In this document: positions 1 to 46,562 of the stretch, piece by piece
Position numbering within the stretch: the first letter of the stretch is position 1
Layout of the letters: the number at the start of each line of letters is the position of its first letter
Source of the DNA: Lachnospiraceae bacterium
GTDB lineage: Bacteria; Bacillota; Clostridia; Lachnospirales; Lachnospiraceae
Direction of reading: 5' to 3'
DNA length: 46,562 nt
NCBI GenBank assembly: GCA_022776305.1
Contig: JALFIB010000264.1
Location: forward strand, 1-46,562
Notes under the pieces: model-generated
Seen by the model: only the letters and a program-made list of their open reading frames with translations
Told to the model about the DNA's origin: nothing
Databases searched by the model: none
Made by a program: the position numbers and the translations under genes

Positions 1-593
1 AGTACATGGTCCAGTCCCCCGTGCTTTCGCTCAAAGCTTTTATCAATCAGGGAATTATACAATTCATCTGTAACACGGACGATATCCATGGTATCTTCTG
101 TGTCTTCCAGAGAGACGATCTTCTCAACTGCTGTTTTGATGTTATTTTCACACTGCCAGTCACCGGTCAGATATCCCCTTAATAAAGCTATTTTGATCCG
201 TCCCGTTATAGATCCGGTCATTTTGTGGAAAGACAGATCCAGCAGGTCAGAAAAAGCTTTGCTGCGAAGCTCAGGGACTCCCGGGCGTTCTTTTGAAATT
301 TTCTTAAATACTGCCGTATCGACGCATAGCTGCGCCAGCTCCGTCAGAGGCCGCTCCTCGGCACCATAATACACCTTTTTCACCATATATACAGCCAGAT
401 CTTCTCGGTGGAAAAACCGTGCAAAACCGCCTTGCTTCACAGCATCATACATGGAAATATATTTGGAACGGGAATAGGATTCCATGTCAAGCTTCGTATC
501 AAGTTTATAATCCCCACTAACCGTCCACATCAGGTTTTTCATCCTGTTTTCAGCTTCCAGCCAAAGTTCCCCTTCGTCGTAAAGAAATTCCAT
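1..593 (-). CDS. Unidentified protein downstream of MoxR ATPase (3' end off the window)
   Basis: The open frame runs from an ATG at 593 down to the window edge without a stop, so only about the first 197 residues are visible. The start is preceded by GGGGAACAG. The product starts MEFLYDEGELWLEAENR and is soluble, charged and mostly helical, with no signal peptide or membrane segment. It directly follows the MoxR-type ATPase gene on the same strand. MoxR ATPases are commonly encoded beside a protein with a C-terminal von Willebrand A (metal-binding) domain. I infer this could be the N-terminal part of such a partner, but no VWA motif lies in the visible part. I do not recognise the family from the sequence. 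Confidence 0.75.
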   Translation of the reverse strand, partial: MEFLYDEGELWLEAENRMKNLMWTVSGDYKLDTKLDMESYSRSKYISMYDAVKQGGFARFFHREDLAVYMVKKVYYGAEERPLTELAQLCVDTAVFKKISKERPGVPELRSKAFSDLLDLSFHKMTGSITGRIKIALLRGYLTGDWQCENNIKTAVEKIVSLEDTEDTMDIVRVTDELYNSLIDKSFERKHGGLDHV

Positions 594-620
594 CTCTGTT
601 CCCCTATGCTTCAAAGTCGT

Positions 621-704
621 GTTTCAATGCCATTACAGATCAAAAACATCCGCAGGCGTCCTGTTTCACTGCCATTACAGATCAAAAACATCTGCGGGTG
701 TCCA
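621..704 (-). repeat. 42-bp tandem duplication of the 3' end of the MoxR gene
   Basis: Positions 663-704 hold the real end of the MoxR gene and 621-662 hold a second copy placed right after it. The two match at 37 of 42 positions. The copy repeats the last eight codons (TPADVFDL), the stop and 12 bases after it. The three differences inside the copied codons (ACA/ACG, CCC/CCT, GCA/GCG) are all at third positions and silent. The copy sits between the MoxR stop and the next start. Confidence 0.85.
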
Positions 705-1598
705 GCTTTCAGGGATCCTTGTCATTACAATATCTTCCACCAGTTCCCTCTCAAATAAGTCAAAACTCTTATTTACAATCCCCATCCGTATGGCCAGACG
801 AGGTGCAAGCCCGGCACGGACTGTCTTCAATCCGCCGATCATGCCCCGCAGGTCAAGAGGTTTCGTAGAGATCTCATTATTGTCCGCCTTTTTCTGTAGG
901 TCGAGGAAAACGCCACAGATCTGTTTCAGACCTTCCGGTTTAAAGTCTGGGAATAAGTCTGTCAATATCCGTGTCAATGTCTCTTCTGTAGGAGAAGGCA
1001 TTTCGATGACAAGGAAACGTGATACAAGAGCTTCATTTAATTCCCTTGTTCCTGCATATCCGTAATTCATCGTGCCGATAAATCTCGTTGCATCATTTAA
1101 TTCAATTTTTTCATATCCCGGCACATCCAGAATCCTTCTGTAATCCAAGGTGGCATGCAGCACGGAGACCGCATCATTTTTTGCCATATTGACCTCATCA
1201 AATATGCCGAAACCGCCCCCGACTGCGCAGTCATACACCGGCCCTGTCCGAAGCTGCACCTCGTTGTTGCGGAAGGTGTCCGTGCCGATCAGCGCACTGC
1301 TGTCCATATTTACATGGAAAGAAATATTCCAGGAAGGCCGGCCGAAAACGTAAGCCAGATTTTCTGCTAAGATATTTTTTCCTGTGGCCTTTGTGCCGGT
1401 CAGCAGGATGTTCTCACCCTGAAGCAAGGCCGCAGCTGCCATCTCAAAGGTTTCTTTCCCATAATAGGGCAGCATAGGTGTCTGGATCCTTTTTTTCAGT
1501 TTTTCTTCCACCGGATGGCTTTCTTTAAATTCCCTGATCGCACCAAGAAGGCCAGAGTCTACGCCCTGTTCCTTCAACGAATTCCATATTGCATTCAT
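675..1598 (-). CDS. MoxR-family AAA+ ATPase (AAA_5 type)
   Basis: A 307-residue AAA+ ATPase, probably a chaperone-like remodelling ATPase acting with a VWA-domain partner. A nucleotide loop GTKATGKN (around residue 70), a Walker B GIFDEVN (around 135), a sensor-1 region FIGTMNYGYAGT and an arginine-finger region NEALVSRFLVIEMPSP fit the MoxR/CobS group. The P-loop ends in Asn where Ser or Thr is usual; this may be a family feature. The start at 1598 is chosen because GGGAGAA lies at good spacing before it; a longer frame to 1643 has no such site. It lies downstream of coaBC and a 75-codon gene and upstream of the truncated partner. The substrate is unknown. Confidence 0.85.
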   Translation of the reverse strand: MNAIWNSLKEQGVDSGLLGAIREFKESHPVEEKLKKRIQTPMLPYYGKETFEMAAAALLQGENILLTGTKATGKNILAENLAYVFGRPSWNISFHVNMDSSALIGTDTFRNNEVQLRTGPVYDCAVGGGFGIFDEVNMAKNDAVSVLHATLDYRRILDVPGYEKIELNDATRFIGTMNYGYAGTRELNEALVSRFLVIEMPSPTEETLTRILTDLFPDFKPEGLKQICGVFLDLQKKADNNEISTKPLDLRGMIGGLKTVRAGLAPRLAIRMGIVNKSFDLFERELVEDIVMTRIPESWTPADVFDL

Positions 1599-1698
1599 AC
1601 CATTGTTCTCCCTTTTATCTGCTGAGCGTGTTATGCGTTGCACGATAAATAAACCTACGGCGTTTTTTCGTGCTTCTCACTCTCATGATCGCCGAATG

Positions 1699-1926
1699 TT
1701 ATATTTCTGTAAATGAATATCGTTCCTTGATCCCGGAAGCAATGATATCATATACGATGGTTCCATCCGGCTGGACGGTCTTGTCAAAGGTGACCTCTTT
1801 CCCTTTAAACTTTTCCTGCAAAAATGCATCAATGTCTTCTATCTCCAGTTCTTCAATAAAGACGTCCCTCATCTGGTTGTTTGCGCATTTATTAAAGATT
1901 TCCCAAACTGTCTCATAACATTTCAT
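1699..1926 (-). CDS. Small unknown protein translationally coupled to coaBC
   Basis: A 75-residue acidic soluble protein (MKCYETVWEIF...). Its ATG overlaps the coaBC stop codon in an ATGA arrangement (1923-1926), and AGAGGTG lies about seven bases upstream inside coaBC. It is therefore almost certainly translated by coupling to coaBC. An N-terminal helix with two Cys residues is followed by a basic stretch (QEKFKGKEVTFDK) and a beta-type tail. I do not recognise a family. The tight coupling suggests co-expression with CoA synthesis, but a functional link is only inference. Confidence 0.75.
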   Translation of the reverse strand: MKCYETVWEIFNKCANNQMRDVFIEELEIEDIDAFLQEKFKGKEVTFDKTVQPDGTIVYDIIASGIKERYSFTEI

Positions 1927-3134
1927 TCCGTGCACCTCTTTCTTGCACGCAGCTTTAAGAGCTCATCCACCAGCTGCTGCGCCACCTCTTCTTTTTTCAT
2001 CAGCGCCAGTTCGCGGATCTCTTCATCCGTGATCAGCGTCACAACATTCGTATCTGTCCCAAATCCTGCACCTTCTACTTTTACGTTGTTGGCCACGATC
2101 AAGTCAAGGTTTTTCTTTTTCAGCTTCCCAAGCGCATGCTCCACCATATTTTCCGTCTCCATGGCGAAACCGCAGAGGACTTGTCCCGGCTGCTTATGCT
2201 CCCCAAGATAAGCAAGGATATCCTGTGTCCTCTCCAGAGCTATACTCATATCACCGTCTGCCTTTTTTACTTTCTCTTCAGCGACTACCGCCGGCCTGTA
2301 ATCTGCCACCGCTGCTGCCTTTATGATCAGATCCTGTTCTTTTGATCTGGATGTCACCGCCTCAAACATATCCTGTGCAGACTTTATATCTACAATATCT
2401 ATCCCCGCCGGCCTAGGAAGATTGGTCCGTCCTGTCACAAGTGTCACTTCTGCACCTCGCTGGCGGCAGATGCGGGCAATGGCATATCCCATCTTCCCGG
2501 TGGAATGGTTGGAAATAAAACGGACCGGGTCAATCGCCTCCATCGTGGGACCGGCTGTCACCAATACATGCATCCCTTCCATATCCTTTTTGTGTGCAAT
2601 TTCATTTAAAATATGCTCCACGATCAGTCGTTCCTCCGGGAATTTTCCTTTTCCGGTATCCCCACAGGCCAGATGCCCCACCTCTGGCTCTATGACCTGC
2701 CAGCCATACTTTTTCAAAAGCTCCATGTTGTCCTGTGTCACCGGGTTTTCATACATCCTTGTGTTCATAGCCGGAGCGATCAGTTTCGGGCATCGGCAGG
2801 CCAGAGCTGTAGTGGTCAGCATATCATCTGCCATGCCATGGGCCAGCCTAGCCATTACATTTGCGCTGGCAGGGGCAACCACCAACAGGTCTGCACGCTT
2901 TGCCAGTTCCACATGCTCTACATGGAACTGGAAGTTCCGGTCAAATGTATCTGTCAGGCACTTATTTCCGGTCAATGTCTCAAAAGTCACCGGAGTTATA
3001 AACTGCAACGCATTTTCTGTCATGATCACGTGTACATCCGCATGCTGCTTTTTTAAAAGGCTTGCCAGATTTGCCGCCTTGTACGCTGCAATACTTCCGC
3101 TCACGCCTAATACTACTGTCTTCCCTTTTAGCAT
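1923..3134 (-). CDS. coaBC: Bifunctional phosphopantothenoylcysteine decarboxylase / phosphopantothenate-cysteine ligase
   Basis: A 403-residue two-domain enzyme carrying out the second and third steps of CoA synthesis from pantothenate: it joins cysteine to phosphopantothenate, then decarboxylates the product. The N-terminal flavoprotein (CoaC) half shows GSIAAYKAANL, the PAMNTRMYENP substrate clamp and ACGDTGKGKFPE with the catalytic Cys. The C-terminal CoaB half starts near VLVTAGPTMEAIDPVRFISN and contains the SxGKMG-type nucleotide loop (STGKMGYAIA) and a KVKK stretch. The length is typical. The start at 3134 has AAGGAG upstream and a good promoter (TTGCAA, 17 bp, TATAAT) about 70 bp further up. 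It is divergent from panT-coaX, which supply the upstream steps. Confidence 0.97.
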   Translation of the reverse strand: MLKGKTVVLGVSGSIAAYKAANLASLLKKQHADVHVIMTENALQFITPVTFETLTGNKCLTDTFDRNFQFHVEHVELAKRADLLVVAPASANVMARLAHGMADDMLTTTALACRCPKLIAPAMNTRMYENPVTQDNMELLKKYGWQVIEPEVGHLACGDTGKGKFPEERLIVEHILNEIAHKKDMEGMHVLVTAGPTMEAIDPVRFISNHSTGKMGYAIARICRQRGAEVTLVTGRTNLPRPAGIDIVDIKSAQDMFEAVTSRSKEQDLIIKAAAVADYRPAVVAEEKVKKADGDMSIALERTQDILAYLGEHKQPGQVLCGFAMETENMVEHALGKLKKKNLDLIVANNVKVEGAGFGTDTNVVTLITDEEIRELALMKKEEVAQQLVDELLKLRARKRCTE

Positions 3135-3202
3135 AAGGTTCTCCTTTTGTATCTTCCCATTTCTTTTTTATATACTTTATTTTTCACTACGGACTATAAA
3201 AC

Positions 3203-3231
3203 ATTATAAGCTTTTGTAAATAGCTTTGCAA
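3203..3231 (-). promoter_or_regulatory. Promoter of coaBC
   Basis: On the minus strand a -35 box TTGCAA (3226-3231) and a -10 box TATAAT (3203-3208) are separated by exactly 17 bp. Transcription would start near 3196 and give a leader of about 60 nt before coaBC. Confidence 0.8.
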
Positions 3232-3244
3232 TAAATTCATTTTC

Positions 3245-3301
3245 AATGTTTTTCTTTGTATTCCAGAGTATTTTCCTTTATAATTTCGAATGTTTTTCTT
3301 T
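3245..3301. repeat. Two 13-bp direct repeats between the divergent coaBC and panT promoters
   Basis: AATGTTTTTCTTT occurs at 3245-3257 and again at 3289-3301, 44 bp apart (about four helical turns). Both lie between the -35 boxes of the divergent promoters. This placement would suit a shared regulator, though simple T-rich composition could also explain it. Confidence 0.45.
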
Positions 3302-3322
3302 CTAAACAACAAGATTTTTTGG

Positions 3323-3351
3323 TTGTCCAAACCAGCTTCCCATGGTATACT
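3323..3351 (+). promoter_or_regulatory. Promoter of the panT-coaX operon
   Basis: TTGTCC (3323-3328) and TATACT (3346-3351) are separated by 17 bp. The start point would be near 3358, leaving an unusually long leader of about 230 nt before panT. Confidence 0.75.
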
Positions 3352-3357
3352 GCCGTT

Positions 3358-3587
3358 GTAATTGTATTGTATCCCAAAGGAAATCTGATTCGGATATGTG
3401 CTGCATGCATCAAGCCGACATCCGGCCTGGTATCGTACCTTTATGGACGGAAACCATTTGCCCGGCGGCCAGACGAACAGTACTTATCACAGTGATCGTC
3501 CGGTTTCATCGAAAACCTATGGCAACGATCCTGTTTTATCCGAATCCTTGCTTTTCAAATGGGAATAATAACAAGGAGGATTATGAA
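3358..3587 (+). promoter_or_regulatory. Long structured 5' leader of panT, candidate riboswitch
   Basis: About 230 nt between the promoter and the panT ribosome site. GATTCGGATA (3387-3396) is perfectly complementary to TATCCGAATC (3537-3546), so a 10-bp helix would close a domain of about 160 nt. Inside it short perfect hairpins can be drawn: GCCG/CGGC at 3414-3426, GGTA/TACC at 3429-3439, ATGG/CCAT at 3443-3457, ATCA/TGAT at 3486-3496 and GGTTT/AAACC at 3502-3517. The last is enclosed by GATCG/CGATC (3495-3499, 3526-3530). The panT site AAGGAGG follows about 30 nt later. I looked for the cores of TPP, FMN, SAM, lysine, cobalamin, THF, purine and ZTP riboswitches and found none. The ligand is unknown; pantothenate or a CoA intermediate is inference from context. 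Confidence 0.5.
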
Positions 3588-4214
3588 ATGAAAACAACAA
3601 AATTCAACACTTCGCAACTCGTTCTTCTCGGTCTTATGACCGCCATTCTTCTTCTGATGGCCTACACGCCGCTGGGATATCTGAATATCGGCCCCCTCGC
3701 TATTACTTTTAACATGATTCCCGTAGCCATTGCCGCTATTACCATGGGACCTGTGGGCGGTGCCATTACAGGGGCTGTTTTCGGTATGACAAGTTTCCTG
3801 CAGTGTATTGGTGTGGGCGGAACAAGTGCAATGGGCGCTATCCTGTTCGATATCAATCCGATTCTTGCATTTATCCAGCGTTTTGTACCCCGCTTTCTTG
3901 ACGGTCTCCTGCTGGGATACATTTTCAGAGGAATGAGAAGATTTACAAATACTTACGTTTCCTGCCTTGTGACAGGTTTCTGTTCTGCATTTCTGAACAC
4001 ATTATTCTTTATGAGTGCCCTTGTCCTGCTTTTTGGAAATACTTCTTATATGCAGGAACTGATGGGTGGAAAAAATGTAATCGCATTTGTCTGCGGTTTC
4101 GTGGGAATTAATGCTGTTTGTGAAATGGTTTCCGCTACGATCATTACCGGCGCAGTGGGGATCGCGCTTTACAAAGCACATTTTGTTCCGGCTCCGAAAC
4201 GTGCCGCTGCATAA
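3588..4214 (+). CDS. panT: ECF transporter substrate-binding (S) component, probably for pantothenate
   Basis: A 208-residue integral membrane protein with about six hydrophobic segments and the small-residue-rich loop GPVGGAITGAVFGMTSF typical of ECF S-components. Such proteins bind a vitamin and work with a shared energising module (two ATPases plus a T protein) that is not in this window. The pantothenate assignment rests on its place directly upstream of pantothenate kinase coaX and divergent from coaBC. The ATG at 3588 is chosen because AAGGAGG lies nine bases upstream and the membrane protein begins there. The open frame extends further upstream into the leader, but that part is not protein-like. 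The short basic C-terminus (PAPKRAAA) is cytoplasmic. Confidence 0.88.
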   Translation: MKTTKFNTSQLVLLGLMTAILLLMAYTPLGYLNIGPLAITFNMIPVAIAAITMGPVGGAITGAVFGMTSFLQCIGVGGTSAMGAILFDINPILAFIQRFVPRFLDGLLLGYIFRGMRRFTNTYVSCLVTGFCSAFLNTLFFMSALVLLFGNTSYMQELMGGKNVIAFVCGFVGINAVCEMVSATIITGAVGIALYKAHFVPAPKRAAA

Positions 4215-4215
4215 A

Positions 4216-4279
4216 AATACTGTAACGATAAATCTACTGAGAACGTTCCTGATACGATCCGTGAAAGGGTTACAGTATT
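4216..4279 (+). promoter_or_regulatory. Inverted repeat between panT and coaX
   Basis: AATACTGTAAC (4216-4226) starts right after the panT stop and is mirrored perfectly by GTTACAGTATT (4269-4279), giving an 11-bp stem around 42 nt that include the palindrome GAACGTTC (4241-4248). No T-run follows, so it is not a standard terminator. It may be an mRNA stabiliser, a processing site or a protein site. Confidence 0.6.
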
Positions 4280-4317
4280 GACGGTTCATCGCTATAAGTT
4301 TTCACAGGAGGAAAATT

Positions 4318-5088
4318 ATGATTCTGGCTGTTGATATTGGAAATTCAAACATTGTACTTGGCTGCTTTGAAAATGATAAAATCCTTTTTATAGAGCGGCT
4401 TTCCACCAACCAAAATTCTACATCTCTAGAATACACGATTCTGATTAAAAACATTCTGGAGCTGAATCATCTGAGCCATCAGGCATTTGAAGGAGGAATC
4501 ATCTCTTCCGTTGTACCTTCTGTAACGCATACCGTTCAGGATGCTATGATCCGTCTGACCGGAAAACAAGTCATGGTAGTTGGCCCAGGTATCAAGACAG
4601 GACTTAAGATCATGCTGGACAATCCCGCCCAGCTGGGTAGTGACCGGGTGGCAGATGCAGTTGCCGCCATCCATGAATATCCCTGCCCCCTGATCATTGT
4701 GGATATGGGAACGGCAACCACCATTTCCGCCATCGACCGAAATAAAAATTTTCTTGGCGGAATGATCATCCCGGGTCTTCGGGTTTCCCTTGACTCCCTG
4801 ACCATGCGTACCTCCCAGCTTCCGAAGATCAGCCTTGACCCGCCCAAGCGTGTCATCGGCTCCAATACCGTTGATTGTATGCGCAGCGGAATCATCTACA
4901 GCACAGCGGCCAGCATTGAAGGTGCCGTTGCCCGCATCGAGGAAGAACTGGGTGAAAAATGTACGGTAATCTCTACCGGAGGACTGGCAAAAACCATCAT
5001 CCCATACTGCAGGCGTGAGATCATTATTGATGATCTCCTGCTCTTAAAAGGGCTTATGATCATCTACAATAAAAACTCTCAAAAATAA
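4318..5088 (+). CDS. coaX: Type III pantothenate kinase
   Basis: A 256-residue cytoplasmic kinase of the ASKHA fold that phosphorylates pantothenate, the first step of CoA synthesis; type III enzymes are not inhibited by CoA. Visible motifs are the phosphate loop DIGNSN (Asp6), GSDRVADAVAA, the catalytic DMGTATT, GGMIIPGLRVSLDSL and STGGLAK near the end. Length is typical. The ATG at 4318 has AGGAGG eight bases upstream. It is the second gene of the panT operon, about 100 nt after panT, and a bidirectional terminator follows. Confidence 0.97.
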   Translation: MILAVDIGNSNIVLGCFENDKILFIERLSTNQNSTSLEYTILIKNILELNHLSHQAFEGGIISSVVPSVTHTVQDAMIRLTGKQVMVVGPGIKTGLKIMLDNPAQLGSDRVADAVAAIHEYPCPLIIVDMGTATTISAIDRNKNFLGGMIIPGLRVSLDSLTMRTSQLPKISLDPPKRVIGSNTVDCMRSGIIYSTAASIEGAVARIEEELGEKCTVISTGGLAKTIIPYCRREIIIDDLLLLKGLMIIYNKNSQK

Positions 5089-5147
5089 ATTGAATTTCAT
5101 CAAAAGTATTCAAATCATTACAATACATTACAAAGCAAAGCGTAAAA

Positions 5148-5199
5148 AGGCTGCTGCAAGATATGAAATTTCTCTTTCTATCTGCAACAGCCTCTTTTT
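5148..5199. terminator. Bidirectional terminator between coaX and pepP
   Basis: An imperfect stem of about 14 bp (arms beginning AGGCTGCTGCA and ending CAACAGCCT) is flanked by AAAAA on the left and CTTTTTA on the right. It can therefore end both coaX (+) and the converging aminopeptidase gene (-). Confidence 0.85.
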
Positions 5200-5276
5200 A
5201 ACATTCGTCTTCTAAGCAAGTCGCCACCCACCACTGAATACTCTGGGCATTTAAAGCAGGGGGTTATTTGCTTCGG

Positions 5277-7079
5277 TTAGATTTCTCTTGTCGCTTCTTT
5301 TAACCAATCTTTTTCTTCCGGTTCCAGATAGGGAGAGATTTTTGCATACACTTCTTTATGATAATCATTCAAAAGCGTACGTTCTCTCTTTGTCATCTGT
5401 TCCGGTATGATCCCGTCCAGATCAAAAGGAACCATCGTCAAGTGCTCAAAGCACATGAACTGCCCAAAGGAATTCTTTTCTGCTTTCTTGCAGACAATCA
5501 GGTTTTCATGGCGGATACCATACTGACCTTCTACATAATATCCCGGTTCATCAGAAGTAATCATGCCTTCTTCAAAGACAGCACTGTCATTGCGCTCCGG
5601 CACAACTCTCCAGCGGATGCCATTCGGACTCTCATGGACATTCAGGAAATATCCAACGCCGTGGCCTGTACCATGGTTGAAATCTGCTCCCATTTCCCAA
5701 AGAGGGCCCCGGGCAAGGTAATCAAGGTTCCATCCCCGGCAGCCATAACGGAATTTTGCAGCCGCAAGGTTCAGCGTACCACGCAAAACTGCAGTAAAGA
5801 ATACCTTCTGTTCCTCTGTAGTTGGACCCATCACTATTGTTCTAGTCACATCCGTGGTTCCTTCCAGATACTGTCCGCCTGTGTCAGCCAGCAGGAATCC
5901 CTCTGCCTCAATAGGTACGTCTGTCTCCGGTGTAGCCGAATAGTGGTTCATTGCCGCATGGGGGCCGTAGGAGATGATCGGATCAAAACTGTTGCCCATG
6001 AAGTTTTCCTGCTGTGCGCGCAGGCCATTCAGATACTCTGCGGCACTGATCTCCGTGATCTTTCTCTTTCCCACATTCTTTTTCAGCCAATAAATAAATT
6101 TCGTCACTGCCACACCGTCTTTGATATGGGCTATCCTTTCATTTTCCACTTCCGTAGAGGTTTTGATCGCCTTTGGAAGAAGTGTCAGGTTCTCTTCGTC
6201 GAGGATAACGACTGAATCCGGAATACTGTGGACCAGACGGCTATTTACTTTTGCTTTGCACAGCAATACCTTCTGTCCTGCCTTCACTTCTTCCTTGCAC
6301 CATCCATAAATATCATTGTACGGACGAAGTTTTACGCCATCTGCTTCCAACGCTTTTTTCACAGCCTCCGGAAAAGCTTTCTCATTTACAAAGAATAGTA
6401 TCTCATCTTCAGACATGACAAGATAAGACAAGACCACTGGATTACACGGTACATCACCACCGCGGATATTTAAAAGCCAGGCAATATCATCCAATGAAGT
6501 GAGCATAAACAGATCTGCCCCTTTTTCTTTCATCGCTGTCCTGATCTTCCCACATCGCTCTGCACGTGACTCACCGGTCCAGCAGACATCCAGCTCCATC
6601 ACCGGCTCGCAGGAGAGGCTGGGACGGTCTGTCCATATTTCACCTACGAGATCCTCTTCACAAGAAATCACTGCGCCTTTTTTGCCTAGCTTCTGTGACA
6701 ATTCTTCATATTCCCGCGCACTGACAGTCCTGCCGTCAAACCCTAAACATTGACCTTCTCCCAAATGGGTTTCCAAAAATTCGTGTACAGTAGGCACATT
6801 CGGCTCACCCATCTTAAACAGTGTGACGCTGCTTCCTTCCAGCTGCTGCTCCGCTTGAATAAAATAGCGGCCATCTGTCCACAGGCCGGCCATATCCTGC
6901 ATCACTACGGCAGTACCGGCAGACCCTGTAAACCCTGTCATGTATTTCCTACACTTAAAATAGTCGCCCACGTATTCCGATCCATGGAAATCATCGTTGG
7001 GAATCAAGTAGGCATCCATTCCCTTTTCATTCATCAGCGCCCGAAGAGCATCCAGGCGTTCCGGAATATTATTCTTCAT
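5277..7079 (-). CDS. pepP: Xaa-Pro aminopeptidase (M24 family, three-domain type)
   Basis: A 600-residue cytosolic metallopeptidase that removes N-terminal residues preceding proline. Two creatinase-like N-terminal domains (roughly 1-130 and 160-310) precede the pita-bread catalytic domain. Metal ligands are visible in LLADTGGQYLEGTTDVTRT (two Asp), HGTGHGVGYFLNVHE (His), DEPGYYVEGQYGIRHEN (two Glu context). The length matches the long eukaryote-like XPNPEP1 subtype rather than the 350-residue bacterial PepQ type. The start at 7079 follows GGAAGT/AAAGGAAG. It is monocistronic, between a bidirectional terminator and the opp terminator. Its likely role is digestion of peptides imported by the neighbouring opp system. 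Confidence 0.95.
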   Translation of the reverse strand: MKNNIPERLDALRALMNEKGMDAYLIPNDDFHGSEYVGDYFKCRKYMTGFTGSAGTAVVMQDMAGLWTDGRYFIQAEQQLEGSSVTLFKMGEPNVPTVHEFLETHLGEGQCLGFDGRTVSAREYEELSQKLGKKGAVISCEEDLVGEIWTDRPSLSCEPVMELDVCWTGESRAERCGKIRTAMKEKGADLFMLTSLDDIAWLLNIRGGDVPCNPVVLSYLVMSEDEILFFVNEKAFPEAVKKALEADGVKLRPYNDIYGWCKEEVKAGQKVLLCKAKVNSRLVHSIPDSVVILDEENLTLLPKAIKTSTEVENERIAHIKDGVAVTKFIYWLKKNVGKRKITEISAAEYLNGLRAQQENFMGNSFDPIISYGPHAAMNHYSATPETDVPIEAEGFLLADTGGQYLEGTTDVTRTIVMGPTTEEQKVFFTAVLRGTLNLAAAKFRYGCRGWNLDYLARGPLWEMGADFNHGTGHGVGYFLNVHESPNGIRWRVVPERNDSAVFEEGMITSDEPGYYVEGQYGIRHENLIVCKKAEKNSFGQFMCFEHLTMVPFDLDGIIPEQMTKRERTLLNDYHKEVYAKISPYLEPEEKDWLKEATREI

Positions 7080-7150
7080 TTTTCTACTTCCTTTCCGTTT
7101 TCAACTAAATCCCTACCTATTGTATCAAACTTATAGATAAAATACCAGCC

Positions 7151-7184
7151 AAAAAAGGCGGTACGATTTTCATCGTACCGCCTT
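7151..7184 (-). terminator. Terminator of oppA
   Basis: A perfect 12-bp stem (AAGGCGGTACGA at 7155-7166 with its complement at 7173-7184, six-base loop) is followed on the minus strand by TTTTTT. It stands about 60 bp beyond the oppA stop. Confidence 0.92.
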
Positions 7185-7242
7185 CTCAAATCTCTATGAT
7201 CCTGTTTATTTCTCTACATATGTCGATTATACGAAAGAGCAA

Positions 7243-8859
7243 TTACTCTTCGATATCAGCATACATGAAGTACCAATAACCTGTTGCGGAATGCCAGCTT
7301 CCTGTGATCTTGCTGCTCTGCAGCCAGAAGTCATTGTAGTATGCCAGCGGGCAGCATGCAGAATCTGCCATCATGATATCTTCTGCTTCATGAAGTGCTG
7401 CGGAACGCTCTTCTGGATCTACAGTTTCTCTGGATAAATCGATTGCTGCATCAAATGCTTCACTTGAGTACTTACCATCATTGTTTCCGTTTGTGGAGTA
7501 CAGAAGCTCAAGCTGGTTAGACGGATCGCTGTAGTCTCCTACCCAGCCGTTACGTGCGATCTCAAAATCGCCCTGACGACGCATTGGTGTAAAGCTTGAC
7601 CATTCAACGATTTCTACTTCCAGAGTAACACCGATTTCTTTCCATGCCTGCTGCAGATACTCTGCAACTACTTTATGGTAACCTGCATCATTTGTGATGT
7701 AGTGAAGTACCGGAAGTCCTTCTCCATTCGGATATCCTGCTTCTTCCAGAGCTGCAAGAGCACCCTCGATATCTGCTGTTACAGGCATGTACGGTTCGCC
7801 GTTGTTTGCATTCTCATAGAAGTCAGATCCATCTGTATCTTTCCAGCCAGGTCCCATGAAGTTTGGAGCTGCTGTGTAAGTACCCTGCATCAGAGTGCCT
7901 GCTACATACTCTCTGTCAATTGCCAGATTCAGGGCTTTACGAACGTTTGCATCGTTCAGCGGCTCAACCTGTGTATTGTAAGAGATATAATATGTTCCGA
8001 CGATCGGCTCAACATGGAACTCTTCGTTTCCTTCCAGACTCGGGATCTCCTCTGTCGGAACGTCCTTGATCATAAGAACGTCGCCGTTCAGATATGCACT
8101 GTAAGCAGCGTTGGAATCCTCGATCAGGTTCCACTTAATGCTGCCAAGCTTGATTGCATCTGCATTCCAGTAATTCGGGTTCTTTGATGTAATAATGTGT
8201 GATCCCGGTACCCATTCTGTGATGTAGAACGGTCCATTAGAAATAAATGTAGAAGCTTCTACTGCCCATGCATCACCATTTGCTTCAACAGTTGCCTGCT
8301 GAACCGGGCTCAGAGTAGCAAATGCTGCCAGCTCACCAAAATAAGTACACGGCTTAGCCAGTTTTACTTCAAAAGTCAGGTCATCTACTGCTGTTACACC
8401 AAGTGCATCCAGATCACCCTCGATTGCTGCATCATATCCTTCTACCATGCCAAGAACTGTCTCTGCATACGGAGCTGCAAGTTCCGGATCGCATACACGT
8501 TTCCAGCTGTATACGAAATCATTTGCTGTCAGATCAGTCCCATCAGACCATTTCAGTCCTTCACGCAGATGGAAAGTCCATGTAAGACCATCTTCAGATG
8601 TCTCCCATGTTTCTGCCTGTCCAGGTGCAAGCTGTCCATCCTGATCTACAGTCAGAAGACCTTCAAACAGATGAAGGATCATGTTACCGCCGTCTACTGC
8701 ACTGTTCAGGGCCGGGTCAATAGTTTCCGGGTCCGGACCAACCTGTACAGACAGCTGCTTGCCTTCTGCTTCTTCAGCTGCTGCAGTCATAACAGTACCA
8801 CTTACCATGGAAACAGTCATAACAGCTGCAAGAAGCATGCTAATTACTCTCTTTTTCAT
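7243..8859 (-). CDS. oppA: Oligopeptide ABC transporter substrate-binding protein
   Basis: A 538-residue extracellular peptide-binding protein of the SBP_bac_5 family that feeds peptides to the OppBCDF membrane complex. The ATG at 8859 has AAGGAGGA ten bases upstream; the open frame extends further but without a site. A signal peptide (MKKRVISMLLAAVMTVSMV..., ending TAAAEE) is clear, yet no lipobox cysteine follows, whereas Gram-positive OppA proteins are normally lipoproteins. The family pattern is seen in PETIDPALNSAVDGGNM, LREGLKWSDGTDLTANDF, SNGPFYITEWV and NVRKALNLAIDREYV. It is the last gene of the opp cluster, with its own promoter, a 5' hairpin and a strong terminator, consistent with more binding protein than transporter. 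Confidence 0.95.
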   Translation of the reverse strand: MKKRVISMLLAAVMTVSMVSGTVMTAAAEEAEGKQLSVQVGPDPETIDPALNSAVDGGNMILHLFEGLLTVDQDGQLAPGQAETWETSEDGLTWTFHLREGLKWSDGTDLTANDFVYSWKRVCDPELAAPYAETVLGMVEGYDAAIEGDLDALGVTAVDDLTFEVKLAKPCTYFGELAAFATLSPVQQATVEANGDAWAVEASTFISNGPFYITEWVPGSHIITSKNPNYWNADAIKLGSIKWNLIEDSNAAYSAYLNGDVLMIKDVPTEEIPSLEGNEEFHVEPIVGTYYISYNTQVEPLNDANVRKALNLAIDREYVAGTLMQGTYTAAPNFMGPGWKDTDGSDFYENANNGEPYMPVTADIEGALAALEEAGYPNGEGLPVLHYITNDAGYHKVVAEYLQQAWKEIGVTLEVEIVEWSSFTPMRRQGDFEIARNGWVGDYSDPSNQLELLYSTNGNNDGKYSSEAFDAAIDLSRETVDPEERSAALHEAEDIMMADSACCPLAYYNDFWLQSSKITGSWHSATGYWYFMYADIEE

Positions 8860-8887
8860 ATTGTCCTCCTTGAAATTTTCTTTATGA

Positions 8888-8906
8888 TAACAGCACTCTG
8901 CTGTTA
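8888..8906 (-). promoter_or_regulatory. Hairpin in the oppA 5' leader
   Basis: TAACAGCA and TGCTGTTA form a perfect 8-bp stem with a three-base loop, about 20 nt after the predicted start point and about 20 nt before the ribosome site. It could protect the transcript 5' end, raising OppA relative to OppBCDF (inference). Confidence 0.55.
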
Positions 8907-8916
8907 CATACATTTC

Positions 8917-8945
8917 AGTATATCACTGCACCTTTTCTTTGTCCA
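8917..8945 (-). promoter_or_regulatory. Promoter in front of oppA
   Basis: TGGACA (8940-8945) and TATACT (8917-8922) with a 17-bp spacer on the minus strand, inside the 195-bp gap between oppF and oppA. Confidence 0.75.
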
Positions 8946-9054
8946 GAGATATTCCGTTCACACTTCGCCTGTATGAACCTATTAGCTTATTTACTTATTT
9001 ATCTTCTTATCAAATTTCGCCGGTAATTCCCAATCCATGGAACGAACGACTCTA

Positions 9055-10107
9055 TTAGTTTACCTTCTCCAGATTATGGCACGCCGCATAATGTCCTTTG
9101 CTGACTTCACGCCACTGCGGAACTTCCTGTGCACACTGCTCTGTCGCATAGGGGCACCTTGTACGGAAACGGCATCCGGAAGGCGGGTTCAGCGGACTGG
9201 GCACATCCCCTTCCAGTACAATACGTTTGCTGGATCTTGCCACCTTCGGATCTGCAATAGGAATGGCAGAGATCAGGCTCTTCGTATAAGGATGCAGGCT
9301 ATGGAAGATCAATTCATAGCTGTCTGCCAGTTCAACCAGTTTTCCAAGATACATAACGCCGATCCTGTTGGAAATGTGTTTTACTACAGACAAATCATGA
9401 GCGATGAACAGATAAGTCAGCCCCATTTCAGCCTGCAGGTCTTCAAACATGTTCACAACCTGTGCCTGAATGGATACATCAAGGGCAGAGATCGGTTCAT
9501 CACAGACAATAAACTTCGGATCCACGGCAAGCGCACGGGCAATACCTACACGCTGGCGCTGACCACCGGAAAACTCATGTGGATAACGGTTTGCGTGCTC
9601 GGAATTCAGTCCTACACACTGGAGCAGTGACTGGATCTTATTATAACGCTCTTCCTTGCTCGCAGCCAGATGATGGATATCGATTGCCTCTCCTACAATA
9701 TCACCAACGGTCATACGCGGATCAAGACTGGCATAAGGATCCTGAAATACGATCTGCATCTCACGGCGGTACGGTTTCATATCCACTGCTGTTTTCTTTC
9801 CGTATTTCGGTTTTCCGTTTTCCATTACAGTGCTGCCGTCATCATTCATCATCGGCACATCGCCGCTGTCAAAAAGCACTTTTTCATCATATATGATACG
9901 GCCTTTTGTGGGCTCATACAGCCTTAACAACGAACGGCCGGTAGTAGTTTTTCCACATCCGGACTCTCCTACTAATCCCAATGTCTCTCCTTTATTGATA
10001 AAGAATGAGACATCGTCTACAGCTTGTACATATTTTTTATTTTTACCAAATCCACCCGCCGGGAAATACTGATGGAGATGTTCTACTTTGAGTAACTTTT
10101 CGCTCAT
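9055..10107 (-). CDS. oppF: Oligopeptide ABC transporter ATP-binding protein
   Basis: A 350-residue cytoplasmic ATPase driving peptide uptake together with OppD. It has Walker A GESGCGKTTTG, the signature FSGGQRQRVGIARAL, Walker B FIVCDEPISALD and the H-loop FIAHDLSV. The C-terminal oligopeptide-transporter extension carries a Cys group (CRFRTRCPYATEQC) that in characterised OppF-type proteins binds an iron-sulfur cluster. An insert of about 35 residues after TKGRIIYDEKV lengthens the region between Walker A and the Q-loop. The ATG overlaps the oppD stop by four bases, so the two ATPases are translationally coupled. Confidence 0.95.
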   Translation of the reverse strand: MSEKLLKVEHLHQYFPAGGFGKNKKYVQAVDDVSFFINKGETLGLVGESGCGKTTTGRSLLRLYEPTKGRIIYDEKVLFDSGDVPMMNDDGSTVMENGKPKYGKKTAVDMKPYRREMQIVFQDPYASLDPRMTVGDIVGEAIDIHHLAASKEERYNKIQSLLQCVGLNSEHANRYPHEFSGGQRQRVGIARALAVDPKFIVCDEPISALDVSIQAQVVNMFEDLQAEMGLTYLFIAHDLSVVKHISNRIGVMYLGKLVELADSYELIFHSLHPYTKSLISAIPIADPKVARSSKRIVLEGDVPSPLNPPSGCRFRTRCPYATEQCAQEVPQWREVSKGHYAACHNLEKVN

Positions 10108-11102
10108 TTCTCACTTCCTCCTTCAAATTCATCTTTCTGGTTCATCCAGCAGGACGAATAGTGGATATCACCGAAGTAGGACAGCGGTGCCTTTTCTCTC
10201 AGGCAGATCTGCATACAATTGTCGCAGCGGGATGCAAAAGGACATCCTTTCGGAGGATTCAGCATATCTACTGGTGTACCTTCAATAGGAACAAGCCTCT
10301 CATGAGTCTTGCTGTCCATTCGCGGAATGCTGCGGATCAGTCCTTTTGTATATTCATGTTTTGGATTATAAAAAATATCGTCCGTAGTACCATACTCCAC
10401 GATATTTCCTGCATACATAACAGCAATACGGTCACACATACTTGCAACAACACCCAGATCATGGGTAATCATCAGGATTGCCATTCCCAGCTTGTCCTTC
10501 AGTTCCATCATCAGTTCCAGAATCTGTGCCTGAATCGTAACGTCGAGGGCTGTAGTCGGTTCATCTGCAATCAGAAGCTTTGGCTCACATGCAAGTGCAA
10601 TGGCGATCATAACACGCTGTCTCATACCTCCGGACAACTCATGTGGATACTGTTTCAGACGCTTCTGAGGCTCATTGATACCTACCAGCTCCAGCAGTTC
10701 TACTGCCCTTGCCTGAATTTCTTCTTTTGATTTGTCTGTATGAAGCTTGATCACTTCACGGATCTGATTACCAATGGTGTAAACAGGATTCAAACTGGTC
10801 ATGGGGTCCTGGAAAATGATAGACACTTCATTTCCACGCATCTTCTGCATTTCTTTTTCCGTCATATCATTGATACGGTGTCCATTAAAATCAAGGGTAC
10901 CGCCAAGTAATTTTCCGGGATATGCAGTCAACCCCATCAAGCTGTAAGCCGTAACGGATTTACCGGAACCACTTTCTCCTACGATTCCAAGAACCTCTCC
11001 TTCTTTTACATGGATACTTACATCATTGAGGGCCTTTACCTCTCCTGCCGGAGTAAAGAAAGAAAGACGCTCATGTTCAATATTTACAAGATATTCACTC
11101 AT
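10104..11102 (-). CDS. oppD: Oligopeptide ABC transporter ATP-binding protein
   Basis: A 332-residue ATPase subunit, partner of OppF. Walker A GESGSGKS, signature [15 protein letters not shown], Walker [13 protein letters not shown] and H-loop MITHDLGV are intact. The C-terminal extension has [14 protein letters not shown], the cysteine pattern of the oligopeptide-transport ATPase tail. The start at 11102 has AAAGGGAG upstream and lies 23 bp after the oppC stop. It is part of the oppB-C-D-F run. Confidence 0.95.
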
Positions 11103-11125
11103 TTTATACGCTCCCTTTCTTATTG

Positions 11126-12172
11126 TTAGTTCTTCATCTTCGGGTCGAAGGCATCACGCAGGCCATCGCCAAAGAGGTTGAAGCTCAAAATGATCAAGCT
11201 GATCAGAAGAGCCGGAATAAACAGCAGATACGGGTAAGTGTTCAGTCCGTTGATCGCCTCACTGGCCAGACTTCCCAAAGAAGGCATCGGCACTGCTACT
11301 CCAAGGCCTAAAAAGCTCAGGAAACTCTCTGTGAAAATAGAAGATGGAATCTGCAGTGTAGTCGTTACGATCAATGTACCGATACAGTTTGTCAAAAGAT
11401 GCTTCTTGATAATCCGTGCACTGGAGGCACCTAATGCCCTTGCCGCTGTCACGTATTCACTTTCCTTCAGCATCAGGATCTGGCTTCGCACCATACGGGC
11501 CATACCCACCCAGTAGAGCAGTGCAAATACGATGAAGATACTGATCAGGTTCGCTCCTGCTTTCTGGATCCATCCAAAACCAGGTGTCGCTGCCAGTTTT
11601 GCCAAAGGCTCTTTCAGTGCAAAGGACAGCAGTACGATCAGAAGCACATCAGGTATGGTATATATGATATCAACGATACGCATCATGATCAAATCCACCC
11701 ATCCGCCGAAAAATGCTGCGATGGATCCGAACAGGGAACCAATCACAAGGATGATCACAGCTGCAATCAAACCGACCATAAGGGAAATACGGCTTCCCAT
11801 CATAACACGGATCGCATAGTCTCGTCCTAATTTATCCGTTCCCAATACATGGGGGAACACTTTTTCTCCTGCATCCATCCGTGCCTGCTCTTCCTCTGAA
11901 TACGTCATGGGAGCTAAATTCTCAGAACCACGGATCTGCTGCTCATACGTATATGGATAAAAGCTTGGTACGATAAATGAGAAAATCATAATAATAACAA
12001 TAACAACCAGACTGACCATAGCCACTTTGTTCTTGCGCAGACGGCGCATTCCGTCTTTCCAGAAGCTTACGCTGTCACGCATAACCACGAGGCTTTCTTT
12101 TTCTTCTTTCGAAGCAGGAAGGAAGTCATCCGGATTCAAATCTAACTGCATACTTAATGGATTGCCTTTCAT
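11126..12172 (-). CDS. oppC: Oligopeptide ABC transporter permease
   Basis: A 348-residue inner-membrane permease with an N-terminal cytoplasmic stretch of about 45 residues, a first membrane helix (VAMVSLVVIVIIMIFSFIV), a large extracellular loop with the conserved HVLGTDKLGRD, and a five-helix permease domain with the ATPase-contact loop EYVTAARALGAS. The last residues GDGLRDAFDPKMKN are typical OppC/DppC. AGGAGGAAG precedes the start, 16 bp after oppB. It forms the channel with OppB. Confidence 0.95.
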   Translation of the reverse strand: MKGNPLSMQLDLNPDDFLPASKEEKESLVVMRDSVSFWKDGMRRLRKNKVAMVSLVVIVIIMIFSFIVPSFYPYTYEQQIRGSENLAPMTYSEEEQARMDAGEKVFPHVLGTDKLGRDYAIRVMMGSRISLMVGLIAAVIILVIGSLFGSIAAFFGGWVDLIMMRIVDIIYTIPDVLLIVLLSFALKEPLAKLAATPGFGWIQKAGANLISIFIVFALLYWVGMARMVRSQILMLKESEYVTAARALGASSARIIKKHLLTNCIGTLIVTTTLQIPSSIFTESFLSFLGLGVAVPMPSLGSLASEAINGLNTYPYLLFIPALLISLIILSFNLFGDGLRDAFDPKMKN

Positions 12173-12188
12173 CTGTATTCTTCCTCCT

Positions 12189-13106
12189 CTATTTCAGTTT
12201 AATTCTCGGGTCGACGATCTTATATACGATATCGACTATGACGTTCATGAATACCATCAGGGTTGCCAGGAAAATGGTGGTTCCCATAATTACTGTATAA
12301 TCGCGGTTTGTAATGGAGCCGATAAATTCTCCGCCCAGACCCGGGATGGTAAAGATCTTTTCAACAATAAAACTTCCTGTAACTGTATAAGCAAGCAACG
12401 GTCCTAAATACGTAACCACCGGAAGGATGGCATTTCTTAATGCATGCTTAAAAAGGCTGATAAACTGGTTTAATCCCTTCGCCTTTGCTGTACGCATATA
12501 ATCCTGTCCCAGAACATCAAGCATGGAAGAGCGCATCAGACGGGTAATATAAGCAGTGGGATAAAATGCAAGTGCTGCCACGGGCATAATATAATTCTTC
12601 CACGTACTCAGCCCCAGAGTAGGCAGCCATTTCAGCTTCACTCCAAAGAAATACATCAAAAGTGTACAGACTACAAAACTGGGCACCGCAATTCCACAGG
12701 TCGCTATAACAATAATAACATTATCTCCCAATTTTCCTCGGTTTAGCGCTGAGATACACCCCAACGGAATACCCAATAAAATCGCTACAAGAACAGAGAT
12801 CCCTCCCAATTTCGCCGAAACTGGGAACTTGGATGTGATGATGGAAGTAACGGTACGGCCACGCTGTTTCAGGCTATCGCCAAAATCACCGTGAAGAGCA
12901 TCTTTCATATAAGTAAGATACTGCTCAAACAGTGGTTTATCCAACCCATATTTTGCTTCCAAAGCTGCCTGAGCCTTGGGGCTCACTGCTTTTTCTGACA
13001 TAAACGGTCCGCCGGGAACCAAGTTCATCAGGAAAAATGTCAGCGTTGCAACCACAAAAACCGTCACGATTGCAAGGCCTAAGCGTTTACAGATATACTT
13101 TACCAT
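12189..13106 (-). CDS. oppB: Oligopeptide ABC transporter permease
   Basis: A 305-residue permease with six predicted membrane helices. The family pattern is seen in the N-terminal MVKYICKRLGLAIVTVFVVATLTFFLMNLVPGG-type helix, the coupling loop DYMRTAKAKGL, and the end VDIVYKIVDPRIKLK. AAAAGGAG lies nine bases before the start. It is the first gene of the opp cluster; a 27-bp palindrome stands about 165 bp upstream and a weak TATAAT-like box nearer, so the operon start lies in this gap. Confidence 0.95.
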   Translation of the reverse strand: MVKYICKRLGLAIVTVFVVATLTFFLMNLVPGGPFMSEKAVSPKAQAALEAKYGLDKPLFEQYLTYMKDALHGDFGDSLKQRGRTVTSIITSKFPVSAKLGGISVLVAILLGIPLGCISALNRGKLGDNVIIVIATCGIAVPSFVVCTLLMYFFGVKLKWLPTLGLSTWKNYIMPVAALAFYPTAYITRLMRSSMLDVLGQDYMRTAKAKGLNQFISLFKHALRNAILPVVTYLGPLLAYTVTGSFIVEKIFTIPGLGGEFIGSITNRDYTVIMGTTIFLATLMVFMNVIVDIVYKIVDPRIKLK

Positions 13107-13266
13107 AATACAATCTCCTTTTCGTTTTTACAAAAAAGCCAATAGCCCCCAAACCATCAGCCTATTTGTTACTTATGTTTCAATTATAAAACAAGCGTTT
13201 TGGATTCTGATAAGCTTTTCTTTCCAATTGCTACAATATATCTTTTGCCATTTTTCTATAATAATG

Positions 13267-13293
13267 TTGTGCTGTATTAAAGTATCAGCACAA
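13267..13293. promoter_or_regulatory. Inverted repeat upstream of oppB, candidate operator
   Basis: TTGTGCTG (13267-13274) and CAGCACAA (13286-13293) are perfect 8-bp mirror arms around 11 AT-rich bases. It sits 160-190 bp before oppB, between the tRNA terminator and the opp operon, in sequence otherwise rich in A and T. No T-run follows. This is consistent with a dimeric regulator site, but no such regulator is encoded nearby. Confidence 0.4.
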
Positions 13294-13390
13294 GGCAATA
13301 CACATATTTTATTTAATTTCGACAAACCTGTCAAGTAATATAGTTTAAAAAGATACGTTTTCCGGGCATTTCCAAGTTTTCGTAATACGA

Positions 13391-13426
13391 CAAATGCCGG
13401 AACCCTGAATAATCAAGGTTCCGGCA
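13391..13426 (-). terminator. Hairpin terminator after tRNA-Trp
   Basis: A perfect 10-bp stem TGCCGGAACC/GGTTCCGGCA (13395-13404 and 13417-13426) begins 12 bp after the tRNA end on the minus strand. The T-run is weak (ATTTGTCGT), so termination may be partial. Confidence 0.7.
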
Positions 13427-13437
13427 CTTTATGATAA

Positions 13438-13508
13438 CAGGGGTTGAGAGAATCGAACTCCCACTAAGAGTTTTGGAGACTCCTGTCATACCACTTGACC
13501 AAACCCCT
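13438..13508 (-). tRNA. trnW: tRNA-Trp (CCA)
   Basis: A 71-nt cloverleaf read on the minus strand: acceptor arms AGGGGTT and AACCCCT pair over seven bases, D stem GTCA/TGAC, anticodon stem GGAGT/ACTCT around the loop CTCCAAA, and T arm GGGAG-TTCGATT-CTCTC. The anticodon is CCA, reading UGG. The discriminator base is G, as required by tryptophanyl-tRNA synthetase. The 3' CCA is not encoded directly after it. Confidence 0.95.
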
Positions 13509-13575
13509 CTGTGACAACTCACCAGATATTTATATCACAAGGCCGATGAATTGTCAATGAATTTTTCGATAATTA

Positions 13576-14940
13576 TTATAATATCTCCCGAATGGCATCC
13601 CGGACATTTTTTACTCCTATAAGCTTTATGCCCTCTACACGGGATCCCTGCTTTTTACATACCTCCGGAAGGATCACAGTGTCAAAACCAAGTTTTTTTG
13701 CTTCCCTAACGCGCTGTTCTGCCATGCTGACAGAACGCACTTCCCCGCTCAGCCCCACTTCACCGAAGGCTATGGTCTTTTCATCAATCGGACGATCCTT
13801 CATGCTGGAAGCGATAGCCAGAATGATCCCAAGATCCAAGGCCGGTTCATTCATTCGGATACCACCGGCAATATTTACGTATGCGTCACAGGAGGAAAGC
13901 CCCAGCCCTGCCCGCTTTTCCAATACAGCAATGAGGAGATTGACGCGGTTCAGGTCTGTCCCTGCCGCCGTCCTTCTCGGGAATGCCAGACTGCTCTTAC
14001 AGACAAGGGCCTGAACTTCCAGAAGCACCGGTCTGGTGCCCTCCATCGTACATGCCACAACGGAGCCGGATGCCCCTTCAGGCTTTCCTTCCAGCATATA
14101 CTCAGAGGGATTGGGCACTTCGGTCAACCCCGTCTCCCTCATCTCAAAGACGCCAATCTCATTGGTGGAACCAAAACGGTTTTTTACACCGCGCAGGACA
14201 CGGTAAGAAGCGTATCTGTCGCCTTCAAAATACAGCACCGTATCTACCATATGCTCTAACACGCGGGGGCCTGCCACCACTCCTTCTTTTGTCACATGTC
14301 CTACAATAAAAATAGAAATATTCAGACCTTTGGCCACTTGCATCAGAACGCCGGTGGACTCCCTCACTTGGGAAACACTTCCCGGTGCGGAAGAGACATT
14401 TTCATTGTACATGGTCTGGATGGAATCGATGATCACGATATCCGGCGTCAGTTTGACGATCGTCTCCCGGATATCTTCCAGATTGGTTTCACAGAGGATC
14501 ATCAAGCCATCTGAGAATTTTCCCATGCGCTCTGCCCTCATGCGGATCTGCTGTAAGGACTCCTCGCCGGAAATATAGAGCACTTTCTTTCCATTTTGTG
14601 CCAGATTCCTGCACACCTGAAGAAGGAGTGTTGATTTTCCGATCCCCGGATCTCCTCCCACCAGAACAAGTGACCCCTGTACAATACCGCCTCCAAGTAC
14701 ACGGTCCAATTCCTTAATCCCCGTAGTAGAACGGACGTTTTCACCGACCTGTATCTGAGAAAGGGTCTGGGGGACAGGTGCCTCACGGCGCATGATACCC
14801 GCTGGAGAAGATTTTTTTGTGCTGACAACCGGCTCCTCTGCAAAAGTATTCCATTCATGGCAACCGGGACACTGTCCCATCCATTTTGAAGACTCAAATC
14901 CACAATTCTGGCAAAAAAATACCGTTTTTGTCTTTGCCAT
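13576..14940 (-). CDS. radA: DNA repair/recombination protein RadA (Sms)
   Basis: A 454-residue RecA-like helicase that extends branches during recombination. An N-terminal zinc finger uses Cys10, Cys13, Cys24 and Cys27; Walker A is GGDPGIGKST near residue 95; the RadA-specific KNRFG motif is in GVKNRFGSTNEIG. The C-terminal half is the Lon-protease-like domain (ALDLGIILAIASSMKDRP), lacking the catalytic Ser. The ATG abuts the stop of the preceding 138-codon gene (TAA directly followed by ATG), so translation is coupled. The order clpC, small gene, radA resembles the clpC-radA order of other Firmicutes. Confidence 0.97.
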   Translation of the reverse strand: MAKTKTVFFCQNCGFESSKWMGQCPGCHEWNTFAEEPVVSTKKSSPAGIMRREAPVPQTLSQIQVGENVRSTTGIKELDRVLGGGIVQGSLVLVGGDPGIGKSTLLLQVCRNLAQNGKKVLYISGEESLQQIRMRAERMGKFSDGLMILCETNLEDIRETIVKLTPDIVIIDSIQTMYNENVSSAPGSVSQVRESTGVLMQVAKGLNISIFIVGHVTKEGVVAGPRVLEHMVDTVLYFEGDRYASYRVLRGVKNRFGSTNEIGVFEMRETGLTEVPNPSEYMLEGKPEGASGSVVACTMEGTRPVLLEVQALVCKSSLAFPRRTAAGTDLNRVNLLIAVLEKRAGLGLSSCDAYVNIAGGIRMNEPALDLGIILAIASSMKDRPIDEKTIAFGEVGLSGEVRSVSMAEQRVREAKKLGFDTVILPEVCKKQGSRVEGIKLIGVKNVRDAIREIL

Positions 14941-15357
14941 TTACAGCTTCACAACCTTTACCTGTACGCTGTTTTCGCAGGCGCCCAGTTCCACACTGAG
15001 AACCAGCTTTCCGCCCATATTTGTCTGCATGGTACCAATGTTTGTATCTTCCAGATAAATCTTGTATTCCGCATCCTCTTCCAGACCCAGAATGATCTGT
15101 ACATCCTTCGTTCCTTCCACTTCAAAAGAAACGCCGTTTTCTGTGGAATGGAAGTTGTATACAGCAGTACCCGGAACGGACTCGTACAAAAACATACCGT
15201 TTTTCTCCAACTTTGTAATGTCTGCATACGTTTTTACCTTGTATAAATCGCCATCATACTCGTAATCAGAACGCTTTGCTTTTTCATCCAACTCATAATT
15301 GCCAAAACTCAGTGTCCCATTTTCTTCTGTGCGTATAAGCTCTTTAATACCTGACAT
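14941..15357 (-). CDS. Unknown small protein between clpC and radA
   Basis: A 138-residue soluble, acidic protein (MSGIKELIRTEENGTLSFGNYELDEKAKRSD...). It has no signal or membrane segment and looks mostly beta-stranded; the second half (VQIILGLEEDAEYKIYLEDTNIG) resembles a beta sandwich. Of two possible starts, the ATG at 15357 has GGAGGG at better spacing than the one at 15363. It is directly fused in expression to radA. I do not recognise the family; a role near RadA or Clp is only suggested by position. Confidence 0.8.
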   Translation of the reverse strand: MSGIKELIRTEENGTLSFGNYELDEKAKRSDYEYDGDLYKVKTYADITKLEKNGMFLYESVPGTAVYNFHSTENGVSFEVEGTKDVQIILGLEEDAEYKIYLEDTNIGTMQTNMGGKLVLSVELGACENSVQVKVVKL

Positions 15358-15486
15358 TTTCATGCCCTCCTGATTTTGTCTTGTAAGTACTTTATTTTAC
15401 TGCAAAACCAAAACTGCTTTTACAGCTAATTTTAACAATTTATCTTAACATAAAAGAAGCCAAAATTCTAGTATTGACATCCACAC

Positions 15487-17925
15487 TTATGAAAAGAGTA
15501 TCTTCCCCTTACGGCAGGCAACGTGTACCGTATCACCGGCTTTTACCCGTCCTGCAAGGATCTCCTCTGCCAGTGCATCTTCCACTTGATTCTGCACGGC
15601 TCGGCGAAGGGGACGTGCTCCGTATTTTGGATCAAACCCGCTTTTTGCGATCTGCAGCTTCACTGCCGGGCTGATCTTTAATGTGACCTCCATCTGCTCT
15701 TTGCAGCGTTCCTGAAGCTCTTTCAGCAAAAGGCCTGCTATGCTGCGTACATTTTCTTCCGTCAAAGAATGGAAGACGATCATCTCATCGATCCTGTTCA
15801 AAAATTCCGGTTTGAAAATCCGCTTCACTTCTTCCATTACGCTGGATTTCATGGCCTCATAATTCTTCTTTTCATCGGCTCCGACCCCGAATCCCAAATG
15901 CTTCGGTTCTACAATAGACTGTGCCCCTGCATTGGATGTCATGATCAAGATCGTGTTTTTAAAATCGACTTTCTTTCCCTGTCCGTCCGTAATATGCCCT
16001 TCATCCAGCACCTGCAGAAGAATGTTGAAAACATCCGGATGCGCTTTCTCGATCTCATCAAATAACACAACAGAGTATGGATTACGGCGCACTTTCTCGC
16101 TGAGTTGTCCGCCCTCTTCATATCCCACGTATCCTGGCGGTGATCCCACTAATCTGGATACACTGTGCTTTTCCATATATTCCGACATATCCACACGTAT
16201 TAAGGACCGCTCACTTCCGAATACCACATCTGCCAAAGCTTTGGAAAGCTCCGTCTTACCCACTCCGGTAGGGCCTAAAAACAGGAAGGAACCAATAGGC
16301 CTGTTCGGATTTTTCAATCCTGCCCGGCTTCTGCGTATGGCCTTTGCCACAGCCTGCACCGCTTCGTCCTGTCCGATCACGCGGTCATGGAGAAGGCTGT
16401 CCAACTTTAACAGCTTTTTACTCTCCTGATCGGCAAGCTTTTGTACCGGGATCTTCGTCCACATGGAGACGATCTTTGCCACATCTTCTTCTGTTACAGT
16501 TGAAGATTTTCCGGAATATTTAGCTTCTGTACGTTTTTTCTGGCGCTCTATCTTCCGCCCAATCTCCTCTTTTTCTTGATTATACTTTTTGGCATCCTCA
16601 AGCCGTCCTTCTTTCAGTGCCCTTTCCCGTTCTTTTAATATTTCTTCATATTTTTCTGCAAGCTCCTCGTTTTGGCTTGATTTTTGGTAATAGCCAAGCT
16701 GGGCGCGGGCAGATGATTCATCAATCAGATCGATGGCTTTGTCCGGTAAAAACCTGTCGTTAATATATCGTTTGGAAAGCTTCACCGCTGCCTCAAGGGC
16801 CTCATCTGTAATACGCACGCCGTGGTGTTTTTCATACAGCGGCCTTAATCCCTGAAGGATCTTAAGAGCTTCCTCTTCCGATGGCTCTTCCACCGTAACC
16901 GGCTGGAATCTTCGCTCAAGCGCCGGATCCTTTTCAATATACTTACGGTATTCATCTAATGTAGTGGCTCCGATCAGCTGGATCTCCCCACGGGCAAGGG
17001 ATGGCTTTAAGATATTCGATGCATCAATGGCCCCTTCCGCGCCCCCTGCGCCAATAATGGTATGGAGCTCATCTACAAATAAAAGTACATTTCCGCAGTC
17101 TTTTACTTCGTTGATGATCTTCTTTATCCTCTCCTCAAACTCTCCGCGGTACTTTGATCCCGCCACCATGCCGGCCATGTCCAAAGTCACTACCCTTTTG
17201 CCACGCATAGGCTCCGGAACCTGGTCATTTACCACACGCTGTGCGAGCCCTTCTACAATGGCAGTCTTGCCCACTCCCGGTTCACCGATCAGACAAGGAT
17301 TATTTTTGGTCCTTCTGCTGAGGATCTGAATGATACGTTCTGTCTCCTGCTCCCTTCCCACTGTCACATCCAGCTTTTTTTCGTAAGCCATCAAGGTCAG
17401 GTCCCTGCTGTACTGGTCGAGGACAGGAGTTGCACTTCCTGCTCCATCTGACTTTGCACTTCGCATCATCTCTTTATACTTTTCCTCAGGCATTCCCATG
17501 GCAGCGGCAAGATCACTGCAGAGCTTCTGCAGGTTCACCCCCAGAGTATGCAAAAGCCTTGCGGCAACAGACTGGCCGTCCTGCAGAATTGAAAACAAAA
17601 TATGCTCTGTGCCGGCTTTCTCACTCCCAAGCTGCTGTGCCAGTTCTAAACTGCTTTCCAAAATTTCCTGTGCACGGGGTGTCCACCCATTCCGTTCCAT
17701 CAAAGCTGCTCCGCCCTGAGGTGCGATCAATTTCTCGATGAGTTCTTTCAGCTTTTTTTCTTCTACGTGGTGCTCCCGCAGAACTGCCCCGGCAGTGCCG
17801 CCTTTTTCCTGTACCAGCCCCACCAAAAGATGTTCTGATCCCACGTAGCTGTGCCCGCAGGCATTAGCAGATCTCTCTGCAAGTTTTTGAACCTGCAGGG
17901 CATTCTCTGTATATTTCATCTGCAT
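15487..17925 (-). CDS. clpC: ATP-dependent Clp protease ATP-binding subunit ClpC
   Basis: An 812-residue class 1 Clp ATPase that unfolds proteins for the ClpP peptidase and in Firmicutes controls stress response and competence. Two Clp-N repeats (about 1-145), first ATPase with GEPGVGKTAIVEGLA, a coiled-coil M domain with a UVR-like stretch (around 410-460) and a second ATPase with GPTGVGKTELSKAL. The start at 17925 has GGAGG seven bases upstream and overlaps the regulator gene by ten bases. The usual operon partners ctsR, mcsA and mcsB are absent; a GntR-type gene takes their place. Transcription likely comes from the promoter at 18334-18362. Confidence 0.97.
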   Translation of the reverse strand: MQMKYTENALQVQKLAERSANACGHSYVGSEHLLVGLVQEKGGTAGAVLREHHVEEKKLKELIEKLIAPQGGAALMERNGWTPRAQEILESSLELAQQLGSEKAGTEHILFSILQDGQSVAARLLHTLGVNLQKLCSDLAAAMGMPEEKYKEMMRSAKSDGAGSATPVLDQYSRDLTLMAYEKKLDVTVGREQETERIIQILSRRTKNNPCLIGEPGVGKTAIVEGLAQRVVNDQVPEPMRGKRVVTLDMAGMVAGSKYRGEFEERIKKIINEVKDCGNVLLFVDELHTIIGAGGAEGAIDASNILKPSLARGEIQLIGATTLDEYRKYIEKDPALERRFQPVTVEEPSEEEALKILQGLRPLYEKHHGVRITDEALEAAVKLSKRYINDRFLPDKAIDLIDESSARAQLGYYQKSSQNEELAEKYEEILKERERALKEGRLEDAKKYNQEKEEIGRKIERQKKRTEAKYSGKSSTVTEEDVAKIVSMWTKIPVQKLADQESKKLLKLDSLLHDRVIGQDEAVQAVAKAIRRSRAGLKNPNRPIGSFLFLGPTGVGKTELSKALADVVFGSERSLIRVDMSEYMEKHSVSRLVGSPPGYVGYEEGGQLSEKVRRNPYSVVLFDEIEKAHPDVFNILLQVLDEGHITDGQGKKVDFKNTILIMTSNAGAQSIVEPKHLGFGVGADEKKNYEAMKSSVMEEVKRIFKPEFLNRIDEMIVFHSLTEENVRSIAGLLLKELQERCKEQMEVTLKISPAVKLQIAKSGFDPKYGARPLRRAVQNQVEDALAEEILAGRVKAGDTVHVACRKGKILFS

Positions 17926-18308
17926 CCATCGTCCTCCTGTTTTCCTAGTTCCCGATAAATCTCGTCCACAAGCTCATGTACCTCCGCCCGGGACACATCT
18001 TTGCAGACCGCTTTTGCAAGGATCACCCGAAGGCCTTCCCGCAGTTCTTCCACTGCCTGCATCTTGTCTGTATCAAGGGCTATGACAGCGCCCTTTCTCC
18101 TGTCTATGGTCACAAAGCCTTCCTGTCTCAGCACCGAATATGCTTTGTTTACTGTGTGCATGTTAATTCCTATATCCCCCGCAAGCTGGCGAACAGAGGG
18201 AAGAGGATCCCCTTCGTGGATCATAGATGTGGCAATGGCCATTATGATCTGGTTGCGCAGCTGCATATATATTGCTTCATCACTTTGGAAATCGATTTCT
18301 ATCAGCAT
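17916..18308 (-). CDS. GntR-family transcriptional regulator (YtrA-type)
   Basis: A 130-residue regulator with an N-terminal winged helix (PSVRQLAGDIGINMHTVNKAYSVL... then EGFVTIDRRKGAVI) and a short helical tail of about 50 residues, the layout of the YtrA subgroup that usually controls adjacent transport or stress genes. The ATG at 18308 has GGAGGAAC upstream. It overlaps clpC by ten bases, so ClpC is co-produced. A strong promoter precedes it and the imperfect palindrome TGTTA...TAACA spans its -10 box, which suggests self-repression. It may replace CtsR as clpC regulator (inference). Confidence 0.9.
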   Translation of the reverse strand: MLIEIDFQSDEAIYMQLRNQIIMAIATSMIHEGDPLPSVRQLAGDIGINMHTVNKAYSVLRQEGFVTIDRRKGAVIALDTDKMQAVEELREGLRVILAKAVCKDVSRAEVHELVDEIYRELGKQEDDGCR

Positions 18309-18333
18309 ATGAAGTTCCTCCTTTGTGTTACTT

Positions 18334-18362
18334 ATCATATAACAGCCTTCCTATGATGTCAA
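18334..18362 (-). promoter_or_regulatory. Promoter of the GntR-clpC operon with overlapping palindrome
   Basis: TTGACA (18357-18362) and TATGAT (18334-18339) with a 17-bp spacer, a near-consensus promoter. TGTTA and TAACA arms flank the -10 box, a plausible autoregulatory site for the GntR protein. No CtsR-type heptad repeat is seen. Confidence 0.85.
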
Positions 18363-18455
18363 CAAAAACTCTTTTTCCAAAACAAGTCTCAGAAAAGTCT
18401 TCATTCCTACAAGCCGTAGAAAAAGTCTCTTTCTTACAAACCAAAGAACGTCAAA

Positions 18456-18504
18456 ACCGGGACTTTTGCCTGCCTCCAATCATTTGGAAGCCCAAAGTCC
18501 CGGT
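18456..18504 (-). terminator. Terminator after the cadherin-like surface protein gene
   Basis: An 11-bp stem (ACCGGGACTTT at 18456-18466 and AAAGTCCCGGT at 18494-18504) with an inner TTCCAA/TTGGA pairing, followed on the minus strand by TTTTG. It closes the purE-purM-purN-purD-surface protein run. Confidence 0.85.
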
Positions 18505-18532
18505 CTGTTATACTTTCATCCTGCAGATGCTT

Positions 18533-19555
18533 TTATAAATCGATCATTGTAACCTCGACATTTTTATCTTCTTTTCTTCCTGCCGCCGGCTGCTGGTATG
18601 TATATTCCTGCTGTACCTGCTCATATTCCGGCATTTTTTTAGGTTTCTTCTTTGCCTTGGAAGGCTTAGGAACTGTTGTCGGATCATCCTTCTTTACCGG
18701 TGCCTGACGGTACTCCTGCATGGCAGGTGTTTCCTGCATATTCTGGGAATAATCCTGCTGTGAGTAAGCATCCTGTCCATACCCCGGATAGCCCTGCTGG
18801 TCAGATGGCGCATTGCTGTAAAACTCCTGGCTGCCAAATTCCTGTCCTTTCGAATAGCTTCCGGATGTTTCCTGAGGATATCCCATACTGCGGTACTCAT
18901 TCAGCTCTGCCTTTAAGTCCTTCTTCTTCAAGAGCAGATTGATCACGATAAAAAGCAGGACAACACAAAATGCGATCATACCGTATAAGATCTTCATCAG
19001 TATGCCCACTCTGTCCCGGTAACTGCTTGTCTCAGTCTTTAATGCAGAAATGGTGTTTTCCGCTTCCTGAAGGGAATTCCTGTCAACCTTTACGTATCTG
19101 GGATCTTCCGTCTCAGGTTCTGTCTCGGCTTCTGTCTGGGGTTCTGTCTCCTTCTCAACCTGCCCTGCCACGGCTGCTGCCCCTGTGCCATCATCTCTTG
19201 TGGTCACATGAAGATAATAAGGATACTGCTCTCCGTTTTCTGCTGCTACATCGATCTCCACTGTGGCAGTTCCATCCACAATTTCCGTGCCACTGATGTT
19301 TGCGATCGTAGCATTTCCGTTGGATGGCACCGGCTCCAGTTCCAGCTGTGTAGTGCCCGCCGGTACTGTCACATCGTACTCTGTCCTTCCATACTGAAAC
19401 TCCGGTGAAACTTCTGCCCCTTCTGTCAAAATACCTAAGGATGACAAGGAATTATCGTTTGATAACCCCTCGGCCAACGCAGGTATACAAAGTCCCCATA
19501 TCAGCGTGATCACAACCAACAGTGCCGTTTGCCATCTGCATTTTTTAATACTCAT
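18533..19555 (-). CDS. Membrane-anchored surface protein with cadherin-like beta-sandwich domain
   Basis: A 340-residue protein. A signal peptide (MSIKKCRWQTALLVVITLIW... to ALAEG) precedes one domain (about 35-125) with the pattern LSSLGILTEGAEVSPEF and YDVTVPAGTTQLELEP, typical of the cadherin-like beta-sandwich (Cadherin-like PF12733 type). A Glu/Thr-rich linker (TEPQTEAETEPETED) leads to a single membrane helix around residue 190-215 (GMIAFCVVLLFIVINLLL), then a cytoplasmic tail of about 120 residues rich in Gln, Tyr and Pro. The tail is unusual in being long, low-complexity and Gln/Tyr-rich. RBS AAAAGGAG. It follows purD by 30 bp, though no metabolic link is apparent. Confidence 0.85.
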   Translation of the reverse strand: MSIKKCRWQTALLVVITLIWGLCIPALAEGLSNDNSLSSLGILTEGAEVSPEFQYGRTEYDVTVPAGTTQLELEPVPSNGNATIANISGTEIVDGTATVEIDVAAENGEQYPYYLHVTTRDDGTGAAAVAGQVEKETEPQTEAETEPETEDPRYVKVDRNSLQEAENTISALKTETSSYRDRVGILMKILYGMIAFCVVLLFIVINLLLKKKDLKAELNEYRSMGYPQETSGSYSKGQEFGSQEFYSNAPSDQQGYPGYGQDAYSQQDYSQNMQETPAMQEYRQAPVKKDDPTTVPKPSKAKKKPKKMPEYEQVQQEYTYQQPAAGRKEDKNVEVTMIDL

Positions 19556-19585
19556 TCTACTCTCCTTTTTGCCTCGGCAAAATGC

Positions 19586-20857
19586 CTACGCTTCATCAAT
19601 TGCTTTACCTATATCATTTCTATAATACTTATTCTCAAATTTTACCCAGTCTACTGCCTCATACGCATTTTTGCGGGCAGCTTTCAAGTTCGGACCGGTG
19701 GCTGTAACACCCAATACACGTCCTCCGTTTGTCACGATTCCGTCTTTCCCCTTAGCAGTTCCTGCATGGAAAACGTAATAACCGTCTTTTTCTTTAAAGG
19801 CATCAAGCCCTTCGATGAGATAACCTTTTTTATAGCTAACAGGATAACCGTCTGAGGCAAGTACAACACAAACTGCCGCATTGTCTTCAAATTGCAGGTC
19901 TATCTGGTCCAGCGTCCCGTCAATGCACGCCTCAAATACATCCACAATATCCGTCTTCATTCTCGGAAGCACCACCTGCGCCTCCGGATCACCAAATCTA
20001 GCATTGTATTCCAGTACTTTCGGCCCATCCTCTGTCAGCATCAGGCCAAAGAAAATGATCCCTTTAAATTCCCTTCCCTCTGCTGCCATGGCATCTACCG
20101 TTGGCTGGTAAATGTATTTCCGGCAGAATTCATCTACTTCTTCTGTGTAGAACGGGCTGGGTGAAAAAGTACCCATTCCACCTGTATTCAGTCCTGTATC
20201 CCCGTCTCCGGCGCGCTTATGGTCCTGCGCTGATGTCATAGGCTTGATCGTCTTTCCGTCTACGTAAGAAAGCACAGATACTTCACGGCCTGTCATGAAC
20301 TCTTCGATCACCATACAGTTGCCTGCCGACCCGAATTTTTTATCTGTCATGATCTCCCTGACTCCTGCTTCTGCCTCTTCGTATGAATTGCAGATCAGCA
20401 CGCCTTTCCCTAATGCAAGGCCGTCCGCCTTTAAAACAATGGGGAATTTAGAAGTTTTTAAGTATTCCAACGCAGCCTGCGGATCTGTAAAATTTTCATA
20501 AGCTGCTGTAGGGATATTGTATTTTTTCATGAGATCCTTGGAAAATGCTTTGGATCCTTCCAAAATCGCAGCGTTTTTGCGCGGCCCAAACACACGGAGC
20601 CCTTGCGCTTCAAACACATCCACAATGCCTCCCACAAGAGGATCGTCCATACCCACAACGGTCAGGTCAATTCCTTTTTCCTTTGCAAAAGCAGCCAGCG
20701 CATCAAATTCCATAGCTTTGATGTCCACACACTCCGCATACTCTTCAATTCCGGCATTCCCCGGTGCACAGTAAATTTTATCAACTCTCGGGCTCTGGGC
20801 AACCTTCCAGGCAATGGCATGTTCCCTTCCGCCGCTTCCTACTATTAAAACCTTCAT
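19586..20857 (-). CDS. purD: Phosphoribosylamine-glycine ligase
   Basis: A 423-residue ATP-grasp enzyme for the second step of IMP synthesis, joining glycine to phosphoribosylamine. It starts MKVLIVGSGGREHAIAWK, the hallmark N-terminus, followed by VVGMDDPLVGGIVD, the ATP-binding KADGLALGKGV and the metal-binding LEYNARFGDPEAQVVLPR. Length is normal. AGGGAAAAG precedes the start, 17 bp after purN. It is the last purine gene in the purE-M-N-D order. Confidence 0.97.
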   Translation of the reverse strand: MKVLIVGSGGREHAIAWKVAQSPRVDKIYCAPGNAGIEEYAECVDIKAMEFDALAAFAKEKGIDLTVVGMDDPLVGGIVDVFEAQGLRVFGPRKNAAILEGSKAFSKDLMKKYNIPTAAYENFTDPQAALEYLKTSKFPIVLKADGLALGKGVLICNSYEEAEAGVREIMTDKKFGSAGNCMVIEEFMTGREVSVLSYVDGKTIKPMTSAQDHKRAGDGDTGLNTGGMGTFSPSPFYTEEVDEFCRKYIYQPTVDAMAAEGREFKGIIFFGLMLTEDGPKVLEYNARFGDPEAQVVLPRMKTDIVDVFEACIDGTLDQIDLQFEDNAAVCVVLASDGYPVSYKKGYLIEGLDAFKEKDGYYVFHAGTAKGKDGIVTNGGRVLGVTATGPNLKAARKNAYEAVDWVKFENKYYRNDIGKAIDEA

Positions 20858-20874
20858 CTTTTCCCTCCGTACTC

Positions 20875-21510
20875 TTATTTTGCTTCAGGTAAAATATGTG
20901 CAAGACCGTCACGTACTTCCACTCGCCCATTTGCGATCAAATCGATAGCCTTTGGAAGGATCACCCATTCCGCCTGCTCCATCACTCTTCTTTGAAGTAC
21001 TTCCGGTGTATCCCCCTCCTGCACCTCCACAGCTTTTTGGAGGATGATCGGGCCTGTATCTGTACCACCGTCAACAAAATGCACAGTCGCCCCTGTCACT
21101 TTCACGCCACGGGACAGCACAGCCTCATGCACACCCAATCCATAATAGCCGGTCCCACAAAAAGAAGGGATCAATGCCGGATGAATGTTGATGATGCGGT
21201 TCGGAAATGCATCCACCACAATCTGGGGAATGACTACCAAACACCCTGCCAATACCACGAGGTCGGCTTCTGACTCTTGCAAGGCCTTCAGCAATGCCTG
21301 ATCAAACTGTCCCGGATTGGGATAGTCTTTTCTGGTGATACACTGGGATGGGATCCCTGCTTTGGCCGCCCGTTCCAGAGCATAAGCTTTCCTGCTGTTG
21401 CTGATCACCTTTACCACTTTCGCATTTCGGATATCACCGGATGCGATCTTATCAAGGATCGCCTGCAGATTTGTTCCGCCTCCGGATACCATCACTGTGA
21501 GTTTCAGCAT
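20875..21510 (-). CDS. purN: Phosphoribosylglycinamide formyltransferase
   Basis: A 211-residue enzyme that transfers a formyl group from 10-formyltetrahydrofolate to GAR. Motifs: [13 protein letters not shown] near the N-terminus, catalytic [17 protein letters not shown] (His of HPxLxPxF) and [14 protein letters not shown] with the catalytic Asp. The start codon lies inside the purM end (overlap of seven bases), a tight coupling. Slightly longer than many homologues by a short C-terminal strand. Confidence 0.96.
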
Positions 21511-22529
21511 AAAGTAACTCCTTTTTCCCCTGCTTCGATCATACCGATCTCATAGACTGTCTCTCCTGCCGCTTCAATGGCTGCTTTCGCTTTTTCCACA
21601 TCTGCAGGATCCACAGCAACAACCATTCCGATACCCATATTGTATGTATTGTACATCATTTCTTCCGCAATATCCCCCTGCTCTGCCAGCATACGGAAAA
21701 TTGCCGGAACCTGATAACTGTCTTTTTTAATTACAGCACGCATCCCATCGGAGAGCATACGCGGAACATTTTCATAAAATCCGCCGCCTGTGATATGGCT
21801 GCAGGCTTTGATACGAACCCCGGCCTCTTTTACGCTGCGCAGTGCCTTTACATAAATTTTTGTCGGTGCCAAAAGTGCTTCGCCCAATGTGGTGCCCAGC
21901 TCTTTATAATATGTATCCAGCGCCTCTTTCTCCATAGGGAACACTTTTCTAACAAGAGAAAAACCATTGCTGTGTACACCTGAGGAAGCAATTCCAAGAA
22001 GCACATCCCCAGCTTTCAGGTCCTTCCCTGTAATCAAATCTTTTTCATCCACAATGCCTACTGCAAAACCTGCAAGGTCATATTCATCTTCCGGATAAAA
22101 GCCCGGCATTTCCGCAGTTTCTCCGCCGATCAGTGCTGCACTTGACTGTGCACATCCCTCAGCTACGCCACTGACGATATCAGCGATCTTCTCCGGATAG
22201 TTCTTGCCACATGCAATATAGTCAAGGAAAAATAAAGGTTCGCCGCCGGCACAGGCAATATCATTGACACACATTGCCACACAATCGATACCTACTGTGT
22301 TATGTTTATCAAGAATAAAAGCCAGCTTTAATTTTGTACCCACGCCGTCTGTTCCTGATACTAATGTAGGTTTTTCCATGCTTTTAAACTTTTCCATTGA
22401 AAAAGCGCCTGAGAAACCGCCGATGTTTGTCAGCACCTCCGGTCTCATCGTCTTTTTAATGTGTTCTTTCATCAATTCAACTGACTTATATCCTGCTTCA
22501 ATATCTACTCCAGCTTTCTTGTAATCCAT
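21504..22529 (-). CDS. purM: Phosphoribosylformylglycinamidine cyclo-ligase
   Basis: A 341-residue AIR synthetase, closing the imidazole ring in purine synthesis. [13 protein letters not shown], the metal/ATP site [11 protein letters not shown] and the glycine-rich [15 protein letters not shown] are clear. GGGAGGAAA lies seven bases before the ATG. It comes after purE across a 118-bp gap that holds one copy of the dispersed palindromic repeat; the other purine genes (purF, purL, purC, purB, purH) are not in the window. Confidence 0.97.
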
Positions 22530-22614
22530 GATTTCCTCCCTGTATGAGTCCTGCGTTCGTCCAGCAGTACAATTTTCCTTTTCCTGTTTCCCGTGTTTTG
22601 TAAAAACTTTATTT

Positions 22615-22644
22615 GTAACTTTGAAGTTGGCTCTGAACAGTTAT
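22615..22644. repeat. Dispersed palindromic repeat, copy A (partial)
   Basis: Contains the family end TTGGCTCTGAACAGTTAT (22627-22644) and only a short left part starting GTAAC. It begins two bases past the purE stop. It looks like a shortened copy that kept one terminus. Confidence 0.6.
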
Positions 22645-22646
22645 CT

Positions 22647-23165
22647 TTATTTTTTCTGGTCTGCCATATATGCTTGATAGCCTACTTCTTTCAGCTTCGC
22701 ATCCTTCGCTTCCACCTGTTCTTTTAACTCTGCAGCATAATTTTTCACTTTTTCCAAAAGCTCCGGATCTGAAGTGGCCAAAATCTTTGCCGCAAGGATA
22801 CCGGCATTGGCCCCGCCGTTGATAGCAACGGTAGCTACCGGGATACCGGATGGCATCTGTACGATAGAGTAGAGGGAATCTCTTCCTCCCAGTGACGTTG
22901 TGTGCATCGGAATACCGATTACCGGCATGGGGAATATCGCTGCGCACATTCCCGGAAGATGTGCTGCCATGCCTGCTCCGGCAATGATCACTTTAAATCC
23001 TTTTTCTTCTGCTGTCTTAGCGTATTCATAAAATACATCCGGCTCCCTGTGTGCTGAGATAATGGTCATCTCATAATCAATGCCGAATTTTTCCAGCATA
23101 TCCGCCGCTTTACTCATCACAGGCATATCGGAATCGCTGCCCATAACAATACCTACTTTTGCCAT
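22647..23165 (-). CDS. purE: N5-carboxyaminoimidazole ribonucleotide mutase
   Basis: A 172-residue class I PurE that moves the carboxyl group to make CAIR. Motifs GSDSDMPVM, ISAHREPD (catalytic His) and AGAGMAAHLPGM are present. The ATG at 23165 has GGAGCGG upstream; the open frame runs further up through the leader but lacks a site there. It is the first gene of the purE-M-N-D operon, with promoter at 23276-23304 and a leader of about 100 nt forming two hairpins. Class I PurE normally works with PurK, which is not seen here. Confidence 0.96.
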   Translation of the reverse strand: MAKVGIVMGSDSDMPVMSKAADMLEKFGIDYEMTIISAHREPDVFYEYAKTAEEKGFKVIIAGAGMAAHLPGMCAAIFPMPVIGIPMHTTSLGGRDSLYSIVQMPSGIPVATVAINGGANAGILAAKILATSDPELLEKVKNYAAELKEQVEAKDAKLKEVGYQAYMADQKK

Positions 23166-23204
23166 AGTATCCGCTCCTTTTTTCTTTTCTGTCTTAATAA
23201 CGGT

Positions 23205-23273
23205 CAAGCAGATATTCGCAATCCGCTTTGCCACTTGCTCATAACCGAATCACTGCTTCGCAGTTTATCGGTT
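23205..23273 (-). promoter_or_regulatory. Structured leader of the purE operon
   Basis: Two consecutive hairpins start at the predicted transcription start. One has AACCGA/TCGGTT outside and ACTGC/GCAGT inside (23243-23273, loop TTC). The other pairs AGC-GAT with ATC-GCT inside CAAG/CTTG (23205-23237). The purine riboswitch core is absent. The sequence may also be a repeated genomic element; I cannot check copy number. Confidence 0.5.
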
Positions 23274-23275
23274 AA

Positions 23276-23304
23276 ATTCTACCCATTAAAGGCAACATTG
23301 TCAA
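23276..23304 (-). promoter_or_regulatory. Promoter of the purE operon
   Basis: TTGACA (23299-23304) and TAGAAT (23276-23281) with a 17-bp spacer on the minus strand. No PurR-type box is obvious. Copy B of the palindromic repeat lies just upstream. Confidence 0.85.
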
Positions 23305-23318
23305 TGGTACAATTTCAT

Positions 23319-23398
23319 GTAACTGCCCATAGCCAAATAAAATTTCATAAAACAGGTGTAAAATGCTTGCATTTTTAAGTCTGGCCCTGAACAGTTAT
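23319..23398. repeat. Dispersed palindromic repeat, copy B
   Basis: About 80 bp ending in GTAACTG (left) and CAGTTAT (right), with AGCCAAATAAAATTTC and the inner hairpin AAAATGC/GCATTTT. It is about 80 percent alike to copy C by eye. It starts four bases past the stop of the M29 peptidase gene and ends before the purE promoter. Confidence 0.7.
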
Positions 23399-23401
23399 AT
23401 T

Positions 23402-25480
23402 TTATAACACATTTTCCTGTTCAAGGGGCTCATTCAGCTGCTCCGTCCCCGGAACCACAAAACGCCCGTCACGGATCAGTGGAACCCTCCTTCCGTCTGC
23501 ACAGATCACCTCGATATGCCCTATCTCTTCATAAGGAATGGTAATATCTGTGTGACATCCAAAATACGCTTTTGAGGGATCCTCTTTCCTTAAAATAGAT
23601 ACTTCATTGTCCCTTGCTATAATCTCTTTTCCATTTGCATTGTAGACAGCAGTGTCCTCCTGCCAGCTGTAGCACGTATCACCGATGGCAAAATGGGGGC
23701 CCATTTTTTCTGCGATAAGAATCGGGAGTTTGTCAGCAATCCCATATTTTTTTGCCATCATATAAGCCGTCGTATTAGTTCCGATGGCAAATTCTCCCAG
23801 CGGAAGCGTATCATGATGGTACATCACATTTTCAAAGAAATACTTCTTATTTTCTTCCGCTGTAGGGAAGTTTCCGCAGCTGTAATCTTTCACCATGCCG
23901 TTTTCAAAACGCACCTCAAGATTCACATATTTCAATTCATCCAGATATACTTGGGAAACGTGGAGTACCCCGTTGGTTCCTTCCAGTTTCGGTGAAGTAA
24001 AGACTTCTCCTACCGGAATATTCACATCAGCTACGCAGTTTTCAAATAATGTTTCTTTTTCCGGATCCGGCAGATCCCTAAGGGCCACTGTCAGGTCTGT
24101 GCGGTTCTCACCTTTTCCCTTTATATGGACAGCGACGCCCTGATCCAGAACATCAATCAAAGACTGCTGTATTTTCTGGTACAGCGTATAATCCAAAGTA
24201 TTGATTTTTATGGTATCCATAAAAATATCCTTGAACTGCTTTCCAATCTCAGGAACCGGAAAAGCGATGATCGTGAAGCTTCTCTCTTTTCCTATTATAT
24301 ATTGGTTCGTAAGCTGTGAGATCTCATTATTCGCCCAAGTAGAAAGCTTCTGCTGTTTTTCTGACAGCTGGTATACATCTTTCTTTGCCTGAGGAACAAA
24401 AGGCGTCTCTCCAAAGACCTCTACCACTGCGGGTCCCCCATGTTCCCTTGCGAGCTGTTTGTAACTCTCATATGCCTGACGCATAACACCCAGCTTTCTC
24501 TCTATAAATTTTTTATCAAGATAGATCGCATTGTCTGCCCGATGGTCATAATCGAACTGTTTGTTGGGTATCCCACCGATATAACCAATTCGAAGATGCT
24601 GTTTTTTATTGACGGTGCTGACAGCCGACCGGTATATAACCGGTCTCAGTCCTATCTTCTCAAAATTCTTGACAGCATGGCGTATCATACGTTCAAAGCC
24701 CAGATTATATCGTATATTGACGGTCTTTTTCAAGGAAATATCTTTTCCTCCCATAAGAAAACCGATCCTGTATCCTTCCGTGTAAGTATCCGCCATAGCT
24801 GCAATGGCCTCTTCCGGCAGCGTATTGAAAAACTCAGCTGTTTTCAGCTCGTTCTCAGACACGTATTCCCCGTACTGGTACAGATAGCGCAGATCATCCA
24901 GATCGGACTCCATAACGATCTTTGTGGCAAAATCCGCATCCGGATCAACTGCCTCACGGATCCTTTCTGTCACAAAGAGTTCACTGTAATCACTGACAAA
25001 CCAATAAATAATCTGCTGGATCTCTTTGTACTCCGGAATTTCCTCCTGCTCAAAACAATTATAAATCTCAATAAACAGTTCAAGGAGCACAACGATCTGC
25101 TCCAATTTTTTCTCGAAAGCGTATACGATGATTCCCCGCAGCTCCGTATAAAGGAAGCTTAAGATCTTCCCATGTACTTCTCCCAAAACCTTTACGGAAT
25201 ATTCTGGATTACCAAAACTGCAGCCATACTGCGCAGGCAAAATATCGTAATAAAGAGACGTATTTTGCTCCTGCCATTGCTGCAATGTATAAGATTTCGT
25301 CTCTCCTGAATCGATCGCACATTTTAACTGTTCCATCTGCTCTAAAAATTGAGCTGTTCTATTAAAATAAGTGCGGAAAGGCTCCTGTACGGTTTCTTCT
25401 TCTTTTATTCCATGGATACGCTCCATAGCAAGGCCGTACCGTTCCATTAAATATGTTTCATTCTGACCTAACTGTTCCAT
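23402..25480 (-). CDS. M29-type (AmpS/PepS) metallo-aminopeptidase with long N-terminal extension
   Basis: A 692-residue protein whose C-terminal 370 residues match thermophilic-type leucyl aminopeptidases. Proposed metal ligands are Glu in NIPVGEVFTSP, Glu in PLGEFAIGTN, His in EKMGPHFAIGDTCYS, and His-Asp in GCHTDI; GKGENRTDL matches the N-terminal catalytic-domain loop of the family. The usual family length is about 400 residues; the N-terminal 300 residues are an alpha-helical, Glu-rich extension I do not recognise. The ATG at 25480 is preferred (GGAGAAGGG upstream); a TTG five codons earlier is the alternative. Copy B of the repeat follows its stop. It likely breaks down peptides in the cytosol. 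Confidence 0.85.
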   Translation of the reverse strand: MEQLGQNETYLMERYGLAMERIHGIKEEETVQEPFRTYFNRTAQFLEQMEQLKCAIDSGETKSYTLQQWQEQNTSLYYDILPAQYGCSFGNPEYSVKVLGEVHGKILSFLYTELRGIIVYAFEKKLEQIVVLLELFIEIYNCFEQEEIPEYKEIQQIIYWFVSDYSELFVTERIREAVDPDADFATKIVMESDLDDLRYLYQYGEYVSENELKTAEFFNTLPEEAIAAMADTYTEGYRIGFLMGGKDISLKKTVNIRYNLGFERMIRHAVKNFEKIGLRPVIYRSAVSTVNKKQHLRIGYIGGIPNKQFDYDHRADNAIYLDKKFIERKLGVMRQAYESYKQLAREHGGPAVVEVFGETPFVPQAKKDVYQLSEKQQKLSTWANNEISQLTNQYIIGKERSFTIIAFPVPEIGKQFKDIFMDTIKINTLDYTLYQKIQQSLIDVLDQGVAVHIKGKGENRTDLTVALRDLPDPEKETLFENCVADVNIPVGEVFTSPKLEGTNGVLHVSQVYLDELKYVNLEVRFENGMVKDYSCGNFPTAEENKKYFFENVMYHHDTLPLGEFAIGTNTTAYMMAKKYGIADKLPILIAEKMGPHFAIGDTCYSWQEDTAVYNANGKEIIARDNEVSILRKEDPSKAYFGCHTDITIPYEEIGHIEVICADGRRVPLIRDGRFVVPGTEQLNEPLEQENVL

Positions 25481-25512
25481 GTCCCTTCTCCACAACCTTT
25501 CTCATAATTTTA

Positions 25513-25553
25513 CAGGGCATTGCCTTTCCCTTTTTGGAATAGGCCAATGCCCT
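25513..25553. terminator. Hairpin between small membrane gene and M29 peptidase gene
   Basis: Arms AGGGCATTGCC (25514-25524) and GGCCAATGCCCT (25542-25553) form an 11-bp stem with one bulge. The T-run (CTTTTC) is on the plus-strand side, while on the minus strand, where the genes run, only TAAAATT follows. It may be a weak terminator or an mRNA end-stabiliser. Confidence 0.5.
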
Positions 25554-25560
25554 TTTCTTG

Positions 25561-25884
25561 CTACATATTCACCAGACCAATACATACAATGAAAAACCAT
25601 CCTGCAACTGCCATAGTGCCGAGTATGGTTCCCAGCTTACTGCAAAAATATGATTTACAGTCGTCCTTAAACCCGGCAAACCCGTACCAGAGTCCTCCAA
25701 AAGCCATAAGAATACCGGCAATTCCCACTGCTCCGATCCATGTGTTTGCCTGTCCTTTCAAAACGAATGATATAAAAAGCAAAATCAGCAGTACCAGAAT
25801 TGATAAAACACTTAATACCGCCGACGCAATGCTGTTTGCTGAATATTTTTTCTCTACAAATGAATAAACCTGTCTTTTTGCCAT
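25561..25884 (-). CDS. Small three-helix membrane protein
   Basis: A 107-residue protein starting MAKRQVYSFVEKKYSAN, with three hydrophobic segments: about 22-45 (VLSVLSILVLLILLFISFVL), 50-70 (GAVGIAGILMAFGGLWYGF) and 85-105 (ILGTMAVAGWFFIVCIGLV). The ATG at 25884 has AAGGAGAGG upstream and lies inside the end of the VanZ-like gene, so the two are coupled with a 31-bp overlap. Similar small membrane proteins are seen in Lachnospiraceae without known function; I do not assign one. Confidence 0.8.
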   Translation of the reverse strand: MAKRQVYSFVEKKYSANSIASAVLSVLSILVLLILLFISFVLKGQANTWIGAVGIAGILMAFGGLWYGFAGFKDDCKSYFCSKLGTILGTMAVAGWFFIVCIGLVNM

Positions 25885-26369
25885 AACCTCTCCTTGTCTT
25901 TGGATCGTCCTCTCTCCAGCCTTAAGTAGCATGTACTGGAAATCCAGAATACCATATAGCCCAGCAGCCCGCCCAGCGTATTTAAGATAATATCATCCAC
26001 ATCAAAACATCCCACCTGAAAAATAAGCTGGGATATCTCCACCAATGCACTGATCTCAAAACTGAACAATACCGTTTTCCATGCCTTTCTGGCATTTCTC
26101 GCCATCAAAGGAAGCAGGGCGCCGAAAGGCATAAATCCAATCACATTTCCGGCAAGGTTCAAAAATACTGTGCGGATCCCCAGCATTTCCCAATAGGTCA
26201 TATATCTCCTGATCTCACGGAAAGGGCAGAGATTGTAACTGTACACCATGTCCAGTGTTCCCCGCCCATATTCTTCCGCAAAAAACAAGAAATAGACCAG
26301 TCCTGCCAGATAAACAAAAAACAGGCACGTTCCTGATATTTTTATACTTTTACGAATTGCTGCAGCCAT
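25854..26369 (-). CDS. VanZ-like membrane protein
   Basis: A 171-residue protein with four to five membrane helices and the VanZ-type pattern NLAGNVIGFMPFGALLP and, further on, FDVDDIILNTLGGLLGY. VanZ proteins confer low-level resistance to teicoplanin in some hosts, but most chromosomal members have no known role. Its ATG overlaps the stop of the preceding 50-codon gene by one base (TAATG), so translation is coupled. The end overlaps the next small membrane gene. Confidence 0.9.
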   Translation of the reverse strand: MAAAIRKSIKISGTCLFFVYLAGLVYFLFFAEEYGRGTLDMVYSYNLCPFREIRRYMTYWEMLGIRTVFLNLAGNVIGFMPFGALLPLMARNARKAWKTVLFSFEISALVEISQLIFQVGCFDVDDIILNTLGGLLGYMVFWISSTCYLRLERGRSKDKERLWQKDRFIHL

Positions 26370-26521
26370 TAAATCATCAAGTCATCCTTACTTTTTATTA
26401 ACCTTGCTCCGCTTATTAACAAAAGTACACCTGATGCAACGCCTGTGGCAATTACCACAATTCCGATCACAAGGTTAACGATTCCGGAATTAGCGACTGT
26501 CTTAAATAATTTTTCGTTCAT
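26369..26521 (-). CDS. 50-residue single-helix membrane protein
   Basis: A very short gene: MNEKLFKTVANSGIV... with one hydrophobic helix (about residues 14-40, NLVIGIVVIATGVASGVLLL) and a charged tail ending KSKDDLMI. The ATG at 26521 has GGAGAAC at proper spacing, and the stop overlaps the VanZ ATG by one base. This coupled layout makes it a convincing gene despite its size. It lies between pyrE and the VanZ-like gene. Function unknown. Confidence 0.75.
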   Translation of the reverse strand: MNEKLFKTVANSGIVNLVIGIVVIATGVASGVLLLISGARLIKSKDDLMI

Positions 26522-26570
26522 ACCGTTCTCCATTCCGCCGCCGGATCAGCGGCACATTCCTTCAGACAGA

Positions 26571-27242
26571 TTATGCGCCATACTGCTCATAATATGCGTC
26601 AATGGCTGCTTTCATTGCATCATCGATCACAACTTTTCCTTTGTACTCTTTTCCATAAAGATGTTCTACAACTTCTGCCATGGTAACGATCGCCGTTGTC
26701 TTCAGTCCATACTTTTCTTCGATTTCAGCAAGGGCGCTCTTTGTCCCCTGGCCACGTTCCATGCGGTCAACAGATACTACAAGCCCGATCACATCCACAT
26801 CACCCTGAGCCTTGATGATGGGCAGTGTCTCCTGAATGGAGGTTCCTGCTGTTGTCACATCCTCAATGATCACTACTTTATCACCGTCCTTGATGGGGCT
26901 TCCCAAAAGGATTCCCTTATCACCATGGTCTTTTACTTCTTTACGGTTTGAGCAGTAGCGAATGTCTTTTCCATACAGCTCACTGATGGCTGTAGTCGCT
27001 GCAACAGTAAGAGGAATGCCTTTATAAGCCGGTCCAAAAAGAACGTCAAAGTCAAATCCAAACTTTTCATTGATCGCTTTTGCATAGTACTCTCCAAGCC
27101 TGCGCAGCTGAGTTCCTGTCCTGTAAAATCCTGTATTTACAAAAAACGGCGTCTTTCTTCCGCTTTTAGTCACAAAGTCTCCGAATTTCAAAACCTCACA
27201 GTCCACCATAAACTCAATAAATTCCTGCTTATATTTTTCCAT
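26571..27242 (-). CDS. pyrE: Orotate phosphoribosyltransferase
   Basis: A 223-residue enzyme joining orotate to PRPP to form OMP. FFVNTGFYRTG (substrate loop), GPAYKGIPL and the PRPP motif VVIIEDVTTAGTS are all present. The ATG at 27242 has GGAGAATAAG upstream; a longer frame starts at 27263 but would put the ribosome site inside the gene. It is the last gene of the pyrF-K-D-E run; an imperfect 34-bp direct repeat fills the gap to pyrD. Confidence 0.97.
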   Translation of the reverse strand: MEKYKQEFIEFMVDCEVLKFGDFVTKSGRKTPFFVNTGFYRTGTQLRRLGEYYAKAINEKFGFDFDVLFGPAYKGIPLTVAATTAISELYGKDIRYCSNRKEVKDHGDKGILLGSPIKDGDKVVIIEDVTTAGTSIQETLPIIKAQGDVDVIGLVVSVDRMERGQGTKSALAEIEEKYGLKTTAIVTMAEVVEHLYGKEYKGKVVIDDAMKAAIDAYYEQYGA

Positions 27243-27260
27243 ACCACTTATTCTCCTTTT

Positions 27261-27328
27261 CATAAATCCGTAAAAAGTGCGTTTGTAACATCTTCATAAA
27301 TACGTAAAAACTGTGTTTTTTCACCTTC
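27261..27328 (-). repeat. Imperfect 34-bp tandem repeat in the pyrD-pyrE gap
   Basis: CATAAATCCGTAAAAAGTG (from 27261) is echoed by CATAAATACGTAAAAACTG (from 27295), 34 bp apart. The unit nearer pyrE contains part of its ribosome site. The core TTCATAAA..CGTAAAA also occurs inside copies B and C of the dispersed palindromic repeat, so this may be a decayed relative. Confidence 0.6.
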
Positions 27329-28237
27329 TTATTTCACTGCACCGATCAGTTCTGTAATGCTTTCCACATTCTGGCGGCGCATATATTCTTCTATTCCCTC
27401 TATCACTTCCATAGTAGCCATAGGGTTCCTGAAATTGGCTGTACCCACTGCAACTGCGCTGGCCCCTGCCAATATGAATTCCAATGCGTCCTCTGCGGTT
27501 GCTATGCCGCCCATTCCGATGATCGGCACCGACACAGCCTGCGCTGTCTGGTATACCATACGCACTGCAATGGGGTGCACTGCCGGTCCTGACACTCCGC
27601 CTGTCTTATTGGCAATGGCAAAAGTCCTGCGGTTCACATCGATCTTCATTCCGGTCAGTGTATTGATCATTGAAATAGCATCGGCTCCGCCTGCCTCAGC
27701 AGCCCTTGCGATCTCTGTGATGTCTGTCACATTGGGACTAAGCTTCATAATCACAGGCTGTTTTGCGTGGCGTTTGATCTCTTTTGTGATTTCTTCCACC
27801 GCTTTAGGGTCTTGTCCGAAAGAAATCCCTCCACATTTTACGTTGGGACAAGAGATATTGATCTCCATCATATCTACTCTCGGTTCATCTCCCAGACGTT
27901 CCACTACTTCACAGTACTCTTCCGCCGTTTTCCCACATACATTGACAATGACTTTTGTATCAAATTTTTCAAGAAATGGCAGGTCTCTGGAACAAAAGGT
28001 ATCGATCCCCGGATTTTGCAGTCCGATGGCATTCATCATACCGCCCCGTATTTCTGCAATTCGCGGTGTGGGATTTCCCGGCCATGGCACATTCGCAACG
28101 CCCTTTGTCACTACCGCACCCAATTTCCCCAAATCCACAAAATCACTGTATTCCATCCCGGAACCAAATGTACCGGAAGCCGTCATAACAGGATTTTTCA
28201 GTTCAACTCCTGCAATATTTACTTTCATATTGTACAT
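27329..28237 (-). CDS. pyrD: Dihydroorotate dehydrogenase B, catalytic subunit
   Basis: A 302-residue class 1B FMN enzyme oxidising dihydroorotate to orotate. ASGTFGSGMEY, the FMN/substrate motif NISCPNVKCGG with the catalytic Cys, INTLTGMKIDVNRR and GMGGIATAEDALEFILAGA are typical. It works as a heterotetramer with PyrK, encoded just upstream, which passes electrons to NAD. GGAGATAT is seven bases before the ATG at 28237. A 143-bp gap to pyrK contains a duplicate of the pyrK tail. Confidence 0.97.
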   Translation of the reverse strand: MYNMKVNIAGVELKNPVMTASGTFGSGMEYSDFVDLGKLGAVVTKGVANVPWPGNPTPRIAEIRGGMMNAIGLQNPGIDTFCSRDLPFLEKFDTKVIVNVCGKTAEEYCEVVERLGDEPRVDMMEINISCPNVKCGGISFGQDPKAVEEITKEIKRHAKQPVIMKLSPNVTDITEIARAAEAGGADAISMINTLTGMKIDVNRRTFAIANKTGGVSGPAVHPIAVRMVYQTAQAVSVPIIGMGGIATAEDALEFILAGASAVAVGTANFRNPMATMEVIEGIEEYMRRQNVESITELIGAVK

Positions 28238-28336
28238 AACATATCTCCTGATCTATCTATGCGGACATTCTATGGGTTTGTTCGTCTCATTTGCCTAGGA
28301 ACTCATTTTATGGTATTCCGGAACCTATCCAGACGT

Positions 28337-28422
28337 TTACAGCTCTACATCCTGCGCATGAAACACCCGCACCTCTTACTTACAGTTCTACATCCTGTGC
28401 ATGGAACACCGGTCCCTCTTTA
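28337..28422 (-). repeat. 43-bp tandem duplication of the 3' end of pyrK
   Basis: The last codons of pyrK (28380-28422) are repeated immediately downstream at 28337-28379, with stop codon. Both read VFHAQDVEL and stop in the same frame. Differences in the well-aligned part are silent (TTC/TTT, GCA/GCG, GAA/GAG); the start of the copy diverges (GGACCG against GTGCGG) with one base missing just before it. Confidence 0.8.
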
Positions 28423-29159
28423 CAAATTCGTTTATTATGCACCTTTGAATGATCATCGATCTCTTTTGACTTACAAACACATGCCAGACATGCGCCGATC
28501 CCGCATGCCATACGCTCTTCCATAGAGATCCAGCAGTCAATCTGATGTTCTTCTGCATAGGATTTGATGGCCCGCAGCATCGGTGTAGGGCCGCAGGCAT
28601 AAATCACATCTGCGGTAAGCCCGTTTTCCCGGATACAGTCAAGCACATTTCCTTTTGTACCGGCACTTCCGTCCTCCGTGGCAAGGTAAAGTGTTCCATT
28701 TGCTTTTAATTCCTCAGTCAAAAACAGTTCGTCACGGTATCCGGCTACAACCTGCACTTCACCCTGAAGTTCTTTAGAAAGCTGTACCATAGGCGGAATA
28801 CCGATTCCTCCTCCAATGAGAAAGGCCTTTTTCCCCTCCGGGCACCGCTCCAGCGGGAACCCGTTGCCCAAAGGTCCCAAAATATCCAACGTATCGCCTG
28901 CCTTACAGCAGCTGAATTCCTCCGTACCCTTTCCTGCAACACGGTACACGATCCTGAGGGCTCCCTTCTCTTTATCCATCTCGCAGATACTGATGGGACG
29001 CGGAAGCATCCTTCCTGAATCATTACTATATACGGAAATAAACTGTCCCGGAACAGCTTCTTTTGCAATCTGCTCCGTCTTCAGCCACATGCTGAAAATT
29101 TGGTCGGCAATCTGCTCCTGTGATAGGACAGCTGCCTGTTCTCTATATTTTCCTGCCAT
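28380..29159 (-). CDS. pyrK: Dihydroorotate dehydrogenase B, electron transfer subunit
   Basis: A 259-residue FAD and 2Fe-2S protein that passes electrons from PyrD to NAD. The FAD-binding beta barrel (MLPRPISICEMDKE with RPxS) is followed by the NAD domain (FLIGGGIGIPPMVQL) and a C-terminal cysteine cluster CGIGACLACVC...RICKEGPVF, which binds the 2Fe-2S centre. AGGAGAAC precedes the start, 39 bp after pyrF. A second copy of its last codons follows the stop. Confidence 0.97.
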   Translation of the reverse strand: MAGKYREQAAVLSQEQIADQIFSMWLKTEQIAKEAVPGQFISVYSNDSGRMLPRPISICEMDKEKGALRIVYRVAGKGTEEFSCCKAGDTLDILGPLGNGFPLERCPEGKKAFLIGGGIGIPPMVQLSKELQGEVQVVAGYRDELFLTEELKANGTLYLATEDGSAGTKGNVLDCIRENGLTADVIYACGPTPMLRAIKSYAEEHQIDCWISMEERMACGIGACLACVCKSKEIDDHSKVHNKRICKEGPVFHAQDVEL

Positions 29160-29198
29160 TCTGTTCTCCTACATCATCAGCGATTTTCCAATTTCTTC

Positions 29199-30125
29199 TT
29201 ATCTGCTTTGCAGTGCCCCATTGATGTCTTCAATCATATCGATCACTGCCTGACGGCTTGCACCTGCAAAATTTTCAGGCCCGAAAGCAGCGTATTTTTC
29301 TTGTTTATATGCAGCAATGATTCCACGGGAAGAGTTTACAATGGCACCCAATCCATCCTCGTTAAAATAGTGAACCAGATCTGCTGCCTTACCGCCCTGT
29401 GCACCGTAACCCGGCACAAGGATAAAGGATTTCGGCATGACTTTGCGCAGCACTTTGCCCATCTCCGGATAGGTGGCACCTACAACAGCGCCGATATAAC
29501 TATAATCTTCTCCCATACAAGAATCTGCCCATTCTGCCACTTTTTCCCCTACTAATTCATAGAGCGGTTTTCCATCTACGATGCGATCCTGAAATTCTCC
29601 GCTGGATGGGTTTGATGTCTTAACCAAGATAAACAATCCTTTTTTTTCTTCTTTGCAGACATCAATGAAAGGCTTGATCCCGTCTGTACCAAGATAGGGA
29701 TTGACTGTTGCAAAATCCTCACCGAAAGGTGTCAGAACCTGATTTCCCACTTTTACTTTTCCGAGATGTGCTGTAGCATAAGCAGCTGACGTAGAACCGA
29801 TATCTCCTCGTTTTACATCACCGATGACCACCAGTCCTTTTTCTTTACAGTAGTCCACTGTTTTCTTGAAAGCCATCAAGCCCGGGATGCCGAACTGCTC
29901 ATACATGGCAATCTGGGGCTTTACAGCCGGAATCAGGTCATAAATCGCATCAACGATTTCTTTATTGTACTGCCATACTGCTTCAGCAGCCCCTTCCAAT
30001 GTCTCTCCACACTGGTCAAATGCCTTCTTTGTAATATGTTCCGGAATAAATCCCATCATCGGGTCCAGTCCTACAACGATTGGTGCATTAGTCTTTCTGA
30101 TGTTTGCAATGAGTTTCTGAATCAT
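29199..30125 (-). CDS. pyrF: Orotidine 5'-phosphate decarboxylase (long, group II type)
   Basis: A 308-residue OMP decarboxylase making UMP, the last step of the pathway. The catalytic DVKRGDIGSTSAAYA (Asp-Lys-Asp) and the phosphate loop VPGYGAQGGKAADL are clear. The length and PMMGFIPEH N-terminus place it with the longer PyrF subgroup rather than the 230-residue E. coli type. CGGAGGAT precedes the ATG at 30125. It heads the operon pyrF-K-D-E; a promoter at 30235-30263 with a strongly folded leader lies upstream. Confidence 0.97.
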   Translation of the reverse strand: MIQKLIANIRKTNAPIVVGLDPMMGFIPEHITKKAFDQCGETLEGAAEAVWQYNKEIVDAIYDLIPAVKPQIAMYEQFGIPGLMAFKKTVDYCKEKGLVVIGDVKRGDIGSTSAAYATAHLGKVKVGNQVLTPFGEDFATVNPYLGTDGIKPFIDVCKEEKKGLFILVKTSNPSSGEFQDRIVDGKPLYELVGEKVAEWADSCMGEDYSYIGAVVGATYPEMGKVLRKVMPKSFILVPGYGAQGGKAADLVHYFNEDGLGAIVNSSRGIIAAYKQEKYAAFGPENFAGASRQAVIDMIEDINGALQSR

Positions 30126-30155
30126 GGCAATCCTCCGTAATTTTTATTTGTATTT

Positions 30156-30235
30156 GTAATTAATCAGAGCCAAACAAAATTTCATAAAACAGACGTAAAA
30201 TGCGAAGCATTTTGGAGGTTGGCTCTGACAGTTTA
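30156..30235. repeat. Dispersed palindromic repeat, copy C, forming the pyrF leader
   Basis: An 80-bp element with perfect arms CAGAGCCAA (30165-30173) and TTGGCTCTG (30219-30227) and an inner hairpin AAAATGC-GAA-GCATTTT (30197-30213). It starts at the -10 box of the pyr promoter, so the whole stem-loop should be at the 5' end of the pyrF mRNA. No PyrR-type binding loop was found. Confidence 0.75.
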
Positions 30236-30263
30236 TTCTAACATAAGGCTCTAAAGCCTGCAA
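30235..30263 (-). promoter_or_regulatory. Promoter of the pyrF operon
   Basis: TTGCAG (30258-30263) and TAGAAT (30235-30240), spacer 17 bp, on the minus strand. The -10 box touches the end of repeat copy C, so the repeat may have donated part of it. Confidence 0.75.
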
Positions 30264-30282
30264 GGACAACGTACTGCGGCCC

Positions 30283-31158
30283 TTATTTTTTGTGCAGGTA
30301 TGCACCTGCATATTTCATCACTCCGTTGACTGCATAGGCACAGAACCAAAAACAAGATGCCAGAGGTCCAAAGCCTGCATACCGATATGCTTTAAAGGTC
30401 ATTCCGGCTGATTTCAGTTTTCCTCCTGATTTTCCGCTGGCTGTCAGCCTGTACTTCAGCAGCGGTTCATCAATTCCGGATGCCCGCCCATATTTTTTCA
30501 ATATTCCCAGCCACGTTATATAATCCTCATGGCTGTCTTCATGCTGCATCGGGAACTCAAGGGCTACTTCTTTTTTTAGCAAGACTGAAGAACAGTTGAT
30601 GCAGTTATGCAGTAAAAGGTTATGGTACGTAATGTTTTCCCTTACTCCAATCACACGCCCCGTCAATTTTCCATCCGATGTCACCAGTTCCCTGCCCGTA
30701 GAGCAGAGTACTGCCTTTTCCTGCTTCATTTTAGCAAGCTGTTTTTTCAGTTTATCCGGAGCCCACCAGTCATCTGCATCCAGAAAAGCAATATAGCTGC
30801 CTTTTGCCAGACGTACGCCGCGATTTCTGGTAGCGGCAGCACCAAGGTTTTTCTCATTCTTGAAATAACGTACCTGCGGCACCTGTTTATAGCGTTCCAT
30901 CACCTCGTCCAGATGATCCGGCGACCTGTCATTTAATACAAGGACTTCAAGGGGAACCTTCTGGACAAGAACAGACTCTATGGCTTTTTCAATCGTATCG
31001 GCACAGCGGTAGGCTGGCATGACCACAGATACAAGAACCTGATCTTCTTTTATTCTGCCATTTTGTCCGCTGCCAGAATCAAGATTCTCCTGATGAAAAT
31101 ACTGAGTGCTATCATTCCCTTGTTTTTGATTCTCTTCGTTTTCTCTATTTCTAATCAT
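30283..31158 (-). CDS. Family 2 glycosyltransferase
   Basis: A 291-residue GT-A fold transferase for cell-surface polysaccharide. After a polar N-terminal stretch of about 40 residues the catalytic domain starts VLVSVVMPAYRCADTIEKAI; the nucleotide-sugar site has LNDRSPDH and LDADDWW (DxD metal motif). A C-terminal hydrophobic stretch (FGPLASCFWFCAYAVNGVM) probably contacts the membrane. The ATG at 31158 overlaps the end of the preceding phosphotransferase gene by eight bases. Donor and acceptor sugar cannot be told from sequence. Confidence 0.9.
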   Translation of the reverse strand: MIRNRENEENQKQGNDSTQYFHQENLDSGSGQNGRIKEDQVLVSVVMPAYRCADTIEKAIESVLVQKVPLEVLVLNDRSPDHLDEVMERYKQVPQVRYFKNEKNLGAAATRNRGVRLAKGSYIAFLDADDWWAPDKLKKQLAKMKQEKAVLCSTGRELVTSDGKLTGRVIGVRENITYHNLLLHNCINCSSVLLKKEVALEFPMQHEDSHEDYITWLGILKKYGRASGIDEPLLKYRLTASGKSGGKLKSAGMTFKAYRYAGFGPLASCFWFCAYAVNGVMKYAGAYLHKK

Positions 31159-32548
31159 TTCCTTTATTTGAACAATTCTCCTGACCGGCTGAAGCAGTTA
31201 CCTGCCATTTTTCCACCCCTTCTGTATTCTCTTTCTGGAACAGGATCTTCACCGTTGTAGCAATCAGCTGCAGGTCAAGAATGAAGGAATAATTCTCAAT
31301 ATAAGTCAGGTCCAGCTTCAATTTGTCATAAGGGGTCGTGTTGTATTTGCCATAAACTTGTGCATATCCTGTCAAGCCTGCCTTCACTTTCAGGCGATAT
31401 GGGAACTCCGGGATTTCCTTCGTATACTCCGCCGCAATCTCCGGTCGTTCCGGCCTCGGTCCTACAAGAGACATATCGCCTTTGATGATATTAAAAAGCT
31501 GCGGCAGCTCATCAAAGTGGATATTGCGCAGTACCTTTCCGACGGGAGTCACCCGGCTGTCACCCTTCATAGCCAGCCTTGCCCCATGTTTCTCCGAATC
31601 CACACGCATGCTCCTGAATTTGTACACGAAAAAGACTTTTCCGTCTTTTGTGAGGCGCTCTTGTTTATAAAATACAGGCCCCCCATCATAGCATTTCACA
31701 AGAAGTGCAATCAAAAGAAGCAGCGGTGAAAGAACTACCAGCATAACGGAAGAACAGACAATATCGAAAATACGCTTGATCACTTGCTTTTCTACTGTCA
31801 GCCCGCAGTTGCGGAATAACAACAGCGGTGTATCAAACATATGGATCTTCTCTGAACTCATGATCATAATATCTGAGATCTTCGGCTGACAGTAACACCT
31901 CTTATTATTTTCAAAACAGTACTTTAAAAATACGTTTCTCTCATGGGAAGGGATATCACCGATCATAATCGCTTCATGCTTTAAAATCTCTTCTTTGATC
32001 CGCTCCTCTCCCGCTTTCAAAGAGATCGTTCCCGTAATAATATACTTATCTTTCCTGCCTTCCATCTTACGTATTAATGGCTTGGGACTAAATTTGCCAT
32101 AAATCAACAGCACTTCATGAGGCGGATAGATCCTCGTATAGATCAGCCTCATAAAGAGTACCCACAAGACCACTGCCACAAGATTAAAGCCAGTCACTTT
32201 CAGCATTGGCCCGATATGCTGCAAGAATCTCCAGCGCCCGATCAAAGCCAGCTGAAGATATGCCACGATATTAACCAGCAAAACTGAAAAAATCTGGGAC
32301 AGCAGTACATCCAGTACACGCTGGTACCCTACTTTAAATGCAGAAAACAACTTTGACACCAGCACTACCATCAAAGCATACAGCCCGATCAAAGCCCAGT
32401 GGCCCCAATATCCGTACCTTCTTCCGATAATCTCTTTTACATGGTAATCATGGAACCATGCATATGCAAACGCCCCTGTCTGAATGGCTACGATCAGCAC
32501 AGAAGCCAAAAACATGATCAGTCTTTTATACCTTTCTCGTTTTCTCAC
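31151..32548 (-). CDS. Polyprenyl-phosphate sugar-1-phosphate transferase (exopolysaccharide initiation)
   Basis: A 465-residue membrane enzyme that moves a sugar phosphate onto undecaprenyl phosphate to start a surface polysaccharide. Four or five N-terminal helices, a central soluble nucleotide-binding-like part, then the bacterial sugar transferase domain beginning KRIFDIVCSSVML and containing PVFYKQERLTKDGK, KFRSMR and NIIKGDMSLVGPRPERPE, ending with the ENYSFILDLQLIATT helix. I choose a GTG start at 32548 because AGAGGAGAGG lies before it; a longer frame's TTG at 32605 is actually part of the -35 box. It is co-transcribed with the family 2 transferase. Confidence 0.92.
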   Translation of the reverse strand: MRKRERYKRLIMFLASVLIVAIQTGAFAYAWFHDYHVKEIIGRRYGYWGHWALIGLYALMVVLVSKLFSAFKVGYQRVLDVLLSQIFSVLLVNIVAYLQLALIGRWRFLQHIGPMLKVTGFNLVAVVLWVLFMRLIYTRIYPPHEVLLIYGKFSPKPLIRKMEGRKDKYIITGTISLKAGEERIKEEILKHEAIMIGDIPSHERNVFLKYCFENNKRCYCQPKISDIMIMSSEKIHMFDTPLLLFRNCGLTVEKQVIKRIFDIVCSSVMLVVLSPLLLLIALLVKCYDGGPVFYKQERLTKDGKVFFVYKFRSMRVDSEKHGARLAMKGDSRVTPVGKVLRNIHFDELPQLFNIIKGDMSLVGPRPERPEIAAEYTKEIPEFPYRLKVKAGLTGYAQVYGKYNTTPYDKLKLDLTYIENYSFILDLQLIATTVKILFQKENTEGVEKWQVTASAGQENCSNKGND

Positions 32549-32576
32549 TTTTTTCCTCTCCTCTTTGGTTTCAATT

Positions 32577-32605
32577 ATTATAGAACACTTCTCCGGAAAT
32601 GACAA
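32577..32605 (-). promoter_or_regulatory. Promoter of the polysaccharide gene pair
   Basis: TTGTCA (32600-32605) and TATAAT (32577-32582) with 17 bp between, on the minus strand. The leader is only about 25 nt. Confidence 0.85.
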
Positions 32606-32659
32606 CCTTATTAAAATGTGGTCTTATAAAAATATTAAGATTTTTCCCATTGTCTTGCC

Positions 32660-32688
32660 TTGCATTCTAACACCACTATGGCTATAAT
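32660..32688 (+). promoter_or_regulatory. Promoter of the L,D-transpeptidase gene
   Basis: TTGCAT (32660-32665) and TATAAT (32683-32688) with a 17-bp spacer. Divergent to the polysaccharide promoter. Just downstream TAGAAAATTAT is repeated at 32694-32704 and 32713-32723. Confidence 0.85.
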
Positions 32689-32766
32689 AAGGATAGAAAA
32701 TTATGTAAAAGCTAGAAAATTATAGTTTCTTATTTTACAGAATGAAACGGGGAGGAAAATTTGAAA

Positions 32767-34524
32767 ATGAAAATCAAAAAACTAATTTCAGCTTTCTGCC
32801 TTGCAGCTGGCTTGACATTAGCCGTTCCTGCGTTATCATCCACACTCGGCGTTCCGGATGTTATATCCACTGTATCGGCTGCCGAAGGATGGAACCAAGA
32901 CGAAAATGGATGGTATTACCTGCAGGGTGATACGAAGCTCCTTGGACTTCAGGCCATCGGAAATGACAAATACTATTTTGATGAGAATGGATACCGTGTA
33001 TCCGGACCGGTGAAAATCGGCAAATATACGTATTACTTCCGCACCGGTACAGGCGAAGATGCCGGTAAGCTTTGTTCCGGAGTTTCAGGGCTTGTTCGTT
33101 TTACAAGTGATCCGGATAATTATTATTATTTTTACAGCACTAAGTCCGGCAGGCTTGTTACAAACAAATGGGTAAAAAGCAACGGCAAATATTACTATGC
33201 AAATGAAAACGGCCAGATCAAGCTTGGCACCATAAAGGTAGGAAAGTCTTTATACCATGTGACAAAGAATGGACGCCTCACCTCATACACACGTTCTTCT
33301 TATGATAAAAAGTACTATTACGCTACGTCAAAGGGTATTTTAAAAACAGGGCTTCAAACCATCAAAGGGCAGAAATACTACTTTGACAAAAAAACGGGAG
33401 CCCGCAGGACTGGTAATATTAAAATAGGTAAATACACATATTACTTTAGTACAAAAAATGGTGCTTCCAAAACCGGCTGGCTAAAATTAAGAGGAAAATA
33501 TTATTACTATGACACCAATGGCCGACGGGTTACCGGATGGAAAACCATCAGCAAAAAGAAATACTATTTCGACCCAGCCAATGAAGGGGCAAGAGTCCAG
33601 AGCAATTGGGCAAAGATCGGTAAGTATTATTACTATTTTAATTCCAAAGGAGTTATGCAGACCGGTTTCATTAAAGTAGGAGATTCCACCTACTATGCTT
33701 CCGCAAAAGGCATACGGATGAAAGGATGGCAGACGGTACTTGGCCGCAAATACTATTTTGATAAGTCCACCGCCATTATGAAAACCGGATGGTTCACCTA
33801 CAGCGGTAAAAAGTATTATCTAAATCCCACAAAATCCTCCAGTACGTACGGTGCAGCAAAGACAGGTTTTGTGAAAATCCAAGGTGTCTGGTATTATTTC
33901 AATAACGATGGTACCATGAGGACCGGATGGCTGATCAACGAAGGAAAATACTATTACTTTGACAAGACCACTGGTGCAATGTTTACAGGAAAACACGTAA
34001 TCGACGGCAAGACTTATGATTTCGGCAAGAGTGGCGCATATTCAAAGACCATCACCGGAGCATGGCGTGTAGAAGTCAACCGTAAAAAATGTTTTGTTGT
34101 AGTATATCGTGGTACTACTCCTATCAAAGCTTTCGTATGCTCTACAGCAGCTGACGGCACCAGTACACCAACCGGAACCTTCACTATTTTGGATAAACTC
34201 CGTTGGCATGAATTAAACGGACCAAGCTGGGGTCAGTACTGCAGCCATATTACAAGCAGTATCCTGTTCCACTCTGTACCGTGTTCACGTCCATATGACA
34301 ATCACTCCATGAGTGCTTCTGCTTACAACAAGCTTGGTTCACCTGCTTCTGCCGGATGTATTCGACTGACAGTGGGACACGCAAAATGGCTTTATGATAA
34401 TGTTCCAAAGGGTACAAAAGTAATCATCAGTGACAGCATCACGGCACCAAAGAATATCACCATCGAGCAGGCGCCAAAGATTCCGTTAACGCAAAGCTAT
34501 GACCCAACAGATCCAAATGCATAA
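32767..34524 (+). CDS. Secreted L,D-transpeptidase with choline-binding-type repeats
   Basis: A 585-residue extracellular cell-wall enzyme. Signal peptide MKIKKLISAFCLAAGLTLAV... (cleaved near VSAAEG), then about 15-18 aromatic repeats of 19-21 residues (pattern GWxxxxGKYYYFDxxG), which bind wall choline or teichoic acid in relatives. The C-terminal YkuD domain (about 435-560) has the catalytic core with His in SILFHSVPC and Cys in SAGCIRLTVGHAKWL. The usual motif reads SHGCIR; here the His before GC is Ala, as known in some clostridial members. It probably cross-links peptidoglycan while anchored to the wall. Start: ATG at 32767 with GGGGAGG upstream; TTG at 32761 is possible. Its neighbour pair makes surface polysaccharide. 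Confidence 0.93.
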   Translation: MKIKKLISAFCLAAGLTLAVPALSSTLGVPDVISTVSAAEGWNQDENGWYYLQGDTKLLGLQAIGNDKYYFDENGYRVSGPVKIGKYTYYFRTGTGEDAGKLCSGVSGLVRFTSDPDNYYYFYSTKSGRLVTNKWVKSNGKYYYANENGQIKLGTIKVGKSLYHVTKNGRLTSYTRSSYDKKYYYATSKGILKTGLQTIKGQKYYFDKKTGARRTGNIKIGKYTYYFSTKNGASKTGWLKLRGKYYYYDTNGRRVTGWKTISKKKYYFDPANEGARVQSNWAKIGKYYYYFNSKGVMQTGFIKVGDSTYYASAKGIRMKGWQTVLGRKYYFDKSTAIMKTGWFTYSGKKYYLNPTKSSSTYGAAKTGFVKIQGVWYYFNNDGTMRTGWLINEGKYYYFDKTTGAMFTGKHVIDGKTYDFGKSGAYSKTITGAWRVEVNRKKCFVVVYRGTTPIKAFVCSTAADGTSTPTGTFTILDKLRWHELNGPSWGQYCSHITSSILFHSVPCSRPYDNHSMSASAYNKLGSPASAGCIRLTVGHAKWLYDNVPKGTKVIISDSITAPKNITIEQAPKIPLTQSYDPTDPNA

Positions 34525-34567
34525 AGCGGATTACATTTACTGAAAGATTTGTAAAAATACAGCATAT

Positions 34568-34627
34568 AAAAAAGAGACCCAGACGGCTAATGTCTTTACT
34601 TGGCATTGCCTGACCGGTCTCTTTTTT
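34568..34627. terminator. Bidirectional terminator between the L,D-transpeptidase and HPr-like genes
   Basis: AAAAAAGAGACC (34568-34579) and GGTCTCTTTTTT (34616-34627) are perfect 12-base complements with runs of A and T on both sides. It can end transcription from both directions. Confidence 0.95.
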
Positions 34628-34733
34628 CTTATAATCCTTTTCCTATAGTCCTTTCGTTATTATCCTTTTCTGTCTGGCAGTTTTCTATGGTCTTCTTTCT
34701 GTTTTGTCAAGAAACCTGCCATCCTCATGAAAT

Positions 34734-34994
34734 CTACTGTGATTTGTTTTCGAGAAAGCGAACAATCTCCTCAAGGGCTTCTACTTCATCGCTCCCTGCG
34801 CAGATCACTTCGATTTCATCGTCTTGCTGCACACATGCACTTAAAACACTGAGTACACTTTTGGCGTTGAATTCCTTATTGCGAAATTTAATCGTAATCT
34901 TAGAATCGAACTTTAAAGCCAGATTACAGAGCTCTCCAGCCGGTCTTAGATGCAGCCCGGCAAGATTTTTCACAGTGAGTTTTTTTCCTATCAA
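34734..34994 (-). CDS. HPr-family phosphocarrier protein
   Basis: An 86-residue HPr fold protein. The active-site His15 sits in NLAGLHLRPAG (canonical GLHARPA), and Ser46 lies in NAKSVLSVLSACV at the position phosphorylated by HPr kinase. The loop differs from canonical KSIMGVMSL, so it may be a HPr paralogue rather than the main sugar-transport HPr. The start is a TTG at 34994 with GGGGGAA upstream; the first internal Met is too late. It follows cdaR by two bases, at the end of cdaA-cdaR. Its place here is unusual; glmM is the usual third gene. Confidence 0.88.
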   Translation of the reverse strand: MIGKKLTVKNLAGLHLRPAGELCNLALKFDSKITIKFRNKEFNAKSVLSVLSACVQQDDEIEVICAGSDEVEALEEIVRFLENKSQ

Positions 34995-34996
34995 GT

Positions 34997-36310
34997 CTAT
35001 TCCCCCGCATCTTCATCATTGTTTTCCTGAAGCTGCTCTTCCGCAGTCACTACCAACTTCACTTCTGAAACTAACTTATAACCCTTAGGCAATTCAATCA
35101 CTACAGGTATCTCATATGTTCCGGCTTTCGCACAGGCTGCCAGATCAATACTTGCTTTGATATCACTTACCTGTATCGTATCCGATTCATTATTTGCATG
35201 GACGATCACAGTAATCTCATCAGCCGGTGAGAAAGTTAAACTCATGTTTGCTGGCCTGTTCTGTATCTCCAGATTGGAAAGGGGTATAGTCAATGTCTGG
35301 TCTCCCGTTTTTTCAATCTTTGCAGTTACTGTGATAGTCGGGTCTGAATCTGCCGCCAAACGGAGTTCATCATTATCCGCTAAAGTCTCTGTAAGGTCTA
35401 TATCCATAGATACATCCGATGTCGCCCCTTCCACAGAGACAGGATTTTTTATGACAAGTTTTCCTTGTATTTCCTTTATTGCTTCTTCCGTACCGACAAG
35501 GCTTACCGTCTCGGGTACAGTGCTCACTCCTGAATAGTAATAACCGTCTGCCGGCGTACCTGTCACCTTAACCTCAAGTGGGATGCTGTTTGCCACCCTC
35601 CAGAGCGAGACATCTACCATTACCGTATTGTCCGCAATCAAAACACCTTCCGAATCCTTGATCTGAAGCCTGCTCATCTGGGCATCTGTAAAGCTCTCGC
35701 CAAATTTATCGATCACAGTCAGCTTTACGGTCAGCCGCTGGTCTGTCTTAAGGCCTCCTACGGAAATATAAGCAACTACTTGGCCGATACGGTCAATCAT
35801 ACTCTCCGGCCCTGCAATCTGGACCGTTTTTCCCTGTACGACCTCAGTTTTCCCAACTTCAAAGCCTGTGGAAGGCTTTCCGCCGGTAGTAGATACATTG
35901 ACGACAAACTCGCTTTCCTTTTTCTGCTCCAGCTTTACCTTCATGGAAGCCGGTGCGATCTCAATCTCATCCCAAGTAACCGCCGAATTCCTGCATGTCA
36001 CAGTCAACGGGACGGAATCCATATCATTTAAACTCTCCATATCTGCCACAACTGTAAAGTCATCACTGGTCAAGCCCTGTACGATATTGCGGCGCTCCGT
36101 CACCTTAAGGACGACGGTCTCCTCTGAAACAATGTCAAACACTTTATCAATTTCTGTCACACTGTCAGCATTGATAACCTGAATTTTTACATCTTTAAAC
36201 AATTTGGGGACAATCGGGTTGTCTATATTCATGACAAGAAGCCAAATCAAAAATGCAAATACAAGAGACAACAGCTTCAGACTCAAATTACTGGTCAATT
36301 TATGCTTCAT
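34997..36310 (-). CDS. cdaR: YbbR-domain regulator of diadenylate cyclase
   Basis: A 437-residue protein with one N-terminal membrane helix (LSLKLLSLVFAFLIWLLVM) followed by about four extracellular YbbR beta-domains. It is known to bind and regulate CdaA. It starts eleven bases inside the cdaA gene (36310 against stop near 36300), so it is coupled. The end is Asp/Glu rich. Confidence 0.92.
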   Translation of the reverse strand: MKHKLTSNLSLKLLSLVFAFLIWLLVMNIDNPIVPKLFKDVKIQVINADSVTEIDKVFDIVSEETVVLKVTERRNIVQGLTSDDFTVVADMESLNDMDSVPLTVTCRNSAVTWDEIEIAPASMKVKLEQKKESEFVVNVSTTGGKPSTGFEVGKTEVVQGKTVQIAGPESMIDRIGQVVAYISVGGLKTDQRLTVKLTVIDKFGESFTDAQMSRLQIKDSEGVLIADNTVMVDVSLWRVANSIPLEVKVTGTPADGYYYSGVSTVPETVSLVGTEEAIKEIQGKLVIKNPVSVEGATSDVSMDIDLTETLADNDELRLAADSDPTITVTAKIEKTGDQTLTIPLSNLEIQNRPANMSLTFSPADEITVIVHANNESDTIQVSDIKASIDLAACAKAGTYEIPVVIELPKGYKLVSEVKLVVTAEEQLQENNDEDAGE

Positions 36311-37178
36311 TCTTGTTCCAACCTTTCCAGAATTTGAACTTCTTCGGTGTTACTGATTTATTTTGAAGAATGATCAATTGTTCTTTCAGGACATCCGGAG
36401 TGACATTTCGTTTCAGCTCACCTTTATAGGCAACAGATATCTTTCCGGTCTCTTCCGAAACAATTACGGTAAGGGAATCGGTCACCTCACTGATCCCCAC
36501 TCCTGCCCTATGCCTTGTGCCAAGCTCCTTGCTCAGCATCATGTTGTCAGAAAGAGGGAGATAACATGTAGCTGAGGTAATGCGATTTCCTTTTATGATC
36601 ACCGCACCATCATGCAAAGGTGTGTTATGTTCAAATATGTTGATCAGAAGCTGGCTCGTCACAACAGAATCCAACACGATACCTGTACGCTCATACTCGT
36701 CAAGGCGGATATTCTGTTCCACAACGATCAAAGCTCCCGTTTTTACCTTACTCATCTCTGAAGCAGCTTTCACGATCTCATTCACAGTCTTATCGCTGAA
36801 ACGCTCTGATACATCGCGATTCGTATCGATGATGGGAATCAACGAAGATACGATCTGTTTTTCACCTAACTGTTCCAATGCACGGCGCAGCTCCGGCTGG
36901 AAAATGACGAGAGCCGCCATGATCGCGATATCAATCGCCCTGCTTACGAGAAAGATCAAGGTATCCATACGCAGAATATACACGATGGACACACAGATCC
37001 CAAGCACCATGATACCTTTTAAAAGTGTCCAGGCTTTTGTATTTTTGATCCAAAGTAAAAGGTTATATACCAGAAAAGCCAAAATGAGGATTTCCAACAC
37101 GTTTGTTGGGGTTATGGATGATATAGAATCAGTAAAAGTAACCAGATAATTCTTTAGCCATATTTTTACTGCACTCAT
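36300..37178 (-). CDS. cdaA: Membrane diadenylate cyclase
   Basis: A 292-residue enzyme that makes c-di-AMP, a messenger for osmotic and cell-wall balance. Three N-terminal membrane helices (about 22-95) are followed by the DAC domain with the catalytic DGAVIIKGNRI and RHRAGVGISE motifs. Length is normal. AAAGGAGAAG precedes the start. It lies in a run recD2, comF, cdaA, cdaR, HPr-like, all close together. Confidence 0.95.
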   Translation of the reverse strand: MSAVKIWLKNYLVTFTDSISSITPTNVLEILILAFLVYNLLLWIKNTKAWTLLKGIMVLGICVSIVYILRMDTLIFLVSRAIDIAIMAALVIFQPELRRALEQLGEKQIVSSLIPIIDTNRDVSERFSDKTVNEIVKAASEMSKVKTGALIVVEQNIRLDEYERTGIVLDSVVTSQLLINIFEHNTPLHDGAVIIKGNRITSATCYLPLSDNMMLSKELGTRHRAGVGISEVTDSLTVIVSEETGKISVAYKGELKRNVTPDVLKEQLIILQNKSVTPKKFKFWKGWNKNEA

Positions 37179-37214
37179 TCTGTCTTCTCCTTTCTTCCTA
37201 TTTTAATAAGTATA

Positions 37215-37997
37215 TCACATTTTTGTTGCCGTGCATACCGCCTTTTTTCCTTTTCCGATACATAATACGACAAAATAAACGTGCTGTACACCTGCATGTT
37301 TCAAAACACGGCTCACTTCATCTACCGTACTGCCTGTCGTATAAACATCGTCTATCAGCAATACACTCCGCACCTTCGGGAACTCTTTGGAAACTTCAAT
37401 GATTCCATGGATATTTTTCATTCTCTGTTCCCGGTTCAGTTTTTTCTGGTCAGGCATTTTCCTGATGCACTTTAATAGATCATTTGCTGCCGGTATTCCA
37501 GTCATCAAACTGATTCGTTTTGCCAACAATTCTGATTGATTATATCCTCTTTGGCGTTTTTTCTTCCAATGCATAGGAATAGGCAAGATCAACTCTGGAC
37601 GCCATATTTCTATTTTGCCCCAAAGGGCATGCACCATTTCCTGTGCATAAAAGGGAATATAATCCCTTCTGTTTTGGAATTTCATCCTGTAGATCGAATG
37701 CCTGATAGCGCCGGTATATATAAATGCCGCTGTTCCCCTGTCAAAAAAGTGGTCATGAGCCATGCAGTCACTGCAAAACTCCCCATCGTCCTCCATGGGT
37801 TTTCCGCATTTCATACATATATTTCCCTCTATCCGCGGAAGTTTGGGCATGCAGTCCATGCAGCATCCCTTTTCTTTCACACCCAATACCTTATCGCAGC
37901 AGACACATCGTTCCGGATACAGCAGGTCAGCAAGCCCCATCAGGGCACCCTTTATATATATGCTCAGTTTGGCAAAAATATCCTTGCTTTTTCCCAA
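37215..37997 (-). CDS. comF: ComF-family amidophosphoribosyltransferase-like protein
   Basis: A protein of about 260 residues. An N-terminal zinc-binding region has CVCC, CCMDC and CMKC..CSDC pairs; the C-terminal phosphoribosyltransferase-like domain shows VLLIDDVYTTGSTVDEV. ComFC is needed for natural DNA uptake and recombination in Firmicutes. The start is uncertain: TTG at 37997 just after the recD2 stop with AAGGAGGAG upstream, or ATG at 37940 with AAAGGG, which gives a more typical N-terminus (MGLADLLYPERC). The recD2-comF neighbours hint at DNA metabolism. Confidence 0.88.
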   Translation of the reverse strand: MGKSKDIFAKLSIYIKGALMGLADLLYPERCVCCDKVLGVKEKGCCMDCMPKLPRIEGNICMKCGKPMEDDGEFCSDCMAHDHFFDRGTAAFIYTGAIRHSIYRMKFQNRRDYIPFYAQEMVHALWGKIEIWRPELILPIPMHWKKKRQRGYNQSELLAKRISLMTGIPAANDLLKCIRKMPDQKKLNREQRMKNIHGIIEVSKEFPKVRSVLLIDDVYTTGSTVDEVSRVLKHAGVQHVYFVVLCIGKGKKAVCTATKM

Positions 37998-38001
37998 ACA
38001 G

Positions 38002-40227
38002 TTATTCTCCTCCTTCTGACAGTTCACAGATCCTCTCTGCCAAAGCAGTATACCGTTTCTGTTCCACAATATTGTCGATCATCTGGTTAAACACCGTATC
38101 ATCGCCCACAAGAGTCACGCATTTCCGCGCCCTTGTCACAGCAGTATACAATAAATTCCTGTTCATCAGCATGCGCGGGCCTGATAGAAGCGGGATGACT
38201 ACAGCAGGATATTCGCTTCCCTGCGATTTGTGGATCGTAACAGCGTAAGCTAATTCAAGCTCTTCTAACCCAGTGTACGGGTACTCCACCATCCTCTGTT
38301 CATCAAACTCCACTGTAACACGTTCCGTATGTAAATTGATTTCCCGAATGATCCCCATATCACCATTGAATATCCCAATGCCCTTTTCCACGGGAATCCC
38401 ATAACGCCCCCGGATCTCCCATTCCATCTGGTAATTATTCTTGATCTGCATGACCTTATCACCCTCCCGAAAGAGCTGTCCCCCCTGTTCATATTCTCTT
38501 TTATTCCTATCCGGCGGATTTAAATATTCCTGCAAGATCCGGTTGAGGCGTTCAACCCCCAGAAGTCCCTTTCTCATGGGCGTAAGGACCTGAATATCAT
38601 AGGGCTTTGCATCCACATAACGTGGCATTTTTTCGCGAATCAGCTGGATCACAATGCTGATGATCACATTGGCATCGTAACGTTTTAGGAAAAAGAAATC
38701 CCTGCTTTTATTGTCAAGGGATACGCTCTCCCCACGGTTGATCTTATGGGCATTTACAACAATGTCACTTTCCGAAGCCTGCCGGAAGATCCGGGTAAGG
38801 CAGACCACCTTTACTTTTGATGATTCAATAATATCCTTCAAAACACTCCCCGGCCCTACGGAGGGAAGCTGGTTGCGGTCGCCCACCATGATCAATCGTG
38901 TACCCACCGTCACTGCATCAAGAAGAGCATGCATCAGGTAAATGTCTACCATAGACATCTCATCAATGATGATCACATCTGCCTCCAATGGATTTTCTGC
39001 ATTTCTCTCGAAGCCTGTGGCACTGCCCTTTTCTTCCTGCGGACCGGAAATTTCCAGAAGCCTGTGAATCGTTTTGGCCTCATAACCTGTGGCCTCTGTC
39101 ATTCTCTTTGCAGCCCGTCCCGTGGGCGCTGCCAGCAAAATTTGAAGACCCTCTGATTCAAAATAAGAAATCAAAGTATTGATGGTCGTAGTTTTTCCTG
39201 TACCAGGCCCTCCCGTGATCACAAGCAGGCCACAGCGCACAGATTCTATCACTGCCTCTTTTTGCTTTTCATCCAAAATAGTGCCTGTCTCTTTTTCAAT
39301 AGCAGCAATTTTATGTAAGATCACACTTTCATTGACCTCTCCCGAAATATTCAGGTCACAGAGCATACGCGCCGTACTCATCTCAATAAAATAAGAAGAA
39401 GCACTGTAAATTCTCTCCTGATCCTTTTCCCGCTTGACCACGATTTTCCGCTCTACCGCCAGATCCATCAAATACTGGTCAATATCTCCCAGAGGCACTC
39501 CCAAAAGCTCTGCCGCTTTATATGCCAACTGCTCCTTGGGCAAAAATACATGGCCTTCGCCTCCCGCCTGCTGTAATACGTAAAACACCGCACACTTCAC
39601 CCGGTACTCCGAGTCTGCCTGTACCCCTGCACGCATAGCGATCTCATCTGCGATCCGGAACCCCACACCATTGATATCATCTGCAAGGCGGTAAGGGTTT
39701 TCCTGAATCACTTTATAGATTTCAGCACCGTATCTCTGATAGATTTTAACTGCAAGTGCAGTGGAGATACCGAATTGCTGCAAAAAGATCATTGCCTTCC
39801 GCATATCCCGCTTTTCATAAACCTGATCAGCAATCTCCCTTGCCTTCCTGTCGCTGATTCCCTTGATCTCGGCCAAACGTTCCGGTTCTTCTTCAATAAT
39901 ACGGAACGTATCACTTCCGAAATGGCGCACGATCCTTGCTGCAAGTGCTGTTCCCACACCTTTGATGGCTCCCGAACCGAGGTACCGCTCCACAGATTCC
40001 TCATCCTCTGGATCCTTCACTGTATAAGATTCTACTTTAAATTGTTCCCCATAGGAAGGATGTGCCACGTACTGCCCCGTCAATTCTACTTTTTCTCCTT
40101 CCCCAATATAAGAAAGGTTTCCCGTGCACGTAATTTCATCGTCCTGTGTTGCCAAAACCATTACCGTATAACCGTTTTCACTGTTTCGATAAATAATATG
40201 GTCAACGTAACCTTCTAATTTTTCCAT
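38002..40227 (-). CDS. recD2: ATP-dependent RecD-like DNA helicase
   Basis: A 741-residue SF1B 5'-3' helicase of the RecD2 type. An N-terminal OB and helix-hairpin-helix region (IKGVGTALAARIVRHFG) precedes motor motifs: Walker A TGGPGTGKTTTINTL, Walker B IIDEMSMVDIYL, VGDRNQLPSVGPG and the C-terminal VTIHKSQGSEYPAVVI. The start at 40227 follows GGAGGGAC, tight but the best available. It lies after mreB and before comF. Confidence 0.95.
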   Translation of the reverse strand: MEKLEGYVDHIIYRNSENGYTVMVLATQDDEITCTGNLSYIGEGEKVELTGQYVAHPSYGEQFKVESYTVKDPEDEESVERYLGSGAIKGVGTALAARIVRHFGSDTFRIIEEEPERLAEIKGISDRKAREIADQVYEKRDMRKAMIFLQQFGISTALAVKIYQRYGAEIYKVIQENPYRLADDINGVGFRIADEIAMRAGVQADSEYRVKCAVFYVLQQAGGEGHVFLPKEQLAYKAAELLGVPLGDIDQYLMDLAVERKIVVKREKDQERIYSASSYFIEMSTARMLCDLNISGEVNESVILHKIAAIEKETGTILDEKQKEAVIESVRCGLLVITGGPGTGKTTTINTLISYFESEGLQILLAAPTGRAAKRMTEATGYEAKTIHRLLEISGPQEEKGSATGFERNAENPLEADVIIIDEMSMVDIYLMHALLDAVTVGTRLIMVGDRNQLPSVGPGSVLKDIIESSKVKVVCLTRIFRQASESDIVVNAHKINRGESVSLDNKSRDFFFLKRYDANVIISIVIQLIREKMPRYVDAKPYDIQVLTPMRKGLLGVERLNRILQEYLNPPDRNKREYEQGGQLFREGDKVMQIKNNYQMEWEIRGRYGIPVEKGIGIFNGDMGIIREINLHTERVTVEFDEQRMVEYPYTGLEELELAYAVTIHKSQGSEYPAVVIPLLSGPRMLMNRNLLYTAVTRARKCVTLVGDDTVFNQMIDNIVEQKRYTALAERICELSEGGE

Positions 40228-40250
40228 GTCCCTCCGTATCATGGGATTGG

Positions 40251-40282
40251 AAAAGGACGGTGCCACAGGCCCACGTCCTTTT
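40251..40282 (-). terminator. Weak terminator after mreB
   Basis: AAAAGGACG (40251-40259) and CGTCCTTTT (40274-40282) form a 9-bp stem with a 14-base loop. Only four T follow on the minus strand, so some read-through into recD2 is expected. Confidence 0.6.
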
Positions 40283-40308
40283 CTGATCCTTTCAAAATTT
40301 ATTTCTCT

Positions 40309-41310
40309 TTATGGTTCCATCCGTTTTCCGTTTGATGCCATCAATTCCACGAACCTGCCTGTCCCCACTGCGACTGCTGTCATCGGATCCTCAGCTGTCA
40401 TGGTATTGATACCGGTGCGCGCTTCAATCAGTTCCTCCAATCCACTGAGCAGCGCTCCGCCTCCCGTCAGTACGATTCCCCGATCCACTACATCCGCAGC
40501 AAGCTCCGGGGGGGTGCGCTCCAAAACACTATGGACTGCATCTACAATCTGACTTGTCACTTCTTTCAAAGCATCCCTCGTATCCTCTGAGGTAACGCGG
40601 ATCGTCTTTGGAAGCCCCGTCACAATATCTCTTCCTTTTACTTCCATCACCTTCGGCTCCGGTTTTTCAAACGCCGTACCAATAGTGATCTTAATCTCCT
40701 CTGCCGTCTGTTCTCCGATCATCAGGGCATACTTTTTGCGGACGTATTTTACAATGGCATCATCAAAATCATCACCAGCCACCTTGATGGAAGTACTGAC
40801 CACAATACCGTCAAGGGAGATCACAGCAACATCGCAAGTCCCTCCGCCTATGTCCACGATCATATTCCCACAGGGTCTTGAAATATCGATTCCGGACCCG
40901 ATCGCAGCTGCAATAGGCTCTTCAATAATATGGACTTCCCGGGCTCCTGCCTGATAAGTTGCATCCTCTACTGCTTTTTTCTCCACTTCCGTCACACTGC
41001 TGGGTACGCAGATGCTGACACGCGGTTTTCGAAAGGACATCTTACCGATTGCCTTCTGGATAAAATATTTCAGCATCTGTTCCGTTACCGTATAATCAGA
41101 AATAACCCCTTTTCTCATAGGCCGAACAGCAACGATATTTCCCGGTGTCCTTCCAAGCATCAAACGTGCTTCTTCTCCTATAGCTTTAATTTTATTTGTA
41201 TCCCTGTCATAGGCAACAACAGAAGGCTCCTTCAAAACAACGCCTTTTCCTCTGACATAGACTAATATACTGGCCGTGCCAAGATCAATTCCCACATCTG
41301 TAGCTGCCAT
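40309..41310 (-). CDS. mreB: Rod-shape determining protein MreB/Mbl
   Basis: A 333-residue bacterial actin that guides lateral wall synthesis. It has the phosphate-1 loop DVGIDLGTASILVYVRGKG, VDIGGGTCDVAVISLDG and IVLTGGGALLSGLEELI. AAAGGGG precedes the ATG at 41310 (a second ATG at 41316 is too near the site). The promoter at 41390-41418 gives a leader with a long hairpin. No mreC or mreD is next to it, which fits an Mbl-like or solo copy. Confidence 0.95.
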   Translation of the reverse strand: MAATDVGIDLGTASILVYVRGKGVVLKEPSVVAYDRDTNKIKAIGEEARLMLGRTPGNIVAVRPMRKGVISDYTVTEQMLKYFIQKAIGKMSFRKPRVSICVPSSVTEVEKKAVEDATYQAGAREVHIIEEPIAAAIGSGIDISRPCGNMIVDIGGGTCDVAVISLDGIVVSTSIKVAGDDFDDAIVKYVRKKYALMIGEQTAEEIKITIGTAFEKPEPKVMEVKGRDIVTGLPKTIRVTSEDTRDALKEVTSQIVDAVHSVLERTPPELAADVVDRGIVLTGGGALLSGLEELIEARTGINTMTAEDPMTAVAVGTGRFVELMASNGKRMEP

Positions 41311-41342
41311 TTTCATACCCCTTTCAATCTGATCTGCTCCAC

Positions 41343-41380
41343 GGCAATGGTATGAACAAGCAATTCATAAAACCATTGCC
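41343..41380 (-). promoter_or_regulatory. Hairpin in the mreB leader
   Basis: GGCAATGG (41343-41350) and CCATTGCC (41373-41380) form an 8-bp stem, continued inside by TATGAA/TTCATA (41351-41356, 41364-41369). It is near the transcript 5' end, about 30 nt before the ATG, without a T-run. It may stabilise or regulate the message. Confidence 0.55.
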
Positions 41381-41389
41381 TACGCGGAT

Positions 41390-41418
41390 AGTATAATACA
41401 AATTCACAAAAATTGGAA
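41390..41418 (-). promoter_or_regulatory. Promoter of mreB
   Basis: TTCCAA (41413-41418) and TATACT (41390-41395) with a 17-bp spacer on the minus strand. The -35 box is weak. Confidence 0.55.
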
Positions 41419-41482
41419 TTCTTTTTGTACTCTAAATGATTTCTTAATTATTTTTCCTGTTTTTTTAGAAAGTAGACATATT

Positions 41483-41511
41483 TTGAACACATTTTTCTTT
41501 TATAGTATAAC
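41483..41511 (+). promoter_or_regulatory. Promoter of the intergenic small RNA
   Basis: TTGAAC (41483-41488) and TATAAC (41506-41511), spacer exactly 17 bp, on the plus strand where no protein gene follows. The start point is expected near 41517. Confidence 0.7.
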
Positions 41512-41516
41512 CATAT

Positions 41517-41684
41517 TAGCGAAGAGCTAATATATTTCATAACTCACACTTGGCAGCCCCCACACGCTGCCAAGTACTCCCTCAAACATTTACTTGTATG
41601 AATTTTTCATGCAGGCAAAACATTTTCAACCCAAATTTTTCTCTTTCCTGAAAAAGTCTGACTTCGGTCAGACTTTTTCTTTTG
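41517..41684 (+). ncRNA. Candidate small RNA between mreB and uvrA
   Basis: About 165 nt with its own promoter and terminator and no ORF of note. Structures in order: ATATTAGC/GCTAATAT (41513-41533, partly before the start point), ACTTGGCAGC/GCTGCCAAGT (41548-41575) with the C-rich loop CCCCACAC, a free segment ACTCCCTCAAAC, TGTATGAA/TTCATGCA (41595-41613), and the terminator AAAAAGTCTGAC-TTCG-GTCAGACTTTTT. Exposed CCCC and CUCCC runs can pair with ribosome sites, as in C-rich regulatory RNAs of Firmicutes. It does not match 6S, 4.5S, tmRNA or RNase P by inspection. Confidence 0.6.
41651..41684. terminator. Strong UUCG-capped terminator, usable from both sides
   Basis: A perfect 12-bp stem (41651-41662 and 41667-41678) closed by TTCG, with T-runs on the plus strand (TTTTTCTTTT) and TTTTT on the minus strand. 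It ends the small RNA on + and probably uvrA on -. Confidence 0.95.
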
Positions 41685-41760
41685 CTTTATTTTTCTTTCT
41701 TTATTTTTTCATTGCCCTATTATTGCGTGGTTTTATTTCTATATTGTCTTATTTGCGTTT

Positions 41761-41857
41761 GTAACTATTCAGAGCCACCTTACGAATAAGATAAGCATCT
41801 TCTTACATGCAAGCATGACGAATCTGCTTACTTATTCTAAGGGGTTCTGAATAGTTA
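41761..41857. repeat. Dispersed palindromic repeat, copy D, containing the uvrA stop
   Basis: Terminal arms GTAACTATTCAGAGCC (from 41761) and GGTTCTGAATAGTTA (41843-41857) are near-perfect inverted repeats, and inside them CCTTA-GAATAAG pairs with CTTATTC-TAAGG. The element's last bases TTA are the uvrA stop codon read on the minus strand. Confidence 0.8.
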
Positions 41858-44704
41858 TTTGCGTTTTAAATATTTTGCAACATACTGTCCCGTATAAGAT
41901 TTTTCATTTTCAGCCACCTCTTCCGGTGTCCCCGCAGCAATTACCGTACCTCCTCGGTCACCGCCTTCCGGGCCGATGTCAATAATATAATCCGCAGTTT
42001 TGATAACATCTAAGTTGTGTTCAATGACGATCACTGTATTTCCGCTGTCTGTCAGCCTGCGCAAAATATCTACCAGCTTGTGTACATCTGCAAAATGCAG
42101 TCCTGTAGTAGGTTCATCTAAAATATACACTGTCTTTCCCGTACTTCTTTTGCTCAGTTCTGCAGCAAGTTTGATTCTCTGGGCTTCCCCTCCGGAAAGA
42201 GTCGTAGAAGGCTGTCCCAATTTTAAATAGGAAAGCCCCACATCATACAGTGTCTCTATCTTCCGGTAAATAGACGGAAGATGCTCAAAGAATTTCAATG
42301 CTTCCTCTACCGTCATGTCAAGGACATCATAAATACTTTTCCCTTTGTATTTAACTTCCAAAGTTTCCCGATTATACCGCTTTCCGTGGCATACTTCACA
42401 CGGGACATACACATCCGGAAGGAAATGCATCTCTATTTTGATGATCCCATCTCCGCTGCAGGCTTCACACCGTCCGCCTTTTACGTTGAAACTGAATCTT
42501 CCTTTTTTATAGCCCCTTGCTTTTGCATCCGCAGTCGCGGCAAACAAGTCACGTATCTGGTCAAATACACCTGTGTACGTTGCCGGATTGGATCTCGGTG
42601 TCCGGCCTATGGGGGACTGGTCAATATTGATAACCTTATCCAGCTGTTCCTCTCCCAGTACATCCGTATGTTTTCCGGGAATGACACGGGCACGATTCAG
42701 ATCACGTGCCAGCCGCTTATACAGGATCTCATTGACAAGAGAACTTTTTCCGGAACCGGAGACCCCTGTTACACAGGTCATAACTCCCAGTGGAAATTTA
42801 ACATTGATTTTTTTCAAGTTATTCTCCTGTGCTCCCCGCACTTCCAACCATCCTGTGGGCTTCTTTCGTTGATCCGGAATGGGAATACTGATCCTTTTCC
42901 CAAGATACGCACCTGTTATGGATCTTTCACATGCAATAATATCTTGGGCTGTTCCCGCCGCCACGACTTCTCCGCCATGTTCTCCTGCTCCCGGACCGAT
43001 GTCCACAATATAATCAGCAGCAAACATAGTGTCCTCATCATGCTCTACTACAATTAAAGTATTTCCAAGATCTTTTAAGCTATTCAGTGTATTCAGCAGT
43101 TTGTCATTGTCCCTCTGGTGAAGGCCGATACTCGGTTCGTCTAAAATATATGCAACTCCTACAAGACCGGAGCCAATCTGTGTGGCCAGACGGATTCGCT
43201 GTGCTTCCCCACCTGAGAGGGTTCCGGCTGCTCTGGAAAGGCTCAGATACTCCAGACCCACATTCACAAGGAAACGTATCCTCGCCTTAATTTCTTTTAA
43301 GATATGGTGACCGATGAGCTCCTGTTGATGCGTCAATTCCATATGTTCCAGAAAACGCTGCAGCTCTCCGATAGACATAGAAGTAATTTCATAGATATTC
43401 TTATCGCAGACCGTAACTGCCAGAGCTGATTTCTTTAGTCTCTGTCCACCGCAAGCTTTACAGGGTGTGATCTGCATAAAGCTTTCATACTCCTGTTTCA
43501 TCGCATCGGATGATGTCTCTCTGTAGCGTCTCTCCATGTTTTTTATCAGCCCGTCAAAGGCAACATCATAAACTCCTTCCCCACGCTGCCCTCTATAATG
43601 AACCTTTACTTCCCGTCCATTCGTCCCATAGATGAGAATATCCTGTATCTCCTTCGGATAATCCTGAAAAGGAGTTGCAAGGTCAAAATGGTACTCCGCT
43701 GCAAGAGCATCAAGAATTGCCCTCGTAAAGCTTCCTTTATCCGTACATGACTGCCATCCGGTGGCAGCAATTGCCCCCTCCAAAATACTCAGGGACTTGT
43801 CCGGAATCATCAAATCTATGTCAAACTCCATCTTGTATCCTAAGCCAAAACAATCCGGGCACGCACCAAAGGGATTATTGAAAGAAAAACTTCTCGGTTC
43901 GATCTCGTCCACACTGATACCGCAGTCCGGACAGGAAAAGCTCTGGCTGAAGCTAAGCATAGTCTCTTGTCCCATCACTTCCACTAACGCCAAACCGCCT
44001 GCCAGCTGCATCACATTTTCCAGCGAATCCGTCAAACGTTTTTCAATCCCCGGCTTCACCACCAGACGGTCCACAACGATCTCGATATTATGCTTGATAT
44101 TCTTTTCCAGCTTGATCTCTTCACTGAGATCATACATATTTCCGTCAATACGTACCCTCACATAGCCGCTCCGTTTTGCCTGATCCAGAAGCTTCACATG
44201 TTCGCCTTTTCTGCCTCTGACTACCGGTGCCAAAAGCTGGATCTTCGTCTTTTCCGGCAGTCCCATGATCTGGTCCACGATCTGGTCCACACTCTGTTTT
44301 TTGATTTCCTTCCCACATTTTGGACAGTGTGGGATCCCGATTCTCGCATACAGCAATCGGAAATAATCATAGATCTCCGTCACGGTTCCCACAGTAGAAC
44401 GTGGATTCCTGTTTGTGGTCTTCTGATCAATGGAAATAGCAGGTGGAAGTCCTTCAATACTCTCCACATCCGGCTTTTCCATCTGACCCAAAAACATTCT
44501 GGCATAAGAAGACAAAGATTCCATATACCTTCTCTGTCCTTCTGCATAAATCGTATCAAAAGCAAGTGATGATTTTCCGGAGCCGGAAAGCCCTGTCAGT
44601 ACCACAAACTGATTTCTCGGAATATCAAGGCTGATGTTCTTTAAATTATGCTCATTCGCTCCTCGGATCCTTATATATTTTTTCTTGTCAATTGACGTTT
44701 CCAT
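41855..44704 (-). CDS. uvrA: Excinuclease ABC subunit A
   Basis: A 949-residue DNA damage sensor of nucleotide excision repair, an ABC ATPase dimer. Two ATPase halves with Walker [15 protein letters not shown] and [14 protein letters not shown], signatures [13 protein letters not shown] and [13 protein letters not shown], and zinc modules ([18 protein letters not shown]...[16 protein letters not shown]...[10 protein letters not shown]). AGAGG precedes the ATG. It is downstream of uvrB by 118 bp, the usual order in Firmicutes. Its stop codon lies in palindromic repeat copy D. Confidence 0.98.
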
Positions 44705-44798
44705 TTTCTTTTACCTCTGTCGTTCTGTCTATTGTCCTATTCACTGTATCGTCTCTTATTGTTTTATCTTTTATTCTATCCATGATCCGGTCTTTTTG

Positions 44799-44837
44799 AA
44801 TCATCTTTTTAAATCATCTTTTTTAATCGTCTATTTC
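44799..44837 (-). repeat. Three 13-bp tandem units at the uvrB end
   Basis: Units starting at 44799, 44812 and 44825 each read AATC(A/G)TCT followed by T-rich bases. The one at 44825 contains the last uvrB codons (GAC GAT) and the stop straddles it, so the gene end has been copied twice downstream. Confidence 0.7.
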
Positions 44838-46562
44838 CTGCAAATGTTTTTTTAACGAAATCATGCGGTCACGCAGCTCTGCAGCCGCCTCGAAATTTAA
44901 CTCGGAAGCTGCTTTTTTCATCTGTTTCTGTATCTCTGCAATCAGCTTTTCCAGTTCTTCTCTTCCCATGGTTTCTGGGTCTTTTTCAATCTTTTTCTCT
45001 TCTTTCGCAATTTCCTTGGAAATGCTGATCAAGTCACGAACTGCTTTTTTGATGGTCTGAGGTGTGATCCCGTGCTCCTTATTGTACTCTTCCTGAATCT
45101 CGCGACGTCTCTGTGTCTCTTCGATCGCCTCCCGCATAGAATCTGTAATCACATCGGCATACATGATCACGTGCCCCTGTGCATTACGCGCCGCACGCCC
45201 GATGGTCTGGATCAAGGAAACAGAAGAACGCAAGAACCCTTCTTTATCGGCATCCAGAATAGCTACTAACGAAATCTCCGGAATATCAAGTCCTTCTCGC
45301 AAAAGGTTGATACCTACAAGGACATCAAAGACATCAAGGCGCATATCCCGAATGATCTCAGTACGTTCCAATGTATCAATATCCGAGTGGAGATACCTGA
45401 CACGGATACCCACTTCTTTCATGTATTCTGTCAGATCCTCTGCCATCCGCTTCGTCAAAGTGGTGACCAAAACCTTATTTCCTGCTTCAGTCTCCTTATT
45501 GATCTCTCCGATCAGATCATCAATCTGTCCCTCCACCGGACGCACTTCTACCTGCGGATCAAGCAGCCCCGTAGGACGTATAATCTGTTCAGCCCGGAGC
45601 ATTTCATGCTCTTCCTCATATTCTCCCGGAGTAGCCGATACAAATAAAATCTGGTCAATTTTCTCTTCAAACTCTGTAAAATTCAAGGGCCTGTTGTCTT
45701 TCGCCGACGGTAGCCGGAATCCATAGTCCACAAGTGTTGTCTTCCTCGACTGGTCACCCCTATACATAGCACGTACCTGAGGGATGGTCTTATGGGATTC
45801 ATCAATGATCAAAAGGTAATCGTCCCCAAAATAATCCATAAGAGTGTGAGGCGTCGCCCCAGCAGGAAGTCCTGCCAGGTGCCTTGAATAGTTCTCGATT
45901 CCGGAACAAAATCCCGTTTCCCTTAACATCTCAATATCATAATTGGTCCGCTCCGCAATCCTCTGTGCTTCCAGCAGCTTGTCCTCACTTTTAAAAAACT
46001 GCACCTGCTCGTCCAATTCTTTTTCAATCTCATTTGTCGCTGACAGAATCCTTTCCATTGGCACCACATAGTGGGATGCCGGGAAAACAGCAATAAACTC
46101 AAGGCCTCTCCGAATCCTGCCTGTCAGCACATCAATTTCTGTAATACGCTCGATCTCATCCCCAAAAAACTCCACCCGGTACGCATAGTCATCTGCATTG
46201 GCCGGAAAAATCTCAAGCACATCCCCATGTACACGGAAGGTGCCGCGGTGAAAATCCATCTCATTTCTGTCATACTGAATATCCACCAGTGCCCGCATCA
46301 CGTCATCACGGTCCTTTTCCTGCCCCTGTCTCAGATAAACCACCATTTCCTTGTAATCTGTCGGGCTGCCAAGACCATAAATACAAGAAACACTGGAAAC
46401 GATAATAACGTCCTTCCTCTCAACCAAAGAAGCGGTGGCGGAAAGGCGCAGCTTATCGATCTCGTCATTTATGGACGAATCCTTGGCAATATAAGTATCC
46501 GAGGAGGGAACATACGCTTCCGGCTGGTAATAATCGTAGTAGGACACAAAATACTCCACCGC
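44823..46562 (-). CDS. uvrB: Excinuclease ABC subunit B (N-terminus off the window)
   Basis: About 579 C-terminal residues of UvrB; the first 85 or so, with Walker A, are missing past the window edge. Visible: the damage-probing beta hairpin [22 protein letters not shown], the DEAD-type [12 protein letters not shown], motif V-VI parts [13 protein letters not shown] and QTIGRAARN, and the UVR domain near the C-terminus that binds UvrC ([19 protein letters not shown]). It works with uvrA downstream. Confidence 0.98.

Follow-up and report, generated by a model that had tools for sequence, protein, structure and literature searches.

A conserved small RNA gene between mreB and uvrA of Lachnospiraceae with promoter boxes common to htrA genes

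Two families of small regulatory RNA (sRNA) and one regulon are the closest described systems to the locus examined here. In the streptococcal csRNAs (RF02379), which belong to the CiaRH system, the CiaR repeat reads TTTAAG-N5-TTTAAG and CiaR controls htrA too, as stated in the accessible part of PMC8186281; several similar RNAs occur per genome, and their conserved parts are complementary to the ribosome-binding site and the AUG (accessible parts of PMC8186281 and PMC12826053). The LhrC RNAs of Listeria, as described in the available sections of PMC4132741 and PMC12826053, are multicopy and tied to the LisRK envelope-stress two-component system, itself linked to htrA, and they expose UCCC segments, binding of which to the Shine-Dalgarno region of lapB has been shown. 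No LisR consensus was known at the time of the 2014 LhrC paper, according to its available text (PMC4132741), so that the promoters of LhrC and of the Lachnospiraceae sRNA are not comparable. For Bacillus subtilis, the canonical CssR box is given as TTTTCACA in the accessible part of PMC6749698.

The DNA analysed here, called the window, is a contig of 46,562 nucleotides from a Lachnospiraceae bacterium. From its letters a first-pass annotation had proposed an undescribed plus-strand small RNA within 41483-41684, in the intergenic region between the minus-strand genes mreB and uvrA (Table 1), and this is borne out by the fold of the region, its conserved position and orientation, and compensatory changes in its pairing. 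The predicted transcript folds at −54.5 kcal/mol into four hairpins, none of 200 shuffled sequences reaching so low a value, and the opposite strand of the region gives a z of −5.15. Open reading frames of at least 20 aa in the region are 20-56 aa in length, and a 30-aa minus-strand frame was dismissed on the reading by eye of one relative (L009), where it stops early. At gathering score, Rfam 15 yields a sole match in the whole window, a tRNA at 13438-13508, and none at the sRNA locus; no family was matched in 15 related loci either, and the matches below threshold fall largely on the 3' half and the terminator. The csRNA model RF02379 scores 20.5 bits against a gathering score of 57 (E 1.3), over 41590-41679 only. 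Literature text searches returned no description of this sRNA among the best matches listed, with supplementary catalogues such as that of PMC8040213, available in part, perhaps holding an unnamed motif, and no regulatory sRNA of this kind from Lachnospiraceae was described among the matches listed. The word undescribed thus holds at the scope of Rfam and these searches. A mobile-element origin was rejected, since searches of plasmids, phages and viral contigs gave no match to the sRNA. These comparisons support a predicted plus-strand regulatory RNA with exposed C-rich segments outside Rfam, one that, judged by sequence, belongs neither to the csRNA nor to the LhrC family.

Table 1. Features of the sRNA locus and its flanks (window coordinates)
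Feature	Position	Strand	Remarks
mreB	40309-41316	-	PF06723 domain match; one flank of the sRNA unit
Direct repeats GACATA (41475-41480) and AACACA (41486-41491)	41475-41491	+	11-bp spacing; predicted OmpR-family (CssR-like) activator sites
Predicted -10 element TATAGT	41501-41506	+	many relatives, and htrA promoters, have TATACT
Predicted sRNA transcript	41513-41686	+	about 174 nt, ends predicted; fold z -9.34; in 42 of 46 same-genus genomes
Hairpin 1 (AUAUUAGC / GCUAAUAU)	41513-41533	+	5' end, first 21 nt; from fold
Box A, UUUCAUAACUCAC	41535-41547	+	unpaired; all 40 complete same-genus loci have it intact
Hairpin 2	41548-41575	+	10 bp, loop CCCCACAC (41558-41565); covariation in 10 of 10 pairs
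Box B, ACUCCCUC	41576-41583	+	unpaired; anti-Shine-Dalgarno-like; all 40 complete same-genus loci have it intact
Hairpin 3	41593-41615	+	variable; from fold; contains the 41595-41613 stem of the first-pass annotation; absent in some relatives
Box C, UUUUUCUCUUUCC	41636-41648	+	U/C-rich; 5' of terminator; CTCTTTC conserved
Intrinsic terminator	41650-41690	+	13-bp stem, UUCG loop, T-rich tail; stem-loop 41650-41679
uvrA	41855-44704	-	UvrA domains; other flank of the sRNA unit

The sample of relatives comprised 46 same-genus genomes besides the window's own. In a BLAST survey of 98 genomes, strong matches to the sRNA were confined to this genus. Three of the 46 genomes (G008, G034, G044) gave no match and a fourth (G027) holds a dispersed copy only. 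At each of the 42 loci of the mreB-uvrA type, mreB and/or uvrA was present (34 with both, 6 with uvrA only, 2 with mreB only); two of the 42 are cut by contig ends. A pattern scan with both exact boxes over a collection of 84,980 species returned 92 stretches, with Lachnospiraceae and other clostridial records among the 80 titles listed, including Robinsoniella, Hominisplanchenecus, Murimonas, Marvinbryantia, Parablautia, Choladousia and Limivivens; one of the other records (L175) was dropped as an apparent chance match. Invariance of the boxes among these loci is built into the search pattern. Of the 76 non-dispersed matches, 62 have mreB or uvrA no more than 1.5 kb away, and their orientation is always the same. 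A covariance model built from 36 sequences, run with search filters that lose weak matches, found members in 13 of 392 genomes of the order, all 13 in the same family. These divergent members retain TTTCATAACTC (L248, L249, L251, L252, L254) or TTTCATACTC (L250, L253) together with a C-rich box B, which is CTCCC or a run of C; the box A core UUUCAUAACUC is kept in L248, L251, L252 and L254 and appears as UUUCAUACUC in L250 and L253. Three of them adjoin mreB (L248, L250, L253) and one adjoins uvrA (L254), and in the fetched 3 kb around L249, L251 and L252 neither gene was found. Comparison thus shows a structured RNA gene on the plus strand that has a predicted promoter and terminator of its own and is conserved in its place between mreB and uvrA across Lachnospiraceae.

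Between the sRNA and uvrA, the window also holds an inverted repeat (41762-41857) with 15-nt arms 66 nt apart (TAACTATTCAGAGCC / GGTTCTGAATAGTTA). Six arm-like matches occur in the window, two of them its own arms, against 1.2 expected, and the element is possibly a dispersed palindromic repeat.

The conserved core of the RNA consists of hairpin 2 with an unpaired segment on either side, boxes A and B. The complement of box A is GUGAGUUAUGAAA, which spans a start codon. An unpaired CUCCC linker, which the first-pass annotation had picked out, is kept in every one of the 40 complete same-genus loci. In an alignment of 36 rows, all holding both exact boxes and with the stem left free to vary, hairpin 2 shows changes on both sides at all ten pairs, with 98.3% of cells paired; none of 500 shuffles scores as high, and displacing the partner by 1-3 columns destroys the signal. 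Of the two stems named in that annotation, this one is conserved and covaries, and the other, at 41595-41613, is variable, hairpin 3 being missing in L037, L070, L075, L076 and L078-L080. The C-rich loop CCCCACAC, likewise singled out earlier, does lie in hairpin 2; it is less constant than the linker, being missing in the distant members L118, L123, L155 and L168 and in L073 and L074 of the same genus. Hairpin 1 occurs in relatives as paired variants, for example GTATCAAC/GTTGATAT and GTGTTAAC/GTTAACGC. Box B is present in 41 same-genus loci, and in all 41 the motif CTCTTTC of box C lies no more than 110 nt from it; among mreB-uvrA-type sequences from all genera, 65 of 71 contain the motif. 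The TTCG-capped terminator was read correctly at the outset: a 13-bp stem followed by a T-run. Hairpin 1, box A, box C and the 11-bp repeats of the promoter are additions to that first account.

The promoter had initially been read as TTGAAC-17-TATAAC. These letters are present at 41483-41488 and 41506-41511 with a 17-nt spacer, and TATAGT at 41501-41506 is the better-supported −10 element. Of 69 relatives that can be aligned, 66 have a TANNNT motif where TATAGT stands (offset −12 in 49 and −13 in 17; 31 also fit the overlapping −10), and the letters of this motif, the variable fifth column aside, are 71-78% conserved, versus 58-75% for the first five letters of TATAAC; a promoter scan did not include TTGAAC-17-TATAAC among its listed promoters. 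Direct repeats of the form nnCAYA, spaced by 11 bp, recur in the sRNA promoters across genera and end shortly 5' of TATA(C/G)T, with four such repeats counted by eye in the distant member L118. Repeats arranged in this way 5' of the −10 element are the layout of promoters that an OmpR-family regulator activates, and many OmpR-family proteins bind 11-bp direct repeats. Phosphate control through PhoP and the PHO box, suggested by the 11-bp repeats, was rejected: the pst promoters of eight same-genus loci, read by eye, carry TTTAC repeats, and the weight matrix of the sRNA promoters (described below) found no promoter-like match in these loci, its one score above 12 among the pst loci being 12.6 (L197). 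In one pst region of the window's genome (L191, G000:C45), an open reading frame at 985-1839 encodes a PstS-like phosphate-binding protein that matches TIGR02136 in swapped order (model positions 163-294 before 39-158) and is followed by a pstC-like gene. The protein is apparently circularly permuted, as judged from its sequence, and the swapped order is also seen in other genomes surveyed.

The TTTTCACA box of CssR, the secretion-stress regulator of Bacillus, prompted a look at htrA genes. Matches to htrA were found in 25 of 25 genomes, none above the family's own cut-off, and all three proteins tested carry trypsin-like and PDZ domains. From 58 places listed, 30 loci were fetched, of which 28 genes had enough upstream DNA. 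A weight matrix was built from 89 sRNA-promoter sites, some of them shifted by one repeat (lowest self-scores 0.6-8). At a cut-off of at least 10, the matrix matched 22 of 28 htrA upstream regions and 1 of 123 control genes (Fisher p ~5e-20), leaving 6 of the 28 below it; at 8 or more, the counts were 23 of 28 and 3 of 123. The htrA boxes are accompanied by a TATACT-like −10 at similar spacing. Among 548 gene upstream regions of one genome (G025), 10 score at least 10.

A stricter box pattern missed the htrA promoters because the htrA repeats are looser. In the 46 same-genus genomes it matched 20 places: 17 sRNA promoters, one cut copy (G035:C83, where an sRNA copy ends after hairpin 1 near the contig end) and two others, namely L211 in the window's genome and G019:C8, the latter without uvrC. 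In L211 (G000:C246, about 1300-1530, minus strand), promoter repeats and a TATACT diverge from the start of uvrC into a stretch of about 200 nt that includes UUUUUCUCUCUUUC, which is box C-like; this stretch is possibly a second sRNA of an sRNA/htrA regulon. Elsewhere, 11-bp CACA repeats lie about 147 bp upstream of an open reading frame for a secreted protein (L439, G025:C11), a candidate further member of such a regulon.

Promoter boxes common to the sRNA and the htrA genes are thus what comparison of their sequences shows, and they point strongly to activation of the sRNA promoter by the putative OmpR-family regulator of the htrA genes of these bacteria, which would be CssR-like. Because its regulator would be shared with htrA, we infer that the sRNA is made under secretion or envelope stress. 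A trans-acting sRNA could instead answer to a different regulator of the OmpR family, one that recognises a similar 11-bp repeat and has nothing to do with secretion stress; many proteins of that family bind such repeats, and the 22 passing htrA boxes score 10-21, below the median of 25 for the sRNA training sites. The 22 of 28 htrA regions that pass, set against 1 of 123 controls, and the similar −10 spacing speak against such a regulator, as does the poor fit of the phosphate alternative, and we regard it as unlikely.

The window's genome carries a single copy of the sRNA. Tandem copies occur in several relatives (L070, L101, L108, L109, L163), and some relatives also hold dispersed copies, which have a different 5' hairpin but the promoter repeats in common, as well as both boxes (A and B) and hairpin 2. 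Dispersed copies sit between various genes, the nearest mechanically called open reading frame being on the minus strand upstream in 18 of 20 cases and downstream in 18 of 23, and an intrinsic terminator was found in 1 of 21. Three of them (L063, L064, L067) have, in place of the 5' half, a GC-rich palindromic repeat that includes GCGTCTGCGA and gives way abruptly to the sRNA sequence where hairpin 2 begins at its foot. In L123, L155 and L250, a single region contains two occurrences of the box A-hairpin-box B module or of a near variant. This recurrence suggests that the module may be a repeatable functional unit.

Activation in the manner of htrA (CssR-like) of a trans-acting sRNA of about 170 nt that blocks translation starts is the best explanation of these features, and in our judgement a probable one. 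The OmpR-family regulator of htrA would activate the sRNA promoter under secretion or envelope stress; box B would pair with the Shine-Dalgarno sequence of a target mRNA and box A across an AUGAAA start codon, with hairpin 2 at the junction, and the paired boxes would repress the start of translation. Base-pairing with mRNAs at their translation starts, and thereby the masking of ribosome sites, is the predicted mechanism that we favour. Exported proteins commonly start with AUGAAA, so that, speculatively, the overall outcome might be lower synthesis of secreted proteins.

Searches for targets gave mixed results. In G025, box A is complementary over at least 8 nt to 25 of 548 translation starts, whereas shuffled boxes give 5.2 +/- 4.9 (one in 200 reaching 25) and windows within genes give 4 of 548, and complements of at least 6 nt cluster at the ATG; this enrichment is partly automatic, because start windows hold ATG and box A holds CAT. 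For boxes B and C, start-site enrichment over the same 548 starts did not rise above shuffles. Exact complements of box A were rejected as a sign of targets: of 38 places in 25 of 41 genomes, 33 are the sRNA's own copies. An mRNA complementary to both boxes joined, with up to three mismatches, was found once in 19 same-genus genomes and once in 12 others, none recurring. A Shine-Dalgarno sequence followed by GTTATGAAA was matched 95 times across 38 of 46 genomes, with 15 of the matches being copies of the sRNA itself, and many of the 66 distinct sites examined belong to secreted or membrane proteins. With AGTTATGAAA in its place, the pattern matched 76 places in 33 of 46 genomes and its control 83 in 39 of 46; among the 39 and 30 sites examined, hydrophobic N-termini were counted in 15 of 30 and 13 of 23, so that by this measure secreted-protein targeting is no better than in the control. 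The start site of lysA recurs in four loci of the target-pattern sites (L331, L335, L336, L338). Pattern searches of same-genus and other genomes found no conserved mRNA target.

A more specific form of the pairing scheme is a split 'start-site clamp', in which box B would sit on the Shine-Dalgarno sequence and box A on the AUGAAA of one and the same mRNA, hairpin 2 standing at a three-way junction, so that many exported-protein mRNAs would be damped Lachnospiraceae-wide. We offer this form tentatively, as doubtful. Another reading treats the module of boxes A and B with hairpin 2 as a sponge or protein-binding RNA, in which the invariant single strands on either side of the hairpin would be recognised by an RNA-binding protein and the output would be titration of that protein. 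It accords with the conservation of the module as a unit, with its doubling in single regions, with its presence in dispersed copies that have different flanks, and with the outcome of the pattern searches for a conserved mRNA partner; we know of no RNA-binding protein that is a candidate for the module. Against such a sponge stand the partly automatic enrichment of box A complements at start codons and the C-rich type of box B, for which binding to mRNA was demonstrated in LhrC, as given in the available text of PMC4132741, and the reading seems to us improbable.

Terminator-like structures are found in 64 of 71 mreB-uvrA-type sequences on the plus strand and, owing to the symmetry of the stems, in 52 of 71 read on the minus strand. 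Among 48 unique cores, 17 G-U pairs were counted versus 6 A.C pairs (13 versus 2 excluding the loop-closing pair), an excess that favours the plus strand as the RNA. A cis-only leader, attenuator or antisense device for mreB or uvrA, on either strand, would account for the place kept beside these genes over genera and for the terminator stems readable on both strands, but it is very unlikely, given that both genes lie on the minus strand while wobble pairs and folding favour the plus strand, that dispersed copies lie near other genes and that three divergent members had neither gene within the 3 kb fetched.

The trans-acting sRNA, our preferred reading, resembles the csRNAs in its 11-bp-spaced repeats, which recur at htrA promoters, and in its segments complementary to the ribosome-binding site and AUG, as far as the accessible text on csRNAs goes; in its predicted targets, boxes A and B would cover the start codon and the Shine-Dalgarno sequence as csRNA segments do. 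The csRNAs differ in their bacteria and in their repeat, TTTAAG-N5-TTTAAG rather than nnCAYA (GACATA-N5-AACACA), and the box A-hairpin-box B module is a feature of the Lachnospiraceae sRNA. With LhrC1-5 it has in common exposed C-rich segments and, as its promoter boxes suggest, a possible tie to htrA; unlike LhrC it matches no Rfam family at gathering score. LhrC has several copies per genome; the Lachnospiraceae sRNA has one copy in the window's genome and tandem or dispersed copies in some relatives only. The CssRS regulon of Bacillus subtilis, in its accessible description, is alike in having htrA-type proteases as targets, and TTTTCACA resembles the TTCACA/CACA repeats of the sRNA and htrA promoters; no sRNA member of that regulon appears in the available part of PMC9386232 or among the literature matches listed. 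The best reading by analogy is that of a CssR-like secretion-stress RNA, which may work like csRNAs and LhrC without being related to them in sequence.

Lachnospiraceae are a major gut family, and in them the sRNA probably adjusts protein production under envelope stress. Sharing its promoter boxes with htrA, it would be a third pairing of an htrA regulator with a C-rich sRNA, beside CiaRH with the csRNAs and LisRK with LhrC, all with unrelated sequences. Such a third case suggests that Gram-positive bacteria have repeatedly invented a protease-plus-sRNA answer to envelope stress, an idea directly testable in cultured gut isolates. Should the split clamp prove true, one sRNA could damp many exported-protein mRNAs at once, and Gram-positive gut bacteria would have in it a counterpart, reached by convergence, to the envelope-stress sRNAs of enterobacteria.
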